This document shows, in pieces, positions 1-64,000 of a stretch of 64,000 nucleotides of DNA; position 1 is the first letter of the stretch; every line of letters begins with the position of its first letter. Origin of the DNA: an uncultured bacterium (GTDB lineage: Bacteria; Cyanobacteriota; Vampirovibrionia; Gastranaerophilales; Gastranaerophilaceae). The stretch covers positions 1-64,000 of the forward strand of contig CAIPUE010000017.1 in the NCBI GenBank assembly GCA_903868125.1, given 5' to 3'. The position numbers and the translations under genes are program-made. The notes beneath the pieces were generated by a model. It was not told the DNA's origin. It ran no database searches and worked only from the letters and a program-made list of their open reading frames with translations.

Positions 1-97
1 TGCTTCGGTGGACACTTTTTGTTACATTCGATATTTTATTTCTCGCAATGACTGCGAAATCTTTTTTATTATTGTGGATTTTAATGCTCTTGCCCTA
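1..97. repeat. Dispersed 97-bp repeat, copy 1 (cut by window edge)
   Basis: Bases 1-97 match 42103-42199 with only two mismatches that I can find (near positions 76 and 87). The block carries the phrases GCTTCGGTGGACAC and TCTCGCAATGACTGCG and ends in CTTGCCCT. At the other copy the preceding bases form inverted arms (GCGAGA...GAAGCAATCTT / AAGATTGCTTCG...TCTCGC), so this copy is probably truncated only by the window edge. No open reading frame of note lies in it. It is directly followed by a GTAGG hairpin element. Confidence 0.85.
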
Positions 98-102
98 GGG
101 CA

Positions 103-136
103 GTAGGTCGGGCATTCTTGCCCGACAACAAAAAGC
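103..136 (+). repeat. GTAGG hairpin repeat
   Basis: An inverted repeat GTCGGGCA...TGCCCGAC, preceded by GTAG and followed by AACAAAAAGC. The same block, including the upstream CCCTAGGGCA, recurs in inverse orientation at 28788-28835. The rest of the 137-414 gap holds no gene that I can support. Within it, 243-276 matches 28681-28716 (inverse strand) with about two mismatches, which is a further small dispersed repeat. Confidence 0.8.
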
Positions 137-414
137 AAAAAAATCTAACATCTCGTCATCCTGAATTGACTGCTTTTCAATGCGAAAGATTGAGCCGTAG
201 AAAATGTCCCTATGCGGGTATTTCCAGAACTGTCCAACGTAATTAAGTAATGAGTGTATTTCGTGGATTTTTAGCAAGATCCAATACCGAGTTACAATCC
301 ATCGGACACGGAAAATTTTCTCACTCACTTTGTTCCGCCGACAGGCTCACAAGGCTCGTACCTTGCCTGTTCGCTTTGTCAAAATTGTATATTGGGGAAT
401 TATTCCATGTCTTC

Positions 415-1542
415 TTAACTAATTTGGTACTTTTCGCCGGCGATTTGTTTTATTATCCCTTTGAGTTCAAGGTTAGTTAAATTCACCAACAAACTGTTAA
501 AATCAAGCCCCGTTTCAGAAGAAATTTTGTCGAACCCTTTCGGCTCTATTTCAATCGAGGTCAAAACTTTTTTTTCGCTTTCTGAAAAGTCATTAAATTC
601 AATTTTTAATTGTTTTTCGGGTTTAATTTCCCAATTTAACGCACTTAAAATATCCGTAGCAGAAGTAACCATCGTTGCACCTTGCTTTAAGAGCTTATAA
701 ATCCCCTCCGTATTAGGATTTGAGATGAGTCCGGGAATACACATTAATTCCCTGCCCTGCTCAAGGCATAAGTTTGCCGTAATCAATGCCCCGCTTCTGA
801 TTGCGGCCTCTGCAACCAGCGTGCCGTAAGAAAGTCCGGATACAATTCTATTGCGTTGCGGAAACCTAAATTGAAGCGGCTGAAATGTCGGAAAATATTC
901 ACTAATAAGCGCACCTGCGCCGTCTTCTATTTTTTTGTAAAGTTCTCTGTTTGAAGTGGGATAAACAAAATCAAATCCGCTTGCGATAACTCCGATTGTC
1001 TTTAAATTGTTCGCCAAAGCTCCCAAATGAGCTGTTGTATCAATTCCGGAAGCAAGCCCCGAAACAACACAAATATCGGTATTTCTAAACTCGGTTAAAA
1101 TCTTTGTTAAAACATCTTTTGCATTAGTACTCGCCCGCCGTGAACCCACAACAGCAAGAGTTCTTTCCAAGTTACAAAGCCTCAAATCACCCTTTATGTA
1201 CAAAACCATCGGTGGATTTGAAATGTTTTTAAGCAGATAAGGATAATTTTCATCCTCAAAGGTTACAAACGAAATATTTTTACCGATAACTTCATCAAAA
1301 ACCTTGTCGGGATTAACCTTCGCCCTTTTTTCGACAAAAGTTTGGGCTTTTTTTATGTTCAATCCTTCAATCTGTGACAAGTCAGCCAAAGAAGCGTTGT
1401 AAGCCGTTTCAATATCCCCGAAATAATTATACAACCTTTGGATAAAAGAACTGTCAATTTCTTCTATTGATGAAAAGGCTATCCAGAATTTTTGTTGTTG
1501 TTTCACCGGAAAACCCGACCTACTAACACATTCTTCAATCAT
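415..1542 (-). CDS. dprA: DNA-processing protein DprA (Smf)
   Basis: DprA binds incoming single-stranded DNA during natural transformation and loads RecA on it. The 375-residue protein has the family's full layout. An N-terminal helical region comes first. The Rossmann-like DprA core follows at about residues 85-295, with VVGSRRAS (131-138), VVSGLASGID (159-168), FPQRNRIVSGLS (227-238) and SGALITA (250-256). A C-terminal winged-helix-like segment covers about 310-375. It is the last gene of a minus-strand run with the TPR and Lpt genes, 10 bp behind the TPR gene. A full-length comEC at 36.5 kb supports a transformation role. Family assignment is firm; activity is inferred. Confidence 0.95.
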   Translation of the reverse strand: MIEECVSRSGFPVKQQQKFWIAFSSIEEIDSSFIQRLYNYFGDIETAYNASLADLSQIEGLNIKKAQTFVEKRAKVNPDKVFDEVIGKNISFVTFEDENYPYLLKNISNPPMVLYIKGDLRLCNLERTLAVVGSRRASTNAKDVLTKILTEFRNTDICVVSGLASGIDTTAHLGALANNLKTIGVIASGFDFVYPTSNRELYKKIEDGAGALISEYFPTFQPLQFRFPQRNRIVSGLSYGTLVAEAAIRSGALITANLCLEQGRELMCIPGLISNPNTEGIYKLLKQGATMVTSATDILSALNWEIKPEKQLKIEFNDFSESEKKVLTSIEIEPKGFDKISSETGLDFNSLLVNLTNLELKGIIKQIAGEKYQIS

Positions 1543-1552
1543 TTTAACCCAT

Positions 1553-2323
1553 TTACCCCTTTAACGTTTTAACTCTTTCGATTGTTTTTTTTACGCTTTC
1601 GATTTCTTCATCAGGAATTCCAAGTTTAATGTAATCCTCAAAGTATTCAATCGCATCTTCATAATCGTTTCTTGCCAAAAACAGTACCCCAAGCTTTTTG
1701 TAGGCAGGATAAAATTGGTCGTTAATAGTAATTGATTTCAAGTAGTTGGAAATCGCCTTGTCTACCTCGTTGTTAGCCTCATAAGCCTGAGCAAGATAAT
1801 AATAAACCCACTCATTATCTTCTCTATATTTTATAACATTTTCAAAATTTTCAACTGCCAAATCGTAATTACCGAGTTCAAAATAAACCCTTGCTAAATC
1901 ATAATAAGCATCATAATTCTCAGGTTGTTCTTCAAGAATTTTATCCAACTCGTCAATCGCTAAATCAAACTGTACATCTTCCATAAAAACACGTGCTAAA
2001 AAGTGTTTCAAAACAAGATTTTCAGGCAATTCATAAGTTCCCATTTGCAGAAGGTCAACGGCGTTGGCAAAATTTTTCTGTTTGAAATATAAATCTGCTA
2101 AATTAATATAAACTTCCGCCAATTTCGGGTTAAGCGCCAAAGATTTTAAGAAAAACTTTTCTGCCTGCTCCTGCGCACCAGTATAACAATAGCAAAGTGC
2201 CAAATTGTTATACAATTCTGCATTTTCCGTCTCTTCTTCTAAAATTTTACTGAAAGCATCAATTGCTTTTGCCCACTCTTGATTTTTAAATAACTCGAGT
2301 GCTTTTTCTAATTGTTCATCCAT
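1553..2323 (-). CDS. Tetratricopeptide repeat protein
   Basis: The 256-residue protein consists almost entirely of TPR units of about 34 residues. Examples are the alternating LYNNLALCYCYTGAQEQAEKF, YINLADLYFKQKNFANAV, YYDLARVYFELGNYDLAVENF and YYLAQAYEANNEVDKAI. It has no signal peptide or membrane segment, so it is probably a cytoplasmic scaffold. It lies between the OstA/LptA-like gene (9 bp gap) and dprA (10 bp gap) and is probably co-transcribed with them. TPR repeats mediate protein-protein contacts; the partner cannot be read from sequence. Confidence 0.85.
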   Translation of the reverse strand: MDEQLEKALELFKNQEWAKAIDAFSKILEEETENAELYNNLALCYCYTGAQEQAEKFFLKSLALNPKLAEVYINLADLYFKQKNFANAVDLLQMGTYELPENLVLKHFLARVFMEDVQFDLAIDELDKILEEQPENYDAYYDLARVYFELGNYDLAVENFENVIKYREDNEWVYYYLAQAYEANNEVDKAISNYLKSITINDQFYPAYKKLGVLFLARNDYEDAIEYFEDYIKLGIPDEEIESVKKTIERVKTLKG

Positions 2324-2332
2324 ATTTTATAC

Positions 2333-3304
2333 CTAAAATAAACTATCGTTTTTGTCCTGTACCTTGCCAACATCTTTTATTATTGTTTTTGTGTTCCCTT
2401 CTGCATAGAAGTTTTTTGGTTTCAAAACAATTTTAATTTTATCGGCAAAAATCGTTTTAATATCCTCTGTTATGCTTGAGCGACCTGTGAAATATATTTC
2501 GTTTGGTTTTTTAGTTTTAGGGTCAGGATAAAAGGTAACTTTCGGACCTTGAGCGTAATAATCTTTAAACCAAACCTGAACACTTCCGCTTCCCAAAAAA
2601 GTATTAGACTTTTGACTATACTGTTGATAGTCCGCCTTTAACAAAAGCTTTGAACCATCCTCCAAAATTGCGTTTGAAACTGTGTGTCCGATAGAGATTA
2701 ATTCTTCCGTTGCCGGGCTATAGATAAAATGATCGGCTGTAGCGGAATTTTTTGTTTGCTTAATTCTGGCATCACCAACCAAATCAATTCTTTGCAACTC
2801 TCCGCCTTTTGCTGTTTTAATGGTTGCCCTTTGAGAATAGGTTTCTAACTCTTTATAATGAATAATTACGCTTCCGTTGGCTTTCATAACATTATTTTTG
2901 GTGTCGTATTCTTGCGAATCCGCGGTTATAATAACAATAGGTTCTTTTCCATCGAATACTGTCGTCTGAGTATCGCCTTCGGCTTTTATGACTTTGTTTA
3001 TCAAAGATACCCGCAAAATATTTGCTTTTACTTCACGTTTTTTGTTGCCCTTGATTTCATAAGCGTAAGGTTTTTCGTAAAAAGTAGCAGTATCAAGCTT
3101 ATTATCTTTTGTTACGGTAACGTCCGCTTTGTCGCCCAATACTTTTACATCTCCGATTGAAACATTTACATCGCCCTCGGCCTTTATTTTATTATCTGCC
3201 TCTGAAAAAGTTTGGGTTTTTGATTGGATAATTAAATCGTCTGCCGTCGCTGCAAGCCCGATTAATAAAATCATTAGAGTTATTATGGTTAAGGTTTTTT
3301 TCAT
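2333..3304 (-). CDS. lptA: LptA/OstA-like periplasmic LPS transport protein
   Basis: A 323-residue exported protein with a signal peptide (MKKTLTIITLMILLIGLAATA) followed by beta-rich repeats typical of the OstA/LptA jellyroll. These recur as 'xAxGDVxVxxxDxxxxADxxxx' type units, for example IKAEGDVNVSI, VMKANGSVIIHY and TFLGSGSVQVWF. LptA-type domains form the bridge carrying lipopolysaccharide between the inner and outer membranes. At 323 residues it is longer than E. coli LptA (about 185) and may hold two OstA modules. Its start overlaps the stop of the LptC-like gene by 4 bp (ATGA), which implies coupled translation. The role in LPS export is inferred from family and neighbour. Confidence 0.8.
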   Translation of the reverse strand: MKKTLTIITLMILLIGLAATADDLIIQSKTQTFSEADNKIKAEGDVNVSIGDVKVLGDKADVTVTKDNKLDTATFYEKPYAYEIKGNKKREVKANILRVSLINKVIKAEGDTQTTVFDGKEPIVIITADSQEYDTKNNVMKANGSVIIHYKELETYSQRATIKTAKGGELQRIDLVGDARIKQTKNSATADHFIYSPATEELISIGHTVSNAILEDGSKLLLKADYQQYSQKSNTFLGSGSVQVWFKDYYAQGPKVTFYPDPKTKKPNEIYFTGRSSITEDIKTIFADKIKIVLKPKNFYAEGNTKTIIKDVGKVQDKNDSLF

Positions 3305-3888
3305 TTTTTCTCCTTTAAATCATATAATTTTGTGACGGTTTTTCCGATTATTTTAAAATCCGAATAATCAGGGTTAATTATTGCTTTTTTTGCCGTTGAA
3401 AGAAGCTGACGATTTCTCTTGATTTTAATATTTCCGTCAGCAATAATATCTTTGTCAGAGCCTGACCAAACGAGCCTGTCGGCATAAAGCGAAGTTCCGT
3501 CTTTTATTACGATGTGAGTATTATTGTACAATATAATTTGGCTTTTTTCTTCGTTATAAGTTCCCTTTGAAGATTCAAAACTCATTGAAACTTCATTGTT
3601 GCTATAAAAATTACCTGTAATATTTTCCAGTATCGCGACTTTATTATCACTGTTATAATAGCCTTTTTCGGCATATATTTCCCAATATTTTTTATCTTCT
3701 TTGGTTTCGGTCAAAATAATACTTGAAATATCAAGTTCTTGGCGATTTTCCGTTCCTATAAGCTGCTCACGATTAAAATTACGGGTAATTATTCCTGCGG
3801 TAATGAACGCCCAAGCGAGCACCCCTACGACAGTCAGGAGCAAAATCAAATAAATCGTTCGTTTTTTGCCTAATTTTTTAAAATCCAT
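3301..3888 (-). CDS. lptC: LptC-like LPS export protein
   Basis: A 195-residue bitopic protein. It has a short basic N terminus (FKKLGKKR), one membrane helix at about residues 12-32, then a periplasmic OstA-like domain (KGYYNSDNKVAILENITGNF, LYADRLVWSGSDKDIIADGNI). This matches LptC, which joins the LptBFG transporter to LptA. It is translationally coupled to the downstream LptA-like gene. It is the first gene of the minus-strand run and is divergent from polA across 111 bp, where both promoters should lie. lptB, lptF and lptG are not in this window. Confidence 0.8.
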   Translation of the reverse strand: MDFKKLGKKRTIYLILLLTVVGVLAWAFITAGIITRNFNREQLIGTENRQELDISSIILTETKEDKKYWEIYAEKGYYNSDNKVAILENITGNFYSNNEVSMSFESSKGTYNEEKSQIILYNNTHIVIKDGTSLYADRLVWSGSDKDIIADGNIKIKRNRQLLSTAKKAIINPDYSDFKIIGKTVTKLYDLKEKK

Positions 3889-3999
3889 GATTTAAGTTTA
3901 CCACGGATGAAGTAAATGCGAAATAAATACTTTACTTATTTTAAAGTTAGCTAATAAAAAATGATTTTTATTGTAAAATCAAATTAGGAATGGTGAAGT

Positions 4000-6942
4000 A
4001 TGACACAAAAAACATTAATATTAATAGACGGGCATGCACTGGCGTTTAGGCAGTTTTTTGCACTTGAAAGAACAGGCATGAAAACAACAGATAATCAGCC
4101 AAGTTGGGCTGTTTTCGGATTTTTCAAGGCTATTTTTGACCTGCTCAAGCACAAAGAAATAAAACCGGATGCCATAACCGTCGCCTTTGATGTAGGAAGA
4201 CAAACATTCAGGGTCGAAAAATACGACCAATACAAGGCAAACAGAGAAACTATGCCCGATACACTAAGAAGCCAAATGGAACTTATTTTTGAGGGATTAA
4301 GGGCTTTTAATATCCCGATTTACACAAAGCAAGGGTTTGAAGCCGACGATGTCATCGGAACAATCTGCGACAAAGCAACAAAATTGGGTCATAAAACCCT
4401 GATTTTAACAGGAGACCAAGATGCTTTTCAATTGATTGATAAAGACGGATTTGTAAAAGTCTTAATCCCATCAAAGGGCGAACTGCTTGAATATAATTGG
4501 GAGAAAGTTTACGAAAAACTCGGAGTTTATCCCAACCAAGTCGTAGACTACAAGGGCTTGAGAGGCGATACCTCCGATAACATACCCGGAATTCGCGGAA
4601 TCGGCGAAAAAACAGCCCAAAAATTATTATCACGTTATCCGAACATGGAAGAACTCTTCGCACACTGCGAAGAAATTCCCGAAAACGCAGTAAGACAAAA
4701 GATTTGCGACGGCAAAGAAATCGGAATATTAAGCAAAGAGCTTGCGACAATTGTCACGAATGTAGATATAAGTTTTGATTTTGAGGGCACTCATATCGAG
4801 TTGCCGAACATTGATGATGTGACAAATTTTCTTAAAAAAATGCAGTTTTACAGCTTTATTAGAACAATTGACGGAATTTTGGGTTCATTTGATAAAACGG
4901 TAAACGGTAAACGGCAAACGGTAAATGGCGAAGACAAAAGGGGCGAGGGAGGTAACGCGGAGAACCTTTCAACCTCTCAACCTTTCAACCACTCACCACT
5001 CAACACTCACCTCTCACCTCTCATCTCTTCCGCCCCTATGCAGTTAGGCTTTTTCGCACAAGAAGTCAAAAGTAAGATAAACAAAGATAATGATGAATTT
5101 GAAATCAAAGCGGTTACGACAACAGAGGAATTGAGAGAACTTGTTGAAACCTTAAAGAAACAAACTCTAATCTCGCTTGACACGGAAACAACCTCCGTAA
5201 ATGTTATTGAAGCTGAACTCGTTGGGATTTCAATCGGCTACAATTCACTTTATAGCGCAAAATCGGAAGTGAAAATTTTAGACGGCAAAGAAAAAACAAA
5301 AACGTTTTATATTCCGCTTTCGCACCAAATCGGGGAGCAACTGGAAATAAACGAAGTTATTGAAGCCTTAAAACCTATTTTTGAAGACGAAAATCTCAAA
5401 AAAACATTACAAAATGCCAAATTCGATTACAATATTTTGCAAAATTACGGAATTAAGCTCAAAGGAATAATTTTTGACACAATGCTTGCAAGTTACATCA
5501 AAGACCCGACAAGAAAGCATGGGCTTAAAACTCAGTCTTTGGAACATTTAGATCATATTATGCAAGAAATTACCGAACTCATAGGTTCCGGAAAAAATCA
5601 GCTTAGCATGGAATGTGTTTCGGTTGATGAGGCGACCTCCTACGCCTGTGATGATGCTTTTGCGACGCTTGAATTGACAAAATTCTGGCAAAGCGAATTG
5701 GACGAAAGAGAATTGAAATTGCTTTATGACATTGAGGTTCCGCTTGCTTTAATCCTTGCACAGATGGAATATGACGGCGTTTCAATTGATGTTGAATATT
5801 TGAATAAGCTTTCAAAAGAATTGACTACGAAAATTTTAGATTTAGAAACTAAAATTTTTGAAATAGCAGGCATGACTTTTAACGTAAATTCCCCAAAGCA
5901 AGTAGGCGAAGTGCTTTTTGACAAGCTTGAAATTGCGGTTAAAAAGAAGAAAAAAGGAAAATCTGCTTATTCTACAGGTGCGGAAATTCTTGAAGAACTT
6001 GCGGGGGAACATAAGATTTGCGAGTATTTACTTGCCCACAGACAGTTTTCGAAACTAAAATCAACTTACACAGACAGTTTACCACTTTTGATAAGTAAAA
6101 AAGATGGACGTATTCACACCAATTACAACCAAACAGTAACGACAACGGGAAGATTGTCTTCATCCAACCCGAATTTGCAAAATATCCCTATTAGAACTGA
6201 AGAGGGCAACAAAATCAGACACGCGTTTGTGACCCATGATAGAGAAAACGGGCTTTTGCTCTCGGCAGACTATTCACAAATCGAGCTTCGCCTGCTTGCG
6301 CACTGTTCGCGTGATGACAGTTTAATCGAGGCATTTTGCTCGGGTGAAGATATTCACACAAAAACTGCCGCAAGCGTCTTTGAAGTCCCGCTCGAGGGTG
6401 TTACAAAAGATATGAGATACAAAGCAAAAGCCGTAAATTTTGGGATTATTTACGGTCAAAGTAAATATGGGCTTGCGAAATCTTTGAATATCGCTCCTTT
6501 TGCGGCTGAAATGTTTATCGAAAAATATTTTGCCACTTATCCTCAAGTCCGCGAATATATGCAAAATACGGTCAAATTCGCGCATGAAAACGGGTTTGTG
6601 GAAACTATTTTTGGCAGAAAACGCTATCTGTTAAACGACCTTGCAAGCCCTAATCATCAAATAAGAGAATTCGCGCAACGTGCTGCTATTAATCAACCAC
6701 TTCAAGGAACAGCGGCAGATTTGATAAAAATGGCGATGATTGAACTTGATAAAAAATTAAAAGAAAATAGTCTAAAATCAAAAATGATTATGCAAGTCCA
6801 CGATGAATTGATTTTGGAAATAGAAAACGGTGAACTTGAAGATGTCAAAAAACTTACGATTGAGGCGATGGAATTAAATCAACCGCTTTTAGTGCCTTTG
6901 GTTGTAGATATTAATTGCGGCAAAAGTTGGATAGAGAATTAA
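4000..6942 (+). CDS. polA: DNA polymerase I, with repeat-derived linker
   Basis: All three PolI activities look intact in this 980-residue protein. The 5'-3' exonuclease spans about 1-290 (ILIDGHALAFRQFFAL, GFEADDVIGT, LRGDTSDNIPG). The proofreading exonuclease spans about 365-560 (SLDTETT, NAKFDYNIL and YACDDAFATL, keeping the Tyr/Asp of the DEDDy site). The polymerase covers the rest, with motif A LLSADYSQIELRL, motif B KAVNFGIIYGQSK and motif C MQVHDELILEI. The linker at residues 300-345 is not ordinary protein. It is a translated block of 7- and 8-bp tandem repeats (4895-5030), in frame. The gene replaces RNA primers and fills repair gaps. Start: ATG with an upstream GGAATGGTGA. Confidence 0.97.
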   Translation: MTQKTLILIDGHALAFRQFFALERTGMKTTDNQPSWAVFGFFKAIFDLLKHKEIKPDAITVAFDVGRQTFRVEKYDQYKANRETMPDTLRSQMELIFEGLRAFNIPIYTKQGFEADDVIGTICDKATKLGHKTLILTGDQDAFQLIDKDGFVKVLIPSKGELLEYNWEKVYEKLGVYPNQVVDYKGLRGDTSDNIPGIRGIGEKTAQKLLSRYPNMEELFAHCEEIPENAVRQKICDGKEIGILSKELATIVTNVDISFDFEGTHIELPNIDDVTNFLKKMQFYSFIRTIDGILGSFDKTVNGKRQTVNGEDKRGEGGNAENLSTSQPFNHSPLNTHLSPLISSAPMQLGFFAQEVKSKINKDNDEFEIKAVTTTEELRELVETLKKQTLISLDTETTSVNVIEAELVGISIGYNSLYSAKSEVKILDGKEKTKTFYIPLSHQIGEQLEINEVIEALKPIFEDENLKKTLQNAKFDYNILQNYGIKLKGIIFDTMLASYIKDPTRKHGLKTQSLEHLDHIMQEITELIGSGKNQLSMECVSVDEATSYACDDAFATLELTKFWQSELDERELKLLYDIEVPLALILAQMEYDGVSIDVEYLNKLSKELTTKILDLETKIFEIAGMTFNVNSPKQVGEVLFDKLEIAVKKKKKGKSAYSTGAEILEELAGEHKICEYLLAHRQFSKLKSTYTDSLPLLISKKDGRIHTNYNQTVTTTGRLSSSNPNLQNIPIRTEEGNKIRHAFVTHDRENGLLLSADYSQIELRLLAHCSRDDSLIEAFCSGEDIHTKTAASVFEVPLEGVTKDMRYKAKAVNFGIIYGQSKYGLAKSLNIAPFAAEMFIEKYFATYPQVREYMQNTVKFAHENGFVETIFGRKRYLLNDLASPNHQIREFAQRAAINQPLQGTAADLIKMAMIELDKKLKENSLKSKMIMQVHDELILEIENGELEDVKKLTIEAMELNQPLLVPLVVDINCGKSWIEN
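4895..5030 (+). repeat. Tandem-heptad module inside polA
   Basis: Bases 4897-4929 are degenerate copies of the 7-mer GGTAAAC. After about 35 bases with a purine-rich stretch, 4966-5030 are octads (CTTTCAAC type) and heptads (CTCACCT type). The reverse complement of 32650-32768 holds the same modules in the same order. The block is 136 bp and in frame, so the polymerase reads through it as a polar Asn/Ser/Pro/Thr linker between the 5' nuclease and Klenow parts. Confidence 0.85.
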
Positions 6943-6962
6943 TTGAAAGGTTGAAAAGTCGG

Positions 6963-7415
6963 ATGGTTAAAAGGTTAATCTTTATTTTTTTGCCTGTGTT
7001 CTCTTTTTGGGGTTGTCAAGGCGCCTACGGCGCCTCCTTACCAATTCAGTCAATTCAACAAGTTCCGCAACAAATCGCTCAAGCTTCGCCCGTTCAACCT
7101 CAGCCTGTTGATTTTTCAAATTGCACTAAAACTTTTAAATTGAATACTCAAAAGCTATTTTATTTGACACTCGCGGGCATAAATGCAAATCGATTTGACA
7201 TAGATGAGATTAAAAGTAAAAGCGGATATGTCTTGTTTAGCGTTACCCAAAAGCAATTTTTGGCGAGGGTTATAAAGATAGACCCACAAACTTCAATATT
7301 AAAAATCACACCTTGTAATAATATTTATTATTTCCCGATTGGAATTGTGCAGAACATGTTCAAATACGTTGAATTAAATGCCAATACCCCAATTGAAAAA
7401 TTGAATATTTTGTAA
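6963..7415 (+). CDS. Small exported protein of unknown function
   Basis: I do not recognise this 150-residue protein. The chosen ATG gives a signal peptide (MVKRLIFIFLPVFSFWGCQG) with possible cleavage after AYGA. The reading frame stays open upstream to 6915, but that extension overlaps polA and would bury the signal. The mature part has a Gln/Pro/Val-rich stretch (about 30-55) and a conserved-looking C terminus with two Cys (SNCTKTFKLN and ITPCNNIYYF) that could pair. The start region (6943-6980) is itself built of octad repeats (GGTTGAAA, GGTTAAAA), so the gene's 5' end may have been remodelled by the repeat family. No Shine-Dalgarno is obvious. Confidence 0.55.
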   Translation: MVKRLIFIFLPVFSFWGCQGAYGASLPIQSIQQVPQQIAQASPVQPQPVDFSNCTKTFKLNTQKLFYLTLAGINANRFDIDEIKSKSGYVLFSVTQKQFLARVIKIDPQTSILKITPCNNIYYFPIGIVQNMFKYVELNANTPIEKLNIL

Positions 7416-7441
7416 GTGAAAGATTGAAATTTAGAGTTTGT

Positions 7442-7470
7442 TGACGGCGGAATTGCAATTCCGCGCTACT
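7442..7470 (-). repeat. GTAG hairpin repeat
   Basis: A perfect hairpin GGCGGAATT/AATTCCGC with the minus-strand family flanks GTAG...CCGTCAA. It stands between the small exported protein and fliJ. The rest of this 244-bp gap has degenerate octad-like phrases (7490-7545). A possible -10 TATAAT at 7627-7632 lies before fliJ, without a convincing -35 at the right spacing. Confidence 0.7.
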
Positions 7471-7659
7471 TTAATTTCTTTGAGCTTATTGGCATCCGTT
7501 CACTGTTTGCTGATTGCTCATAATTCACTTCTCACTTTGCCCCCTCCTAAAATAGGATTTTCCAACAAAATATACAGTCATTGTAGGATGTTCAACCTTG
7601 GCTTCATGTTGTAACCTGAGTGTAAGTATAATTATACAGATTGGCGGAAGAGGTTCTTT

Positions 7660-8112
7660 TTGAAAAAGTATTCGTTTAGATTACAGACCGTTCTTGAAAT
7701 ACGAGAAAAAAAGCTTGAAAATAAAAGACGGGAGATGGCGGAAGTTATTAAGCAATTAAACGAACAAAACCAAGTACTTGAAGACCTTATCTCAAAACAA
7801 ACAAACGTAAGAGGCAATCTGGAAAACATATACAATGGTGGCGAAGAACTTGATATTACAGAAATCACCAACTACAAAGATTATTTGGGAAAAGTAATTG
7901 TAGATGCAAAAAATCAAGGAAAAATTATTGAACAAACACAATATCTTCTGCGATTTAAACAATTGGAAGTAACCGAAGCACTCAAAGAAGTTAAAATATT
8001 TGAAAAATTAAAAGAAACGCAGGAAAAAAAGTTTTATCAACATTACGACTACGTTCAGGCAAAAGAAATTGACGATATATCTTCAACTCGCTATAACCGA
8101 GTTTTAGTCTAG
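7660..8112 (+). CDS. fliJ: Flagellar export chaperone FliJ
   Basis: The 150-residue protein is almost wholly helical and charged, as expected of FliJ, the coiled-coil stalk of the flagellar export ATPase. The N terminus YSFRLQTVLEIREKKLENKR is the typical FliJ opening. The start is a TTG with GGAAGAGG 8 bases upstream; no ATG fits. It is the first gene of fliJ-fliK-flgD-flgE. The FliI ATPase it should act with is not in the window. Confidence 0.85.
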   Translation: MKKYSFRLQTVLEIREKKLENKRREMAEVIKQLNEQNQVLEDLISKQTNVRGNLENIYNGGEELDITEITNYKDYLGKVIVDAKNQGKIIEQTQYLLRFKQLEVTEALKEVKIFEKLKETQEKKFYQHYDYVQAKEIDDISSTRYNRVLV

Positions 8113-8132
8113 ACAAAAGGATAGGAAAATAA

Positions 8133-9641
8133 ATGGCAGCAAATGCAACAATAAACATAAATTCAGATTTAACAGTGATTTCCGATAAGCACAGTGTATT
8201 TAAGTCTTCTACGGATAATTCCTCTGCCTTTGCAAATGTTTTTGAGAATGTAAACAAATCCTATACCGAAAAAAATAACGAAACATCTACAAATGATGTT
8301 ATTGCAACGACTACAAGCGAAAAACCTAAAGTTGATGCAAAAGACAACGAGACAAAAAAAGCTGAAGATGCTCATTCTACATCTAATGATATTGATACAG
8401 AAAAAACAATAACAGACAACAAGAATACTGACAGCACTAGTGTTAAAGATAAAACTGAAAACTCAAATGAATCAGAAGACAAAACAAAAACGACCAACGA
8501 GGAATCTATAAATCCAGAAAAAATAATAGTTTCTACTGAAGTCGAAAAGGCTCTTCAATCGTTAATTAGTGTTGATATCTTACAAGTAGAACCAACTCAA
8601 CTTATTCAGAAAAATTTGGGTGACAATTCAGCAGATAAAACAACTAATATTCAAATTCAAGCTCAACAAGTTGTATCTAACTCAAAAATTGACTTGCAAA
8701 AAACTGATTTAAAACTATCCAAAATTACAGCTGATACTAATACTGATACTAATACAGCTAAAGTAACAGATAATCAGGCGCCAATGATAAAAGTAGACGC
8801 CCGAGCAATAATTGCTAATAATACGCTTAATGTAGGTAGTAACCAGCAATCAAGTCAAAACTCAAAAGATGTATTGGATAAAGCCACTATAACTCAAGAT
8901 ATGCTAAATAAAACAAATGCCAAAGTAATTAGCGTTGAGACTTCAAGCTCAAATCAAAACTCAAATTCAAAACAAAATAATTTATTGAACAAGCAAAACC
9001 CTGAAGAGCAGATAATTAAATTGTCACTTGAAAGCAATACCACAAGCAACAACATTAATGTCAACGTAACCCCCAACTTCTCAAACATATCTGATACAAC
9101 ACTTCAAACAAATTTTGCAAAAACTGTTGATAATGTTCAAACATCTAAAGAATTATCTCACAGTGACATTTTATCTCAAATTAATTCTAAATTAGATAAT
9201 CTTCAAACTGAAAATCTAACTAAAGTTAACATAGTTTTAAAACCTGAAAATTTAGGTAAAATCAATCTGGAACTAATAAATTCAAAAGATGGTTTAATTG
9301 CAAAAATGACGACAGACAACCAACAGGTTAAAGAAATTTTGAACAAAAATTTGGACGGGCTGAAAGACACCCTTTCAAGTCAAGGGGTAAATGTTAATAA
9401 TGTTACTGTAAAAATCGACGAGACTCAAAAACAATCAAATGATATGTTCTCATTTGACAATAGGCAATCAAACCAAGGAAATCAAGATTTTTCGGGCAAT
9501 TCAAATAAATCTACTAAAGGCGAAGGTTCTTTTGACAAGGAAATTAATCAATTAACAGAAACAACGGATGCAAAAATTGAAGGAACTGAGGATTCAATTT
9601 CTGTAAGTTCATACCTTGGACAAGTAGATTACAAGATTTAA
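8133..9641 (+). CDS. fliK: Flagellar hook-length control protein FliK
   Basis: The 502-residue protein has a long, low-complexity Asn/Ser/Thr/Lys/Asp-rich N-terminal part (1-350). The C-terminal Flg_hook domain covers about 360-455 and contains VNIVLKPENLGKINLELI and MTTDNQQVKEILNKNLDGL. FliK is secreted during hook growth, and its length and C-terminal switch set the point where export changes to filament proteins. The N-terminal ruler is of ordinary length. It sits between fliJ and flgD in the expected order. A GGATAGG precedes the ATG. Confidence 0.92.
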   Translation: MAANATININSDLTVISDKHSVFKSSTDNSSAFANVFENVNKSYTEKNNETSTNDVIATTTSEKPKVDAKDNETKKAEDAHSTSNDIDTEKTITDNKNTDSTSVKDKTENSNESEDKTKTTNEESINPEKIIVSTEVEKALQSLISVDILQVEPTQLIQKNLGDNSADKTTNIQIQAQQVVSNSKIDLQKTDLKLSKITADTNTDTNTAKVTDNQAPMIKVDARAIIANNTLNVGSNQQSSQNSKDVLDKATITQDMLNKTNAKVISVETSSSNQNSNSKQNNLLNKQNPEEQIIKLSLESNTTSNNINVNVTPNFSNISDTTLQTNFAKTVDNVQTSKELSHSDILSQINSKLDNLQTENLTKVNIVLKPENLGKINLELINSKDGLIAKMTTDNQQVKEILNKNLDGLKDTLSSQGVNVNNVTVKIDETQKQSNDMFSFDNRQSNQGNQDFSGNSNKSTKGEGSFDKEINQLTETTDAKIEGTEDSISVSSYLGQVDYKI

Positions 9642-9664
9642 TAAAAATATAACGGGAGGAAATT

Positions 9665-10117
9665 ATGTCAGTTACAACAGCAAGTCAAATTACCAATGCA
9701 GCAAGTTATACAGCTCAAATGCAAGCAGCTCAGCCAAAGGCAACGGGTGCCGCATCAAAACTGGGGTCACAAGAATTTATGAATTTAATGATGAAGCAAC
9801 TTCAATATCAGGATCCGATGGAACCTGTCAGCAACTCGGAGTTTATCGCCCAACAGGCGCAATTCTCGCAACTTTCAACAACTCAAGAAATGAACAGTAA
9901 TATTGCAAGCAACAACACTGTATCACAAGCATTATCACTGGTTGGTAAAAATGTTACGCTTACAGATCCTAATGATGTTACAAAAACTATAACAGGCAAT
10001 GTTGCATCTTCAACAATTAATGGTAAAAATTCTACAATCAACGTTAACGGAAAAGATTATGCATTAACCTATCTGAAATCTGTAAACGCAAACACAACAA
10101 GTACAACTACAAATTAG
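9665..10117 (+). CDS. flgD: Flagellar hook-capping protein FlgD (short form)
   Basis: FlgD forms the cap under which hook subunits assemble. The N-terminal signature is clear: LGSQEFMNLMMKQLQYQDP, then NSEFIAQQAQFSQLSTTQEM (about 32-75). At 150 residues it is shorter than the usual 220 or so. It keeps the segment LVGKNVTLTD but lacks most of the FnIII/Tudor-like C-terminal region. A strong GGGAGGA precedes the ATG. The gene lies 23 bp after fliK and 37 bp before flgE. Cap function is inferred; the short form may be lineage-specific. Confidence 0.9.
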   Translation: MSVTTASQITNAASYTAQMQAAQPKATGAASKLGSQEFMNLMMKQLQYQDPMEPVSNSEFIAQQAQFSQLSTTQEMNSNIASNNTVSQALSLVGKNVTLTDPNDVTKTITGNVASSTINGKNSTINVNGKDYALTYLKSVNANTTSTTTN

Positions 10118-10154
10118 TAAAACTGTAAATTATATATAATAAAAAGGAGGAGAA

Positions 10155-11669
10155 ATGTCACAATCACTTTATACGGCAATGGGGGGGATATCTGCAGCGC
10201 AAACAGAGCTTAATGTCATCTCAAACAACATTGCAAACATTAACACAACCGGCTATAAATCATCTGCAATAAATTTTTCAGATGTTTATTATGGAACAAT
10301 CTCCTCAGGTACCGGTGCCTCGGGAACAACAGGAGGTACCAACCCTATACAAGTTGGTATTGGTGTTCAGGTAAGTGCCGTTTCAAAAAATTTCAATTCA
10401 GGAACATGGATTGCAACCGGAGCATCAACGGATCTTATGATTCAAGGTAGTGGATTTTTCACTGCCCAATCACCTGCAGGAGAAGTTTTTTATACAAGAG
10501 CCGGCAATTTCTCGTTTGACTCTGCGGGCGATTTGGTTACAACAGACGGTTATAAGATAATTGGAACGGATAAAGTTTTGGCAACAACAAGTGCGGTAAC
10601 TCCTACACATATCCCGCAGTTAATTGTTACAAATGTTACTCCTAACGCCAGTTTTACCACTAATGATATAACAAGTCTGAACAATTGTAGTATGACAGAT
10701 GGTAAATTTAATCTAAGTGTTAACAATAATGCCACACCTCTGGAAATTACGATCGACACAGCAACCAATACCACAATGGCTATGCTTAGAGCCGATATTC
10801 AAAGACAACTCAATGATGCCGCATCCCCTGCAACCGCAGCAGCAGCTGTTGCTGCAGCAGCTGCTCTCCCAGGCGTTACGCCTGCTGAAATTACAGCAAA
10901 AACTATAGCGACTGCCGAGGCTGCGGCAGCTGTTGCTGCGGCTGCGGCGGCGGCAGCGGCAGTACCGGCTTTCAGTTATGGAAATGTCACTGTAACATGT
11001 GATTTGACAACAAATGGAACTATGCAATTTTCAGTAGCAGCTCCAGCTACATCTCTTACTTTTTCAAACTCGGCAATCAATCAATCAAACTTTTTAGCAC
11101 AAACAGGGTTGGCTACTGCTACCATTGCTGCAAATACCTATACAAGTAATGTCTTGGATTATAAAGTAGATGTTTCTCAAGTAACTAGTGTAAGTGCCGC
11201 TACAAAAATCAACAGCTACAGTATAGGTGGAGATGGTTCAATTCAAGCAACATACGCAAATGGAGACTCTCTGGCTGTTAAAGTTGGTGCTGATGGCAAT
11301 ACATACCAATTTACATATACAACAGCAGAAAACATTGTAATCAACGGCACAAATGTTAACGTTGACTCTAACGTTGCGGTTCCCGCAAATTTTGTAGTAC
11401 AGTTGGCAAGCATTACCAATCCAGATGGTTTACTCGCGAGGGGTAGCAATTTATTCAGTGCTGGTGCTAACTCAGGGAACATCGTTTATTCAGTTGGAAA
11501 TGCAATGGGTCTTGGGAATATTGCTTCAGGTGGTTTAGAGTCCTCGAATGTTGATTTATCAACAGAATTTTCAAACATGATTATGTCTCAACGTGCGGTT
11601 CAAGCAAACTCTAGAGTATTCACCACAACCAGTAATATCATGGATACTATTGTAGCAATGGGTAGATAG
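10155..11669 (+). CDS. flgE: Flagellar hook protein FlgE with Ala-rich insert
   Basis: A 504-residue hook subunit. The N-terminal D0 rod motif (MSQSLYTAMGGISAAQTELN, then ISNNIANINTTGYKSS) and the C-terminal D0 (SNVDLSTEFSNMIMSQRAVQANSRVF) are canonical. In between are the FlgE D1/D2 domains. Residues 225-272 (nt 10828-10970) are unusual: almost pure alanine with a few Val, Thr, Pro and Glu, encoded by GC-rich GCN runs unlike the AT-rich surroundings. This segment would lie in the surface-exposed D2/D3 part of the hook. AAGGAGGAG precedes the ATG. Confidence 0.93.
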   Translation: MSQSLYTAMGGISAAQTELNVISNNIANINTTGYKSSAINFSDVYYGTISSGTGASGTTGGTNPIQVGIGVQVSAVSKNFNSGTWIATGASTDLMIQGSGFFTAQSPAGEVFYTRAGNFSFDSAGDLVTTDGYKIIGTDKVLATTSAVTPTHIPQLIVTNVTPNASFTTNDITSLNNCSMTDGKFNLSVNNNATPLEITIDTATNTTMAMLRADIQRQLNDAASPATAAAAVAAAAALPGVTPAEITAKTIATAEAAAAVAAAAAAAAAVPAFSYGNVTVTCDLTTNGTMQFSVAAPATSLTFSNSAINQSNFLAQTGLATATIAANTYTSNVLDYKVDVSQVTSVSAATKINSYSIGGDGSIQATYANGDSLAVKVGADGNTYQFTYTTAENIVINGTNVNVDSNVAVPANFVVQLASITNPDGLLARGSNLFSAGANSGNIVYSVGNAMGLGNIASGGLESSNVDLSTEFSNMIMSQRAVQANSRVFTTTSNIMDTIVAMGR

Positions 11670-11748
11670 AATAATTTGATTGCCATGTAATATAATTTTA
11701 TACCAGCTAGGTACAGGCATGATACAAGCAGGACAAGGAATTTGAATT

Positions 11749-11889
11749 ATGACGAAACATGACCAAATATTAAGAAATATTAAATACCCTGAAATGCATG
11801 TTCATCATGGGTTTGAGGGGAAAAGCAAAAGCAGTAGAACCCTAAATAAACAAATAGTTGTCCAATCATGGAAGATGGAATATAATTAA
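11749..11889 (+). CDS. Possible 46-residue small protein
   Basis: An open frame (MTKHDQILRNIKYPEMHVHHG...) lies in the gap between flgE and yggS. It is basic and His-rich in the middle and has no recognised domain. A weak GGACAAGGAA lies about 9 bases upstream. Without homologues this could be chance. Confidence 0.3.
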   Translation: MTKHDQILRNIKYPEMHVHHGFEGKSKSSRTLNKQIVVQSWKMEYN

Positions 11890-11896
11890 GACATGT

Positions 11897-11915
11897 TCTG
11901 CTTAAAATGCAGAAT
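11897..11915 (+). promoter_or_regulatory. Hairpin in yggS leader
   Basis: TTCTGC-TTAAAAT-GCAGAA forms a 6-bp stem 20 bases ahead of the yggS start. It has no T-run, so it is not an obvious terminator. Its meaning is unknown. Confidence 0.35.
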
Positions 11916-11935
11916 CTTGTAGAGGTAGGAATCGA

Positions 11936-12598
11936 ATGAACACAGTTAGAGACAATCTCTTACAAATACAAGAAGAAATCGCACCTTATACACCGAATAT
12001 TATCGCAGTCACAAAATATTTTGACGAAAGCAAAATCATAGAAGCTTATGATATGGGTTTGAGAGATTTTGGAGAAGCAAGAGTTCTGGACGCAATTGAG
12101 AAAATTCAAAAATTGCCGAAAGAAATCAGGAAAAATTCAAGATTTCACCTAATCGGACACTTACAAACAAATAAAGTTCGAAAAGCTATTGGGAATTTTG
12201 ATTATATCCACTCGATTGATTCTTTAAAATTAGCAAATACCGTTTCAGAAGCAGCCTTGGAAGCAGGAATTAGACAAAAAATCCTGCTACAAGTTAATAA
12301 TGCAAATGAGGAGCAAAAATTCGGATTTTCAAAAGAAGAGCTCTTAAATGATTTTGGGGCAATATTGGTCTTAAAAGGCGTAGAAGTTGTCGGATTAATG
12401 AACATGGCACCCTTTGGCTTAAATAAACAAGACCTAAATAAATTATTTAAAGATGTTGTTGATTTAAGAAATGAGTTAGAAAGAAAATTTGACTGCGAAT
12501 TGAAAGAAATTTCAATGGGAATGAGCGGTGATTATAAAGAGGCAGTTGTAGCAGGGGCTACAATGTTAAGAATAGGAAGAAAATTATTTAGTACGTAA
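11936..12598 (+). CDS. yggS: YggS-family PLP homeostasis protein
   Basis: The 220-residue protein belongs to the YggS/PROSC (PLPBP) family, which binds pyridoxal phosphate and buffers its level. It has the fold-III TIM-barrel landmarks: IIAVTKYF with the PLP lysine (about residue 26), FGEARVLDA, FHLIGHLQTNKVRKA, IHSIDSLKLA, GLMNMAPFG and the C-terminal ISMGMSGDYKEAVVAGATMLRIGR. It is 21 bp upstream of sepF, an association common in Gram-positive bacteria and cyanobacteria. No catalytic activity is expected. Confidence 0.94.
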   Translation: MNTVRDNLLQIQEEIAPYTPNIIAVTKYFDESKIIEAYDMGLRDFGEARVLDAIEKIQKLPKEIRKNSRFHLIGHLQTNKVRKAIGNFDYIHSIDSLKLANTVSEAALEAGIRQKILLQVNNANEEQKFGFSKEELLNDFGAILVLKGVEVVGLMNMAPFGLNKQDLNKLFKDVVDLRNELERKFDCELKEISMGMSGDYKEAVVAGATMLRIGRKLFST

Positions 12599-12619
12599 GA
12601 TAAATTTGGAGGAAGATTA

Positions 12620-13120
12620 GTGGCAGTTTCAGAGAAAATTAAATCATTAGTAGGATTTTTAACACAAGGATTTGAGCAGAGAGATGATGTGTTTGAAGAT
12701 ATGGCGGAAGAAATGGAGATGGATTATCCGATAGAAGATAACCTTGCGCTTGCGCCATCGTATTCAAATTCTTATCGCAGTGAAAGAAATGAGAGAAACG
12801 ACTTAAAAGTTGTTACACACCCGAATTATAAGGGTTATGAAGTTATGGTTATTGAGCCGCGTTCTTTTGGTGAGGCTGGACAGATTGTGCAAAATTTAAA
12901 AGAAAGAAAAACAATAGTTTTAAATCTTCATCTTTTAGATAAAGAACAATCTCAAAGAACGATTGATTTCGTTTGCGGAGCTGCACATGCACTAAACGGA
13001 AAACCGCAAAAAGTCGGCGATATGGTTTTTGTATTCACGCCAAGTAATGTTACTTTATCGGTTGATGCGGCTACAAACAACAATAAATTCAGAGATTCTT
13101 TGTGGAATCAACCACAATAA
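12620..13120 (+). CDS. sepF: Cell division protein SepF
   Basis: SepF (Cdv2 in cyanobacteria) tethers FtsZ to the membrane and polymerises into rings. The 166-residue protein has an N-terminal helix that could bind membrane (VSEKIKSLVGFLTQGF), an acidic linker, and the SepF core at about 80-160. The core includes EAGQIVQNLKERKTIVLNL, AQRTIDFVCGAA-like QRTIDFVCGAAHAL, and GDMVFVFTPSNVTL. The start is GTG with GGAGGAAG 6 bases upstream. SepF with yggS is typical of cyanobacteria and Firmicutes rather than proteobacteria, which is one of the taxonomic clues in the window. Confidence 0.94.
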   Translation: MAVSEKIKSLVGFLTQGFEQRDDVFEDMAEEMEMDYPIEDNLALAPSYSNSYRSERNERNDLKVVTHPNYKGYEVMVIEPRSFGEAGQIVQNLKERKTIVLNLHLLDKEQSQRTIDFVCGAAHALNGKPQKVGDMVFVFTPSNVTLSVDAATNNNKFRDSLWNQPQ

Positions 13121-13176
13121 TTGTATGAAACTGGCAATTGAATTTGCCACAATGATTTGATGATAGTTATAAATTT

Positions 13177-13200
13177 GGAGGCTAAGCCTCCTTTTTTTTT
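13177..13200 (+). terminator. Terminator after sepF
   Basis: GGAGGC-TAA-GCCTCC followed by nine T residues, 56 bp after the sepF stop. This is a classic intrinsic terminator for the yggS-sepF operon. Confidence 0.9.
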
Positions 13201-13520
13201 ACAAAAACGCCAAATACATCAATCTGTTTTTCTTCAGTGAATAAGCAAATATTTCTAAAGTTTTTTTGCCTACTTTTTTTTGCAAAAACGCCAAATACAT
13301 CAATCTGTTTTTCTTTAGTGAATAAGCAAATATTTCTAAAGTTTTTTTGCCTACTTTTTTTGCAAAAACGCCAAATACATCAATCTGTTTTTCTTCAGTG
13401 AATAAGCAAATATTTCTAAAGTTTTTTTGCCTACTTTTTTTACAAAAACGCCAAATACATCAATCTGTTTTTCTTCAGTGAATAAGCAAATATTTCTAAA
13501 GTTTTTTTGCCTACTTTTTT
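13201..13520 (+). repeat. Four-copy 80/81-bp tandem array upstream of metK
   Basis: Units beginning CAAAAACGCCAAATACATC start at 13202, 13283, 13363 and 13443, giving periods of 81, 80 and 80. The copies are almost identical: copy 2 has TTTAG for TTCAG, and T-run length varies by one. Each ends in TTTTTTTGCCTACTTTTTTT. There are no distinct spacers, so it is not a CRISPR array. It has no coding potential. It fills most of the 512-bp gap between sepF and metK. Confidence 0.97.
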
Positions 13521-13535
13521 TACAAAAAAAGTAGG
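13510..13535 (+). terminator. Perfect CCTAC/GTAGG hairpin closing the array
   Basis: CCTACTTTTTTT (13510-13521) pairs with AAAAAAAGTAGG (13524-13535). It is a 12-bp stem with nearly no loop, so in RNA a few A-U pairs would open. It could end transcripts entering metK from upstream, or it may simply be the end of the repeat element. It carries the GTAGG end of the dispersed hairpin family. Confidence 0.5.
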
Positions 13536-13632
13536 TTTTGACTTTTATTTGATTTTAATCTATCATTTTATTAGTAGTTTTAAAAGAATAAAACTTATAT
13601 TAAAAAATAGTAAAAGAATAAGGGAGGCAAAA

Positions 13633-14910
13633 ATGGCATCAAAAAACTTTTTATTTACCTCAGAATCAGTAACTGAAGGGCATCCTGACAAAGTTTGCGA
13701 TCAAATATCTGATGCGATTTTGGACGAATTTTTAACGAAATATCCAAAATCAAGGGTAGCCGCAGAAACAACTGTAACAACGGGTATGGCACTTGTTTGT
13801 GGTGAAATAACCTCTGATTGTTATGTGGATATTCCCCAAACGGTTAGAAATACAATAAAAAATATCGGCTACATTGGGGCAGACGGTGGCGGGTTTGATT
13901 ATAAAACTTGCGCGGTTTTAACCAGCATTGACGAACAATCCGTAGATATAGCCGGTGGGGTAAATAAAGCGTTTGAGTCTCGTGAGGACAATTCAAGCAC
14001 TTCGACTTATGAAACAGAAAGCTTAGGCGCAGGCGATCAAGGGATTATGTTTGGTTACGCTTGTAACGAAACCCCTGAATTAATGCCTTTACCGATAAGC
14101 TTGGCACACAAATTAGCTTATAGATTAGCACAAGTAAGAAAACAAGGACTTGTTAAATATTTAAGACCAGATGGCAAATCACAAGTTACGATTGAATACA
14201 TAGACGGAAAACCTGCTAGAATTGACACTATTTTGCTATCCACTCAACACGATCCTGAAATTAACGGAATAAGTGATAATAAAGAAATTCAGTCCATTAT
14301 TAAAAAGGATTTACTTGAATTGGTGGTAGATTGTGTTTTTGAAACCGAGGCATTGAAACCTGATTCAACAACAAAATATTTAATCAATCCATCAGGACGT
14401 TTCGTAATTGGCGGACCTCAAGGAGATGCGGGCTTGACAGGACGAAAAATTATAGTTGACACCTACGGAGGATATTCAAGACATGGCGGCGGAGCTTTTT
14501 CGGGTAAAGACCCTACAAAAGTTGACCGTTCAGCTGCATACGCGGCAAGATGGGTTGCTAAAAACATCGTTGCGGCAGGATTAGCTGAAAAATGCGAACT
14601 TGAATTAGCTTATGCGATTGGAGTTGCAGAACCGATTTCCGTAATGGTTGATACTTTTGACACGGGAAACTGTCCTGATGAAGAGATTTGTGAATTGGTT
14701 AAACAAAACTTTGACTTGAGACCTGCGGCAATCATCAATCAATTCGATTTAAGAGGATTACCTGCCAAAAATGATGGCAAGTTCTACCAAAAATTGGCAG
14801 CTTACGGACATATGGGCAGATTGGACATTGAAGTACCTTGGGAAAGCACCGACAAGGCTCAGGACTTGAGAGCACAATCGACATTGGGTTGTTCTTGCTG
14901 CTCTAAGTAA
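13633..14910 (+). CDS. metK: S-adenosylmethionine synthase
   Basis: MetK makes S-adenosylmethionine from ATP and methionine. The 425-residue protein from this start keeps the ATP-site [17 protein letters not shown] (16-32), the hexapeptide GAGDQG, and the P-loop-like stretch around [39 protein letters not shown] follows. The frame is open upstream to 13507, but that extension is low-complexity and the ATG here has AGGGAGG at ideal spacing. It is somewhat longer than the usual 380-400. The last residues, SCCSK, add two Cys pairs at the end (GCSCCSK). No SAM riboswitch is recognisable upstream. Confidence 0.97.
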
Positions 14911-14939
14911 TAAAGTAAAATCTAAAAGGCATAGTTTAT

Positions 14940-14967
14940 ACAGGTTGGGTTGAAAAACCCAACCTGT
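14940..14967 (+). terminator. Hairpin between convergent metK and L,D-transpeptidase
   Basis: ACAGGTTGGGTT (14940-14951) and AACCCAACCTGT (14956-14967) form a 12-bp stem with a GAAA loop. No T-run follows. It resembles the GTAGG hairpin family and may serve as a bidirectional terminator for the convergent genes. Confidence 0.55.
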
Positions 14968-15034
14968 TATACTGCACAAATTTCAGTCAGGCGGTGAATA
15001 CAACTCAGTATAACAATCAACAGAATGAATCCAT

Positions 15035-15721
15035 TTAATACTTCGTTTGAGTTAGTTCAAATTCATCTTTGTCATTTTTTGTCAATATTAGATGATTGCC
15101 TGCTTCTTCAGGAAGAACATAGGTTTTAAGTCCGCCATGGATGTATTTTGTTAATTCTTTAAAATCTTCTTCCATGAAATTTATACAACCATGAGACATT
15201 CTGTTATTGGCTAAATCTCCGTCATAAAACTTTGAAAGCCTGTCTTTTTGACGGAATTTCGGAACTTTATGCAGGGCAACCACTTTTTTAGTATTTTTAG
15301 TCTTGTTTGCTTTTGCGCCTAAAGAAAGTGTCAAATCTCCGTATGCCGATTTATTAAAAATGTTTGTTATAAGTGTGTATTCTCCGGCAGGAGTTGTGTT
15401 TTTAGCTTTGCCTAAGACACCTCTCGTATCGTTAAAATCATCGCCTATCTCTCTGCCTATGCCGACCTCAAAACTATTTATCTCATTACCCTCTTTGTCA
15501 TAAACGGTTGCTGAACAGTCTTTCTTATTGATAACTACGTAGTATTTTGCCGAGCTTAATTTTGCCCATTCTCTTACTTTTTGTTCGTCATCTTGTATTA
15601 AATCAATTTGAGATACTTTATCTGTTAAAGTGTTCTCTTTTATATCATCAGAAATGTCTATCGCAAAAGAGCCTGTTGATGTGATTATCATAATTAATAA
15701 AATTAAAATTGTTTTTTTCAT
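15035..15721 (-). CDS. L,D-transpeptidase (YkuD domain)
   Basis: A 228-residue exported enzyme. The signal peptide ends near SFA (18-20). The YkuD domain covers about 58-215 and has the catalytic motif SHGCIN at 176-181 with nucleophile Cys179 and upstream HKVPKF (His151). Such enzymes make 3-3 crosslinks in peptidoglycan or attach proteins to it, and resist most beta-lactams. It is a single gene convergent with metK. Which of these activities applies cannot be told from sequence. Confidence 0.88.
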   Translation of the reverse strand: MKKTILILLIMIITSTGSFAIDISDDIKENTLTDKVSQIDLIQDDEQKVREWAKLSSAKYYVVINKKDCSATVYDKEGNEINSFEVGIGREIGDDFNDTRGVLGKAKNTTPAGEYTLITNIFNKSAYGDLTLSLGAKANKTKNTKKVVALHKVPKFRQKDRLSKFYDGDLANNRMSHGCINFMEEDFKELTKYIHGGLKTYVLPEEAGNHLILTKNDKDEFELTQTKY

Positions 15722-15857
15722 AAAATGCTTCCATTGAACCTACCGTACAAGTTTCATTTTCGCTAAATGATAAAGAGTACACACCGAAGAATATTCAATG
15801 TGCACCCTATCATTAAATTAAATGTCCTATGACCTAAGTTTTTCTTAAGTCAACAGG

Positions 15858-16157
15858 TTAATCGCAACAATCATCACAAGTGTCAGGTTGGTCACAACAA
15901 GGACTTTGGATTGGAGCCGCTGGACATGGGCAAGATTCAGCGCATGGTGCAGGACAACATGGCGTAATTAACGGTGCAGGGCAACAAGGCTTTACGCATG
16001 GGCTTGGGCAACACGGAGCCACTATTGGGGCAGCAGGACAACAAGGCGCGGATTGATAGTGGTAAAATTGGGATTGACATGGGCAAGCTGCTAAGCTGGG
16101 TAATGCACCTAATGCCAAGACTAAGAAAGCTCCTAAAGCTATTAATTGTTTTTTCAT
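15858..16157 (-). CDS. Cys/Pro-rich exported small protein
   Basis: I do not recognise this 99-residue protein. After a clear signal peptide (MKKQLIALGAFLVLALGALP, cleavage near SLAA), the mature part of about 75 residues is dominated by Pro, Ala and Cys. The repeated unit is APCCPxP (about six PCC/CPC units), with an acidic tail DTCDDCCD. More than 20 Cys suggest disulfide packing or metal binding. The start was set at 16157 because AAAGGAG lies 8 bases before it; the frame's earlier ATG at 16184 overlaps that ribosome site. It is transcribed alone between the L,D-transpeptidase and a divergent gene. Confidence 0.8.
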   Translation of the reverse strand: MKKQLIALGAFLVLALGALPSLAACPCQSQFYHYQSAPCCPAAPIVAPCCPSPCVKPCCPAPLITPCCPAPCAESCPCPAAPIQSPCCDQPDTCDDCCD

Positions 16158-16515
16158 GATAAAGTTCTCCTTTTTAATTTTCAAAATGGCTGGAGGTAAT
16201 TTAACAATTTGTTACCTCAATGACTTTATCATTTTGCACCCATCAAAATAAAAAACGATATCCAAACAGATAGTCTTATCGTAAAAGCATGGTAGACATT
16301 TTGGCTAGACTTAAATGTTAGGTAGTAATATTTTGAAATGCTGCTGCTGCGATTAAAAATGGGTAATTTAAAAGAAAAGAGGTTAATCTTCTTCTCTTAA
16401 TTTTAATATATTGTTAAATTTATAGGCTAATATTTTTAGTAAGATGGACATATTAATTTCTTAATACACTATACTATAATCAAAGTGGTACATACGTAAT
16501 GGAGTGGCTAAATAA
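16158..16515. other. 358-bp divergent intergenic region
   Basis: This gap separates the Cys-rich gene (minus) from the oxoamine synthase (plus). I see no gene in it. A short hairpin AAGAGGTTAATCTTCTTCTCTT is near 16378-16400. A -10-like TATAAT is at 16475-16480 ahead of the plus-strand gene, with only a poor -35 match. Other signals are not apparent. Confidence 0.6.
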
Positions 16516-17772
16516 ATGCAGAAATCAAATTTTGACGAAATAAGTTTGAGGGACTTCTTTGATATAGACGGTTGTGATATAATGCAAAGAGCTAAAAAAT
16601 TTAGCGAGCATCTTAATCATGTAAAAGAAATAAAACATCATTACTATAAACGAGTATCAACAACAGGTTCATCACCTATTATGACTGTTTGTGACCGATA
16701 TTCCGGTCTAAAAAAAGAAATGATTTATTTGGCATCAAATGATTATCTTAATCTTACGAGGCACCCGCGTACAATAGCTGCAGGTGTGAAAGCACTTGAA
16801 AAATACGGTACGGGGGCGGGAAGTGTACCGTTATTAGGTGGAACTTTCGATATTCACATAGAATTGGAAAAAAAAATTGCCAAATTCAAAAGTTGTGACA
16901 ATGCAATTTTATATACATCAGGATATAATGCAAATTGTGGCTCTTTACTTGCATTATTGGGAGAAAAAGATATAGCAATTCTCGATAAACTGGTACATGC
17001 AAGCATTATTGATGGGTGTAAAAATACAAACGTAAAATTTTTCAAACACAATAACCTTAAATCGCTTGAACAAATTCTTGAAAGAAGCAAAAAACAATAT
17101 AGAACAAAGATTATTATTGTTGATGGCGTTTATTCTATGGATGGAGATATTTCTCCTCTTGATAAAATTGTTGAATTGGCAAAAATTTATGGCGCTTATG
17201 TGATGGTGGATGAAGCCCACGCAACAGGTGTTATAGGTAAAAATGGGAAAGGTTCTCTTGAACATTTTGGGCTGGAAGGTAAAGTAGACATTGTTTCAGG
17301 AACTTTTAGTAAGGGAATGGGTTGCGTTGGGGGGTTTGTTGCTGCCAATGAAGAGTTAATCGAACTTTTGTATTTTTATTCTCGCTCATATATGTTTTCG
17401 ACTGCACCAACACCACAAGTTGTAGGTTCTTTAATTGAGTCTCTCAACGTAATTGAATCAGAGCCCGAATTGCTTCGTAATTTATGGCAAAATATAAATT
17501 ATTTTAAGGAAAATTTATTGCGTCTTGGATTTAATATCGGAAATTCAGAAACGGCTATTTTCCCTATCATTATTGGTGATGATTACAAAACACAAGAAGC
17601 GTGCAAACTGCTTCATGAACGTGGTATTTATGTCAATCTTGTGTTGTATCCTGCAGTACAAATGAGAGCATCAAGACTTAGATTAAGCTTGATGTCTACT
17701 CATACAAAAGAGCACTTAGACAAGGTTCTTGAAGCATTGGAAGAAATAGGGAAAAAATTGGATTTAGTTTGA
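16516..17772 (+). CDS. PLP-dependent alpha-oxoamine synthase family protein
   Basis: A 418-residue fold-I PLP enzyme of the family that condenses an amino acid with an acyl-CoA (8-amino-7-oxononanoate synthase, glycine C-acetyltransferase, serine palmitoyltransferase). Visible sites: GTGAGSVPLLGGT (98-110), VDEAHATGVIG (231-241), and Schiff-base Lys266 in GTFSKGMGCVGG. An N-terminal extension of about 65 residues (SLRDFFDIDGCDIMQRAKKF) precedes the core. No biotin, threonine-degradation or sphingolipid gene is adjacent, so the substrate is open. GGAGTGG precedes the ATG. Calling it bioF or kbl would overreach. Confidence 0.85.
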   Translation: MQKSNFDEISLRDFFDIDGCDIMQRAKKFSEHLNHVKEIKHHYYKRVSTTGSSPIMTVCDRYSGLKKEMIYLASNDYLNLTRHPRTIAAGVKALEKYGTGAGSVPLLGGTFDIHIELEKKIAKFKSCDNAILYTSGYNANCGSLLALLGEKDIAILDKLVHASIIDGCKNTNVKFFKHNNLKSLEQILERSKKQYRTKIIIVDGVYSMDGDISPLDKIVELAKIYGAYVMVDEAHATGVIGKNGKGSLEHFGLEGKVDIVSGTFSKGMGCVGGFVAANEELIELLYFYSRSYMFSTAPTPQVVGSLIESLNVIESEPELLRNLWQNINYFKENLLRLGFNIGNSETAIFPIIIGDDYKTQEACKLLHERGIYVNLVLYPAVQMRASRLRLSLMSTHTKEHLDKVLEALEEIGKKLDLV

Positions 17773-17822
17773 GTTATAGCAATTTTTGGAGTTTTCTGAG
17801 ATGTTTGCATTAACACATGGGG

Positions 17823-17851
17823 TTGACAATTTTGTTATATTGTGCTAGACT
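17823..17851 (+). promoter_or_regulatory. Probable promoter of the ilvA leader
   Basis: TTGACA at 17823-17828 and TAGACT at 17846-17851 are separated by 17 bp. Transcription would begin near 17858, some 40 bases before the leader-peptide start. The -35 is perfect; the -10 is weak. Confidence 0.6.
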
Positions 17852-17895
17852 CTCGGTAACTTGTATATTATCAAATTTTAAAAGGATTTTAAATC

Positions 17896-17991
17896 TTGAC
17901 AAACTTATTTAATAACAGCATTATTATTAACATTATTAGCCTAATGATTATTTCAATTAGTAGGCGGTCTGTAGTGTATAATTTTATTTAG
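17896..17991 (+). CDS. Ile-rich leader peptide of the threonine dehydratase operon
   Basis: A 31-codon frame starts at TTG with AAAAGGA 9 bases upstream and ends in TAG. Nine of its 31 codons are isoleucine, all ATT, and most are clustered: ATT ATT ATT AAC ATT ATT, then ATG ATT ATT TCA ATT. It lies directly before an intrinsic terminator and the threonine dehydratase gene, the first committed step to isoleucine. This is the layout of a ribosome-mediated attenuator: scarce Ile-tRNA stalls the ribosome in the run and lets transcription continue. Caution: the same TTGACA could instead be a -35 element, in which case an ATG at 17944 would start a shorter peptide. Confidence 0.65.
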   Translation: MTNLFNNSIIINIISLMIISISRRSVVYNFI

Positions 17992-18012
17992 TTATTAATA
18001 ATTATAAAATTT

Positions 18013-18050
18013 AACCCGCAGGCCTTACAGAAAAAGGATGCGGGTTTTTA
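18013..18050 (+). terminator. Attenuator terminator before ilvA-type gene
   Basis: AACCCGCA (18013-18020) pairs with TGCGGGTT (18039-18046), with an inner CCTT/AAGG stem and a terminal T-run, just 28 bp before the gene's start. TCTGTA at 17968-17973, within the leader frame, can pair with TACAGA at 18026-18031 inside the terminator loop side and might contribute to an antiterminator. That pairing is only 6 bp, so the alternative fold is tentative. Confidence 0.8.
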
Positions 18051-18078
18051 AATGCAAAAAATAAAAAAGGAGCAATAC

Positions 18079-19191
18079 ATGCAATATAAAGTTTATAATA
18101 ATTCCCCTGAGGTTGTTACAGAAGAAAAATTATCTTCCGTTCGCAAATTTTCAAACCCGATAGCGTTTGAAATACCTCAGAATGTTTATCAGATTAATTT
18201 GGCTAAAAGAATTAATGAACTTTATGTTTCGACAATTGATGCAAGAAAAACATTACTAAACTATAAAGCAGATTTATCAACTGCAGTTGATTTTAAAAAC
18301 GACTGCCTCACACCATTGACAGAATCAAACTTATGCCCAATGCTTTTTTATAAACGAGAAGATTTAACATCAATTAAAGCTTACAAAGTGCGTGGTGCTT
18401 TTTATCAAATGAGCAAAATCCTAGAACAAAATAATTCACCTAAATTAAAATTTGTCGCGGCATCAACAGGAAATCATGCATTGGGAGTTTTAAAAACCGC
18501 TGAAATTTTGCGAACTCCTAATGTCACAATTTGTGTTTCGGAATGTACAACTGATTTTAAAAAACAAGAACTTAAAAAAAGAATTTTCAACTTGAAAGCC
18601 AAAGGTATAAACGCAGAATTGATTGTCAGCGGTCAAAATTTCGACCAGACAAATCAATTTGCCCAAAAAATCGCCGAAGCGGATAAATACAGTTTTTATA
18701 TAGACCCCTATAATACGCATAATGCCGTCGCAGGACAAGGGACCATAGGTCTTGAGTTGTTAACCCAACTGGAAAGCAAACAACTCAATAAATTAAAAGA
18801 ACTTACGGTTATTGTACCTATAGGTGGAGGCGGATTAATTTCAGGAATATCTTGTGCATTGAAATCAGGAATAAAACAATTTCCGTCGATGAAAAATCTT
18901 AAATTGAGAATTATTGGTGTAAGCCTTAGAGACTTAAATTCTGTCTATGGTGATGCGATTAAAGTCAAAACTGTAGGTAGTCATAATGACGAATATATTA
19001 ATTATTTTGTTGAAAAAATGGTTAAAATTGACGACATAGATATGGCAAAAGGAATTAATTTTGTTTATAATGATTTTGGGGTGAAAGTCGAAGGAGCTTC
19101 GGCGGGAACTTTAAAGCCGATTTTTGAGAATATAGTAACCCCTTCTGAAACTAACGCCGTAGTTTGCATACTTAGTGGCGGGAATATTTAA
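18079..19191 (+). CDS. ilvA: Threonine dehydratase without ACT domain
   Basis: The PLP enzyme turns threonine into 2-oxobutanoate and ammonia, the first step of isoleucine synthesis. The 370-residue protein has the PLP lysine at about 103 in KREDLTSIKAYKVRGA, the phosphate/substrate loop ASTGNHALG, and the glycine loop PIGGGGLISG. It ends at the catalytic-domain terminus LSGGN. It therefore lacks the C-terminal ACT-like domain through which isoleucine inhibits the long form. Control may rest on the leader instead. The frame's earlier ATG (18052) lies in front of the ribosome site AAAAAGGAG, so 18079 is the start. ridA follows after 21 bp. A catabolic role (tdcB) is possible, but the Ile leader argues for biosynthesis. 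Confidence 0.88.
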   Translation: MQYKVYNNSPEVVTEEKLSSVRKFSNPIAFEIPQNVYQINLAKRINELYVSTIDARKTLLNYKADLSTAVDFKNDCLTPLTESNLCPMLFYKREDLTSIKAYKVRGAFYQMSKILEQNNSPKLKFVAASTGNHALGVLKTAEILRTPNVTICVSECTTDFKKQELKKRIFNLKAKGINAELIVSGQNFDQTNQFAQKIAEADKYSFYIDPYNTHNAVAGQGTIGLELLTQLESKQLNKLKELTVIVPIGGGGLISGISCALKSGIKQFPSMKNLKLRIIGVSLRDLNSVYGDAIKVKTVGSHNDEYINYFVEKMVKIDDIDMAKGINFVYNDFGVKVEGASAGTLKPIFENIVTPSETNAVVCILSGGNI

Positions 19192-19212
19192 CAATTTAAA
19201 AGGAGAAAATTT

Positions 19213-19590
19213 ATGATAAAAAAAGTTTATACCCCCAAGGATTTCATAAGTGTCGGACCTTATTCGCCTGCGGTTGAGGTTGGCAATTTGGTTTATTTCT
19301 CAGGTCAGATTCCGCTTAATCCCAACACGGGCAAACTTGTTGAAGGTGATATTTCGGCACAAGCAGAACAATGTTTTAATAACTTATTGAATGTTTTATC
19401 TGCAGCAGATTTAACTACTGATAATGTTGTAAAATCTACAGTTTTTCTAACTAACATGAATGATTTTGCTCTTGTGAACGAAGTTTATTCTAAATTTTTC
19501 AATAGCCCATATCCGGCAAGAAGCGCTATTGGCGTTGCTTCTCTCCCGCTTGGGGCACAAATCGAAATTGAAGTCATTGCAGGCAAGTAA
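19213..19590 (+). CDS. ridA: Reactive enamine/imine deaminase RidA
   Basis: A 125-residue RidA/YjgF protein. It hydrolyses the enamine/imine intermediates released by PLP dehydratases such as threonine dehydratase, which otherwise damage other PLP enzymes. The family signature is intact: GPYSPAVEVGNLVYFSGQ near the N terminus, and YPARSAIGVASLPLGAQIEIE with the substrate-binding Arg at about 105. It is in the same operon as its natural partner, the dehydratase, with an AAAAGGAGA site before the ATG. Confidence 0.96.
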   Translation: MIKKVYTPKDFISVGPYSPAVEVGNLVYFSGQIPLNPNTGKLVEGDISAQAEQCFNNLLNVLSAADLTTDNVVKSTVFLTNMNDFALVNEVYSKFFNSPYPARSAIGVASLPLGAQIEIEVIAGK

Positions 19591-19622
19591 AGGCTAAATC
19601 GATGCTATACTATACACAAAAC

Positions 19623-19745
19623 AAAAAGCAGATTTTTTGTTGTCGGGCAGGAATGCCCGACCTACTTTAAATTTTCTCGTAGGGCTGGATTGCTATCCAG
19701 CCGTCTTGGATTTAAAATCTGCTTTTCATTTCAGGAGGAGTATAA
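19623..19745. repeat. Two GTAGG hairpin repeats, head to head
   Basis: A minus-strand copy (hairpin 19640-19665, GTCGGGC/GCCCGAC) faces a plus-strand copy (19679-19705, GGCTGGAT/ATCCAGCC). The second is followed by TCTTGGATTTAAAATCTGC. The same pair of modules, in a different arrangement and with a GGCGGGAT/ATCCCGCC stem, occurs at 28750-28825. This lies in the 575-bp gap between ridA and the Tad locus. Confidence 0.85.
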
Positions 19746-19874
19746 AACGCCCGACAGAATAAATTGAGACAAATTCATTAACTTATGTAAAAAATAACAA
19801 AATATAGGCAATTTTTTCTCAGAATTTTTTTTATTATATATGTGTGTAATTTTAATGTTTCTGAAAGGGGTGTT

Positions 19875-20018
19875 ATGTTTAGTCCTGAATTTATGAGATA
19901 TTTAATAAATTATCAAAAACCTGAATATAATGAAAATGTTTATAAACAGGTTAAGAATTTTAGATTTAGTTTGAAAAATAGAGTTTTAGCTTCTGTTTTA
20001 TTATTGAACAAAAAGTAA
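19875..20018 (+). CDS. Possible 47-residue basic protein
   Basis: A short open frame (MFSPEFMRYLINYQKPEYNE...) with a strong GAAAGGGG 5 bases before the ATG, followed 33 bp later by a good intrinsic terminator. The product is Lys/Asn/Tyr-rich and ends in a hydrophobic patch, SVLLLNKK. It matches nothing I know and is not a Flp-type pilin. The ribosome site and own terminator make it a credible independent small gene. Confidence 0.5.
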   Translation: MFSPEFMRYLINYQKPEYNENVYKQVKNFRFSLKNRVLASVLLLNKK

Positions 20019-20050
20019 TTGTTAACAAAGATTAATGTAATATTTTTTCT

Positions 20051-20085
20051 AATCCCCACTAATATCAGTTATTTGTGGGGATTTT
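20051..20085 (+). terminator. Intrinsic terminator before the Tad locus
   Basis: AATCCCCAC (20051-20059) pairs with GTGGGGATT (20075-20083) and is followed by TT. It probably ends the transcript of the small frame at 19875 and insulates cpaB. Confidence 0.75.
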
Positions 20086-20165
20086 GCCTTGCAAATCAAC
20101 TAAATAAAGTATGGATTTGAGTTAGTTACGTTTGTATAGTAAAATATAGAGTGGGATAAGAATTT

Positions 20166-21041
20166 ATGCGGACTAACAAAAATACTTCGAAGATAATTTT
20201 AGCAATTACAGTTGCTTTTTTGGCTACTGTAATTTCATATTCGGGGTTTAATAATATGAGTAAACAATTAAACGAACAGCAAAAGTTGATTGACACTATG
20301 CAAACAACAAAAGATGAGGAATCTAAAGAAACTTATGCATACGCTGTTGCCACCGCTGATTTAAAAGCGGGTGAAATTGTTGCTGATGGGGAAGTGGATT
20401 TTAAACAATTTGATACCAAGATTACGAATGCCTTTGAAAATCGTTCTGATGTTATAAACAAAGTTTTATTGAAAAATATTTCAAATGGTGATGTTTTTAC
20501 AAATTCTCACATAGCGCAAATTTCCAGTGATAATTTAAGCTTAAAAGATGGTTATAGAGCTCTGACCTTGCCTGCCGATAATTTTCAGGGTAAATCCGAA
20601 AAAATGCAGCCCGGTTCTTTGGTTGATATCTATAGCGCTTCAAGCGATAATGACTGGGTTTTGGAGGGGGTCAAAATAATATCATTTGAAAATAGTAAAA
20701 AAGCCGTCTTAAATGCTGCTGTCCCCGGGATTATGGATGCAAGCGCAATCACTTTTGAAGTATCTACCGATAATATTTCTGACTTTATTTCAAGCGTATC
20801 AAAGGGTCGACTGGTTTTAGTCGCAAGAAATGCAAATGATAAAAAGATTATTCATAAAAAATCAAAACCATCCCACAATAATAATTATTCCGCAAATTAC
20901 GGTTCATCGCTGCCGAATTTGCCAGCCTCGGTGCCAATCAGTAATTTTTCGGAATTACCACAGCCTGTTCAACCTGTAGTTCAACAGTCCGAGGTTGAAC
21001 TTATTGAAGCAAATGTTAAGTCCAAAGTTACGTTCGATTAA
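20166..21041 (+). CDS. cpaB: Flp pilus assembly protein CpaB/RcpC
   Basis: A 291-residue envelope protein. It has one N-terminal membrane segment (SKIILAITVAFLATVISYSG), then a SAF-type domain at about 58-125 (YAVATADLKAGEIVADGEV, VLLKNISNGDVFTNSHI), then the RcpC-like region (GYRALTLPADNFQG, MQPGSLVDIYS). The C terminus is Pro/Asn/Ser-rich. CpaB works beside the secretin in Tad/Flp pilus machines. It is the first gene of cpaB-C-E-F-tadB-C. Confidence 0.85.
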   Translation: MRTNKNTSKIILAITVAFLATVISYSGFNNMSKQLNEQQKLIDTMQTTKDEESKETYAYAVATADLKAGEIVADGEVDFKQFDTKITNAFENRSDVINKVLLKNISNGDVFTNSHIAQISSDNLSLKDGYRALTLPADNFQGKSEKMQPGSLVDIYSASSDNDWVLEGVKIISFENSKKAVLNAAVPGIMDASAITFEVSTDNISDFISSVSKGRLVLVARNANDKKIIHKKSKPSHNNNYSANYGSSLPNLPASVPISNFSELPQPVQPVVQQSEVELIEANVKSKVTFD

Positions 21042-21053
21042 AAGGAGTACGAA

Positions 21054-22331
21054 TTGAAAAAAAGTATAATACTTTTCATAATATTATTTTTACTGGTTTT
21101 AAACCCGTTAAGTCGGGCAAAAGCCTCTGAGCCCCTGCATCAATCGTATGGAATCGGAAAAACTCAGACAGATAAGACGGTTACAATAAGCCCTTATAAA
21201 GACAATAACGAGAAATTATATGCTATTGTGGGAAAAACACAACTAATAAAATTTGATGAGCCTGTAAAAAGAATTTCTATAACCGATCCTTCTTTAGCTG
21301 ATTTAGTTTTACTTTCTTCAAAAGAATTACTGTTAAACGGAAAAAAGTCTGGTAGAACAAGTCTGGTATTTTGGGGACCTTCGGACAAGCCTGTATTTTT
21401 CAACATGATAGTTCAGCAGGATACTGACGCATTTATGCAGGCTGTTGAGCAAATTGCCCCTAATGAACATATAAAATATTCTTTCACCGATGACGGGGTC
21501 ATTATGTCCGGACATATTTCATCTACTACGGTTAAAAAAAATATTGAAGATGTAATAGATGCGTATGATATAAAATTGGTTGACCTTACCGAAAGCCCTA
21601 CCAAGCAGGTTTTGCTTGAGGTTAAAATAACCGAGGCATCAAGAAATTTTACTAAAACTCTTGCATCTCAATTCAGTGCAGGCGAAAATTATTCTAATTT
21701 TCTCACCAATGTTTTAGGGGTTTCGGGGCTTAAGGATTTAAAGAATGCAACATTTAATTCAACAGGACAATATATCTTCTCCTCCTCGTCTGCGAACGTT
21801 GCTTGGGCTCTTAATGCGGCAGAAGCCAAGGGTTTAATCAAGATACTTGCAGAACCTAAACTTTTGGCTATAGACGGACAATCAGGAAGTTTTAATGTAG
21901 GTAATGAAATTCCTGTTCCATCATCTACAGGTTCATACGGAAATGTCGCATACAGTTTTAAAACTACTGGGGTTATTTTGAATTTTACTCCTAAAATTAT
22001 GGAAAAATCAAATCGAATTGTATTGAAGTTATCGCCGGAAGTTTCAGAAATTGATCAATCTTATACTTCAAGTTCCGGTATTCCGGGATTTAAGACCAGA
22101 AAAGTTGATACTACTGTAGAATTAGCGGACGGAGAGACTCTTGTTATTGCAGGATTGCTGTCGCATACTACCTCAAATTCTGACTCTAAAGTACCTATTA
22201 TTGGTGATATTCCGGGGATTGGGTTTTTATTCTCAAGTCGTTCGAGAACAAAAAAAGATACCGAGTTAGTAATTTTTATTACCCCGAAGATTGTGGAAGT
22301 AGATAAAAACGACAATAGGATGGAACTATGA
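21054..22331 (+). CDS. cpaC: Tad-type outer-membrane secretin CpaC
   Basis: The 425-residue secretin forms the outer-membrane channel. It starts with a TTG (AAAGGAG upstream) and a signal peptide. The pilus-assembly N-domain at about 60-125 includes KRISITDPSLADLVLL and LLNGKKSGRTSLVFWG. A BON-like part follows. The secretin core, about 180-420, has VGNEIPVPSS, GVILNFTPKI and ELADGETLVIAGLL near the C terminus. It overlaps cpaE by 4 bp. Confidence 0.92.
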   Translation: MKKSIILFIILFLLVLNPLSRAKASEPLHQSYGIGKTQTDKTVTISPYKDNNEKLYAIVGKTQLIKFDEPVKRISITDPSLADLVLLSSKELLLNGKKSGRTSLVFWGPSDKPVFFNMIVQQDTDAFMQAVEQIAPNEHIKYSFTDDGVIMSGHISSTTVKKNIEDVIDAYDIKLVDLTESPTKQVLLEVKITEASRNFTKTLASQFSAGENYSNFLTNVLGVSGLKDLKNATFNSTGQYIFSSSSANVAWALNAAEAKGLIKILAEPKLLAIDGQSGSFNVGNEIPVPSSTGSYGNVAYSFKTTGVILNFTPKIMEKSNRIVLKLSPEVSEIDQSYTSSSGIPGFKTRKVDTTVELADGETLVIAGLLSHTTSNSDSKVPIIGDIPGIGFLFSSRSRTKKDTELVIFITPKIVEVDKNDNRMEL

Positions 22332-23527
22332 CAAACCAAATTCCAACAGTAATAATAGATACAGAACTTCAATCTATAGAGTTATCGAAGTTATACTTAC
22401 AAGAACTGGATTATATCCAAATTACGGAGGAATTTACGGATATGATAGCCGGATATAACGCTGTTTTGGAGAACAGGCCTTCAATTGTTATTTTTGATAT
22501 ATCTCATAAAACTGATTTAGCTTTAGATATTATAAATAAGATTTCGATTAATCACAAAACTTGTAAGATAGTGGTTACTTCATCCAATTATTCTACAGAT
22601 ATTATTATCAGGGCTATGCGCGCAGGTGCGAGAGAATTTATACCTAAGCCTTTTATTAAAGATGAGTTTATAAATTCTATAAGTAAGTTTAAGGATCAAA
22701 TTGTTGGTCTTAATTCAGAAAACAAAAAATGTAGAGTAATTACAACTTTTTCTAATAAAGGCGGGATTGGGAAAACTGCGATAGCAACCAATTTGGCTCT
22801 TGAACTTGCGAACATGACGAAAGAAAAAGTCGCATTGATTGATTTAAACTTACAATTAGGTGATATTACCACATTTTTAGATATAAATCCTTCTTTCGAT
22901 ATTTCATACGTCATTCAAAATTTAACAAGAATAGATGAAACATTTTTGCTGAGCACTTTAGAAAAATATAAGGACTCAAACCTTTATATTTTAGCCGATC
23001 CGCCATATTTAGAACAGGCGGAAGATATTACGGCAGAACAAATTTCGACATTATTCAGTGTTCTAAAGCAGGCTTTTTCCTATATTGTGGTTGATGCCAG
23101 TGCGAATTTTGATGGTAAGACCATTACTGCGCTTGATCATTCTGATTTAATTCTTTTGGTAACAATAGTCAATCTTCCGGCAATAAGAAATTGTCAAAGA
23201 TGCTTGGACTTATTTGAAAGACTTGGATACGAAAAAGAAAAAACAAAAATAATTCTCAACCGGTATATGGAAAATGATGAGATAAAAATTGAGGATGTAG
23301 AAGATGTTTTAGGCAGAAAGATTTACTGGAAAATTCCTAACAATTATTTTACAATCATGTCAGCGATAAACAAAGGAATACCTGTAGGATTGGTTAATGC
23401 CGATTCTAATATTTCACAGAGTTACAGAGAGTTAGCGGCTATGCTTTCAGATAACATATATAAACAAGACTTTGGCAAAAAGGTTTCAAGAAAATCATTC
23501 TTTAATCTTGCAAATTTGTTCAAATAA
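22328..23527 (+). CDS. cpaE: Pilus assembly ATPase CpaE
   Basis: A 399-residue protein with two parts. The first is an N-terminal CheY-like receiver fold (1-125; IVIFDISHK, VVTSSN, GAREFIPKPF). The second is a ParA/MinD-type ATPase with the deviant Walker A SNKGGIGKT (142-150), DLNLQLGDITTF and VVDASANF. CpaE is thought to localise the Tad machine. The ATG overlaps the cpaC stop (ATGA), and cpaF follows after 10 bp. Confidence 0.92.
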   Translation: MTNQIPTVIIDTELQSIELSKLYLQELDYIQITEEFTDMIAGYNAVLENRPSIVIFDISHKTDLALDIINKISINHKTCKIVVTSSNYSTDIIIRAMRAGAREFIPKPFIKDEFINSISKFKDQIVGLNSENKKCRVITTFSNKGGIGKTAIATNLALELANMTKEKVALIDLNLQLGDITTFLDINPSFDISYVIQNLTRIDETFLLSTLEKYKDSNLYILADPPYLEQAEDITAEQISTLFSVLKQAFSYIVVDASANFDGKTITALDHSDLILLVTIVNLPAIRNCQRCLDLFERLGYEKEKTKIILNRYMENDEIKIEDVEDVLGRKIYWKIPNNYFTIMSAINKGIPVGLVNADSNISQSYRELAAMLSDNIYKQDFGKKVSRKSFFNLANLFK

Positions 23528-23537
23528 GGAGTATCAA

Positions 23538-25007
23538 GTGTCTCTAAGAGATAGATTAACAGCACAAAATCAAATAATTCCCAAAAATATTGAAGATTCT
23601 ATAATCACATCATCGGGCAGTGAAGATTTTTTAAATCTAAAAGAACAACTTCATGTTCTTTTGGTTGAAAAAGTAAATTCGACTCCAACTTGGATAGATT
23701 ATGATGATGAAAAACAAAAGGAATTAATTAAGCAGTTTGTTGACGGACAATTAATAAATACTTTCAAAAATGTCCCGCTAAATAAGTATGAAAAAGACCG
23801 ATTAATTAAAGAAATTATCCAAGAGGCTAAAGGATATGGACCTTTAGACCCGTTATTGGAAGATTCTACTATTTCAGATATCTTGGTTAATGGAGCAAAA
23901 AGCGTTTTTGTTGAAAGAAACGGCAAACTTTTTAAAACCAATGTAACGTTTAAAGATAACCAACATTTAAGAAATATTATAGAAAGAATAGTTTCAAAAG
24001 TCGGAAGAAGAATTGATGAAAAATCTCCGATGGTTGATGCAAGACTCGTTGACGGGTCTCGTGTTAACGCTATAATTCCGCCTCTTGCCATTGACGGGCC
24101 TTCTCTTTCAATAAGAAAATTTAAGCATGATATGGGTAATCTGCAAAGTCTTTTAAAATGGGGTTCTTTATCCGAAGAAATGGCAGAAACTCTGTCAATG
24201 GCGGTAAAGGGAAAGTTAAACATAATAATAAGCGGTGGAACAGGTGCAGGTAAAACAACTTTATTAAACAGTTTATCCGCACAAATTCCAAACGATGAAA
24301 GAATTATAACGATTGAAGATTCTGCAGAACTAGCTTTGCAGCAAGAACATATCGTAAGATTAGAGACTAGGCTAGCCAATATCGAAGGAACCGGACAAAT
24401 AGCGGCAAGAGATTTAGTGATTAATGCTTTAAGAATGCGTCCTGATAGAATAATTATCGGAGAGTGTCGTGGTGCTGAAACTTTGGATATGCTCCAAGCT
24501 ATGAACACAGGTCACGACGGTTCTTTGACAACTTTACACTCCAATTCGGCAAGAGATGCAATATCAAGACTTGAGACAATGGTTATGTATTCAGGAATTG
24601 ATTTACCCGAAAAAAATATTAAATCCCAGATATCTTCAGCAGTGGATTTAATAATCCAAGCCAGCCGATTGCAAGACGGTTCAAGAAAAATCGTTTCCGT
24701 ATCCGAAATTACAGGTATGGAGGGCAACGTAATCTCAATGCAGGAAATATTTACGTTTGAACAAACCGGGTTTGAAAATTCAAAAGTTCAAGGTCATCAT
24801 GTTTCAACCGGCATCAGACCCAAGTGCCTTGAAAAATTAAAAAGTAAAAGTCTTTCAGTTCCTCTGGAATATTTTAACAAAGAAAGAAAACATACTTACC
24901 CGTGTATGAATTCAGTAAATAATAAGCCTCCTGAACAAAATCCGGCTATAAAAAGCCGACTAATGCAAAGTAATAGTAATATTTTTAGTCAAAGGTTACA
25001 AAAATGA
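23538..25007 (+). CDS. cpaF: Tad secretion ATPase CpaF/TadA
   Basis: The 489-residue GSPII_E ATPase powers pilus assembly and, in some species, retraction. It has an N-terminal domain (GYGPLDPLLEDSTISDILVN) and Walker A SGGTGAGKTTLLNSL. The Asp/Walker B region RMRPDRIIIGECRGAE is followed by the His box MNTGHDGSLTTLHSNS. The frame is open upstream to 23472, inside cpaE. The GTG at 23538 has AAGGAG 7 bases ahead and gives the usual N terminus SLRDRLTAQNQ. The final 60 residues are polar and probably disordered. It overlaps tadB by 4 bp. Confidence 0.94.
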   Translation: MSLRDRLTAQNQIIPKNIEDSIITSSGSEDFLNLKEQLHVLLVEKVNSTPTWIDYDDEKQKELIKQFVDGQLINTFKNVPLNKYEKDRLIKEIIQEAKGYGPLDPLLEDSTISDILVNGAKSVFVERNGKLFKTNVTFKDNQHLRNIIERIVSKVGRRIDEKSPMVDARLVDGSRVNAIIPPLAIDGPSLSIRKFKHDMGNLQSLLKWGSLSEEMAETLSMAVKGKLNIIISGGTGAGKTTLLNSLSAQIPNDERIITIEDSAELALQQEHIVRLETRLANIEGTGQIAARDLVINALRMRPDRIIIGECRGAETLDMLQAMNTGHDGSLTTLHSNSARDAISRLETMVMYSGIDLPEKNIKSQISSAVDLIIQASRLQDGSRKIVSVSEITGMEGNVISMQEIFTFEQTGFENSKVQGHHVSTGIRPKCLEKLKSKSLSVPLEYFNKERKHTYPCMNSVNNKPPEQNPAIKSRLMQSNSNIFSQRLQK

Positions 25008-25972
25008 TTTATCTGATTTTAAGTTTAATCATTGGGATAAGTGCTGCAATACTCACGTGGGTTATTTTCATGGTAGAAAAGGATTTAAGCCCGAATGTGC
25101 TTAGAAGACTTGATAAAATTAAGCGTAAATCGAATGTAAGTGAATCACTTGGGACTACTAATGAAATTGATTTAAGCAGAGAAAATATTGAATATAAAAT
25201 CCCGATTTTGGGACATTTCCTCAAAAATTATCAACTCACAAAACAAATCAAAGAATTAATTCAACTTGCTGATGTAATATGGCATGTGGATACTTTTATT
25301 TTTTTTAGTTTTGCTTGTGCTTCCTTTTGTCTAATATTTTTATTTACTCCTTTCAAATTAATGACTTTGTTTTCTATTGCCGCGTTTTTTATACCGACAA
25401 TATATCTAAAATATCTTATGCATAAAAGATTTTTTGATTTTTCCAAACAATTCCCTGACGCTCTTAACCTGATGGCAAGTTCTATTAGAGCAGGACATCC
25501 GTTATTTTCTGCGATAGATATTGTTACGGGAGAAATGCCAAAACCGATTTCTGATGTATTTCAAACCGTAAAGAAAGATATATCACTTGGGATTGATACA
25601 AAAGATGCTTTTTACAGTATGATGAAAGTTATGCCCCAAAGTCTTGATTTAAGATTTTTCATAACTGCCGTATTAATCCAAAAAGAAGTTGGCGGAAACC
25701 TTGCCGAATTACTCGACAGTTTATCAAATACGATAAGAGAAAGATTTAAATTACTTGGACAATTACGTGTACAAACAGCACAAACAAGGCTTTCAGGACT
25801 AGTTATCGGCGTTGTTCCGATAGTGGTTCTTTTACTGATATCATTCATGAATCCCGAGTATATGAAACCTTTATTTAGTACCGGAGATGGACAGAAAGCG
25901 CTTTGTCTTGCAGTCGGTCTTATTATTACAGGGTTTGTTTCCATCAAAAAAATTAGTGATATAGAAATTTAG
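25004..25972 (+). CDS. tadB: Tad inner-membrane platform protein TadB
   Basis: A 322-residue T2SSF-family membrane protein. There is one membrane helix at the start (IYLILSLIIGISAAILTWVIF), a central pair at about 95-140, the cytoplasmic GspF domain at about 145-260, and a last helix pair near the C terminus. The GspF domain contains KQFPDALNLMASSIRAGHPL, FFITAVLIQKEVGGNLAELL and RLSGLVIGVVPIVVLLL. It pairs with TadC in the platform to which CpaF binds. Start overlaps cpaF by 4 bp. Confidence 0.92.
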   Translation: MIYLILSLIIGISAAILTWVIFMVEKDLSPNVLRRLDKIKRKSNVSESLGTTNEIDLSRENIEYKIPILGHFLKNYQLTKQIKELIQLADVIWHVDTFIFFSFACASFCLIFLFTPFKLMTLFSIAAFFIPTIYLKYLMHKRFFDFSKQFPDALNLMASSIRAGHPLFSAIDIVTGEMPKPISDVFQTVKKDISLGIDTKDAFYSMMKVMPQSLDLRFFITAVLIQKEVGGNLAELLDSLSNTIRERFKLLGQLRVQTAQTRLSGLVIGVVPIVVLLLISFMNPEYMKPLFSTGDGQKALCLAVGLIITGFVSIKKISDIEI

Positions 25973-25979
25973 GAGTAAA

Positions 25980-26870
25980 ATTATTTTTATAATATCTTTA
26001 ACAATTGGAATATTATTTTTAATTTTGACTCTAATTTTAATTTATGAGCCGGTTTCTTTATTGGAAAAAAGATTTACTAAAACAACTACTCAAAAAAATA
26101 GTTTGTTTGCTGATATAACTTCTAATTTATATGAAATAATGAAGCCTTTTTCACAAAAAAATGCCAAAACTTCAAAATACTTAAGCCAAAGTAAAAATCT
26201 TCTATTACAGGCAGGATACGCTTCATCGGAAGAAGATATAATAAAATATGACGCCAAGAAACTGATAAAAGTCTTTTTAACAGGTATATTTTGTACCATT
26301 TTATTATTTATATCTTTTTCGCTAAACACTCTTACAATTTCAATTATCGCTCTTTATCTCGTTTACAAATTGCCTGAGATGCAATTAAAAAAAGAAATAA
26401 AAATACGCCAAAAAGAATTTATGAAATATTTACCTGATGCGGTGGATTTATTGGCAATTTGTGTACAGGCTGGTTTAGGCTTGGATGCTGCGTTTGAAAA
26501 AGTAGCGGAGGAATTTAGTTTAACTTCTAAAACTGTTTCAGTCGAATTTTCGAGATTAAATAAAGACATTCTTTCGGGCTTAAACCGTGAAGATGCGTAT
26601 AAAAATTTAATTTTAAGAAATAAAAACCAAGAGTTACAATCGTTTGTGGCGTTGCTTATTCAAACAGACCGATTAGGAACAAGTATAACCCAATCACTAA
26701 AAGCGTTTTGTGATTCAATGAGAACCAGAAAACAACAACGAATCGAGGAATTATCTCAACAGGCAAGTACAAAAATGACTATACCTATGGTGCTTTGTAT
26801 GTTACCATCGATATTTATTATAATAATGTACCCTGCAGTTCAAAAGATTATGGTAAATTTGGGACATTGA
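25980..26870 (+). CDS. tadC: Tad inner-membrane platform protein TadC (probable AUU start)
   Basis: The second T2SSF protein, 296 residues from the proposed start. The core is clear: KYLPDAVDLLAICVQAGLGL, then FVALLIQTDRLGTSITQSL, and a last helix PMVLCMLPSIFIIIMYPAVQ. No ATG, GTG or TTG gives a good start. A TTG at 26025 lacks a ribosome site and would cut the first membrane helix in half. AGGAG at 25971-25975 instead points to an ATT at 25980 (or 25983), and translation from there (IIFIISLTIGILFLILTLIL) matches the TadB N terminus codon by codon. Alternatives are a TTG start or a sequence error. Confidence 0.85.
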   Translation: MIFIISLTIGILFLILTLILIYEPVSLLEKRFTKTTTQKNSLFADITSNLYEIMKPFSQKNAKTSKYLSQSKNLLLQAGYASSEEDIIKYDAKKLIKVFLTGIFCTILLFISFSLNTLTISIIALYLVYKLPEMQLKKEIKIRQKEFMKYLPDAVDLLAICVQAGLGLDAAFEKVAEEFSLTSKTVSVEFSRLNKDILSGLNREDAYKNLILRNKNQELQSFVALLIQTDRLGTSITQSLKAFCDSMRTRKQQRIEELSQQASTKMTIPMVLCMLPSIFIIIMYPAVQKIMVNLGH

Positions 26871-26890
26871 TTCTTAAAAAGATGGCAAAA

Positions 26891-26961
26891 GTAGTGCCGA
26901 ATGGCAATCCCGCCGAGATTAAAAGAAAAAAGGGTCGGGCAAAAAATTTGCCCGACCCTAA
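26891..26961. terminator. Hairpin between convergent tadC and rpsP
   Basis: GGGTCGGGCAAA...TTTGCCCGACCC (26934-26961) is a long perfect stem. On the minus strand it ends in a T-run read from AAAAGAAAAAA, fitting an rpsP terminator. A degenerate GTAG...CCGCCG hairpin copy lies just before it at 26891-26915. Both serve convergent genes. Confidence 0.8.
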
Positions 26962-26977
26962 ATATATATTTTAAAAT

Positions 26978-27448
26978 TTACGCTTCTGCTTTTGGAGCTT
27001 CAACTGTCTCAGCAGGAACTTCAACTGCCGCGGGAGCTTCTGCTTCCTTTACAGTTGCAGCTTCTACAGCCTTAGTTTTTGCTTCTTCAGCAGCGGCAGC
27101 TTTTGCAGCTTTAGCCTCTTCAGCAGCCTTTGCGTTAGCCGCTTTTTCAGCTTCTAATTTCGCAACTGCCTTTTTAGACAATTTCTTTTCAGTCTTTGGC
27201 TTGTAATTCAATGTGCCTTCGTCAGTACAGTTATCGATTAGATATTTAACTGTATCCGTTGGTTGGGCACCTTTTTTAATCCAATCAAGAGCCGTTACTT
27301 TATCTAACTTCATGATTTTTGTTTTCGGATTGTAGTGTCCCAATTCTTGAACCGGTCTACCCTCACGCTTTGTCATTGCCTCAATTACGATAATTCTGTA
27401 TGCAGGGGATTTTTTAGCACCCAGTCTTTTTAGTCTTATTTTTAACAT
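26978..27448 (-). CDS. rpsP: 30S ribosomal protein S16 with Ala/Glu/Lys tail
   Basis: Residues 1-85 are a standard S16 (LKIRLKRLGAKKSPAYRIIV, RPVQELGHYNPK, ALDWIKKGAQPTDTVKYLI). The last 65 or so residues are an Ala/Lys/Glu/Val-rich low-complexity extension (KAAEEAKAAKAAAAEEAK, then a PAAVEVPAETVEAP run). S16 is usually 80-110 residues, although tailed forms occur in several phyla. The genes that often follow (KH-domain protein, rimM, trmD) are not adjacent here. Confidence 0.96.
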   Translation of the reverse strand: MLKIRLKRLGAKKSPAYRIIVIEAMTKREGRPVQELGHYNPKTKIMKLDKVTALDWIKKGAQPTDTVKYLIDNCTDEGTLNYKPKTEKKLSKKAVAKLEAEKAANAKAAEEAKAAKAAAAEEAKTKAVEAATVKEAEAPAAVEVPAETVEAPKAEA

Positions 27449-27487
27449 GTTTTTTATTCCTTTTTTGTTCTTTTCTACTGTTAAGAA

Positions 27488-27545
27488 TCCGCCGCTTGAT
27501 TCTTGACTTGATGGCGTAAGAGGACGCCTTGATAATTATATCTAA
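27488..27545 (-). promoter_or_regulatory. Structured leader of rpsP
   Basis: Read on the minus strand, the region before rpsP contains two small stems: GGCG-TCCTCTTA-CGCC and GAATC-AAGCGGCG-GATTC. It may be a 5' UTR with a regulatory fold, but nothing beyond the two stems supports this. Confidence 0.35.
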
Positions 27546-27574
27546 ACACAATCAAAATCAATAATCAAGCTTTA

Positions 27575-27607
27575 AAAAAGTAGGTCAGTAAATCCAACCT
27601 ACTTTTT
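27575..27607 (-). terminator. Terminator after class II aldolase
   Basis: AAAAAGTAGGT (27575-27585) pairs with ACCTACTTTTT (27597-27607). Read on the minus strand it gives a stem with a T-rich end just after the aldolase stop. It also belongs to the GTAGG hairpin family. Confidence 0.75.
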
Positions 27608-27630
27608 ATATTTTACATTTTGCTTTTTAC

Positions 27631-28593
27631 TTACTGAGCGTGTCCTGCGGTACCGAGAACTTCCATTTTATGTTTAACAAGTTCTTTAACTGCCGTTCTG
27701 CCCGGTCCCATATATTCTCTAGGGTCAAACTTAGAAGGTTCTTCTACAAAGAATTCTCTGATTGTTGAAGTCATTGCCAATCTTAAATCTGTATCAATGT
27801 TGATTTTAGCTACACCGTTTTTAGCGGCGAAAGACAACATATCTTCAGGAACACCTTGAGCATTAGGCAATTTAGCTCCGTATTTATTACATTTTTCTAC
27901 CAAATCCTTTGGAACGGAAGACGAACCGTGTAAAACGATTGGATAATCAGGAAAACCTGCTTCAGCTAAGGCTTTTTTGATTTGTCCGAGTCTTTCGAAA
28001 TCCAATTTAGCTTCACCTGCAAATTTGTAAGCACCATGGCTTGTTCCAATAGCTATTGCAAGAGAATCACAACCTGTTTCTGTAACAAATCTGACAGCTT
28101 CTTGAACATTAGTATATTTAGCGTCGGCAGCTGAAACGTTAACGTCATCTTCAACACCGGCTAACTTACCAAGCTCAGCTTCAACCGAAACTCCTCTTTC
28201 GTGAGCATATTCAACAACTTGCTTAGTTAGTGCAATATTGCCTTCTAAGTCAAATCTTGAACCGTCAATCATAACTGATGAGAAACCTCCGTCAATACAA
28301 GATTTACAAATTTCGAAATCCGCACCATGGTCTAAGTGAAGTGCAATAGGGACTGTAGTTGTCGCCAAAGCAGCTTCAACAAGTTTGATTAAGTATGTTT
28401 GGTTAGCATATTTTCTTGCACCTGCAGAAACCTGCAAAATAATCGGCGATCTTGTTTCTTCCGCCGCTTCTGCAATCGCTTGCAAAATCTCCATATTATT
28501 AACGTTATATGCGCCGATTGCGTATTTGCCGGCTAAGGCTTTTTTGAACATTTCTTCTGTTCCAACTAATTTTCTTTCACTCAAATTTGTCAT
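27631..28593 (-). CDS. fba: Class II fructose-bisphosphate aldolase
   Basis: A 320-residue Zn-dependent aldolase for the fructose-1,6-bisphosphate / triose phosphate step. The family features are visible: ALHLDHGADFEICKSCIDGGF (catalytic Asp and Zn His), SVMIDGSRFDLEGNI, SVEAELGKLAGVEDD, LAIAIGTSHGAYKF (His) and VLHGSSSVPKDLV. The C-terminal KINIDTDLRLAMT is typical. It is monocistronic, closed by its own terminator. Some relatives act on tagatose-bisphosphate; the central glycolytic role is more likely for a lone chromosomal copy. Confidence 0.95.
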   Translation of the reverse strand: MTNLSERKLVGTEEMFKKALAGKYAIGAYNVNNMEILQAIAEAAEETRSPIILQVSAGARKYANQTYLIKLVEAALATTTVPIALHLDHGADFEICKSCIDGGFSSVMIDGSRFDLEGNIALTKQVVEYAHERGVSVEAELGKLAGVEDDVNVSAADAKYTNVQEAVRFVTETGCDSLAIAIGTSHGAYKFAGEAKLDFERLGQIKKALAEAGFPDYPIVLHGSSSVPKDLVEKCNKYGAKLPNAQGVPEDMLSFAAKNGVAKINIDTDLRLAMTSTIREFFVEEPSKFDPREYMGPGRTAVKELVKHKMEVLGTAGHAQ

Positions 28594-28680
28594 GCTTTTG
28601 GACTCTCCTTCTTTTGTAATCTTACATACATTAATCTACATCAAAGACGAGAATTTTACAAGATACAGATTAGAAAGAGT

Positions 28681-28837
28681 TCTTGCTAAAAGTCCATGAA
28701 ATACACTCATTACTTAATTTTCGAGATGTTTGAAGCTTTAAATTCTCTTGTAGGGCGGGATTGCTATCCCGCCGTCTTGGATTTAAAATCTGCTTTTTGT
28801 TGTCGGGCAAGAATGCCCGACCTACTGCCCTAGGGCA
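28681..28837. repeat. Composite of three dispersed repeat modules
   Basis: Within the 256-bp gap between the GT gene and fba: 28681-28716 matches 243-276 in inverse orientation. 28750-28776 is a GTAGGGCGGGAT hairpin followed by TCTTGGATTTAAAATCTGC, a near copy of 19679-19725 with a compensatory base-pair change. 28788-28837 is an inverse copy of 90-136 (CCCTAGGGCA plus hairpin). The gap thus consists mostly of repeats. Confidence 0.85.
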
Positions 28838-28849
28838 ATTTCACTAAAA

Positions 28850-31171
28850 TCACTTTTTTACTGATGACAACGAATCGCTAGGCTTGAGCATTATATTTTC
28901 ATCCAGATGGAACTGTAATCCCATCGCGGTATGGACATTTATTAATGAAATGATCCAAGCAAGCGTTGATTCGGCACCCTGATTAGCGTTAATTCCCTGT
29001 CTTTCAAGTCCGTCACTACAACCGCCCGTTTTATAATCACAAACAGGAAGTTGCAAGTCGTTTTGCCCCAAAAACCAGCCCAAACATCTTTCGCTTTCCT
29101 CAAACCATTTTTTGTCGCCTGTTGCGATATAAACATCCAAACACGCATCAATCAAGCCCTTGACTTCAATCGGCTGTTGGTCAAACATGGAACGATTCCC
29201 GTTTATTTCAAGCCATCCGTTATTTCCTATTATAGATAAATGCCCATTCGGCGCGGTCTGAATTTTCAAAAGCCATTCTAAAGCTGTTATCCCTGTATCG
29301 TATATCTCAGAATCAGACATCCCTTTCCCCGCAATAATTAACGCATGAGGCAAAACTGCATTTGCATAAGTCGCTGTATCTTCGCACCAAAACCATTCTT
29401 CAGACGAATTATTTTTAAACAGTTGATGTATTTTTTTTGCCAAATCATCACGAAGTTTACGAGCCGAAACATCGCCGCCGTAAATCGACAAATAAGCCTG
29501 TAAGCCAAGCACTGCGTAGCCCCATGCCCGAGGTGAGGTAAAATGTTCAACTACAGGTAGCGCATCAAGAAACAAGCGCATAGCCATATTTCGAATTGAA
29601 CTGTCCGGCGCATCTTTTACCGTTATACCCAAGCCCCATAACGCTCGTGCGTGCGAATCTTCGCTTCCTGCAAGTTCCATCCACCTGCGGTCATAGGACA
29701 TAAAATTGCGAAACCTGCCGTTTTCTTCATTAAAAGCATAAAATAAAAATCCAAGATATTTTTGAATTAAAGGAAAAACTTCTTTTTCCTTCCTAAGCGA
29801 ATAATATTTCGTAATCGCGATTAATCCCCGAGCATTATCATCAACGCAATAACCATGATGAAGATTGGGAATTGTATATTTTGCGTGCTGCAAAAGTCCC
29901 GTGTCATCCGTCAATGTTTTCAGGTGGGACAAATTTATTTCGGGCAAATCGTTAAATATTTTATTATATTTAATGCCAACTTCTTGGACATTTTCAAGTA
30001 ATTTTCGTTCCTTAATCTCAGAAATCACTTTTAAATGTCTTTTGGCAACTTCTTTCCAAATCATCGCCCTGCCGTATTGGTATCCCTTAACCCTCATTAT
30101 TTCTCGTTCATGGTCGTTTGATAACAAATTATTTATTTCTTCAGCCATAGCCATAGCATTATTGAACGGAACCAATTTTCCTCGTCCGTCGGCAAGTAAT
30201 TCCTCGGCATGCCAGAACGGTGTCGAAACCACAGCCGTACCGGCACCCAGTGCATAAGCTAAAGTTCCTGATGTTATTTGCTCTTTTTTTAAATAAGGTA
30301 TGGCGTAAATTTTTGCCGTTTGAAGATATTGAATAAGCGTGTCCAGTTTGACAAAGTGATTATGAAATATAATATGATTTTCCATCCCTAATTTATTAAT
30401 CAACTGTTGCAAGTCATGTCTGTAAGAATCTCCCGATTTTTCAAGAATATGCGGGTGGGTTTGACCTACTATCACATACATAGCATTTGGGTGTTTTTCA
30501 ACAATTGCGGGCATAGCTTCTATCATTGACTCAATCCCCTTGCTGGGACCAAGAAGTCCAAAGGTAAGGATTATATCCTTATTCTCAAATCCGAAACTTT
30601 TATTAAATAATCCGGGAGTCTTAAACGTAGTATCAGGAATCCCATGCGGAATAAAAGAAATCATTTCCCTGTCTATATCATAAACTTTTATAAGTATATC
30701 AACGGCTTTTTTACTCATTACGAGCAATCTATCGGAATATTTTGCCAATCCTTTCATTATTTTTCGCTGGCCGTCGGTTGGGTCTTCAAGCACTGTGTGC
30801 AAATTCGTAATAACAGGCATTTTTAGGAATTTAATCATATGTAAAATGTGTGAACCGTCTTCTCCTCCGAAAATACCGTATTCATGTTGAACAATAACGG
30901 CATCATATTGGTTGGCATTAAGATAATCCGCTGCCCAAAAATAATCGGATTGAACATTTTGTCTTATTCTAAACTTAACTTGAGGGGGATATTTGTACCC
31001 TTCGGGGATATCATCCATGGCAACGTTTATTAAATTTTTTTCTTGTCTTAATTCTCTTGCCAGTGATTGGCTTAAATCTGTAGTAAAAGTGGCAATACCG
31101 CATTGCCTTGGGAGGTAGTTACCTATTACGGCAATTTTTCCGATATTGTCATTTTTACGTGGATTTAACAT
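28850..31171 (-). CDS. GT4 glycosyltransferase fused to a helical (alpha/alpha-toroid-like) domain
   Basis: The 773-residue protein has two parts. Residues 12-400 are a GT-B glycosyltransferase of family 4 (GNYLPRQCGIATFTTDLS, VIVQHEYGIFGGEDG, FIPHGIPD, LTFGLLGPSKGIESMIEAMP, TSGTLAYALGAGTAVVSTPF). Residues 420-755 are all-helical with repeated Trp/Gly motifs (VDDNARGLIAITKYY, MSYDRRWMELAGSEDSHARA, WGYAVLGLQAYL, FDQQPIEVKGLIDACLDVY), like the alpha/alpha barrels of glycoside hydrolases and phosphorylases. It overlaps the next GH130 gene by 17 bp and belongs to the four-gene GT4/GH130 cluster. The product glycan is unknown; the neighbours suggest mannosides. Confidence 0.85.
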   Translation of the reverse strand: MLNPRKNDNIGKIAVIGNYLPRQCGIATFTTDLSQSLARELRQEKNLINVAMDDIPEGYKYPPQVKFRIRQNVQSDYFWAADYLNANQYDAVIVQHEYGIFGGEDGSHILHMIKFLKMPVITNLHTVLEDPTDGQRKIMKGLAKYSDRLLVMSKKAVDILIKVYDIDREMISFIPHGIPDTTFKTPGLFNKSFGFENKDIILTFGLLGPSKGIESMIEAMPAIVEKHPNAMYVIVGQTHPHILEKSGDSYRHDLQQLINKLGMENHIIFHNHFVKLDTLIQYLQTAKIYAIPYLKKEQITSGTLAYALGAGTAVVSTPFWHAEELLADGRGKLVPFNNAMAMAEEINNLLSNDHEREIMRVKGYQYGRAMIWKEVAKRHLKVISEIKERKLLENVQEVGIKYNKIFNDLPEINLSHLKTLTDDTGLLQHAKYTIPNLHHGYCVDDNARGLIAITKYYSLRKEKEVFPLIQKYLGFLFYAFNEENGRFRNFMSYDRRWMELAGSEDSHARALWGLGITVKDAPDSSIRNMAMRLFLDALPVVEHFTSPRAWGYAVLGLQAYLSIYGGDVSARKLRDDLAKKIHQLFKNNSSEEWFWCEDTATYANAVLPHALIIAGKGMSDSEIYDTGITALEWLLKIQTAPNGHLSIIGNNGWLEINGNRSMFDQQPIEVKGLIDACLDVYIATGDKKWFEESERCLGWFLGQNDLQLPVCDYKTGGCSDGLERQGINANQGAESTLAWIISLINVHTAMGLQFHLDENIMLKPSDSLSSVKK

Positions 31172-32624
31172 AATTTTTGAGTCCCTTTCCTTTTTGAATA
31201 TTATTAAATAAGTCAGATAATGATACGGTTACTATTCCTGAACATGTATCAGACATTGCATATGGAATAATCAAGCTATCATTATGGAGCATCGCCCCAC
31301 AGGAATAAACTACGTTTGGGACGTACCCTTCGCGTTCTTCTTGATTGCAACTAAGCAACGGCTCACTCATATTACCAATGATTTTTACAGGATTTTCAAT
31401 ATCCAGTAGGATAACTCCAATGGAGTATTCTCTCATCGGACCTACCCCATGGGTAAGTAAAATCCACCCGTATTCTGTTTCGATAGGTGAACCACAATTG
31501 CCTATTTGCACGAATTCCCACGAGTTTTCGGGAACTTTTAAAAGTTCGGCATTATGCCAAAAGTGGATGTTATCAGAAGACATCAAGTACAAATTCTCTC
31601 CGTCAACACGAGATATCATCATGTATTTGCCGTTAATTTTTCGAGGAAAAAGTGCCATTCCTTTATTTTTTGAAAATTCTCCGTTTAGTGTAATCATCTT
31701 AAAGGTGAGAAAATCTTTTGTTTCAATAATTTGAGGCAGGATTTTATGTCCGTTATACGCAGTATAAGTCGCATAATAAGTAACACTTCCATCATCATCC
31801 ACAAATCTTACAAATCGTGCGTCTTCAATTCCGTTGCTGTCATTTTGTGAAGCAGGAAAAATGATTTTTTCTGATAATTCCTGTTCAAGTTTAAATTGTA
31901 GTTCGTAATTAGATTTTGCAAGCCACATTATGTTTTCACCGACATCCTTGTGCTCAGAATCTATAACCATCTCTAAAACCCCCATCAAATCAGAGAGCAG
32001 AAATTCCTCAGGAAGCAATTCATAAGCCAGCTTCGAAATTACATTTTCAGTTTTTTGCATTTCCGCAAGTTTTAGAAAAAATGTTGTTTTATCATAAACA
32101 GGATTGCTGGCAATATTAGCCCTTTCAGCGTAAGGACTGGTTTTATCGAAAGTGAATTCGCAATTTTTATCAACAATTCCGCTTCTAAATTCTATTGAAG
32201 AAATATGACCTTCACCTACTGAGCGAAAACTTAAAATGAAGCGTAAACTATCTTTATCCACTCCGCTTTGGTCAGGATGCGCAACGATTGAGGGGTTAAA
32301 GAATGCTGCTGCCTGAATAGAATATTCACAAGAAAAATAAGCTCCCAAAAGTGCACGTCTATTGTTACTCATCTGTACATCCCGAGGAACCAATCTTTTT
32401 ATTTCGTTGTAATTTGTATCAAACGCATCCCAAATATTTTTATGTCGATTAGAAAAATTTGTAGTTACTCTTCCCAATACTTGCTCTACGTGATCTTCAG
32501 ATAAGCTCAAAACTCTCGCTATAACCCTTTTTATGCGGTCTTCTTCTTTTGGAATATGCGGTTTTATAATAACACGCGAACAATTCGGTAAAAATTTTTC
32601 ATCAATTCTTTTAATCTTTAGCAT
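31155..32624 (-). CDS. GH130-family mannoside phosphorylase-like protein (long form)
   Basis: The 489-residue protein belongs to the five-bladed beta-propeller glycosidase-related family GH130, whose known members phosphorolyse beta-mannosides. Residues 1-250 are a family-specific N-terminal region. The propeller follows, with GIEDARFVRFVDDDGSVTYY, ILPQIIETKDFLTFKMITL, NKGMALFPRKINGKYMMISR, NCGSPIETEYGWILLTHGVG and EGYVPNVVYSCGAML. Inside, the Asp of EDARF and the Arg, Lys and His positions common to GH130 are kept. The start ATG has AAGGAA. It overlaps the GT4 fusion gene. Substrate linkage cannot be told from sequence. Confidence 0.85.
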   Translation of the reverse strand: MLKIKRIDEKFLPNCSRVIIKPHIPKEEDRIKRVIARVLSLSEDHVEQVLGRVTTNFSNRHKNIWDAFDTNYNEIKRLVPRDVQMSNNRRALLGAYFSCEYSIQAAAFFNPSIVAHPDQSGVDKDSLRFILSFRSVGEGHISSIEFRSGIVDKNCEFTFDKTSPYAERANIASNPVYDKTTFFLKLAEMQKTENVISKLAYELLPEEFLLSDLMGVLEMVIDSEHKDVGENIMWLAKSNYELQFKLEQELSEKIIFPASQNDSNGIEDARFVRFVDDDGSVTYYATYTAYNGHKILPQIIETKDFLTFKMITLNGEFSKNKGMALFPRKINGKYMMISRVDGENLYLMSSDNIHFWHNAELLKVPENSWEFVQIGNCGSPIETEYGWILLTHGVGPMREYSIGVILLDIENPVKIIGNMSEPLLSCNQEEREGYVPNVVYSCGAMLHNDSLIIPYAMSDTCSGIVTVSLSDLFNNIQKGKGLKNYVKST

Positions 32625-32649
32625 ACTTTTAATTCCTTCTTTTTGTTTA

Positions 32650-32768
32650 GTGAGAGGTGAGTTGAACAGTTGAACAGTCGAAAAGTTGAATAGTTGCGTG
32701 GGAGCTTACCGTTCACCGTTCACCGTTTACCGTTTACTCCGTCGCCCCCTCACTTCTCACCTCTCACC
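32650..32768 (-). repeat. Tandem-heptad composite element between GH130 genes
   Basis: The spacer is almost wholly repeats. GTGAGAGGTGAG (32650-32661) faces CTCACCTCTCAC (32756-32767). In between are octads GTTGAACA x2-4 and heptads CCGTTCA/CCGTTTA x4. Read on the minus strand the modules occur in the same order as in polA 4895-5030: GGTAAAC heptads, TTCAAC octads, then CTCACCT heptads. Confidence 0.85.
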
Positions 32769-32771
32769 TCG

Positions 32772-33707
32772 TCACGTTGCATTCCTCGACCTATTAAGAC
32801 ATAAGTCAATCAAATCGCTAGCCTTGGCAGTCCCAACACACATAACACTGTCAGCGCCACCCCAATAAATTTTTATATTGCCGTCATCTTCTAAAACCGC
32901 ACCGCAGGTGAAAACCACATTTGAAACATAACCTGTTATTTCATGTGGGTCTTCAGGTTGCAAAATCCAATCATCGGCAACCCCTAAGATTTTGGAAGGG
33001 TCATTTAAATCATGCAAGGCGACGCCTAGACGATAAACCGCACCGGCCATGGTTTCAAAAACGCCGTGATAGATATTCAACCAACCTTTATCTGTTTTGA
33101 TTGGAGTTGCCCCCGGACCGATTTTCATCTCATCCCAATGGTAAGGTTCGGGTTTTATTATCACTTTTGAATTCCCCCAGTGGATTAAATCAGGCGAATA
33201 CGATATCCAGATAGCCCATTTTGAGATTTCCGAATGAGGCCTATCCAGCCTCACGTACTGACCGTTAATTTTCTCAGGAAAAATCACCACATTTCTCAAA
33301 TCAGATTGAGTAATCAACGAAATACGCTCCACCGTTTTAAAATCCTTAGTTTTAGCAAGCCCTATACGAACACCATGTTTGGAATAAGCGCTGTAGGTAA
33401 GCAAAAAGTCGTCATCGATTTGGCTTATGCGAACATCCTCCACTCCATATTTTTCATATTCACTAAAAATCGCATCGGTAGATGGAGTCAAAAACGGTTC
33501 AGGTTCGACATTGAAATTGTAACCGTCCTTACTTTGAGCCATCCCGATTACGGAACGACCGTTTTGCAAATGGGAACGAAACAGCATTATATATTTGCCG
33601 TTATATTTTGTAATACCTGCGTTATGCACGGTATGAACAGAATACGGTACATTATTTTTAGTCAGAATAGGATTTTTTTTGTATCTTGTTACTATTTGAT
33701 TTTTCAT
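32772..33707 (-). CDS. GH130-family mannoside phosphorylase-like protein (short form)
   Basis: The 311-residue beta-propeller is of standard GH130 size. Motifs: NPILTKNNVPYSVHTVHNAG, IMLFRSHLQNGRSVIGMAQS, YGVEDVRISQIDDDFLLTYS, NVVIFPEKINGQYVRLDRPH, GPGATPIKTDKGWLNIYHGV and GYVSNVVFTCGAVL. Known relatives convert beta-linked mannose disaccharides or oligosaccharides with phosphate to mannose 1-phosphate. The ATG at 33707 is preferred over a TTG directly before it. It runs in the same direction as its GH130 neighbour and lies 24 bp after the second GT4 gene. Confidence 0.88.
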   Translation of the reverse strand: MKNQIVTRYKKNPILTKNNVPYSVHTVHNAGITKYNGKYIMLFRSHLQNGRSVIGMAQSKDGYNFNVEPEPFLTPSTDAIFSEYEKYGVEDVRISQIDDDFLLTYSAYSKHGVRIGLAKTKDFKTVERISLITQSDLRNVVIFPEKINGQYVRLDRPHSEISKWAIWISYSPDLIHWGNSKVIIKPEPYHWDEMKIGPGATPIKTDKGWLNIYHGVFETMAGAVYRLGVALHDLNDPSKILGVADDWILQPEDPHEITGYVSNVVFTCGAVLEDDGNIKIYWGGADSVMCVGTAKASDLIDLCLNRSRNAT

Positions 33708-33731
33708 CAATCTATATCCCCCTCCTCATTT

Positions 33732-34784
33732 TTATCTTAATTGCATTTTATCATTTTTTCTCAAAACAATCCCTTTAGACATATCAAGAATTTGCTTGTA
33801 AATTTCAATGTAATTATCAACCATTATCTCCACGCTAAATCTTTTTTCAACTGTGTTTCTGCAACATTGTCTATCTATTTGAGAAATTTTTCCAACCGCA
33901 AAAACAGCACCCTTTACATCAGAAACAATAAATCCATTTTTGCCGTCATCAATCAATTCGGGCATACTGCCCTTATTAAAGGCGATTACAGGAGTTCCGC
34001 AAGCCATAGCCTCGACAACGGAAAGCCCAAAAGGTTCTGCAAAAAATATCGGATGCAATAGAGCGTAAGCTCCGCCCAACAATTCATTCCGTTTTTCAGG
34101 TCCGACACTGCCGATATAAGTGATATTTTGCGAAAAATGCGGCGAAATTTCTTTATCAAAATAATCTTGGTCTTGGATTATTCCTGCCATGACTAATTTT
34201 CTATTAGAAGATTTTGCAATTTCGATTGCTTCTTTTGCACCTTTATCAGGGTGCATGCGCCCGAAAAACAATAAATAATCGCCCTGCTCCTTTTTGAAAG
34301 TAAACTGCTCAAGATTAAGCCCATGATAAACAGTCGCTATATAATTGAGCTTATCCGACCTGTCTGAATTACTAATTGAAACATAATGGGTTTTATTGTT
34401 ATATTTTTCATATACAGGAAGAATAGCAGGGGACGAAAACCCATGAATGGTCGTAAGAACAGGGGTATTGACAAGTCCGCTGTAAGTAAGCGGCAGAAAA
34501 TCGAAATTATTATGTATCACATCAAATTCATCAGCATGTTCAAAAACTTCAGAGATATGAAGACACTCAAAGACTTTAGGCTCGATTGTCTTATCTTCTT
34601 CATAACCTCTAGGACATACGGCACAAAGCTCACCCGCCGTTATCGAATCCTCTGTAGCGAATAAAGTAACTTCAATTCCCTTTTTAACCAAACCTTCGCA
34701 AAGCAATGAAGCTATATTTTCCCATGGCCCGTAGTGTCTTGGGGGCGTCCTCCATGCGATAGGCGATATTAATGCTATTTTCAT
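33732..34784 (-). CDS. GT4 family glycosyltransferase
   Basis: A 350-residue GT-B glycosyltransferase: MKIALISPIAWRTPPRHYGP, FDVIHNNFDFLPL, TTIHGF, then the nucleotide-sugar side with LLFFGRMHPDKGAKEAIEIA and the family EX7E motif in FAEPFGLSVVEAMACGTPVI. It is the first gene of the GT4/GH130 cluster on the minus strand. Donor and acceptor are not known; GDP-mannose would fit the GH130 neighbours. Confidence 0.9.
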   Translation of the reverse strand: MKIALISPIAWRTPPRHYGPWENIASLLCEGLVKKGIEVTLFATEDSITAGELCAVCPRGYEEDKTIEPKVFECLHISEVFEHADEFDVIHNNFDFLPLTYSGLVNTPVLTTIHGFSSPAILPVYEKYNNKTHYVSISNSDRSDKLNYIATVYHGLNLEQFTFKKEQGDYLLFFGRMHPDKGAKEAIEIAKSSNRKLVMAGIIQDQDYFDKEISPHFSQNITYIGSVGPEKRNELLGGAYALLHPIFFAEPFGLSVVEAMACGTPVIAFNKGSMPELIDDGKNGFIVSDVKGAVFAVGKISQIDRQCCRNTVEKRFSVEIMVDNYIEIYKQILDMSKGIVLRKNDKMQLR

Positions 34785-35011
34785 ATTTGCTTCTTTCCCG
34801 CACTAAATTAATGCGGACCTTAATAACAATTATAACATTTATGAATAATATAATAATGTCAAGCCGACAGTTGTGGGGTTGCATGAGTTTAAGAGTAGAA
34901 TTGAAAATTATACCAAATTGAAAAACGTGATATGTTAAAATTTTTTAAAACCTAATGGCTTTTTATTTTTTGAATTATAATATTATTGTGAGGGGATTGG
35001 CAGTAATATTC

Positions 35012-35890
35012 ATGAAAAAGTTTTTAATTTTAATAATGGTCTTGTTTGTACAATTTGTATTTAGTATACCTTGTTTTGCCATCAAAATAGGGTTGCAAAA
35101 CGGTGTAAACAAGACTTTTATAGGTACTTCCTCGCAAGGACAAATCCTAAATGCCCAAACAAACAAACTTTTATACACAATGCCTGCGATGAAAGGCTAT
35201 GAAATCAGAGCTTACAAAAACAGTATTGCTATTAAAATCCAAGGAGATTTTTTCGACCTAAAAACGAATTATGCAGTAATAAAACCCGCTCTGGGCGGAT
35301 ATATAAGCGCAAAAGGAAAATGGTACAGAGGATTTTTTATTATTTATAACAGAAATGGGGCTCTGACTGTAGTTAATAATGTAGAAATAGAGGATTATAT
35401 TAGAGGAGTGGTGCCTTCAGAAATGCCTTCAGGTTGGAATTATGAAGCACATAAAGCACAAGCGGTTGCTGCAAGGAGTTATGCCCTCGCAAATTTAGGA
35501 AAACGGGCTAATTCAGGATATGACTTAAAAGATACGCCTGAAGACCAAGCCTATGGCGGAGCCAGTGCGGAAGCGTCAAGAACTAACCAAGCTGTGGAGG
35601 AAACTAAGGGGATTGTTTTAATTTACAATCTTAAAATTATTCCCGCTTACTATTCAGCCTCTGCAGGAGGGCAAACTTCCAGTTCTTCCGATGTTTGGAC
35701 GAAAAATCTACCTTACTTGAAATCCGTTCCGTCTTTTGATGATAATATCAAAAAAAACGGACACGGGGTAGGTATGTCACAACATGGAGCAAATAACTTA
35801 GCTAAAAAAGGCTATAATGCCTATCAAATTCTACAATACTTCTACAAAGGAGTTAAGTTTGCGAGAATTAATCCTGATTATTATAAATAA
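35012..35890 (+). CDS. Short SpoIID/LytB-domain exported protein
   Basis: A 292-residue exported protein. From the chosen ATG the signal peptide runs to about PCFA (20-23); the frame is open to 34955, but that would hide the signal. The SpoIID domain includes IEDYIRGVVPSEMPSGWNYE, HKAQAVAARSYALANLG, and YYSASAGGQTSSSSDVW. SpoIID in endospore formers is a peptidoglycan lytic transglycosylase; in non-sporulating bacteria and cyanobacteria such proteins are of uncertain role (amidase-enhancer type). The stretch between LPYLKSVPS and the final GHGVGMSQHGA is only about ten residues, far shorter than the usual 80 or so. No neighbour helps. Confidence 0.85.
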   Translation: MKKFLILIMVLFVQFVFSIPCFAIKIGLQNGVNKTFIGTSSQGQILNAQTNKLLYTMPAMKGYEIRAYKNSIAIKIQGDFFDLKTNYAVIKPALGGYISAKGKWYRGFFIIYNRNGALTVVNNVEIEDYIRGVVPSEMPSGWNYEAHKAQAVAARSYALANLGKRANSGYDLKDTPEDQAYGGASAEASRTNQAVEETKGIVLIYNLKIIPAYYSASAGGQTSSSSDVWTKNLPYLKSVPSFDDNIKKNGHGVGMSQHGANNLAKKGYNAYQILQYFYKGVKFARINPDYYK

Positions 35891-35949
35891 CACTGAGTTG
35901 CATTTATTAAGTATTTTTAACAATTGAGAGCAATATTTCTTTATAACCC

Positions 35950-35977
35950 TTGCCAAAACTGAATAAATGGGTATAAT
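35950..35977 (+). promoter_or_regulatory. Promoter of the HU gene
   Basis: TTGCCA (35950-35955), 16 bp, then TATAAT (35972-35977). It would begin a 5' leader of about 120 bases before the HU start. Confidence 0.6.
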
Positions 35978-36106
35978 AATTATGGTTGTTCCAGTTAAAT
36001 TGGGGCATGGTAGTGTAAGACCAAGCATTTGACAGGTTAAATGGTTATTTGGAGCCATTAACAAAAAATAAAATTGTCAATGATGGTAAAAAAAAGGAGG
36101 TTCTAT

Positions 36107-36379
36107 ATGAACAAAGACGAATTGATAAAAGAGGTTTCAAAAAAAGCGAAAGTTTCTCAAAAAGCTACCGCGGATGTTATTGCGGCTGTTTTAGAAACAA
36201 TCGAAAAGACTGTTGCTAAAGGCAAAAAGGTAACACTTGTAGGGTTTGGTACGTTTGAACCACGTAAAAGAGCTGCTAGATTGGGTCGTAACCCTCAAAC
36301 AGGTGCTGAGCTTAAAATCTCTGCAAAAACTGTTCCTGCTTTTTCAGCAGGTAAAAAATTCAAAGAACTTGTTAAATAG
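36107..36379 (+). CDS. hup: HU-family DNA-binding protein
   Basis: The 90-residue nucleoid protein bends and compacts DNA. It shows the full HU sequence: MNKDELIKEVSKKAKVSQKA, VTLVGFGTFEPRKRAARLGRNPQTG in the beta arm, and VPAFSAGKKFKELVK at the end. The ATG at 36107 has AAAGGAGG 7 bases upstream; an in-frame extension to 36074 adds no HU sequence. It has its own promoter and terminator. Confidence 0.97.
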   Translation: MNKDELIKEVSKKAKVSQKATADVIAAVLETIEKTVAKGKKVTLVGFGTFEPRKRAARLGRNPQTGAELKISAKTVPAFSAGKKFKELVK

Positions 36380-36405
36380 TAATTTAATAAGTTTTTGATT
36401 CTTTT

Positions 36406-36449
36406 AACATTGGCGGTGAAAATTTTAATTTTCACCGCCAATGTTTTTT
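36406..36449 (+). terminator. Strong terminator after HU
   Basis: AACATTGGCGGTGAAAATT pairs with AATTTTCACCGCCAATGTT around a TT centre, a 19-bp perfect palindrome, and is followed by TTTT. It separates HU from comEC. Confidence 0.93.
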
Positions 36450-36490
36450 GCTACTGCTACAGGGGTCTTTTTTTGTGATAATCTAGGTGT

Positions 36491-38881
36491 ATGTTGAGGA
36501 GTATTCTAAATTCAGCGGTACAGAAAAAGTTTTTCCTAATGTTTTTTACTTCCGTAATTTACATTGTGGGGCTTTTCGCCTATTTTACGGAGACCGCAAC
36601 TTGGATGGCTTTCTCACTCTTGATTTTAGGTATTTTTACGATTGTAAAAAATTATTTATCACCTAAATTGGTTCTATTTTGGTATTTTATGTTTTTCTTT
36701 GCTTTTTTTAACGCAAATTTTAGAATAAAAAACTCCGATTCTCTTTATCGTCTGACCCCACAAAATGCGACAATCAAAGGTCAAATCGTCTCAATTCCGA
36801 CGGGGAATATACCGGATAAAAAAAAGTTTTTTCTAAAAACCTCAAAAATATACTATAACGGGAAAACGGAAAATATAAACGCCAAAACGCTTGTAACTGT
36901 TGTTTCTAAAGACAATAATTTTTCAAAATTCAATATCGGCAACACATATCAAATCAGCGGCAAGTTAAGAGCTCCATTTGAAGCCTCAAATCCATCGCAG
37001 TTTGATTATGGGCGATATTTGAAAAATTTCGGAGTTTTTACGGTATTTTACGCCAATGAAAAAGATTGTATAATCCAAAAGACAAAATTAAGCCCTAAAT
37101 GGGAGTTTTTACAAGGTTTAAATAATATTAGAAACGATATTATCAAGACCCATGCAAAATATTTAAAAAGCCCTAACCTTGAAATTTTGGGCGGGATTGT
37201 TTTCGGTGATGATGCTGTTGCTCCGCCTGATTATGTGAAAGCATCTTTTACACATTCGGGATTATTGCATATTTTGGCTGCTTCAGGGATGAATGTGGCG
37301 CTGATTTACGGAATTTGGTTTTTTATATTGAAACGACTTAGAGTGCCTTTTAACATAACCGTTTTGAGCGGGATTTTCGTTGTAATTTTTTACGCAATGA
37401 TGACTGGACTTGGGCCTTCGGTTATTCGCGCGACTTTTATGCTGATTTTTATTCTGGTCGGAAAATTAATCGACAGAGACGCTCACAGTATCTCGCTTTT
37501 GTCTTTTGTGGCACTGTTGATGCTGATTTACAACCCCGCATACATTAACGATGTTGGGTTTCAGCTCTCATTTTTGGTTACTTTTGGGCTTTTGGTTACG
37601 GCTCCGCTTATTTTTGAAAAAATTAAAACACTGCCAAACTGGCTTTCCGGTGCTATTTTGATTCCTATGATTGCTCAATTTTGGGTTGCGCCGATTCAAA
37701 TGTATTATTTTAATTCGTTCAGTTTATATTCGGTTTTTGCAAATATTGCGATTTTACCATTTTTGACCGTAATCAGTTTTTGTGGGTTTATAAGCTCAGT
37801 TTTGTCCCTGATAAAACCTTTTGCGACTCAAGTTTGTTTTGTATTTTCGTTTATTTTGAACCCGATTTTAAATATTTTAGTATTTATTTCTGACTTCTTT
37901 TCAAAACTCCCTCATTCTCTTGTGCAAACACCTCAACCAAATATGTTTCAGCTGCTTTTGTATTACGGTGCGGTGCTTTTGACGACATTTTTATTTAAGG
38001 TTGGCAGAAATAAAAAAATAATCGTGGCAACTCTAATTTCACTTTTGATTTTGATAATATCCTGCCTGCCCAAAGGCAATAATAGTCTTGAAACGATTGC
38101 GTTTGATGTACAAAATGCGGACGCTTTTTTAATTAAGACCCCACAAAACAAATATTTTCTAATCGACAGCGGAAAAATGGGGTATAACGGTGGAAAAACT
38201 CAGGCAAAAGCCATTGTTTTGGAATATTTAAAGGATAATGGGATTAAAAATATTGAGGGGTTAATTGTAACGCACTTTGACTCTGACCATGCCGGTGGTG
38301 CGGTTGATTTGATTGAGAATTTGAACATAAAAAATGTTTATGTCAATTCGCTTGAGGACAAATCAAATATTGCGAAAAAAATATACAAAAGTGTTCAAAA
38401 TAGGAAGAAAACAAAGATTTGGCTTGCAAAAAACAATGCTGTTATTTATTCTGAGGGGGATTTGACGGTAAAAAGTTTTGTTGCCGACCTTAAAGGTGAG
38501 GAATTTGAGAATGAAAATTCAATTATAACACTTGTTTCTAAGAATAATTTTGACGAACTTTTCATGGGCGATGCGGGGATTGTGGGATTTGAAAAAATCA
38601 AAGGATATTTACCTAAACATGTTGAGGTTTTAAAAGTTGGACATCATGGGGCAAAAAATGTTATAGACAAGAATTTTTTGGACGTGATTAACCCTGAAAT
38701 TGCAATAATTTCAACGGGTTTAAATAATTACGGACATCCAAATGCTTACACGCTTGATACTTTAAAAATCCATAGAATAAACACCCTGCGTACCGACAGA
38801 CAAAACGCTATTAAAATAAATGAGAAAAACAATTCTTACGAAGTTTTTTCTTACAATAAAGGTTATTGGATGAAAAAATGA
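36491..38881 (+). CDS. comEC: ComEC/Rec2 DNA uptake channel
   Basis: The 796-residue protein moves single-stranded DNA across the inner membrane in natural transformation. Two N-terminal helices come first. An OB-like periplasmic domain follows (about 85-190; ATIKGQIVSIP, NPSQFDYGRYLKNFGVF). The competence channel (about 225-510) has FTHSGLLHILAASGMNVALI and MTGLGPSVIRATFMLI. The metallo-beta-lactamase-like domain (about 535-790) has FDVQNADAFLIKTP, LIVTHFDSDHAGGAVDLIE, and VGHHGAKNVIDKNFL, which in active homologues is a nuclease site. It is full length. With dprA at the left end, it makes transformation plausible. Confidence 0.94.
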   Translation: MLRSILNSAVQKKFFLMFFTSVIYIVGLFAYFTETATWMAFSLLILGIFTIVKNYLSPKLVLFWYFMFFFAFFNANFRIKNSDSLYRLTPQNATIKGQIVSIPTGNIPDKKKFFLKTSKIYYNGKTENINAKTLVTVVSKDNNFSKFNIGNTYQISGKLRAPFEASNPSQFDYGRYLKNFGVFTVFYANEKDCIIQKTKLSPKWEFLQGLNNIRNDIIKTHAKYLKSPNLEILGGIVFGDDAVAPPDYVKASFTHSGLLHILAASGMNVALIYGIWFFILKRLRVPFNITVLSGIFVVIFYAMMTGLGPSVIRATFMLIFILVGKLIDRDAHSISLLSFVALLMLIYNPAYINDVGFQLSFLVTFGLLVTAPLIFEKIKTLPNWLSGAILIPMIAQFWVAPIQMYYFNSFSLYSVFANIAILPFLTVISFCGFISSVLSLIKPFATQVCFVFSFILNPILNILVFISDFFSKLPHSLVQTPQPNMFQLLLYYGAVLLTTFLFKVGRNKKIIVATLISLLILIISCLPKGNNSLETIAFDVQNADAFLIKTPQNKYFLIDSGKMGYNGGKTQAKAIVLEYLKDNGIKNIEGLIVTHFDSDHAGGAVDLIENLNIKNVYVNSLEDKSNIAKKIYKSVQNRKKTKIWLAKNNAVIYSEGDLTVKSFVADLKGEEFENENSIITLVSKNNFDELFMGDAGIVGFEKIKGYLPKHVEVLKVGHHGAKNVIDKNFLDVINPEIAIISTGLNNYGHPNAYTLDTLKIHRINTLRTDRQNAIKINEKNNSYEVFSYNKGYWMKK

Positions 38882-38994
38882 AAAGAAAAAAGACGAAAAG
38901 CATTAAAAAATGTAAAGTTTTTCCGCCAGAGGTAGCAACTTTATTTTTTTACGAGTTTTCACTAACCAGAATACAAAATTAGGAGAAAGAAAAA

Positions 38995-39318
38995 ATGAAA
39001 ATCATTAATAAATCTGCCCCCCAAAGACCCAATAAAACCGCATCTTTCGGCAGTATAACCTGCATATGTCGCAATAAAGATTTACCCAAATTACAACAAC
39101 TCATAGCCCAAAATAATAACTTCTTTAAACCTTACAATATAGAATATCAGCTTACTCTAAGTGGAAATAATAACCTCGTAACCTTAAATGGTTTTGATAC
39201 CGGCTTGCTTAAAAGAAAACCTACCAACATTTTCGATATGCTCCTATTAATACGCATCACTAATCAAAAATTTCAAGCTTGGATAGCGGCTACTAAGACA
39301 TTATTGATTAATCAATAA
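38995..39318 (+). CDS. Hypothetical 107-residue protein
   Basis: I do not recognise this protein. It has a short polar N terminus with NKTASFGS, then a compact alpha/beta-like region (CRNKDLPKLQQLIAQNN, YQLTLSGNNNLVTLNGFDTG) and a helical end. A clean AGGAGAAAG precedes the ATG, and it stands alone between comEC and a repeat pair. The short N-terminal SFG phrase resembles that of the GH77 protein at 56.8 kb (NISFGRA). Confidence 0.6.
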   Translation: MKIINKSAPQRPNKTASFGSITCICRNKDLPKLQQLIAQNNNFFKPYNIEYQLTLSGNNNLVTLNGFDTGLLKRKPTNIFDMLLLIRITNQKFQAWIAATKTLLINQ

Positions 39319-39336
39319 AAACCTGTGCAGTGATAA

Positions 39337-39472
39337 GTAGGGTGCGGATTTAACCGCACCGTCAAGATTATTCGTATGCTAAATCTTTAATGTGTTGAAT
39401 AGTTTTTATAATTTGGCATTATAATAGCAGTATCTGGCGTTGAATGGCGGTGCGGTTAAATCCGCACCCTAC
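39337..39472. repeat. Inverted pair of GTAGGGTGCGG hairpins
   Basis: GTAGGGTGCGGATTTAACCGCACC at 39337-39360 and its reverse complement at 39449-39472 face each other across 88 bp between two convergent genes. Each arm alone forms a 7-bp hairpin. The pair could fold together into a long stem and act as a bidirectional terminator. The remaining sequence has no gene. Confidence 0.85.
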
Positions 39473-39504
39473 GGACTGATTTCAGGTGATTAGTTACTAA
39501 AATA

Positions 39505-40518
39505 CTAAATATCTAAACCTCCAAATCTCCCCTCACATTTTGCACCACAAAATGTGCAGTATCCGTTTTGTAAATTTTCTTCATTAATTGAATAAATATT
39601 GCGGGTTATAAGCGGTTTTGAGCAGGCATGGCAGTAAGTTGTTGATGTCTTTATGTCAGAAACATTCCCTGTATAAACATATTTTATCCCCGCCTTTTTT
39701 GCTATTTCATAAGCCTTTAAAAGGGTGGATAATTTTGTCTGTGGTCTATCCATAAACTTATAATCAGGGTGAAATGCACTGAAATGAAGCGGAACATCCA
39801 CCCCCAGATTCTGAACAATCCACTCACATTCACGTTCAAGTTCATCCTGTGAATCGTTCTCGCCCTCTATTAAAAGAGTAGTTAATTCAAGCCAGCAGTT
39901 GGTTTCGTTTTTGACATATTTTATTGTATCTAAAATCGGCTCTAATGAAGCAAGACAGTTTTTCTTATAAAAATCTTCGCTAAACGCCTTTAAATCGATA
40001 TTTGCGGCGTCCATATAAGTAAAAAACTCTTTTCTCGGCTCGGGATTAATATAGCCTGCCGTAACCGCAACCGTTTTAATCCCGTTATCACGGCAAATTT
40101 TTGCGGTGTCGATTGCGTATTCAAAAAAGATTACGGGGTCGTTATAAGTAAAGGCAACGCTTTTACACCCTAAATCTTTGGCTATTTCAACAATTTTTTC
40201 CGGCGAAGTTTGATTGAGCTCTGTCGGGTCGTCTTTTGATTTGGAAATATGCCAGTTTTGGCAAAACATGCAACCCATATTACACCCCAAAGTCCCGAAA
40301 GATAAAACCTTACTGCCGGGGTAAAAATGAAAAAGAGGTTTTTTTTCGATAGGATCAACCGAAAGTCCCGTGTTGTAACCATAAGAAATTAGTTCAACGT
40401 TACCGCCGATATTTTTTCTTATCTGGCAAAATCCGCGCTGTCCCTCGCTTAGCTTGCAATTTCTCGGACAAATCGTGCATTGAATTTTATTACCCTTTAG
40501 TATGTTTTGATATTTCAT
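39505..40518 (-). CDS. amrS: AmmeMemoRadiSam system radical SAM enzyme
   Basis: A 337-residue radical SAM protein. The cluster motif is CNMGCMFC at 79-86. A four-Cys motif precedes it (CTICPRNC at 14-21 plus Cys31), and a C-terminal Cys-rich segment (CHACSKPL, CTFCGAKCEGRFG) may bind zinc. Family members lie beside MEMO and AMMECR1 proteins in many genomes. The reaction is not well established. Here the MEMO-AMMECR1 fusion is encoded divergently 49 bp away, which is strong context support. Confidence 0.93.
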   Translation of the reverse strand: MKYQNILKGNKIQCTICPRNCKLSEGQRGFCQIRKNIGGNVELISYGYNTGLSVDPIEKKPLFHFYPGSKVLSFGTLGCNMGCMFCQNWHISKSKDDPTELNQTSPEKIVEIAKDLGCKSVAFTYNDPVIFFEYAIDTAKICRDNGIKTVAVTAGYINPEPRKEFFTYMDAANIDLKAFSEDFYKKNCLASLEPILDTIKYVKNETNCWLELTTLLIEGENDSQDELERECEWIVQNLGVDVPLHFSAFHPDYKFMDRPQTKLSTLLKAYEIAKKAGIKYVYTGNVSDIKTSTTYCHACSKPLITRNIYSINEENLQNGYCTFCGAKCEGRFGGLDI

Positions 40519-40567
40519 AAAGTATATTATAATCTAATCAGTAGAAAAATTAATAGGTAGATTTACT

Positions 40568-41911
40568 ATGAAAAAAATAAAACCCACCACCGCGGCAGGA
40601 AAATTTTACACAAATAACAAAGATGAATTATCCGCCCAAATAGATTTCTTTATCGCAAACAATACACACGATTATAAATATAACACCCGTGCCATAATAG
40701 TTCCGCATGCGGGGTATATGTATTCGGGTCAGCTTGCGTGTAACGGGTTTCAATATCTTGATAAAACCGTAAAAAATGTTTTTGTTATCGCCCCTCCGCA
40801 TTACGTTGCAGTGAAAAATATCGCGTTATCAATTTTTGAAAAATGGTCAACTCCACTGGGTGAACTTGATGTTAATCAAGAAATTAACACCGAGTTGGTG
40901 GAAAAATTCGGATGTGAATTTGAAGACGACGCTTTTGTGAACGAACATTCAATCGAGGTTCAATTACCTTTTCTTCAAAAATTTTTACCGCACGTGAAAA
41001 TTGTCCCGATTTTGGCTGGGCACAGTTATGAAAAACTAACAAAAATCATCGCCCATTACTGGCAAGATTCTGAAAACGCATTTGTAATTTCTTCTGATTT
41101 AAGCCATTTTTATGACACCGTACAAGCAAGAAAACTTGACAATACAACCGCAGAAATGATTGAAACAAAAAATATGGAAAAATTTGACCACGAACAAGCC
41201 TGCGGAGGGGTGGGAATCCGCGCTTTAGTAAACTTTGCCAAAAATAAAAATTATTCTCTAATCCGAGTGGGCATGACAAATTCAGGTGATATCACAGGTG
41301 ACACCTCCAGTGTTGTCGGGTACGGAAGCTGGCTTTTATACGAAGGAGCCAAAAGTTCATTTATAAAAAAATATTTTTCAAACTTTGTGGTCGAAACCTG
41401 TAAAAAAAGTATTTTGTCAGGGCTGCATCAAAAAATTCCTCAATGCGAAAACACTCCTGCAGTTTTTAACCAATCCGGTGCCTGCTTTGTGACTTTAGAA
41501 AAAAATGGCGATTTAAGGGGTTGTATCGGTTCAATTCTTGCTCATAGACCATTAATTGAAGATTTAGTAAAAAATGCTCAAAATTCGGCGTTTTCAGACC
41601 CAAGATTTCAACCGCTTAAAAAAGATGAGTTTGAAGATTTATCAATTGATGTTTCCTTGCTTTCAGAGCCTGAGAAAATGAATTTTGACAACGAAGCAGA
41701 CCTTTTAGCTCAAATAAAACCATTTGTTGACGGATTAATAATCAAGGACAGAAACCATCAATCGGTTTATTTGCCATCCGTATGGGAACAGTTACCCGAC
41801 AAAGTAACCTTTTTGAATTCATTAAAAATCAAAGCGGGACTAACTCCAAAATATTTTTCCTCGACTTTTGAAGCTTACAGATTTACGACGGAATACATTA
41901 AAAGTGAATAA
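40568..41911 (+). CDS. MEMO-AMMECR1 fusion protein (AmmeMemoRadiSam B+A)
   Basis: The 447-residue protein joins two conserved families. Residues 1-265 are MEMO-like, a fold related to extradiol dioxygenases with metal-site-like His positions: IIVPHAGYMYSG, VFVIAPPHYV, NEHSIEVQLPFLQ and ISSDLSHFYD. Residues 270-447 are AMMECR1-like, with the diagnostic ACFVTLEKNGDLRGCIGS plus SAFSDPRFQPLKKDE. Together with the divergent radical SAM enzyme this is a complete AmmeMemoRadiSam set. The biological role in bacteria is unresolved. Confidence 0.93.
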   Translation: MKKIKPTTAAGKFYTNNKDELSAQIDFFIANNTHDYKYNTRAIIVPHAGYMYSGQLACNGFQYLDKTVKNVFVIAPPHYVAVKNIALSIFEKWSTPLGELDVNQEINTELVEKFGCEFEDDAFVNEHSIEVQLPFLQKFLPHVKIVPILAGHSYEKLTKIIAHYWQDSENAFVISSDLSHFYDTVQARKLDNTTAEMIETKNMEKFDHEQACGGVGIRALVNFAKNKNYSLIRVGMTNSGDITGDTSSVVGYGSWLLYEGAKSSFIKKYFSNFVVETCKKSILSGLHQKIPQCENTPAVFNQSGACFVTLEKNGDLRGCIGSILAHRPLIEDLVKNAQNSAFSDPRFQPLKKDEFEDLSIDVSLLSEPEKMNFDNEADLLAQIKPFVDGLIIKDRNHQSVYLPSVWEQLPDKVTFLNSLKIKAGLTPKYFSSTFEAYRFTTEYIKSE

Positions 41912-41989
41912 TATAGAGTTGAATTCACCATATAACAAGTCCATTAAAATCAACAAGGGCAAGTGCATTAAAAACATTTTATCCTTGTC

Positions 41990-42199
41990 GTCTTTGCGAG
42001 ACGAAGGTTTCTTAGATTGATTTTTTTGACGGAACGAAGCAATCTTTTTTAAATTTTGCAATAATATTCAACATTATTTTATGGTTAAAATATACTCAAG
42101 ATTGCTTCGGTGGACACTTTTTGTTACATTCGATATTTTATTTCTCGCAATGACTGCGAAATCTTTTTTATTATTGTTGATTTTAATGATCTTGCCCTA
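41990..42199 (+). repeat. Full copy of the GCGAGA-bounded repeat (MITE-like)
   Basis: Inverted arms TTTGCGAGA...GAACGAAGCAATCTT (41990-42052) and AAGATTGCTTCGG...TCTCGCAA (42097-42150) enclose about 45 bp. The right part, 42103-42199, is nearly identical to window bases 1-97. A diverged copy is at 59728-59815. No coding frame; it lies between the MEMO-AMMECR1 gene and rfbC in a 357-bp gap. The arms resemble short ATTGCGAG / GAAGCAATCT repeats seen in several bacterial genomes. Confidence 0.8.
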
Positions 42200-42268
42200 A
42201 AATCAACAAACGATAAATCACACTCCTGTATTTTTTCATGTTAAAATATTAAAAATGGGAGTTAATTA

Positions 42269-42826
42269 ATGTCGTTTGAATTTGAACAACTTAAAATGGA
42301 CGGAGTGATTTTGATTAAGCCAAGAATTTTCGGTGACAACCGAGGATTTTTTATGGAAAGCTACAAAAAATCAGAGTTTATAAAAAACGGTATAGATATC
42401 GAATTCGTTCAAGATAACCATTCAAAATCAACTAAAGGCGTTCTAAGAGGGTTACACTATCAGGCAAGCCCAAAATCTCAGGCAAAATTAATCAGATGTA
42501 GTAAAGGTAGAATTTATGATATTGCCGTTGATTTGAGAAAAAATTCAAAAACTTTCGGGAAATGGCTTAAAGTGGAACTTTCTGAAGAAAATAAGCATAT
42601 CCTTTTTATCCCCGCAGGCTTCGCGCATGGGTTTGTTGTTTTATCGAACGAAGCCGAATTACTCTATAAAACCAATACAGAGTTTTCAGCAGAACACGAC
42701 AGAGGTATTTTGTGGAACGATAAAGATATAAACGTAAATTGGGGCATTGATTTTGAACCCATTTTGAGCGAAAAAGATAAATTTCAGCCAAAATTTAGCG
42801 AAATAAACAAAGGGGATTTATTATGA
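42269..42826 (+). CDS. rfbC: dTDP-4-dehydrorhamnose 3,5-epimerase
   Basis: A 185-residue cupin-type epimerase, third step of dTDP-L-rhamnose synthesis. Motifs: GVILIKPRIFGDNRGFFMES, FVQDNHSKSTKGVLRGLHYQ (catalytic His), GRIYDIAVDLRKNSKTFGKW and FIPAGFAHGFVVLS. GGAGTTA precedes the ATG. It overlaps rfbB by 4 bp. The reductase rfbD is absent from this window, so the pathway either ends here at the keto sugar or finishes elsewhere. Confidence 0.96.
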   Translation: MSFEFEQLKMDGVILIKPRIFGDNRGFFMESYKKSEFIKNGIDIEFVQDNHSKSTKGVLRGLHYQASPKSQAKLIRCSKGRIYDIAVDLRKNSKTFGKWLKVELSEENKHILFIPAGFAHGFVVLSNEAELLYKTNTEFSAEHDRGILWNDKDINVNWGIDFEPILSEKDKFQPKFSEINKGDLL

Positions 42827-43791
42827 AAAGATTACTTATTACAGGAGGAGCCGGATTTATCGGCAGTTGCTTCATAAGACACATTCTTAAAAAATACCCC
42901 GATTATAAGGTGATTAATCTCGATGCACTGACTTATGCCGGAAATATCGAAAATTTAAACGACATTAAAGACAACCCCAATTACACATTTGTTAAGGGTA
43001 ATATTTGCGATAAAAAATTGGCAAGGGATTTAGTTGCTCAGGTCGATTGCGTTGTGAATTTTGCGGCAGAAAGCCACGTGGACAGAAGTATTATAGCTCC
43101 TGAAATATTTATTGAAACAAATGTTCAAGGCACATTGAACTTACTGCAGGCATGTAAAGAAATCGGAATTGAAAGATATTTGCAAATCTCAACCGATGAG
43201 GTTTACGGAAGCTTGGGAAAAACAGATTATTTTACGGAAAAAACCCCTATTGCACCGAATTCACCGTATTCTGCGTCAAAAGCAAGTGCAGATTTATTGG
43301 TAAGGGCTTATTTTGAAACTTACGCCTTACCAACCTTAATAACCCGTTGTTCAAACAATTACGGGCCTTTTCAGTATCCGGAAAAGTTAATCCCGTTTTT
43401 TATCTCTCAACTTTTAAAAGGTGAAAAAGTCCCTGTTTATGGCGACGGACTGAACGTTCGAGATTGGTTGTATGTTTATGACCACTGCGAAGCCATTGAT
43501 ACAGTTTTGCATAACGGAAAAATCGGTGAAATCTACAATATCGGTGGACACAATGAAAAAACCAATTTGGAAATTACAAAAATAATTCTTTCCGCTATGG
43601 GGAAAGACGAGAATTGGATAAACTACGTTGAAGATCGCCTTGGACATGACAAAAGATATGCAATCGATAACACAAAAATCCAAACCCAACTTGGTTGGAA
43701 GCCCTCGGTGAAGTTTGAAGATGGTATTAAACTAACAATAGAGTGGTATTTAGAAACTCAAAGAATGAACGAAGTAAACGGCAAACGGTAA
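42823..43791 (+). CDS. rfbB: dTDP-glucose 4,6-dehydratase
   Basis: A 322-residue short-chain dehydrogenase. The NAD site is TGGAGFIGSCF at 7-17, with NFAAESHVDRSI, the TDEVYGS segment and the YSASKAS (Tyr/Lys) pair. It converts dTDP-glucose to the 4-keto-6-deoxy sugar. The last residues, VNGKR, come from GGTAAAC heptad repeats (43776-43817) that overlap the stop codon. The C terminus has therefore been replaced or extended by repeat sequence. Confidence 0.96.
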   Translation: MKRLLITGGAGFIGSCFIRHILKKYPDYKVINLDALTYAGNIENLNDIKDNPNYTFVKGNICDKKLARDLVAQVDCVVNFAAESHVDRSIIAPEIFIETNVQGTLNLLQACKEIGIERYLQISTDEVYGSLGKTDYFTEKTPIAPNSPYSASKASADLLVRAYFETYALPTLITRCSNNYGPFQYPEKLIPFFISQLLKGEKVPVYGDGLNVRDWLYVYDHCEAIDTVLHNGKIGEIYNIGGHNEKTNLEITKIILSAMGKDENWINYVEDRLGHDKRYAIDNTKIQTQLGWKPSVKFEDGIKLTIEWYLETQRMNEVNGKR

Positions 43792-43817
43792 ACGGTAAAC
43801 GGTAAACGGTAAACGGC
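43776..43817 (+). repeat. GGTAAAC heptads at the 3' end of rfbB
   Basis: Five to six head-to-tail copies of a 7-bp unit, (G)GTAAACG, begin inside the last codons of rfbB and run past its stop. The same unit occurs at 4897-4929 (polA), 32715-32737 (inverse) and 63479-63497. Confidence 0.9.
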
Positions 43818-44140
43818 GGCAACAAGCCCGAGGGCGTTAAAGTAGGGTGGGTTCCCTAACCCACCGACAAAAAGCGAACAAGCAAAGGCTCCCTAGCAAA
43901 GGAGATGCGAGCGAATTTCGGCAAGAGTGAGAGAAGCGAAACTCGTCCCTGTGAGGGAAATCACACTTTCCCGAACTGCCGATAATTCAAGACGGCGGGT
44001 AAATGTCACTTAAAATGAGGGACGGAGCAAAAAACAGCGAGTGCAATAAGGCGAATAAGCCGACATTTCGAAAGAGTAAAGTAGTAAATTGAAAAAGTTA
44101 GTAAAGGCGGAATTTCAAAAATTTCGTGTTGAGGTAAAAA
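43792..44140. repeat. 349-bp gap filled by repeats and a structured segment
   Basis: After the heptads, a GTAGGGTGGGTTCCC hairpin (43842-43870) is followed by about 200 bp that is less AT-rich than its surroundings. This part has several nested inverted repeats (TCGGCA near 43918 with TGCCGA near 43977; GGGAAA/TTTCCC around 43955-43972). No reading frame fits. The 39 bases around the hairpin recur at 63546-63585. It separates rfbB from rfbA. Confidence 0.7.
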
Positions 44141-45031
44141 ATGAAAAAGATTAAAGGTATAGTACTCGCAGGCGGCGCAGGAACAAGATTATATCCGAGC
44201 ACAATGGTTGTTTCAAAACAATTGTTACCGATTTATGACAAACCGATGATTTATTATCCGATTTCTGTCTTAATGTTGGCGGGAATAAAAGAAATTCTGA
44301 TAATTTCGACCCCTCAGGATTTACCTAATTTTAAAAAACTTTTGGGAAGTGGCAAACAATTCGGGGTAAATTTTTCCTACGTTGAACAGTCCAAGCCGGA
44401 AGGACTTGCTCAAGCTTTTATCTTAGGTGAAGAATTTATCGGAAATGATGATGTTTGTCTTATTTTAGGCGATAATATTTTCTTCGGTTCAGGGTTTTCA
44501 GATACTTTAAAGAATGTTGTTAAAAACCTTAAAATGCACGGTGGAGCGACTATTTTCGGGTACAACGTAAAAGATCCTCAAAGATTTGGCGTTGTTGAGT
44601 TTGATAAAAATGGTAAAACGATTTCTATTGAAGAAAAACCAGCTAAACCTAAATCGAATTATGCGGTAACAGGATTGTATTTTTACGATAATAAAGTGTT
44701 GGAATATGCCAAAAAGCTGAAACCCTCAAAGAGAAACGAACTTGAGATTACGGAGTTGAATAATATTTATTTGAAAAATAATGCTTTGAATGTTGAGATT
44801 CTCGGGCGCGGTTTTGCGTGGCTTGATACGGGCACGCATGCCTCGCTTTTACAGGCAAGTCAGTATGTTCAGACGATTGAAGAAAATCAGGGAGTTAAAA
44901 TCGCCTGCCTTGAAGAGGTCGCTTATCGTATGGGATTTTTAACCAAGGAAGATTTGAAAAATCAAATGAAAAAATATAAAAATAACGAATATTACGATTA
45001 TGTCACTGAGGTTATGAAAAATGAACAGTAG
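44141..45031 (+). CDS. rfbA: Glucose-1-phosphate thymidylyltransferase
   Basis: A 296-residue nucleotidyltransferase making dTDP-glucose, the first step to dTDP-rhamnose. Sites: [20 protein letters not shown] (nucleotide loop), [46 protein letters not shown] (Asp), and the long C-terminal arm [20 protein letters not shown]. It follows rfbC-rfbB across the repeat-filled gap and overlaps the next gene by 11 bp. Confidence 0.97.
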
Positions 45032-46043
45032 GTTGGACTTTATTTGCCCCCCGCCAAAACAAAATGTATTAAAAAAACTTCTTGAAGCAAAAAAATGTTT
45101 TAAATTAATCTGTGGAGCGGGTAATGAAAATTTGGAAGAAGTCGAAAAACTTGTTGCGCTTTATGCCAAAGCCGGATGTCGCTTTTTTGACCTATGTGCA
45201 AGCGAAGAAGTCTTAAAATCAGCACAAAAAGGACTTGATTTTGCGATTCCAAAAGTGGAACAAAAAGATTATCATTTTTGCGTGAGTATCGGCACCGAGA
45301 ACGACCCGCATTTTAACAAAGTCACAATTAATCAGAAAGACTGCAAAAGGTGTGAAAAGTGCATTAAAATATGCCCCCAAAACGCTATAAGCCAATATTT
45401 TAAAGTGATAGAAAAAAATTGTATCGGCTGTTTAAAATGTCAGAAAGTTTGTAAGCATGATGCTATTTTGACGGTGCGGTTAAATCCGCACCCTACAAAC
45501 TCTTTACTCTTTACTCTTCACTCTTCACTCTCATGCATAGAATTGCACGTTTGCGATAAAACAGATGCGGATGAAAAATGGGATTATTTATGCGAAAATT
45601 TTAACGGAATTTTGAGTATTTGCCTAGGGCGAGGAAAATTTTCAAACGAACAAGTTTTGTCTCTGGTCAGACGATTGATTGAAAAAAGGGAACCTTATAC
45701 AACGATAATTCAGGCGGACGGTTCTCCTATGTCAGGCGGGGAGGATGATTTTAACACAACATTGCAGGCTGTTGCGATGGCTGAACTAATTCAAAGTGCG
45801 AATTTACCTGTTTATTTAACACTCTCAGGTGGAACGAACTCTAAAACTGCTCAATTGGCAAAACTTTGCGGGGTAGATTTCCACGGCGTAGCCGTGGGCT
45901 CATACGCCAGAAAAATAGTAAAAGAATATATTGAACGCGAAGATTTCTGGACAAATAAAGCGATTTTTGAAGACGCTTCAAAAATCGCCGCAAATCTAAT
46001 ACAATCAACATTCACTCCTACATCAATATCCATTCATCATTAA
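45021..46043 (+). CDS. ldpA: LdpA-like protein with two [4Fe-4S] motifs
   Basis: The 340-residue protein resembles LdpA, the redox-sensing clock-input protein of cyanobacteria. Residues 1-100 are a barrel-like N-terminal part ([33 protein letters not shown]). Residues 108-118 and 134-144 are two ferredoxin-type CxxCxxCxxxC clusters. The LdpA C-terminal domain (172-340) has [37 protein letters not shown] and [13 protein letters not shown]. Residues 152-171 ([15 protein letters not shown]...) are translated repeat DNA inserted in frame between the two parts. In an organism without a photosystem or visible kai genes a clock role is doubtful; a redox or tRNA-modification-like role is open. Confidence 0.85.
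45473..45532 (+). repeat. Hairpin plus heptad module inside the LdpA-like gene
   Basis: An inverse-orientation GTAGGGTGCGG hairpin copy (45473-45496) is followed by CTCTTTA/CTCTTCA heptads (45501-45532). The hairpin is the same sequence as at 39449-39472. It adds about 20 codons without breaking the frame. Confidence 0.9.
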
Positions 46044-46257
46044 CTTTTGTACGAAAAATCTTTTTAGGGGATAGTTATTTATTTTTGTTCGTGTTATGGT
46101 TGTAATATAAATTAAATAGCCCCTCCAAAATACGTCTATATTTATAAAAACTTCGGGCTGACGTAAAAGAACTTAATGTGATTTTTAAAAAATGCTCTGT
46201 TACATTTAAGTTTATATAAAAAATGTATAGAGTATTTAAGTAAAAGAAAGAAACATT

Positions 46258-48177
46258 ATGACACCCCAAACAATGAACCCACAAGACATTACTATGTCGA
46301 CTTTAGAGTGCACTCCAACGACTGATGATATCAAAATCACAGCTCAAGGATTTGTAAATTTGAATTTATCAGAAAATTTATTGAAAGCATTAGCTGATAT
46401 GAATTTTTCTAACCCTTCTTCCATTCAGGCAGAAGCAATTCCAAAAATTATGATGGGAACCGACATCATCGCACAAGCTCCTACGGGAAGCGGAAAAACT
46501 GCAGCGTTTGCAATTCCGATTTTAGAAAGATTAGACACAAACTCAGAAAACAGAGATGTTCAGGCGTTAGTTTTATGCCCGACTCGCGAACTTGCAATTC
46601 AGGTTCACAGAGAGTTTGAAAAATTAACAAAATATATGGAAAATATTTCCGTAGTATCAGTTTATGGCGGACAACCAATCGACAGACAATTGACAGCTTT
46701 GAAGAAAAAGCCGCAAATAGTTGTCGCAACACCGGGAAGATTGATGGATCACCTTCGTCGCGGTTCGCTTAGACTTGACTTTTTAAATATGGTCGTACTT
46801 GATGAAGCTGATGAGATGCTTGATATGGGATTTAGAGACGACATTCACACAATTTTGGAAGACACCCCTGAAAACCGCCAAACTGTTTTGTTCTCGGCGA
46901 CAATGGCTAAAGATATTATTGCCATAACAAAAAAATTCCAAAAAAGCCCGCTTATAGTCGATGTTATGGATAATCTTCAAAGTATTCCCGACATTGAACA
47001 GGTATATTACGAGGTTTCAGAAAAAGGCAAAGTTGAACTTTTGACAAGGCTTTTAGATTTGCATAATGTTAAATTGGCACTTGTTTTTTGTAACACAAAA
47101 AGCAACGTTGACAGAGTCGTTGAAATCCTCAAAACTCGCGGATATTTTTCCGATTCACTACACGGCGATATGAATCAGTCACAACGTGAAAAAGTTATGC
47201 GCGGATTTAGAAACGGAACAGTAGAAATCCTTGTTGCAACTGATGTTGCAGGACGAGGAATTGATGTTAAAAATATAGAAGCAGTTTTTAACTATGACTT
47301 ACCTAGAGACGATGAAGATTATATCCACAGAGTCGGCAGAACAGGTCGTGCAGGCGAATCTGGTAAGGCTTTTGCATTCGTTACAAGAAATCAGGTTTCA
47401 AGCATAAGAAGAATCGAAAGAGCAAACGGCGTTTTGATTAACAAAAAAGAAGTGCCGACTTATGAAGAACTTGAATCGGCTAGAATTAACACTTACGAAG
47501 CAAAAATCAAAAACTTAATTAATTGTGATGATTTGACGGATTATGTCAACAAAATTGAAGCGATGGTCAGCGAAGAAATGTCATTGGTGAAAATAGCGGC
47601 TGCTTTGTTAAAATCTTCTATGAATAAAGAAAGCAAAAAAATTAGTAAGAACGTTGTTTTTGAAGACACTTTTTCGGATGATTCCGAAAATCGTGGCAGA
47701 GGCAGAAGCCGCGGTAGAAGTGACAATAGAGGAAGCAGAAACGGTGGCGGATTTGGCGAAAGAAACTCCAGAGGCGCAGACAGAAGTTCAAGAAGCGGTG
47801 GCTTTGGCGGCAGTGGATTCGGCAGAAGCGGAGGTTCCAGAGATGGCGTTAGAGTTGAAAAACCTCAACGTGATAGCGAAAATCGCTCTGATGAAAATAG
47901 AGGCGGAGAAAATCGTGATTTTAGAGCGAAAAGCTACGACAGAAGTAATGAAAGCCGTAACGCAGGCTGGAAGAAAAACGATAAAAACAGCGACAGAAGC
48001 AAAGAGTCAAAACCAAGAGACGAATTTTCACTTGATAACATGATTAAATCTGTTAAAGAACTAAGCGAAGTGAAAAAGGACAGACCTGCAAAATTAGAAA
48101 AAAAATTCAATTTCGGTTCATCAAAACAGAATAAAGATTATAAAAGTAAAAAGGGAACTGTAAAAAGTAAAAAGTAG
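46258..48177 (+). CDS. deaD: DEAD-box RNA helicase with RGG-rich tail
   Basis: The 639-residue helicase unwinds structured RNA, in this family usually for ribosome assembly, mRNA decay and cold adaptation. Core motifs: Q motif (GFVNLNLSENLLKAL...PSSIQAEAIP), I APTGSGKT, Ia PTRELA, II VLDEADEML, III SAT, then TDVAGRGID and HRVGRTGRAG. After about residue 470 a basic/Gly-rich tail runs to the end with many RGR, RGG-like and GFGGSGFGRSGG units, a typical RNA-binding tail. The 5' region has a long AT-rich leader with an AGGGG...CCCCT pairing (46075-46129). Confidence 0.95.
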   Translation: MTPQTMNPQDITMSTLECTPTTDDIKITAQGFVNLNLSENLLKALADMNFSNPSSIQAEAIPKIMMGTDIIAQAPTGSGKTAAFAIPILERLDTNSENRDVQALVLCPTRELAIQVHREFEKLTKYMENISVVSVYGGQPIDRQLTALKKKPQIVVATPGRLMDHLRRGSLRLDFLNMVVLDEADEMLDMGFRDDIHTILEDTPENRQTVLFSATMAKDIIAITKKFQKSPLIVDVMDNLQSIPDIEQVYYEVSEKGKVELLTRLLDLHNVKLALVFCNTKSNVDRVVEILKTRGYFSDSLHGDMNQSQREKVMRGFRNGTVEILVATDVAGRGIDVKNIEAVFNYDLPRDDEDYIHRVGRTGRAGESGKAFAFVTRNQVSSIRRIERANGVLINKKEVPTYEELESARINTYEAKIKNLINCDDLTDYVNKIEAMVSEEMSLVKIAAALLKSSMNKESKKISKNVVFEDTFSDDSENRGRGRSRGRSDNRGSRNGGGFGERNSRGADRSSRSGGFGGSGFGRSGGSRDGVRVEKPQRDSENRSDENRGGENRDFRAKSYDRSNESRNAGWKKNDKNSDRSKESKPRDEFSLDNMIKSVKELSEVKKDRPAKLEKKFNFGSSKQNKDYKSKKGTVKSKK

Positions 48178-48184
48178 AACAATA

Positions 48185-48210
48185 GTAGGTCGGGCTTTCC
48201 AGCCCGACGG
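48185..48210 (+). repeat. GTAGGTCGGGC hairpin after the helicase gene
   Basis: GTCGGGCT-TTCC-AGCCCGAC, the GTAGG family with yet another stem. It lies immediately before the helicase terminator. Confidence 0.85.
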
Positions 48211-48219
48211 CATAAAATT

Positions 48220-48256
48220 AAACCCGCCGAAAAATGATTTTTCGGCGGGTTTTGTT
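48220..48256 (+). terminator. Terminator between convergent deaD and ferritin
   Basis: AAACCCGCCGAAAAA pairs with TTTTTCGGCGGGTTT, with T-rich sequence beyond on the plus strand and an A-rich side on the other. It serves both convergent genes. Confidence 0.93.
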
Positions 48257-48274
48257 TTATAAATAATAATCGTT

Positions 48275-48790
48275 CTATTTTCCGTTTATTGTCGGCTGAA
48301 CAAACACTCTTGCCGCCAAATCCTTGTCAAGCAAGTACAAAGCACTCTTATCCTCGCCTATTAATTTCAATTTAGAAATAATATCTTGCGCGTTAGCTTC
48401 TTCTTCAACCTGTTCGTCGATAAACCAGTTCATATAAGAAATTGTCGCTCTGTCTTTAACTTCTTCGGCAATACTGATTATATTATTGATTAAGCCGGTC
48501 ACGTACACCTCATGCTTAAGCACTTCTTCCATAACAGAAAGAGAATTTTCCCAACTTTTAGGCGGAGCATCCACCTCTGTCAGGACAACTTTTTCACCTC
48601 TGTTAATCAAGAAATCATACATCAACATCGCATGAGCCTGTTCTTCTTGCGCTTGGATTCTCATCCAGTTCGCAAAACCGAGTAGACCTTTATCTGAGAA
48701 ATAAGCAGACATGGATAAATACAAATATGCCGAGTAAAGTTCTTTATTTACTTGAGAGTTAAGAATTTTTCCTACTTTTTCATTAATCAT
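48275..48790 (-). CDS. ftnA: Ferritin
   Basis: A 171-residue bacterial non-haem ferritin that stores iron as a 24-mer. The four-helix bundle and ferroxidase residues are present: NKELYSAYLYLSMSAYFSD, ANWMRIQAQEEQAHAMLMYD (Glu, Glu, His), and NWFIDEQVEEEANAQDII. It overlaps the superoxide reductase gene by 8 bp, which implies coordinated response to iron and oxygen. Confidence 0.95.
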   Translation of the reverse strand: MINEKVGKILNSQVNKELYSAYLYLSMSAYFSDKGLLGFANWMRIQAQEEQAHAMLMYDFLINRGEKVVLTEVDAPPKSWENSLSVMEEVLKHEVYVTGLINNIISIAEEVKDRATISYMNWFIDEQVEEEANAQDIISKLKLIGEDKSALYLLDKDLAARVFVQPTINGK

Positions 48791-49175
48791 ATTTCGCCTC
48801 CCATAATCCGTGGAGATTACAATATTCTCTTGCCGTAAGCTTGCCTATATCATAGCATTTTAGGTTAAAAATAGGTTCTTCAGACGGGTAAAGATATTTT
48901 CTTTTCACATATCTCTCATCTTCTGAAACAACCTCAACAAATTGGATGTAGTGTTCATTTGTCATAGGATGCAAAACACTTCCTATTCTCACTTCCAATT
49001 CCTCATCTTTTTTCACGAAGAAAGGAACGTGTTTTTCAGTTGCCGCATCTGTTGTGTTTGCTTTAAGCAAAGCCATGGGCTGTCCGCAGCAAACCAACTC
49101 TCCGATACCTTCTAAAACAACTTCGACGAAGTTACCACAAACTCCGCATTTATACATTTCTAATTTTTTTGTCAT
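48783..49175 (-). CDS. dfx: Superoxide reductase (desulfoferrodoxin, 2Fe type)
   Basis: A 130-residue protein that reduces superoxide to peroxide without making oxygen, common in anaerobes. Both iron sites are present. The N-terminal desulforedoxin centre uses Cys10, Cys13, Cys29 and Cys30. The catalytic centre uses His49 in EKHVPFF, His69, His75, Cys119 and His122 (EYCNLHGLW); Glu47 and Lys48 are also kept. AAAGGAGGC precedes the ATG. It is first in an operon with ferritin, which can take up the iron mobilised by oxidative stress. Confidence 0.96.
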   Translation of the reverse strand: MTKKLEMYKCGVCGNFVEVVLEGIGELVCCGQPMALLKANTTDAATEKHVPFFVKKDEELEVRIGSVLHPMTNEHYIQFVEVVSEDERYVKRKYLYPSEEPIFNLKCYDIGKLTAREYCNLHGLWEAKYD

Positions 49176-49318
49176 AATATGCCTCCTTTTTTACAAATTT
49201 ATTTTAACATAAAAAGAAATTATACAATTATCTAAATTGGTAATTAATTAAATAATTTATAAATTAAAACGTTATTTGGATTGAAGAATTTTGAGTACAC
49301 TTGACCTTGTGTTTCTCT

Positions 49319-49660
49319 TTATCTTCCTATTACTACAAATGCGATTGCTTTTGTTTTGTCGTGAGATAAGCTTATTTGTATTGTTAAATTATTATCGATT
49401 TTATTCAGCAATCTTACCTTGGGGCAGTTATTTTCGCCATGATAAATCTCTATTTGATTAAGTCTAGGATGACTTATCCCCATTGAATTTAAAGCTTTAA
49501 TCACTGCCTCTTTGGCGCAAAAGCGCACCGCAAAATGGCTTGCCGGATTAGGTTTGGAAAAACAGTATACCTGCTCGTTTTGGGTGTAAATTCTATCCAA
49601 AAACTCTTGCGACTTGTCCTCAAATCTTTTTATATCTTCTATATCAACGCCTATTGCCAA
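49319..49660 (-). CDS. acpS: Holo-[acyl-carrier-protein] synthase
   Basis: A 113-residue AcpS that moves 4'-phosphopantetheine from CoA to acyl carrier protein. It has GVDIEDIKRFE with the Mg-binding Asp (5), HFAVRFCAKEAVIKAL with the Glu of the KEA motif, and SLSHDKTKAIAFVV at the end. It is of normal length and apparently monocistronic. Confidence 0.93.
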   Translation of the reverse strand: MAIGVDIEDIKRFEDKSQEFLDRIYTQNEQVYCFSKPNPASHFAVRFCAKEAVIKALNSMGISHPRLNQIEIYHGENNCPKVRLLNKIDNNLTIQISLSHDKTKAIAFVVIGR

Positions 49661-49860
49661 ATTTCACATCCTTCTTTAGAGACTGCCGCACAAGTCTCCT
49701 TTTATTAAATTAGCATAAAAAAAAACCTATTAAAATACAATAGAAATTTTTGAACGGAGTTGATTTTAATGCTCTTGCCCTGCTGACCTTTCAACGCTCT
49801 ATGGACAATAACTATTTTTTATGATTTAATTAATATTGACCAGATAATTGAGGAGAGTTT

Positions 49861-50331
49861 ATGCACAGTAGTGAAGAAAGAACCTTTGTAGCGATTAAGC
49901 CTGATGCGGTAAAAAGAGGGTTAATCGGAAGAATTATTAAAAGAATTGAAAACAAAGGATACAAAATTATCGCTTTAAAAATGCTTAATGTTACAAAAGA
50001 GCTTGCAGAACAGCATTATGCCGAACACCTCGGAAAACCTTTTTATAACAGACTAATCACCTATATTTCCAGCGGTCCCATTATTGCAATGGTTTTACAA
50101 GGCGACAACACCGTCGTTGGAATGAGAAAATTAATGGGTTCGACAATGCCAACCGATGCAGAGGTAGGAACATTAAGAGCAGATTTTGCCCAAACAATGG
50201 AATTTAACGTTATCCACGGTTCTGATAGCGTAGAAAGTGCGAAAAGAGAAATTAATTTGTACTTTAGACCCGAAGAACTTTGCCCTGACTGGAAAACAAT
50301 GCTTGAATTAGTGATGGAAAGTGAGGGGTAA
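49861..50331 (+). CDS. ndk: Nucleoside diphosphate kinase
   Basis: A 156-residue NDK that balances nucleoside triphosphates. Signature: TFVAIKPDAVKRGLIGRII, KIIALKMLNVTKELAEQHYA, STMPTDAEVGTLRADFAQTM and the active-site His in NVIHGSDSVESAKREINLYF. It is slightly longer than usual at the C terminus. GAGGAGAG precedes the ATG. tgt follows directly, the stop TAA and the start ATG touching. Confidence 0.97.
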   Translation: MHSSEERTFVAIKPDAVKRGLIGRIIKRIENKGYKIIALKMLNVTKELAEQHYAEHLGKPFYNRLITYISSGPIIAMVLQGDNTVVGMRKLMGSTMPTDAEVGTLRADFAQTMEFNVIHGSDSVESAKREINLYFRPEELCPDWKTMLELVMESEG

Positions 50332-51462
<1,131 letters not shown>

Positions 51463-51554
51463 AGTGATATTTTTTTATCTACTTCCCATCGGGGTTAGTA
51501 TAAATTGCGTTTAAAAATACCATTGATTTTCCACACTATAATTAGGACATAATT

Positions 51555-52088
51555 TTATTTCTTACCTTGTTTCCCAAATAAAGGCTTATAATAATCCCAT
51601 AATAAATCTTCAAAGATTTGAACTTCGTTTGACTCATTTTCGCATTGATAAAGGTCAATAAAGATTTTACCCCTTTTAAATAACTTTTTTAGGCGTAAAG
51701 CGTATGTAGTTTCTCTTTCAAGAAAAAGATGTTGTCCTAGCCTTTCTTTTATTTTACCAGAACGGCCAACATAAACGCAGTTTTCTTTGTTTTTGTCATC
51801 TTTCCAATTAGTATCATTTATTTCAGCCATTTGAAATTTCTTTTCAGTAAGATTTTTTCGTTCTTTAGATACAGTTGTATAATCAATTTTTTCATCTGAT
51901 TTAATAATATATATAGTGGTTATTCCATTCTCTAAGTGAGACAAAGCTCCTTTATTACAAGTTCCCACATCTTTAATCTCTAAAGTTGCAAGAAAAGTTA
52001 TTTCCATATTATTTTTAAGTTCTTCTAAAGATTTGATTTGTTTTGAAATAGAATCTTCAAGTATTGTTTTAATATTTTTAGTTTTCAT
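51555..52088 (-). CDS. GIY-YIG-like domain protein
   Basis: The 177-residue protein has an N-terminal coiled-coil-like part (LEDSISKQIKSLEELKNNME) and a GIY-YIG-like fold. The fold shows TTIYIIKS for GIY, VYVGRS for YIG, then RLGQHL and a distant acidic site in QIFEDLLWDYYKPLFGKQG. Such domains nick or cut DNA in repair, homing and restriction. It lies just downstream of two tRNA genes, a common place for acquired genes, and is surrounded by housekeeping genes. A defence or mobile origin is a guess. Confidence 0.65.
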   Translation of the reverse strand: MKTKNIKTILEDSISKQIKSLEELKNNMEITFLATLEIKDVGTCNKGALSHLENGITTIYIIKSDEKIDYTTVSKERKNLTEKKFQMAEINDTNWKDDKNKENCVYVGRSGKIKERLGQHLFLERETTYALRLKKLFKRGKIFIDLYQCENESNEVQIFEDLLWDYYKPLFGKQGKK

Positions 52089-52231
52089 AAATGTCCTTTT
52101 AATTGAAAATGCAACAAATTTGCAACAAGGTGCAATTTTTGATGAAAAATCGGCGCAAATTTCTTTAAATTCAGAATAACATAAAAGCTTTAAAAAGCAA
52201 TAAAGAATAGCCTTTCAGCTCTTCTTTAAAA

Positions 52232-52307
52232 TGGTGGGCGATATCCGGCTCGAACGGATGACCCCTTGAATGTCGTTCAAGTGCGCTACCAACTGCGCCA
52301 ATCGCCC
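52232..52307 (-). tRNA. tRNA-Val (GAC)
   Basis: Read on the minus strand, the acceptor GGGCGAT pairs with ATCGCCC, followed by A73 and an encoded CCA. The D arm is GGCGC..GCGC. The anticodon stem is CTTGA/TCAAG and the T arm ATCCG-TTCGAGC-CGGAT. The 7-base anticodon loop reads ACGACAT, giving GAC (Val). Position 33 would be C, not the near-universal U. Confidence 0.93.
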
Positions 52308-52340
52308 ATGTTTATATTTGATTTTCTTCGCGCAGTTATT

Positions 52341-52364
52341 GTTGAGCTGGCAAGCCCAACCTAC
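52341..52364 (-). repeat. GTAGG hairpin between the two tRNAs
   Basis: On the minus strand: GTAGGTTGGGCTTGCCAGCTCAAC, an imperfect hairpin of the dispersed family, placed between tRNA-Cys and tRNA-Val. Confidence 0.7.
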
Positions 52365-52400
52365 TTTTCACATTTTCCATTTCACTGCTTACTTAAAAAC

Positions 52401-52471
52401 AGGAGGCACCCAGATTTGAACTGGGGATAAGAGCTTTGCAGGCTCCTGCCTTACCACTTGGCCATGCCTCC
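52401..52471 (-). tRNA. tRNA-Cys (GCA)
   Basis: The acceptor is GGAGGCA/TGCCTCC with the discriminator T73 that marks tRNA-Cys. The anticodon stem GGAGC/GCTCT (one G-U-type closing pair) encloses loop CTGCAAA, anticodon GCA. The T loop is TTCAAAT. CCA is not encoded. It lies upstream of tRNA-Val on the same strand, 93 bp apart. Confidence 0.93.
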
Positions 52472-52482
52472 TTAGTTCCCCT

Positions 52483-52511
52483 ATCGTATTTAATACATGC
52501 TAAATTGTCAA
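52483..52511 (-). promoter_or_regulatory. Promoter of the tRNA-Cys/tRNA-Val unit
   Basis: On the minus strand: TTGACA (52511-52506), a 17-bp spacer, TACGAT (52488-52483). The tRNA-Cys 5' end is 12 bp downstream. It is one of the best promoter matches in the window. Confidence 0.8.
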
Positions 52512-52518
52512 GTTCCAC

Positions 52519-52593
52519 GTAACTACTCGGCATGGATAAATCTCCCGTTACGGAATATATATCTCAAAAACGGGAAATATGCGCAGTAGTTAC
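52519..52593. promoter_or_regulatory. 75-bp structured palindrome between tRNA promoter and nrdJ
   Basis: GTAACTACT (52519-52527) pairs with AGTAGTTAC (52585-52593), GCAT with ATGC, and CCCGTT (52544-52549) with AACGGG (52569-52574). Small internal loops separate the stems, and the apical loop is 19 bases. It may be a cis-regulatory RNA or operator for nrdJ, or a regulatory site for the divergent tRNA unit. A TATAAT at 52665-52670 suggests that the nrdJ promoter is downstream of it. Confidence 0.6.
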
Positions 52594-52709
52594 TATTTTT
52601 ATAATTGTTTAAACTTTTATGAAGTAAATCCTTCGTAAAATTCGCACATGCTATACTGTTTTGTTATAATGTTTTAATTAACAGTTAGTTAGTTATTTGG
52701 AGGTTGAAA

Positions 52710-54695
52710 GTGAGTTTAGAATTAGGGGAAAAAGTGAACGAGAAGTTGAATTTGTCGGAAAATGCCATAAAAGTTTTGGAAAAAAGATATCTTAAAAGAG
52801 ATAATGACGGTAATTGTACCGAAGCTCCGGTAGATATGTTTAAAAGAGTTGCGCTAAGTATCGCCGCAGCTGAGTTAAAATACAATAAATCTCAATCTGA
52901 TGTTGATGAGCTTGCCAAAAAATTCTATGACGCTATTACCAACAGATATTTCATGCCGAATTCACCTACTTTAATGAACGCAGGACGTGAGTTGGGTCAA
53001 CTTTCAGCATGCTTCGTACTTCCTGTTGAAGATTCTTTAGAAGGAATCTTTGAAACTGTTAAAAATACTGCCCTAATCCACAAAAGCGGTGGCGGAACAG
53101 GGTTCTCATTCTCTCGCCTAAGACCAAAAAATGACGTTGTACGCTCAACCATGGGCGTTTCATCAGGGCCTGTTTCTTTTATGGAAGTCTTTAACGCAGC
53201 AACTGAAGCTGTAAAACAAGGCGGAACAAGACGTGGCGCAAACATGGGTATTTTAAGAGTCGACCATCCGGATATTATTGATTTTATTAACTGTAAAAGT
53301 GATAATACTAAGTTAAATAATTTTAATATTTCCGTAGCAATCACCGATAAATTCATGGAAGCGTTGAAAAATGACGAGGATTACGATTTATACCACCCAA
53401 ATACAAAAAAATCTTTAGGCAGATTAAACGCAAAACAAGTCTTTAACCTTATAGTTGACGGAGCATGGAGAAACGGTGAACCGGGAATTATTTTTATCGA
53501 TAAAATGAATTCTGATAATCCTACCCCTCAGGTTGGCGCAATCGAATCGACAAATCCTTGTGGCGAAGTCCCGCTTCTTTCTTATGAGGCTTGTAATTTA
53601 GGCTCCATCAATCTTGGTTTAATGCTTCATGAAACCTCAAACGGTTTGGAAGTTAATTGGGATAAGCTTGAAGAAATCACCAAACTTTCAATACACTTCT
53701 TAGACAATGTCATCACTGTTAATAACTATCCGTTGCCTGTGATAGCGGAAATGGTTCAAAATAACAGAAAAATAGGGCTTGGTGTTATGGGTTGGGCTGA
53801 TATGTTAATGCTTTTGGGCATTTCTTACAACTCAAAAGAAGGTACTGATTTAGCTTACAAGATAATGGAATTTATTGATTATCATTCAAAAATCGAATCA
53901 ATCGAACTCGCAAAATCACGAGGTGCTTTCAATAATTTCAAGGGAAGCGTTTATGAAAGTGGTAACTTCCTGACAAATAAATATAATGGAAAATCTGCAG
54001 GTGTAATTTCTGACGAGAACTGGAAAAATCTTGACGCACAAATTAAACAATTCGGAATAAGAAATGCGACTACAACATGTATCGCACCAACTGGGACAAT
54101 TTCAATGATAGCAAGCGCATCAGGCGGTGTTGAACCTTTATTTGGACTTGTTTTCTTTAGAAATGTCATGGACGGAACCGAAATGCTTGAAATTAACCCT
54201 GTTTTTGAAAAATATGCAAAAGAAAAAGGGTTTTATTCAGAAAACTTAATGAAAGAAATTGCAAAAGACGGCTCTATCGCACATGTGAAAGGTATTTCTG
54301 ATGAAGTTAAACAAACATTTGCAACAGCGCATGATGTAACCCCTGAATGGCATGTTCTCATGCAGGCGGCTTTCCAATTGCATACTGATAATGCGGTTTC
54401 TAAAACGGTCAACTTTGAAGAAAACGCTACCAGAGAAGATATCGAAAAAGCTTATATCCTTGCGTTTGAGAATAATTTAAAAGGGATTACGGTGTACAGA
54501 AACAATAGCCGTACATTCCAACCAATGAATTTGGATGTTAAAAAAGATTCTGCAATCGAGCTTAAACCTACGCAGGTAGAGGCGGAACCTGAAGTAATTT
54601 TAAAGAAATTCACTTGCCCTGATTGCGGAACGAGTATAGAAATGGCTGAAGGTTGTTTCATTTGCTTAAACTGTGGCTATTCGGGTTGTTCGTAA
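52710..54695 (+). CDS. nrdJ: Adenosylcobalamin-dependent (class II) ribonucleotide reductase
   Basis: The 661-residue enzyme reduces ribonucleotides with B12, with or without oxygen. Features: [20 protein letters not shown] (first catalytic Cys), [32 protein letters not shown], and [20 protein letters not shown] (radical Cys and Glu). A C-terminal zinc-ribbon-like CPDCGTSI...[13 protein letters not shown] follows. No ATP-cone is present at the N terminus. The start is GTG with GGAGG 6 bases upstream; a TTG at 52704 abuts the ribosome site. Monocistronic, closed by a 27-bp palindrome. Confidence 0.96.
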
Positions 54696-54704
54696 GCAGT
54701 TAAG

Positions 54705-54758
54705 AAATATATTTAAAAAGCAGATTTTTTTAAAAAAATCTGCTTTTTAAATATATTT
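54705..54758. terminator. 27-bp perfect palindrome between convergent genes
   Basis: A 54-base perfect inverted repeat (arms 54705-54731 and 54732-54758). The centre contains AAAAAGCAGATTTTTTT. It terminates nrdJ and the convergent GH77 gene. AAGCAGATTTT also occurs beside the hairpin repeats at 19627 and 28779. Confidence 0.9.
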
Positions 54759-54769
54759 GATATTATTTT

Positions 54770-56800
54770 TTACGCAACAGCTCTAAACGATTTATGGAGG
54801 GTTGTTCTAATAGCTTTACCGACCCTACGCAACATTTGTTCAGGTTCATAGAGAATATTTTCATATTTTTCAAGCTTGTCAATAAGAGGTTTTATTCTAT
54901 TAAATTCGACATCTTGTTCGACTCTCGTTTGGTCAGTTGTATAGATTTTTGAAATAATCGCCCGTTTAAAAAGCCCCGGCATATTGAGCGCGATACCTTG
55001 CCACTCTTTTCGTTCTAAATTTTTATAGAATTTTGCTTGATAATCCTTAGATAATCTCAATTTACAATTATCTGGATGGCTAGTTCCACTTCTGTTATAA
55101 GTTCCTCGAAGTCCTAAGAAATCAGCAAAGAAAATTTGTGCCTTTGTTGCACATCTGATAAGTTCTTCGAATTTCGAATTGTTACGAAGTCTTGTATCCC
55201 AAGTGAAATCATTTATTAATTTAGCCCTTTCCTCATTTGTTTTTTCAGGATGAAGTAGTCCGATTAAATAATGTGGGTCCATAGCCGAAGGGCTAAGTCG
55301 TGGATTTCTGGAGTTAGGTCTGGCAGTTTTCGCAAACGGTTCATCATCATGACAACCTACATATTTTAAATTCCTTTCGGGGGTATTTTGAAGATGCTCC
55401 CACAGCGAGCAATTTATGGTTGGAAGTTGAAGTTCAGAATAAATATGTCTAAATGTATCCGAAGCATCTCCCAAGCTTTCCCAAACAACGTCTTCTACTT
55501 TAAGACCATTTTCTTTTAACAGTGGAAGAATAATTTTTTCTAATATTTTAGTATAATTTCGCATTGGGTCAAAGGAATTATCCCAGTTCAAATGGCTTAA
55601 AAAGTTTCCGTGTGCATTGGTTGAAAGTATTGTTCCGCTTGCATCTTTTTCTATTTCAAGATGATTTTTATTATAAATCCATGGGTCAATCATTGCTAAA
55701 ACATGGTCTACCCTAATGGTTTTGCAACTTTTTATCACACGTTCAATTTTTTGTTTTATTAAAATTCCACCTTTACCTAAAGAGCCATCTTCGTTAAAAA
55801 TAGTTTTAGGGTCTATAACAAAAATATCCCAAGCTTGGTGTCTTACCCTGCCTTCCAGTCCTGCACCGCCGCCCGGAACACCTATGCGAAAATCTTTCAG
55901 AAAAACTTTCTGATTCGCCCATATGTCTCTTGGCGAAAATCCGACTATTGCATCTCCTATAATATCAAGTTTTTTAGGATTATTTTTTGTAAATTCGCGC
56001 TCTTGTTTGTCGACAATAAACTGCTTAAATTTATATAAATCGAGTTCTTTCGCATGTTTCGATTGCAAATCAGCTAAATATTTTAAAGCTTCCTGATGTT
56101 TAGAATGTTCGGCATCATTAACATAAGTAATTAAATTTTTAGCAATATCATCCCAAGCTTCATAATCTTTCTTCCCTGAATTTCTATATAACACTTCATA
56201 CAAAGAATCTGTTTCAAGCCAGTTACCAGATGTTCTTTTGAACTCCTCAAATTCTGCTTTTATTTTTTTTGCATTTTTTGTGACTTTTTCACTTAAATGA
56301 CTATAGGCACTTTCAAAAAGTTCGTCGTATACTTGAAATGCACGTTCAAAATCTGTCATATCAGAAGTTGCTTTATATTCTTTTGAACCTTTTGAGCGAA
56401 TTTGAGAAAGGTTAAGAAGTTTTCCGTATTCTTTTATTGTTAATGCAGGCATATCAGCATTAAGATAACTTTCTGAAAAAACAGTTGATTCGTATGGTGA
56501 ATATCGATAAGGTTCTTTTGCTGATGGCAGACCCGCAGGACCGTCTTGTTTTGAATCAAATCCAAACATTTTTAAAAATTTATCTAATTCAACAGCTTCT
56601 TTTCCCATGTTTGAACCGATAAACAAATCTTTATTTCCAACAGGATAACTTGAACGGTGTATCCCCAAAGTCATGTTTTTTATACCCAAATATCCTTTAG
56701 CCTCTCGGCTGGTCTGAGTTAGTTCATCGACTTCATCAGGTCTTATGGCACGACCGAATGAAATATTTCTATTTGAATTGACTTTAATACTACTTAACAC
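54770..56800 (-). CDS. Divergent GH77 4-alpha-glucanotransferase-like protein
   Basis: The 676-residue protein has a long N-terminal region (1-270) that I do not recognise and a diverged GH77 (MalQ-like) barrel. It keeps IVGFSPRDIWANQKVF, TIRVDHVLAM (nucleophile Asp), VVWESLGDAS (acid/base Glu in place of EDLG) and YVGCHDDEPFAKT (stabilising Asp). All three catalytic positions seem present. MalQ moves alpha-1,4-glucan segments in glycogen/maltodextrin metabolism. I set a GTG start with TAGG upstream; the frame is open to 56884 without a ribosome site. The N terminus NISFGRAI resembles the 107-residue protein's SFG phrase. No glycogen genes are adjacent. Confidence 0.75.
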   Translation of the reverse strand: MLSSIKVNSNRNISFGRAIRPDEVDELTQTSREAKGYLGIKNMTLGIHRSSYPVGNKDLFIGSNMGKEAVELDKFLKMFGFDSKQDGPAGLPSAKEPYRYSPYESTVFSESYLNADMPALTIKEYGKLLNLSQIRSKGSKEYKATSDMTDFERAFQVYDELFESAYSHLSEKVTKNAKKIKAEFEEFKRTSGNWLETDSLYEVLYRNSGKKDYEAWDDIAKNLITYVNDAEHSKHQEALKYLADLQSKHAKELDLYKFKQFIVDKQEREFTKNNPKKLDIIGDAIVGFSPRDIWANQKVFLKDFRIGVPGGGAGLEGRVRHQAWDIFVIDPKTIFNEDGSLGKGGILIKQKIERVIKSCKTIRVDHVLAMIDPWIYNKNHLEIEKDASGTILSTNAHGNFLSHLNWDNSFDPMRNYTKILEKIILPLLKENGLKVEDVVWESLGDASDTFRHIYSELQLPTINCSLWEHLQNTPERNLKYVGCHDDEPFAKTARPNSRNPRLSPSAMDPHYLIGLLHPEKTNEERAKLINDFTWDTRLRNNSKFEELIRCATKAQIFFADFLGLRGTYNRSGTSHPDNCKLRLSKDYQAKFYKNLERKEWQGIALNMPGLFKRAIISKIYTTDQTRVEQDVEFNRIKPLIDKLEKYENILYEPEQMLRRVGKAIRTTLHKSFRAVA

Positions 56801-56986
56801 TAAATACCTACCCAAATCATACTGTATACTTATAATATAAACCGCTGAATTTATTTTTTTGCTAATAAATTCAAAAATGTGCATATATATTTACAGTTTT
56901 TTACAATACAAATTGAACGACAATGTTGCCACAAAGAGTATAATGTGTTAAAATAAAGAAATATAGAGTTAAATTAAGAGGTAAGC

Positions 56987-57691
56987 ATGGCATCAATAAT
57001 CGATTCTTTTAGAGAAACATTTAGTGACCATTTGTCTTTATTAAAAATCTCTATTTTATCTATTCCGGTTTTTTATTCTTATCAAATATATGTACAAACG
57101 AAGAAATGTTCATATGAAGCCTTTTTTTGGTGGGCTGGTGTAACCCTATTTTTTCTGTTTGGCTTTTTAATACAAGTTACAAGCAACGTTTTGAATGAGA
57201 AAGATTCTGTCCTGCCCCCGTTGAATCCTTTAAAATTAGCTTTCAGCGCGTTTAAAGGTATTATCGCAGTGGGGCCTTATGCTTGGATTTCATGCGCGTT
57301 GGCTAATTACATTTGTTCTGCAATAAATATAATTTCATGGCTGGATACTACATTAAAAGTTATTATATGGTTTGTTGTTGCGGCAATAATAACCACGGCA
57401 TTTCTTATGTTCGCGACAAAAGAAAAAATTACCAATGCCTACAATGTAAAACTACTTTTTGATAAAGCCGGAGATTTAATTACTGTACTAATAGTTTTCA
57501 TACTTCAATTGCTTGTTATAAATCTTCCAACTACAGCTTTTATCGGATATACATTATTTATGTTGTTTGGTATTGGTCCTATTTTTAATTTCTTTTGGGC
57601 GCTGGTTTTAGTCTTTAATATTGCAGTAACCGGTCATTATATGGCACAAGTTCATTATGAAATATTCAGTTATGAAAAAATCAACTTTTGA
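56987..57691 (+). CDS. Multi-pass membrane protein of unknown function
   Basis: A 234-residue integral membrane protein with about five or six hydrophobic helices (for example [79 protein letters not shown]). I see no motif for transport or catalysis. GAGGTAAGC precedes the ATG; a TATAAT lies at 56939-56944. It is convergent with uvrB and their ends overlap by 11 bp. Confidence 0.7.
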
Positions 57692-59669
57692 CCATTTCTC
57701 GAAGTTTTTTTAATTGATCACGAATTTGTGCTGCGCGTTCAAAATCAAGTATTTTTGCGGCTTTGTGCATATCTTTTTCCAATTTTTCAATTAACTTTGG
57801 TAAATCTTTTGTGCTTATTCCCATATCAACCATTTCTTCGGCAACAATATCTTCAAAATTTCTATAACTTGCAACGAGTGAAAGCAGATTATTTTCTATC
57901 GGTTTTTTAATCGTTTGAGGAACAATCCCATACTTTTTATTATGTGCAATTTGAATTTCGCGCCTACGGTTGGTTTCATCAATTGCTTTTCTCATAGAAT
58001 CCGTTATTTTATCCGCGTACATAATTACTTCCCCGCAAGCGTTTCTCGCAGCACGCCCCGTTGTTTGGATTAAACTTGTTTCGCAGCGCAAGAACCCTTC
58101 TTTGTCCGCATCCATTATCGCAACGAGCGAAACCTCAGGTATATCGAGTCCTTCTCTCAATAAATTTACTCCGATTAGAACATCAAATTCTCCCAAACGA
58201 AGATCGCGCAGGATTTCGACACGTTCTAAAGACTGAATTTCACTGTGCAAATATCTAACCTTAACACCTTGCTGAAGAAAATAATCACACAAATCCTCCG
58301 CCATTTTTTTTGTCAACGTCGTAATCAAAACCCGTTCGTTTTTTTCTTCACGGATAGTAATTTCTTTTATCAAATCATTGATTTGTGTTTCAATAGGCCG
58401 AACAGAAATTTTGGGGTCAATAAGTCCTGTAGGTCGGATAATTTGTTCAACGAGTTGAGTTGAAGTTTGTCTTTCAAACTCGGCAGGCGTTGCCGAAATA
58501 TATATTTTTTGATTAACTCTCTCAAAAAATTCTTTCTCTTTCAAAGGTCTGTTATCCTTTGCACAAGGCAGCCTAAACCCGTATTCAACCAGCGTTTCTT
58601 TTCTTACTGCATCACCTCGAGACATCCCTTTTAATTGGGGAAGTGTGACATGAGATTCATCAATTACGGTTAAAAAATCTTCTTGAAAATAGTCCAAAAG
58701 GGTTGATGGAGCTGAACCGGCTGGGCGTCGTTCAATAATTCTCGAATAATTCTCAATCCCTGAACAATATCCCATTTCTTTTATCATTTCAAGATCGTAA
58801 TTCACTCTTTGCTCAATTCTTTGGGCTTCAATTAATTTATTCTGCGAATTCAACTCTGCTAAACGGTTTTTGAGTTCTTGCCTTATTAATTTTATTGTTT
58901 CTTCTACATTTTCGTCGTAGGAAAGATAGTGAACTGCGGGATAAATCGTAGTTTTTTCGGGACTTTCAACAATTTCGCCTGTTACATTATCAATTTTAAC
59001 AATTTTTTCTATCTCATCCCCGAAAAAATAAATTCGGGTGATAATTTTCTCATAAGACGGCATAATTTCGACAATGTCGCCTCTTGCCCTAAAAGTCGAA
59101 CGCTCAAGTACCAAATCGTTTCTTGAATACTGCGTGCTAACAAGATGGCGCAACAAATCCTCTCTTGAAATTGTATCGTTAACAGAAAGTGTAATTGCAC
59201 CTTTAAAATAGTTTTCCGGCAAGCCTAAACCATAAATACAACTTACGGAAGCAATAATTATCACATCGTTTCTTTCATAAAGGCTCCTTGTCGTGTTGTG
59301 CCTGAGCCTATCTATTTCTTCATTTATGGTTGCGCTTTTTTCTATATAGGTATCGGTTCTCGGTATATATGCTTCTGGCTGATAATAGTCGTAATAACTG
59401 ATGAAATACTCAACCGCATTGTCGGGAAAAAGTTCCTTAAACTCATTATAAAGCTGTGCGGCGAGGGTTTTATTGTGGGCGATAATCAAGGTTGGTTTTT
59501 GAATTCGCTCAATAACGTTTGCGATAGTAAATGTTTTCCCCGAACCGGTGATACCAAGCAGGGTTTGTGCATCATCACCATTATTAACTCCCTCCACCAG
59601 TTGTTCAATAGCTTTTGGCTGATCGCCCGAAGGGCTGTATTTTGAATGAATTACAAATTTATTTCTCAT
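57681..59669 (-). CDS. uvrB: Excinuclease ABC subunit UvrB
   Basis: The 662-residue damage-verification helicase of nucleotide excision repair. Motifs: Walker [14 protein letters not shown], the beta-hairpin region [35 protein letters not shown] (DExx), [20 protein letters not shown], and RAARN. The C-terminal UVR domain ([27 protein letters not shown]) contacts UvrC. Full length. uvrA and uvrC are not in the window. Confidence 0.98.
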
Positions 59670-59727
59670 AAAGGTAATAATAACATATTTGTGCGGATAT
59701 TTCGAGATGAAACGTTTAATAATTCAG

Positions 59728-59815
59728 GACAAGTGCGTGCAAACCATTTTATCCCGATAATCATTGCAATGACTATAGAATGTCTTTTATTATTTGTTGG
59801 TTTTAAGGCACTCTT
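59728..59815 (+). repeat. Diverged copy of the 97-bp/MITE-like repeat
   Basis: CAAGTGCGTGCAAACCATTTTATCC matches CAAGTGCATTAAAAACATTTTATCC in the 41.95 kb copy, followed by related ATTGCAATGAC and TTTTATTATT...GGTTTTAA segments. A further fragment, GATTTTAATGCTCTTGCCCT, is at 49762-49781. Confidence 0.55.
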
Positions 59816-59864
59816 CTGAGCATTCACCCGTCTTTTCATTATTGTAATATTTGTTTACACATGC

Positions 59865-59893
59865 TTGTATTTATATGGTAAAAGTTGTATAAT
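59865..59893 (+). promoter_or_regulatory. Promoter of the 60-kb hypothetical gene
   Basis: TTGTAT (59865-59870), 17 bp, TATAAT (59888-59893), about 65 bp before the ATG. Confidence 0.55.
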
Positions 59894-59958
59894 AAACATG
59901 TTATAATGAGGCTGGTTGTGGATAAAAGACCATCAGCTAAAATATAAGGGATATCGTT

Positions 59959-60495
59959 ATGATAAATTCTATAAACAATGGCAAGGACGTCAATTATTCT
60001 TCGTTTTTACTCACTCATGCGCTATTATCAGAAGAAAAAGTGGACGAAAATAACTTACCAATAAATCTTAATAACTCTAAAAAAAATATTTCAGAGTTAT
60101 TTGGTGTTGCTAAAAAAGATGAATCTGACAAAACAACAGATAATAATGCCTTAATTAATCATAAAAATAAAAATAATAACGCGAACAGTGATCCGCTCTA
60201 TGATGGGAAAGTGTCCTTTGTGACGAATTCTTTTGATTCTCTTGTCGTGGCTGTTGGGGCAAGTGGGAATAAACTTACAAAGGGTCAAATTATCTCGTAT
60301 TTGCAAAAACTGACATCAGATAATTCCAACGATAACTCAAAAGAAATTGCTTTTTTAAAAACTTTGATTGCTAAATTTGATACACTTGCTAACGGAGGAG
60401 ATTACATATCTTCTTTCTACGGAATGAACGATGCTCAAGACTATTCGACGATAACAAAGGCACAAGTAACGTCGCCTATTGATATAAGAATTTAG
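59959..60495 (+). CDS. Hypothetical 178-residue polar protein
   Basis: I do not recognise this protein. It is Asn/Asp/Lys/Ser-rich. Residues 30-80 look disordered; 80-165 may fold (GKVSFVTNSFDSLVVAVGAS, GQIISYLQKLTSD, EIAFLKTLIAKFDTLANGGD). There is no signal peptide or membrane helix. The style resembles flagellar or secreted regulatory proteins such as FliK, but no flagellar gene is near. AAGGGATATC precedes the ATG. It is upstream of ylxR-infB but has its own promoter. Confidence 0.65.
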   Translation: MINSINNGKDVNYSSFLLTHALLSEEKVDENNLPINLNNSKKNISELFGVAKKDESDKTTDNNALINHKNKNNNANSDPLYDGKVSFVTNSFDSLVVAVGASGNKLTKGQIISYLQKLTSDNSNDNSKEIAFLKTLIAKFDTLANGGDYISSFYGMNDAQDYSTITKAQVTSPIDIRI

Positions 60496-60601
60496 AAGTC
60501 TGGGTGTTTGACGGGATAGCATCCTGTCTTATTTGCCATTTTATTTTTCACCCTCTTGCTTTTTGTGCTAAAATAAACGAAAAGAGAGGGTTAAATTAGT
60601 A

Positions 60602-60862
60602 ATGACAAAAGAGACTTTACGTAAATGTATAGGATGTTTTAACAATAAAAACCGTCAAACAATGATTAAAATTACACGCGAAAGTTCCTCGGGTAAAATA
60701 TTTATTAATCCGAATTCAAAAATATTTGGCAGATCGGTATATCTTTGTTATAATGATTTGTGTATAGCAAACTCTTTTAAAAAAAACAAACTGGCAAAAT
60801 TTTTAAAAGCCGATTTGACCGAAGAGTTGAAAGAAAAGTTAAAAACTATCCATAAGGAATAA
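60602..60862 (+). CDS. ylxR: YlxR-family RNA-binding protein
   Basis: The 86-residue YlxR/DUF448 protein is recognised by LRKCIGCFNNKNRQTMIKI and the NPNSKIFGRSVYLCYNDLCI signature. Members bind RNA and regulate, for example, RNase P-type activities, and almost always sit between nusA and infB. Here infB follows after 32 bp; nusA is not adjacent. Confidence 0.93.
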   Translation: MTKETLRKCIGCFNNKNRQTMIKITRESSSGKIFINPNSKIFGRSVYLCYNDLCIANSFKKNKLAKFLKADLTEELKEKLKTIHKE

Positions 60863-60894
60863 ATTTATGATATAGTTAATACAGATAGGAAAAA

Positions 60895-63468
60895 ATGCAA
60901 ATGAGCTTAGATAACGTAAGAGTAAACGAATTAGCGAAAGAGCTAAATCTCACCAGTAAAGATGTTTTAGACAAATTTGCTCAATTATCAATTCCTGTCA
61001 AATCCCATTCAAGTACTGTAACGGCGGATCAAATCCAAAGATTGAAAAATTTTATAGCCGCAGGGTCAAAAATAGAAGTTAAAAAACCAAAAGCTTTCGT
61101 TGTAAAAAAATTAAAAACAGAATCAGATACTGAAAAACCGGCAATAATTGCTGAAGTTGAACTTGAAAAGCCACAAATAGAGATTGTTAAACCTGCCCCT
61201 AACCGACTAGAAATAGTAAGGAGAGCTCCGCAAAAGCCTATTAATGAAGCAAGGCCAAGCGATTCAAGGCCAAAATTCCAGCATCCACAAGACAGGCAAT
61301 CAGGGACTCAACAAGATTTTCGCAGACATGGCGAAAATAAATTCCCACCACGTCCTACAACTTCAGGAACAGGAGAAAGACCGAAAGAGTTCCCTCAAAG
61401 ACCCCGTCCGGCAGATGGCGAATTTAGAAGACCACTTGAAGGGCAAAAACCCCAAGGCGGTGCACCTGTTGTAGGCGAAAGAAGTGACAAAAAGCAACCT
61501 ATACAACGTCATATAATTTCTCAGGATATTTATGATAACAAGGGTGGAATTAAAAGAAAAATCGAAAAGAAAAAAGAAAAAGTTTTTACAACAAAAGAAG
61601 AAGAACAAGAACGAATTTCGTTAGAAAAAGCTGCTGCTCAAAAACATAAAAAAAGAAATTCCAGAGAAGAAGAAATCGAACAGGTTACAAAACTTTTTGT
61701 TAATAGGGCTTTAACCATAAGCGAATTGTCGGAGAAAATCCAAAAAACTCCCGCAGAAATTGTAAAATTTCTTATGATGCAAGGTATTATGGCAACTGTC
61801 AACCAACTTATCGATATTGATACTATTAAAAAAGTGTGTGCAGAGTTTGAGCTTGAAGTCCTAGACGAAGATTTAGAAGCGTTTATGGAAGAAGAATTAG
61901 CAAAAGAAGCGAAAAATAAAGCACTTCTTTCCGTTGATAAAAAATTATTGAAACACAGAGCGCCTGTTGTAAGTATAATGGGACACGTTGACCATGGTAA
62001 AACTACTTTGCTCGACAGTATTAGGGCATCAAAGCACAAAATTGTATCAACCGAAGTCGGTGGAATAACCCAGTCAATCGGTGCTTATACCGTTCACGTT
62101 GATAAAAAGAAAGTTGTTTTTATTGATACTCCCGGTCACGAAGCTTTCACAGAGATGCGTGCCAGAGGTGCAAAAGCTACTGATATAGCAATTTTGGTTG
62201 TAGCGGCTGATGACGGGATTATGCCTCAAACAATTGAAGCAATAAACCATGCTAAAGCGGCTGAAACGCCTATTATCGTTGCTGTTAATAAGATTGATAA
62301 AGAGGGTGCAAACCCTGATAAAGTTTTACAACAATTGACAGAACATGGGCTTGTTGCTGAAGAATGGGGTGGCGATACGATTGTTGTTAAAGTTTCTGCA
62401 CTTCAGGGCACAGGGATTGACGCATTATTGGAATATATTTTATTGTTGGCTGAAATGGCTGATTTAAAAGCAAACCCGAAAGCGCAGGCTTCAGGGGTGG
62501 TTATTGAAGCTAATTTGGACAAGGGAAAAGGCCCTGTTGCGACGTTTTTAGTTCAAAACGGAACATTGAGAATAGGTAATTGCGTAGTTGTCGGAAGTGT
62601 TGGCGGACGTGTTAGAGCGTTGCTTTCAGATGAAGGCGAAAGGGTGCTTAAAGCGGAACCTTCAACTCCTGTTGAGATACTTGGACTAGCGGAAGTTCCT
62701 TCGGCGGGCGACCATTTTGAAGTTGTCGGTAACGAAAAAGAGATGAAAGCTATCGTCGACAAACGTAAAGAAAATGAACGTTCACGCAGATTGGATTCCA
62801 TGTTGCCTGCTCACATCAGAAAAGAATCGGCTGCGGGTGATGATGCTCTAACACAATTGAATTTAATCATAAAAGCAAATACTAACGGTTCAGCGGAAGC
62901 TGTTTCTCAAGCGGTTGCACAACTTGAATCAAAAGAAATCGCCTCAAAAATTATCCACGTTGGAGTTGGAGACATTTCAGAAGCGGATGTTATGTTGGCA
63001 TCTGCGAGCGGAGCGATTATTTTGGGCTTCGGGGTTAAAGAGGATTCAAACGCTCTTGGCACTGCCGAAAGAGAAGGCGTCGTAATCAAGAAGTATGACA
63101 TTATTTATCAAATTCTTGAGGATTTAGAAAAACAAATGCTTTCATTGTTGCAACCTGAAATAAAGCATGTTGAACTCGGAAAAGCCGAAGTCAGACAAAT
63201 CTTTACAGTCGGAAAAACAACAAGAATCGCAGGTTGTACTGTCACAGAAGGCAAAATTCAACGCGGCAAGACGGCAATTGTTATCCGTGACGGTAAAGAA
63301 ATCTTCAAAGGTGTAATCGACCAATTAAAGAGATTTAAAGATGATGTAAAAGAAGTTTCTCAAGGATTTGAGTGCGGAATTTCTTTCTTAAAATTCAACG
63401 ATCTTCAAGAGGGCGATATTATTGAAGTTTCTACAACCGAAGAAGTCGAAAGAGTCACTTTGGATTGA
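60895..63468 (+). CDS. infB: Translation initiation factor IF-2
   Basis: The 857-residue GTPase brings fMet-tRNA to the ribosome. It has the N-terminal IF2_N helix motif (VRVNELAKELNLTSKDVLDK) and a charged Pro/Arg/Gln-rich linker (about 80-220). A second IF2_N-like domain follows (TISELSEKIQKTPAEIVKFL). The G domain has GHVDHGKTTL, DTPGHEAF and NKIDK; C-terminal domains II-IV are complete. ATG at 60895 (AGGA 5 bases away) or at 60901 are both possible starts. Confidence 0.97.
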   Translation: MQMSLDNVRVNELAKELNLTSKDVLDKFAQLSIPVKSHSSTVTADQIQRLKNFIAAGSKIEVKKPKAFVVKKLKTESDTEKPAIIAEVELEKPQIEIVKPAPNRLEIVRRAPQKPINEARPSDSRPKFQHPQDRQSGTQQDFRRHGENKFPPRPTTSGTGERPKEFPQRPRPADGEFRRPLEGQKPQGGAPVVGERSDKKQPIQRHIISQDIYDNKGGIKRKIEKKKEKVFTTKEEEQERISLEKAAAQKHKKRNSREEEIEQVTKLFVNRALTISELSEKIQKTPAEIVKFLMMQGIMATVNQLIDIDTIKKVCAEFELEVLDEDLEAFMEEELAKEAKNKALLSVDKKLLKHRAPVVSIMGHVDHGKTTLLDSIRASKHKIVSTEVGGITQSIGAYTVHVDKKKVVFIDTPGHEAFTEMRARGAKATDIAILVVAADDGIMPQTIEAINHAKAAETPIIVAVNKIDKEGANPDKVLQQLTEHGLVAEEWGGDTIVVKVSALQGTGIDALLEYILLLAEMADLKANPKAQASGVVIEANLDKGKGPVATFLVQNGTLRIGNCVVVGSVGGRVRALLSDEGERVLKAEPSTPVEILGLAEVPSAGDHFEVVGNEKEMKAIVDKRKENERSRRLDSMLPAHIRKESAAGDDALTQLNLIIKANTNGSAEAVSQAVAQLESKEIASKIIHVGVGDISEADVMLASASGAIILGFGVKEDSNALGTAEREGVVIKKYDIIYQILEDLEKQMLSLLQPEIKHVELGKAEVRQIFTVGKTTRIAGCTVTEGKIQRGKTAIVIRDGKEIFKGVIDQLKRFKDDVKEVSQGFECGISFLKFNDLQEGDIIEVSTTEEVERVTLD

Positions 63469-63478
63469 TGGTTGGGTG

Positions 63479-63693
63479 AACGGTAAACGGTAAACGGAAG
63501 TTTAACAGGTAGGGTGCGGATTTAACCGCACCGTCAATAAGTCCAAGGGCGTTAAAGTAGGGTGGGTTCCCTAACCCACCGACAACAAAAAAAAAGCATC
63601 AAAGAACGGTAGGGTGCGGATTTAACCGCACCAACAACAAGCCCCGAAGAAGTAAAAAACGAAAAGTAGGTTGGGTTTACTAACTCAACCTAC
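63479..63693. repeat. Repeat cluster after infB
   Basis: In order: GGTAAAC heptads (63479-63497), hairpin GTAGGGTGCGG (63509-63535), hairpin GTAGGGTGGGTTCC (63557-63585), hairpin GTAGGGTGCGG again (63609-63632) and hairpin GTAGGTTGGGTTTAC (63666-63693). The stretch 63546-63585 is the same as 43831-43870. Four family members within 190 bp make this the densest cluster in the window. Confidence 0.9.
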
Positions 63694-63734
63694 TAAAATC
63701 ACTTAAGCATGTTTATTTTAAGGGTGCTTAATCT

Positions 63735-64000
63735 CTATTTTTTTCTTTTGGAAAACCATAAATTTGACCACAAAGTCTTTTTCATAGGTGGTTCTTCAAC
63801 TTTAGGCGGGATTGTTTGTGTTACTTGTTTTAAAAGTTTATCAGTAGATAATTCTTTATCGTGATAAGTAATTAGATTCCATTTTACATCGTCAACAGGA
63901 CCTCCCACCCTATTTAAAGCACTTATAAATATTTTGTCGTTCTCGCCTACTTTTATCGAATAGCTTATATCCCCTATGCGACATATAAATCCTTTTTCAG
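63735..64000 (-). CDS. C-terminal part of an unknown protein (runs off the window)
   Basis: The minus-strand frame is open from the window edge to a TAG at 63737-63735, about 87 residues. Segments are IGDISYSIKVGENDKIFISA, RVGGPVDDVKWNLITYHDKE and a Pro/Lys-rich end (PPKVEEPPMKKTLW, WFSKRKK). I do not recognise it. The 5' end is outside the window. Confidence 0.5.
   Translation of the reverse strand, partial: EKGFICRIGDISYSIKVGENDKIFISALNRVGGPVDDVKWNLITYHDKELSTDKLLKQVTQTIPPKVEEPPMKKTLWSNLWFSKRKK

Follow-up and report, generated by a model that had tools for sequence, protein, structure and literature searches.

A predicted isoleucine attenuator upstream of a single-domain threonine-dehydratase-like gene and ridA in a non-photosynthetic genus of Cyanobacteriota

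In the 64,000-nucleotide stretch of DNA analysed here (the window; contig CAIPUE010000017.1, Gastranaerophilaceae), an ilvA-ridA operon is very probably under the control of a transcription attenuator of the classical ribosome-mediated type, which senses the supply of isoleucyl-tRNA. The host family is non-photosynthetic, with genomes of about 2 Mb; other members of the Cyanobacteriota carry photosystem II reaction-centre genes. The device is of a known kind, occurs in a lineage without an earlier record of one and is tied to an unusual single-domain dehydratase, and we regard it as a well-supported prediction. The support is wholly computational and comes from two genomes whose leaders show no variation.

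The region begins with a sigma-70-type promoter on the forward strand (17823-17851), a consensus match rather than proof, in which TTGACA (17823-17828) is separated by a 17-nt spacer from TAGACT (17846-17851), preceded by the TG of an extended -10. Transcription from it is predicted to start near 17858. A leader open reading frame follows on the same strand (17896-17991), with a TTG start, 31 codons and a TAG stop at 17989-17991. Its predicted product, (M)TNLFNNSIIINIISLMIISISRRSVVYNFI, is unchanged in a relative of the same genus. Nine bases 5' of the TTG, the sequence reads AAAAGGA (17880-17886), which includes a Shine-Dalgarno AGGA (17883-17886). Nine codons of the leader are ATT (codons 9, 10, 11, 13, 14, 18, 19, 21 and 31), and eight of these fall within the 13 codons from 9 to 21 (17920-17958), the candidate control codons. 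In genes of the window, 8.3% of codons specify isoleucine, which gives eight in 13 a binomial p of ~2e-6; the exclusive use of ATT, which accounts for 52% of isoleucine codons, has a p of 0.003. Dinucleotide shuffling of 17780-18078 (2000 times) and shuffling of all the window's intergenic DNA (9.2 kb, 40 times) never produced an ORF with eight isoleucines in 13 codons, and the leader is the sole ORF of this kind in that intergenic DNA. Shine-Dalgarno sequence, clustered ATT codons and an isoleucine-pathway gene 3' of them together make this a short ORF of the translatable type found in leader-peptide attenuators, its translation being predicted.

Between the leader and the structural gene lies an intrinsic terminator (18013-18049, forward strand; computed fold), in which 18013-18020 pairs with 18039-18046 and a U run occupies 18045-18049. 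The hairpin (18013-18046) has a computed energy of -16 kcal/mol. A consensus terminator scan with a loop limit of 8 did not report it, and its U tract is short, at only five; its fold and five-T tail are like those of terminators at the ends of other genes in the window. The dehydratase gene starts at an ATG at 18079, preceded by AAAAAGGAG, and another in-frame ATG is present at 18052. The original prediction had described a 31-codon leader in which nine codons are ATT, eight lying within 13 codons, followed by an intrinsic terminator and then a dehydratase gene without an ACT feedback domain. Every element of this leader was found again on re-reading 17400-19800, the order of the parts was confirmed in the sequence, and the missing domain is borne out by the profile matches described below.

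The leader RNA can also fold in a way that excludes the terminator. GGUCUGU (17966-17972, codons 24-26, extendable by 17960-17963) is computed to pair with GCAGGCC (18018-18024), a pairing that takes up the inner portion of the 5' arm of the terminator; directly upstream of GGUCUGU, a computed hairpin (17939-17965, GCCUA-A-UGAUU / AAUUA-G-UAGGC) could act as a pause hairpin. At -11.5 kcal/mol the antiterminator pairing is stronger than in shuffled sequences, whose means range from -4.7 to -5.5 (p ~0.02-0.03), by itself a modest statistic, and comes close to the values obtained with the same measure for Escherichia coli ilvL (-12.0) and thrL (-13.7 kcal/mol). In a simple footprint model, a ribosome at codon 20 or earlier leaves 17966-17972 free and one at about codons 22-30 blocks it, so that seven of the eight clustered isoleucine codons fall where a stalled ribosome leaves the antiterminator strand available. 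At the leader stop codon the modelled block is incomplete, and steric exclusion or quick refolding must therefore be assumed there. In these computations antiterminator and terminator exclude each other, and the position of the ribosome decides whether the antiterminator can form.

The equilibrium behaviour of the leader depends on where the transcript begins. With starts at 17855-17858, the terminator probability is 0.4-0.65 when the ribosome sits on the tested isoleucine codons and ~0.95 when it sits on later codons; the drop occurs on isoleucine codons only and lies beyond all 400 shuffles. With starts at 17862 or later, the terminator prevails in all ribosome states, as it likewise does at equilibrium in the E. 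coli control leaders, and the switch must then be kinetic. Since the equilibrium switch seen with a start at 17858 disappears with these later starts, the case for an attenuator does not rest on it.

Regulation could proceed as follows. Transcription would begin near 17858 and a ribosome would initiate at the TTG at 17896. Under a shortage of charged tRNA-Ile, the ribosome would stall in the ATT cluster (codons 9-19), allowing GGUCUGU to pair with GCAGGCC before the 3' arm of the terminator is made; no terminator would form, and dehydratase and RidA would be produced. When isoleucine is plentiful, the ribosome would proceed over codons 21-32 and cover 17966-17972, the hairpin at 18013-18049 would form and transcription would stop. 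The dehydratase would supply 2-oxobutyrate for isoleucine, and RidA would clear the reactive enamine/imine product.

The dehydratase (18079-19191, forward strand) is a protein of 370 aa with a single matched domain, PF00291 (122.6 bits, cut-off 35). The PLP lysine (K103) and the SGNHA and GGGGL glycine-rich/phosphate-loop motifs are kept, which places the protein in the dehydratase branch of the fold-type II PLP enzymes. All threonine ammonia-lyase models score below their cut-offs. The best, TIGR01127, which describes the biosynthetic enzyme with a C-terminal ACT domain, reaches 142.8 of 378.75 bits, and its alignment covers the catalytic part only (profile positions 17-286 of 380). The protein ends at SGGNI, about 80 residues short of relatives that run on into the ACT region, and lacks the C-terminal regulatory region of the TIGR01127 type. 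An N-terminal extension of ~50 residues (within 18079-18330) was modelled with low confidence, and ~17 residues of ordinary IlvA are absent near position 288. Identity to ordinary IlvA is ~31%. In the collections searched, no close homologue turned up beyond the genus: a scan of genome collections returned only the one relative of the genus, and tblastn against plasmids reached ~28% identity at best. Given this distance and isolation, the substrate is one that we infer.

The gene content of the genome agrees with a role in isoleucine synthesis. Directly downstream lies ridA (19213-19590, forward strand), a Rid family gene that scores above the TIGR00004 cut-off; RidA hydrolyses enamine/imine intermediates of the threonine dehydratase reaction. 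The genome also encodes IlvB, IlvN, IlvC and IlvD, its only matches to citramalate synthase (CimA) fall far below cut-off, and a search for dehydratases returned a single match, with no other recognisable threonine dehydratase. The gene at 18079-19191 therefore looks like the sole source of 2-oxobutyrate and is apparently the genome's only gene for an isoleucine-committing enzyme. No leaders were found 5' of ilvB, ilvC, ilvD or leuA in either genome of the genus; terminators 5' of ilvB in some other genomes of the family were considered and set aside, being the end of metK in at least four. Among 60 family genomes, 11 carry citramalate synthase, and the IlvA carriers listed include none of these 11, a pattern expected if the two routes to 2-oxobutyrate were mutually exclusive in the family, although the two samples are not identical.

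Both genus genomes compared carry the dehydratase gene, the second on CAISJE010000003, from a metagenome-assembled genome. The block from promoter to ridA (17809-19607; positions 153-1951 of L004 in the relative) is 96.8% identical between them, close to ilvB (96.6%), ilvD (96.5%) and ilvC (97.8%) elsewhere in the same pair of genomes. Its flanks are unrelated, and together with this ordinary divergence this implies either that the block moved as a unit or that the flanks were rearranged. Other features of the window include palindromic repeats of the CGGGCAGGAATGCCCG and GGCTGGATTGCTATCCAGCC type 3' of ridA (19630-19715). A similar GGATGGGATTGCTATCC unit lies 5' of ilvD in the relative (L081), and the repeats look like dispersed REP-like elements. 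Tandem-like repeats of ~80 bases, readable as repeated peptides, lie directly 5' of an S-adenosylmethionine synthetase gene (13199-13530), and the reverse strand (15858-16184) encodes a small protein rich in cysteine and proline, with CCPAP repeats and what looks like a signal sequence.

Within the block, the untranslated and leader region is more conserved than the genes: 17852-18078 differs at one of 227 positions, against 50 of 1491 coding bases (Fisher p 0.010), and the leader ORF, antiterminator and terminator hold no mismatch at all. The original prediction had named retention of the leader's isoleucine codons in related genomes as a check; in the one relative these codons are kept, but the leader is identical and so offers neither codon variation nor covariation. 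Among 383 genomes of the family, leader DNA was found only in the two of this genus, and the remaining matches were short, AT-rich and of chance type. Upstream of 25 ilvA loci in other genera of the family, we found no convincing Ile/Val/Leu leader and no terminator. Four of these ilvA genes were checked with the profile models and are of the TIGR01127 type with an ACT region, so that within the family an ACT-type IlvA without a leader stands against an ACT-less dehydratase with one.

Three other readings of the region were weighed. Transcription might instead begin inside the leader, at a second pair of -35/-10-like boxes (17896-17924; TTGACA at 17896, CATTAT at 17919-17924) with a start near 17931, the ORF remaining untranslated and the hairpin serving as a constitutive partial terminator or 5' stabiliser. 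By consensus this pair equals the upstream promoter (10 of 12 matches each), and it is unchanged in the relative, where the upstream -35 is also unchanged and two changes fall in the region of the upstream -10 (the -10 itself reads TAAACT). However, an internal start would leave unexplained a Shine-Dalgarno-led ORF with eight isoleucines in 13 codons, the presence inside that ORF of a strand complementary to the terminator and the conservation of 17852-17895; the TTGACA at 17896 is merely the TTG start codon followed by ACA. We consider this reading very unlikely, and TTGACA at 17823, rather than the copy at 17896, is on sequence grounds the probable -35 box. The presence of a terminator with an alternative fold would also suit a metabolite-binding riboswitch or a T-box, with the isoleucine-rich ORF incidental. 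The leader region matches no Rfam family at gathering score, a relaxed Rfam search gave chance-level matches only and no T-box, and an incidental ORF with such an isoleucine run is itself improbable, so that we judge this explanation extremely improbable.

It is also very unlikely, in our estimate, that the attenuator is genuine and the enzyme something other than a biosynthetic threonine dehydratase, such as a serine dehydratase or a racemase-like protein. The sub-cut-off scores and the low identity to IlvA point that way. Yet the best PDB matches to a structure model whose confidence is modest (mean pLDDT 65) are catalytic domains of threonine deaminases, and the catalytic motifs are kept; with another substrate the genome would be left without a source of 2-oxobutyrate despite its ilvB/N/C/D, and both the isoleucine codons and RidA fit threonine dehydratase. 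An isoleucine attenuator, as the original prediction had proposed, is the reading favoured by the anatomy of the leader, the geometry of the antiterminator, the gene content and conservation in one relative.

A close functional parallel is E. coli ilvL, 5' of ilvXGMEDA, which shares a short leader ORF with branched-chain codons, a GC-rich terminator, an antiterminator of similar strength (-12.0 against -11.5 kcal/mol) and a threonine dehydratase among the controlled genes. It differs in mixing Ile, Val and Leu codons where the present leader is nearly Ile-only, in driving a long operon that includes an ACT-type IlvA instead of ilvA-ridA alone and in having a U tract of eight rather than five, and the two are unrelated in sequence. 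The ilvB leaders of Actinobacteria (Corynebacterium, Mycobacterium and Streptomyces; PMC1262725) likewise combine short ORFs and runs of Ile/Val/Leu codons near a terminator with branched-chain genes, but they belong to ilvB operons of another phylum and use mixed codons. Histidine leader peptides of bacilli (PMC2965389), too, are attenuators found beyond the Proteobacteria and Actinobacteria and may have arisen independently; they concern another amino acid, other genes and another phylum. A weak local match to the Rfam Trp_leader (RF00513; 16.2 bits, E 0.98) spans the antiterminator and terminator and stays far below the gathering score of 41; the control codons differ, and the leader is not a member of that family.

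Leader-peptide attenuation requires ribosome and RNA polymerase to be tightly coupled. A survey of 2010 found leader-peptide attenuators shown only in Proteobacteria and Actinobacteria and then added the Firmicutes (PMC2965389), and according to a paper of 2016 reliable data on attenuation were lacking for cyanobacteria (PMC4833913), in agreement with the original prediction, which knew of no such leader in this lineage. We found no later report of cyanobacterial attenuation in the literature searched, which covers few subscription journals. On balance it is an even call whether the Cyanobacteriota have here their first ribosome-mediated attenuator of an amino-acid operon, arisen independently in one small non-photosynthetic genus along with a threonine dehydratase without a feedback domain, with RNA-level control standing in for allostery of the isoleucine branch.

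Attenuation and allosteric inhibition work at different levels and on different timescales. Judging from the sequences, attenuation may here have replaced allosteric inhibition, which would fit the contrast within the family, a single evolutionary instance. That contrast, ACT-type enzymes without a leader and an ACT-less enzyme with one, makes the substitution testable. If true, a working isoleucine attenuator in non-photosynthetic Cyanobacteriota would widen the known range of these devices, suggest that they have originated repeatedly and imply that transcription and translation are coupled in these organisms.
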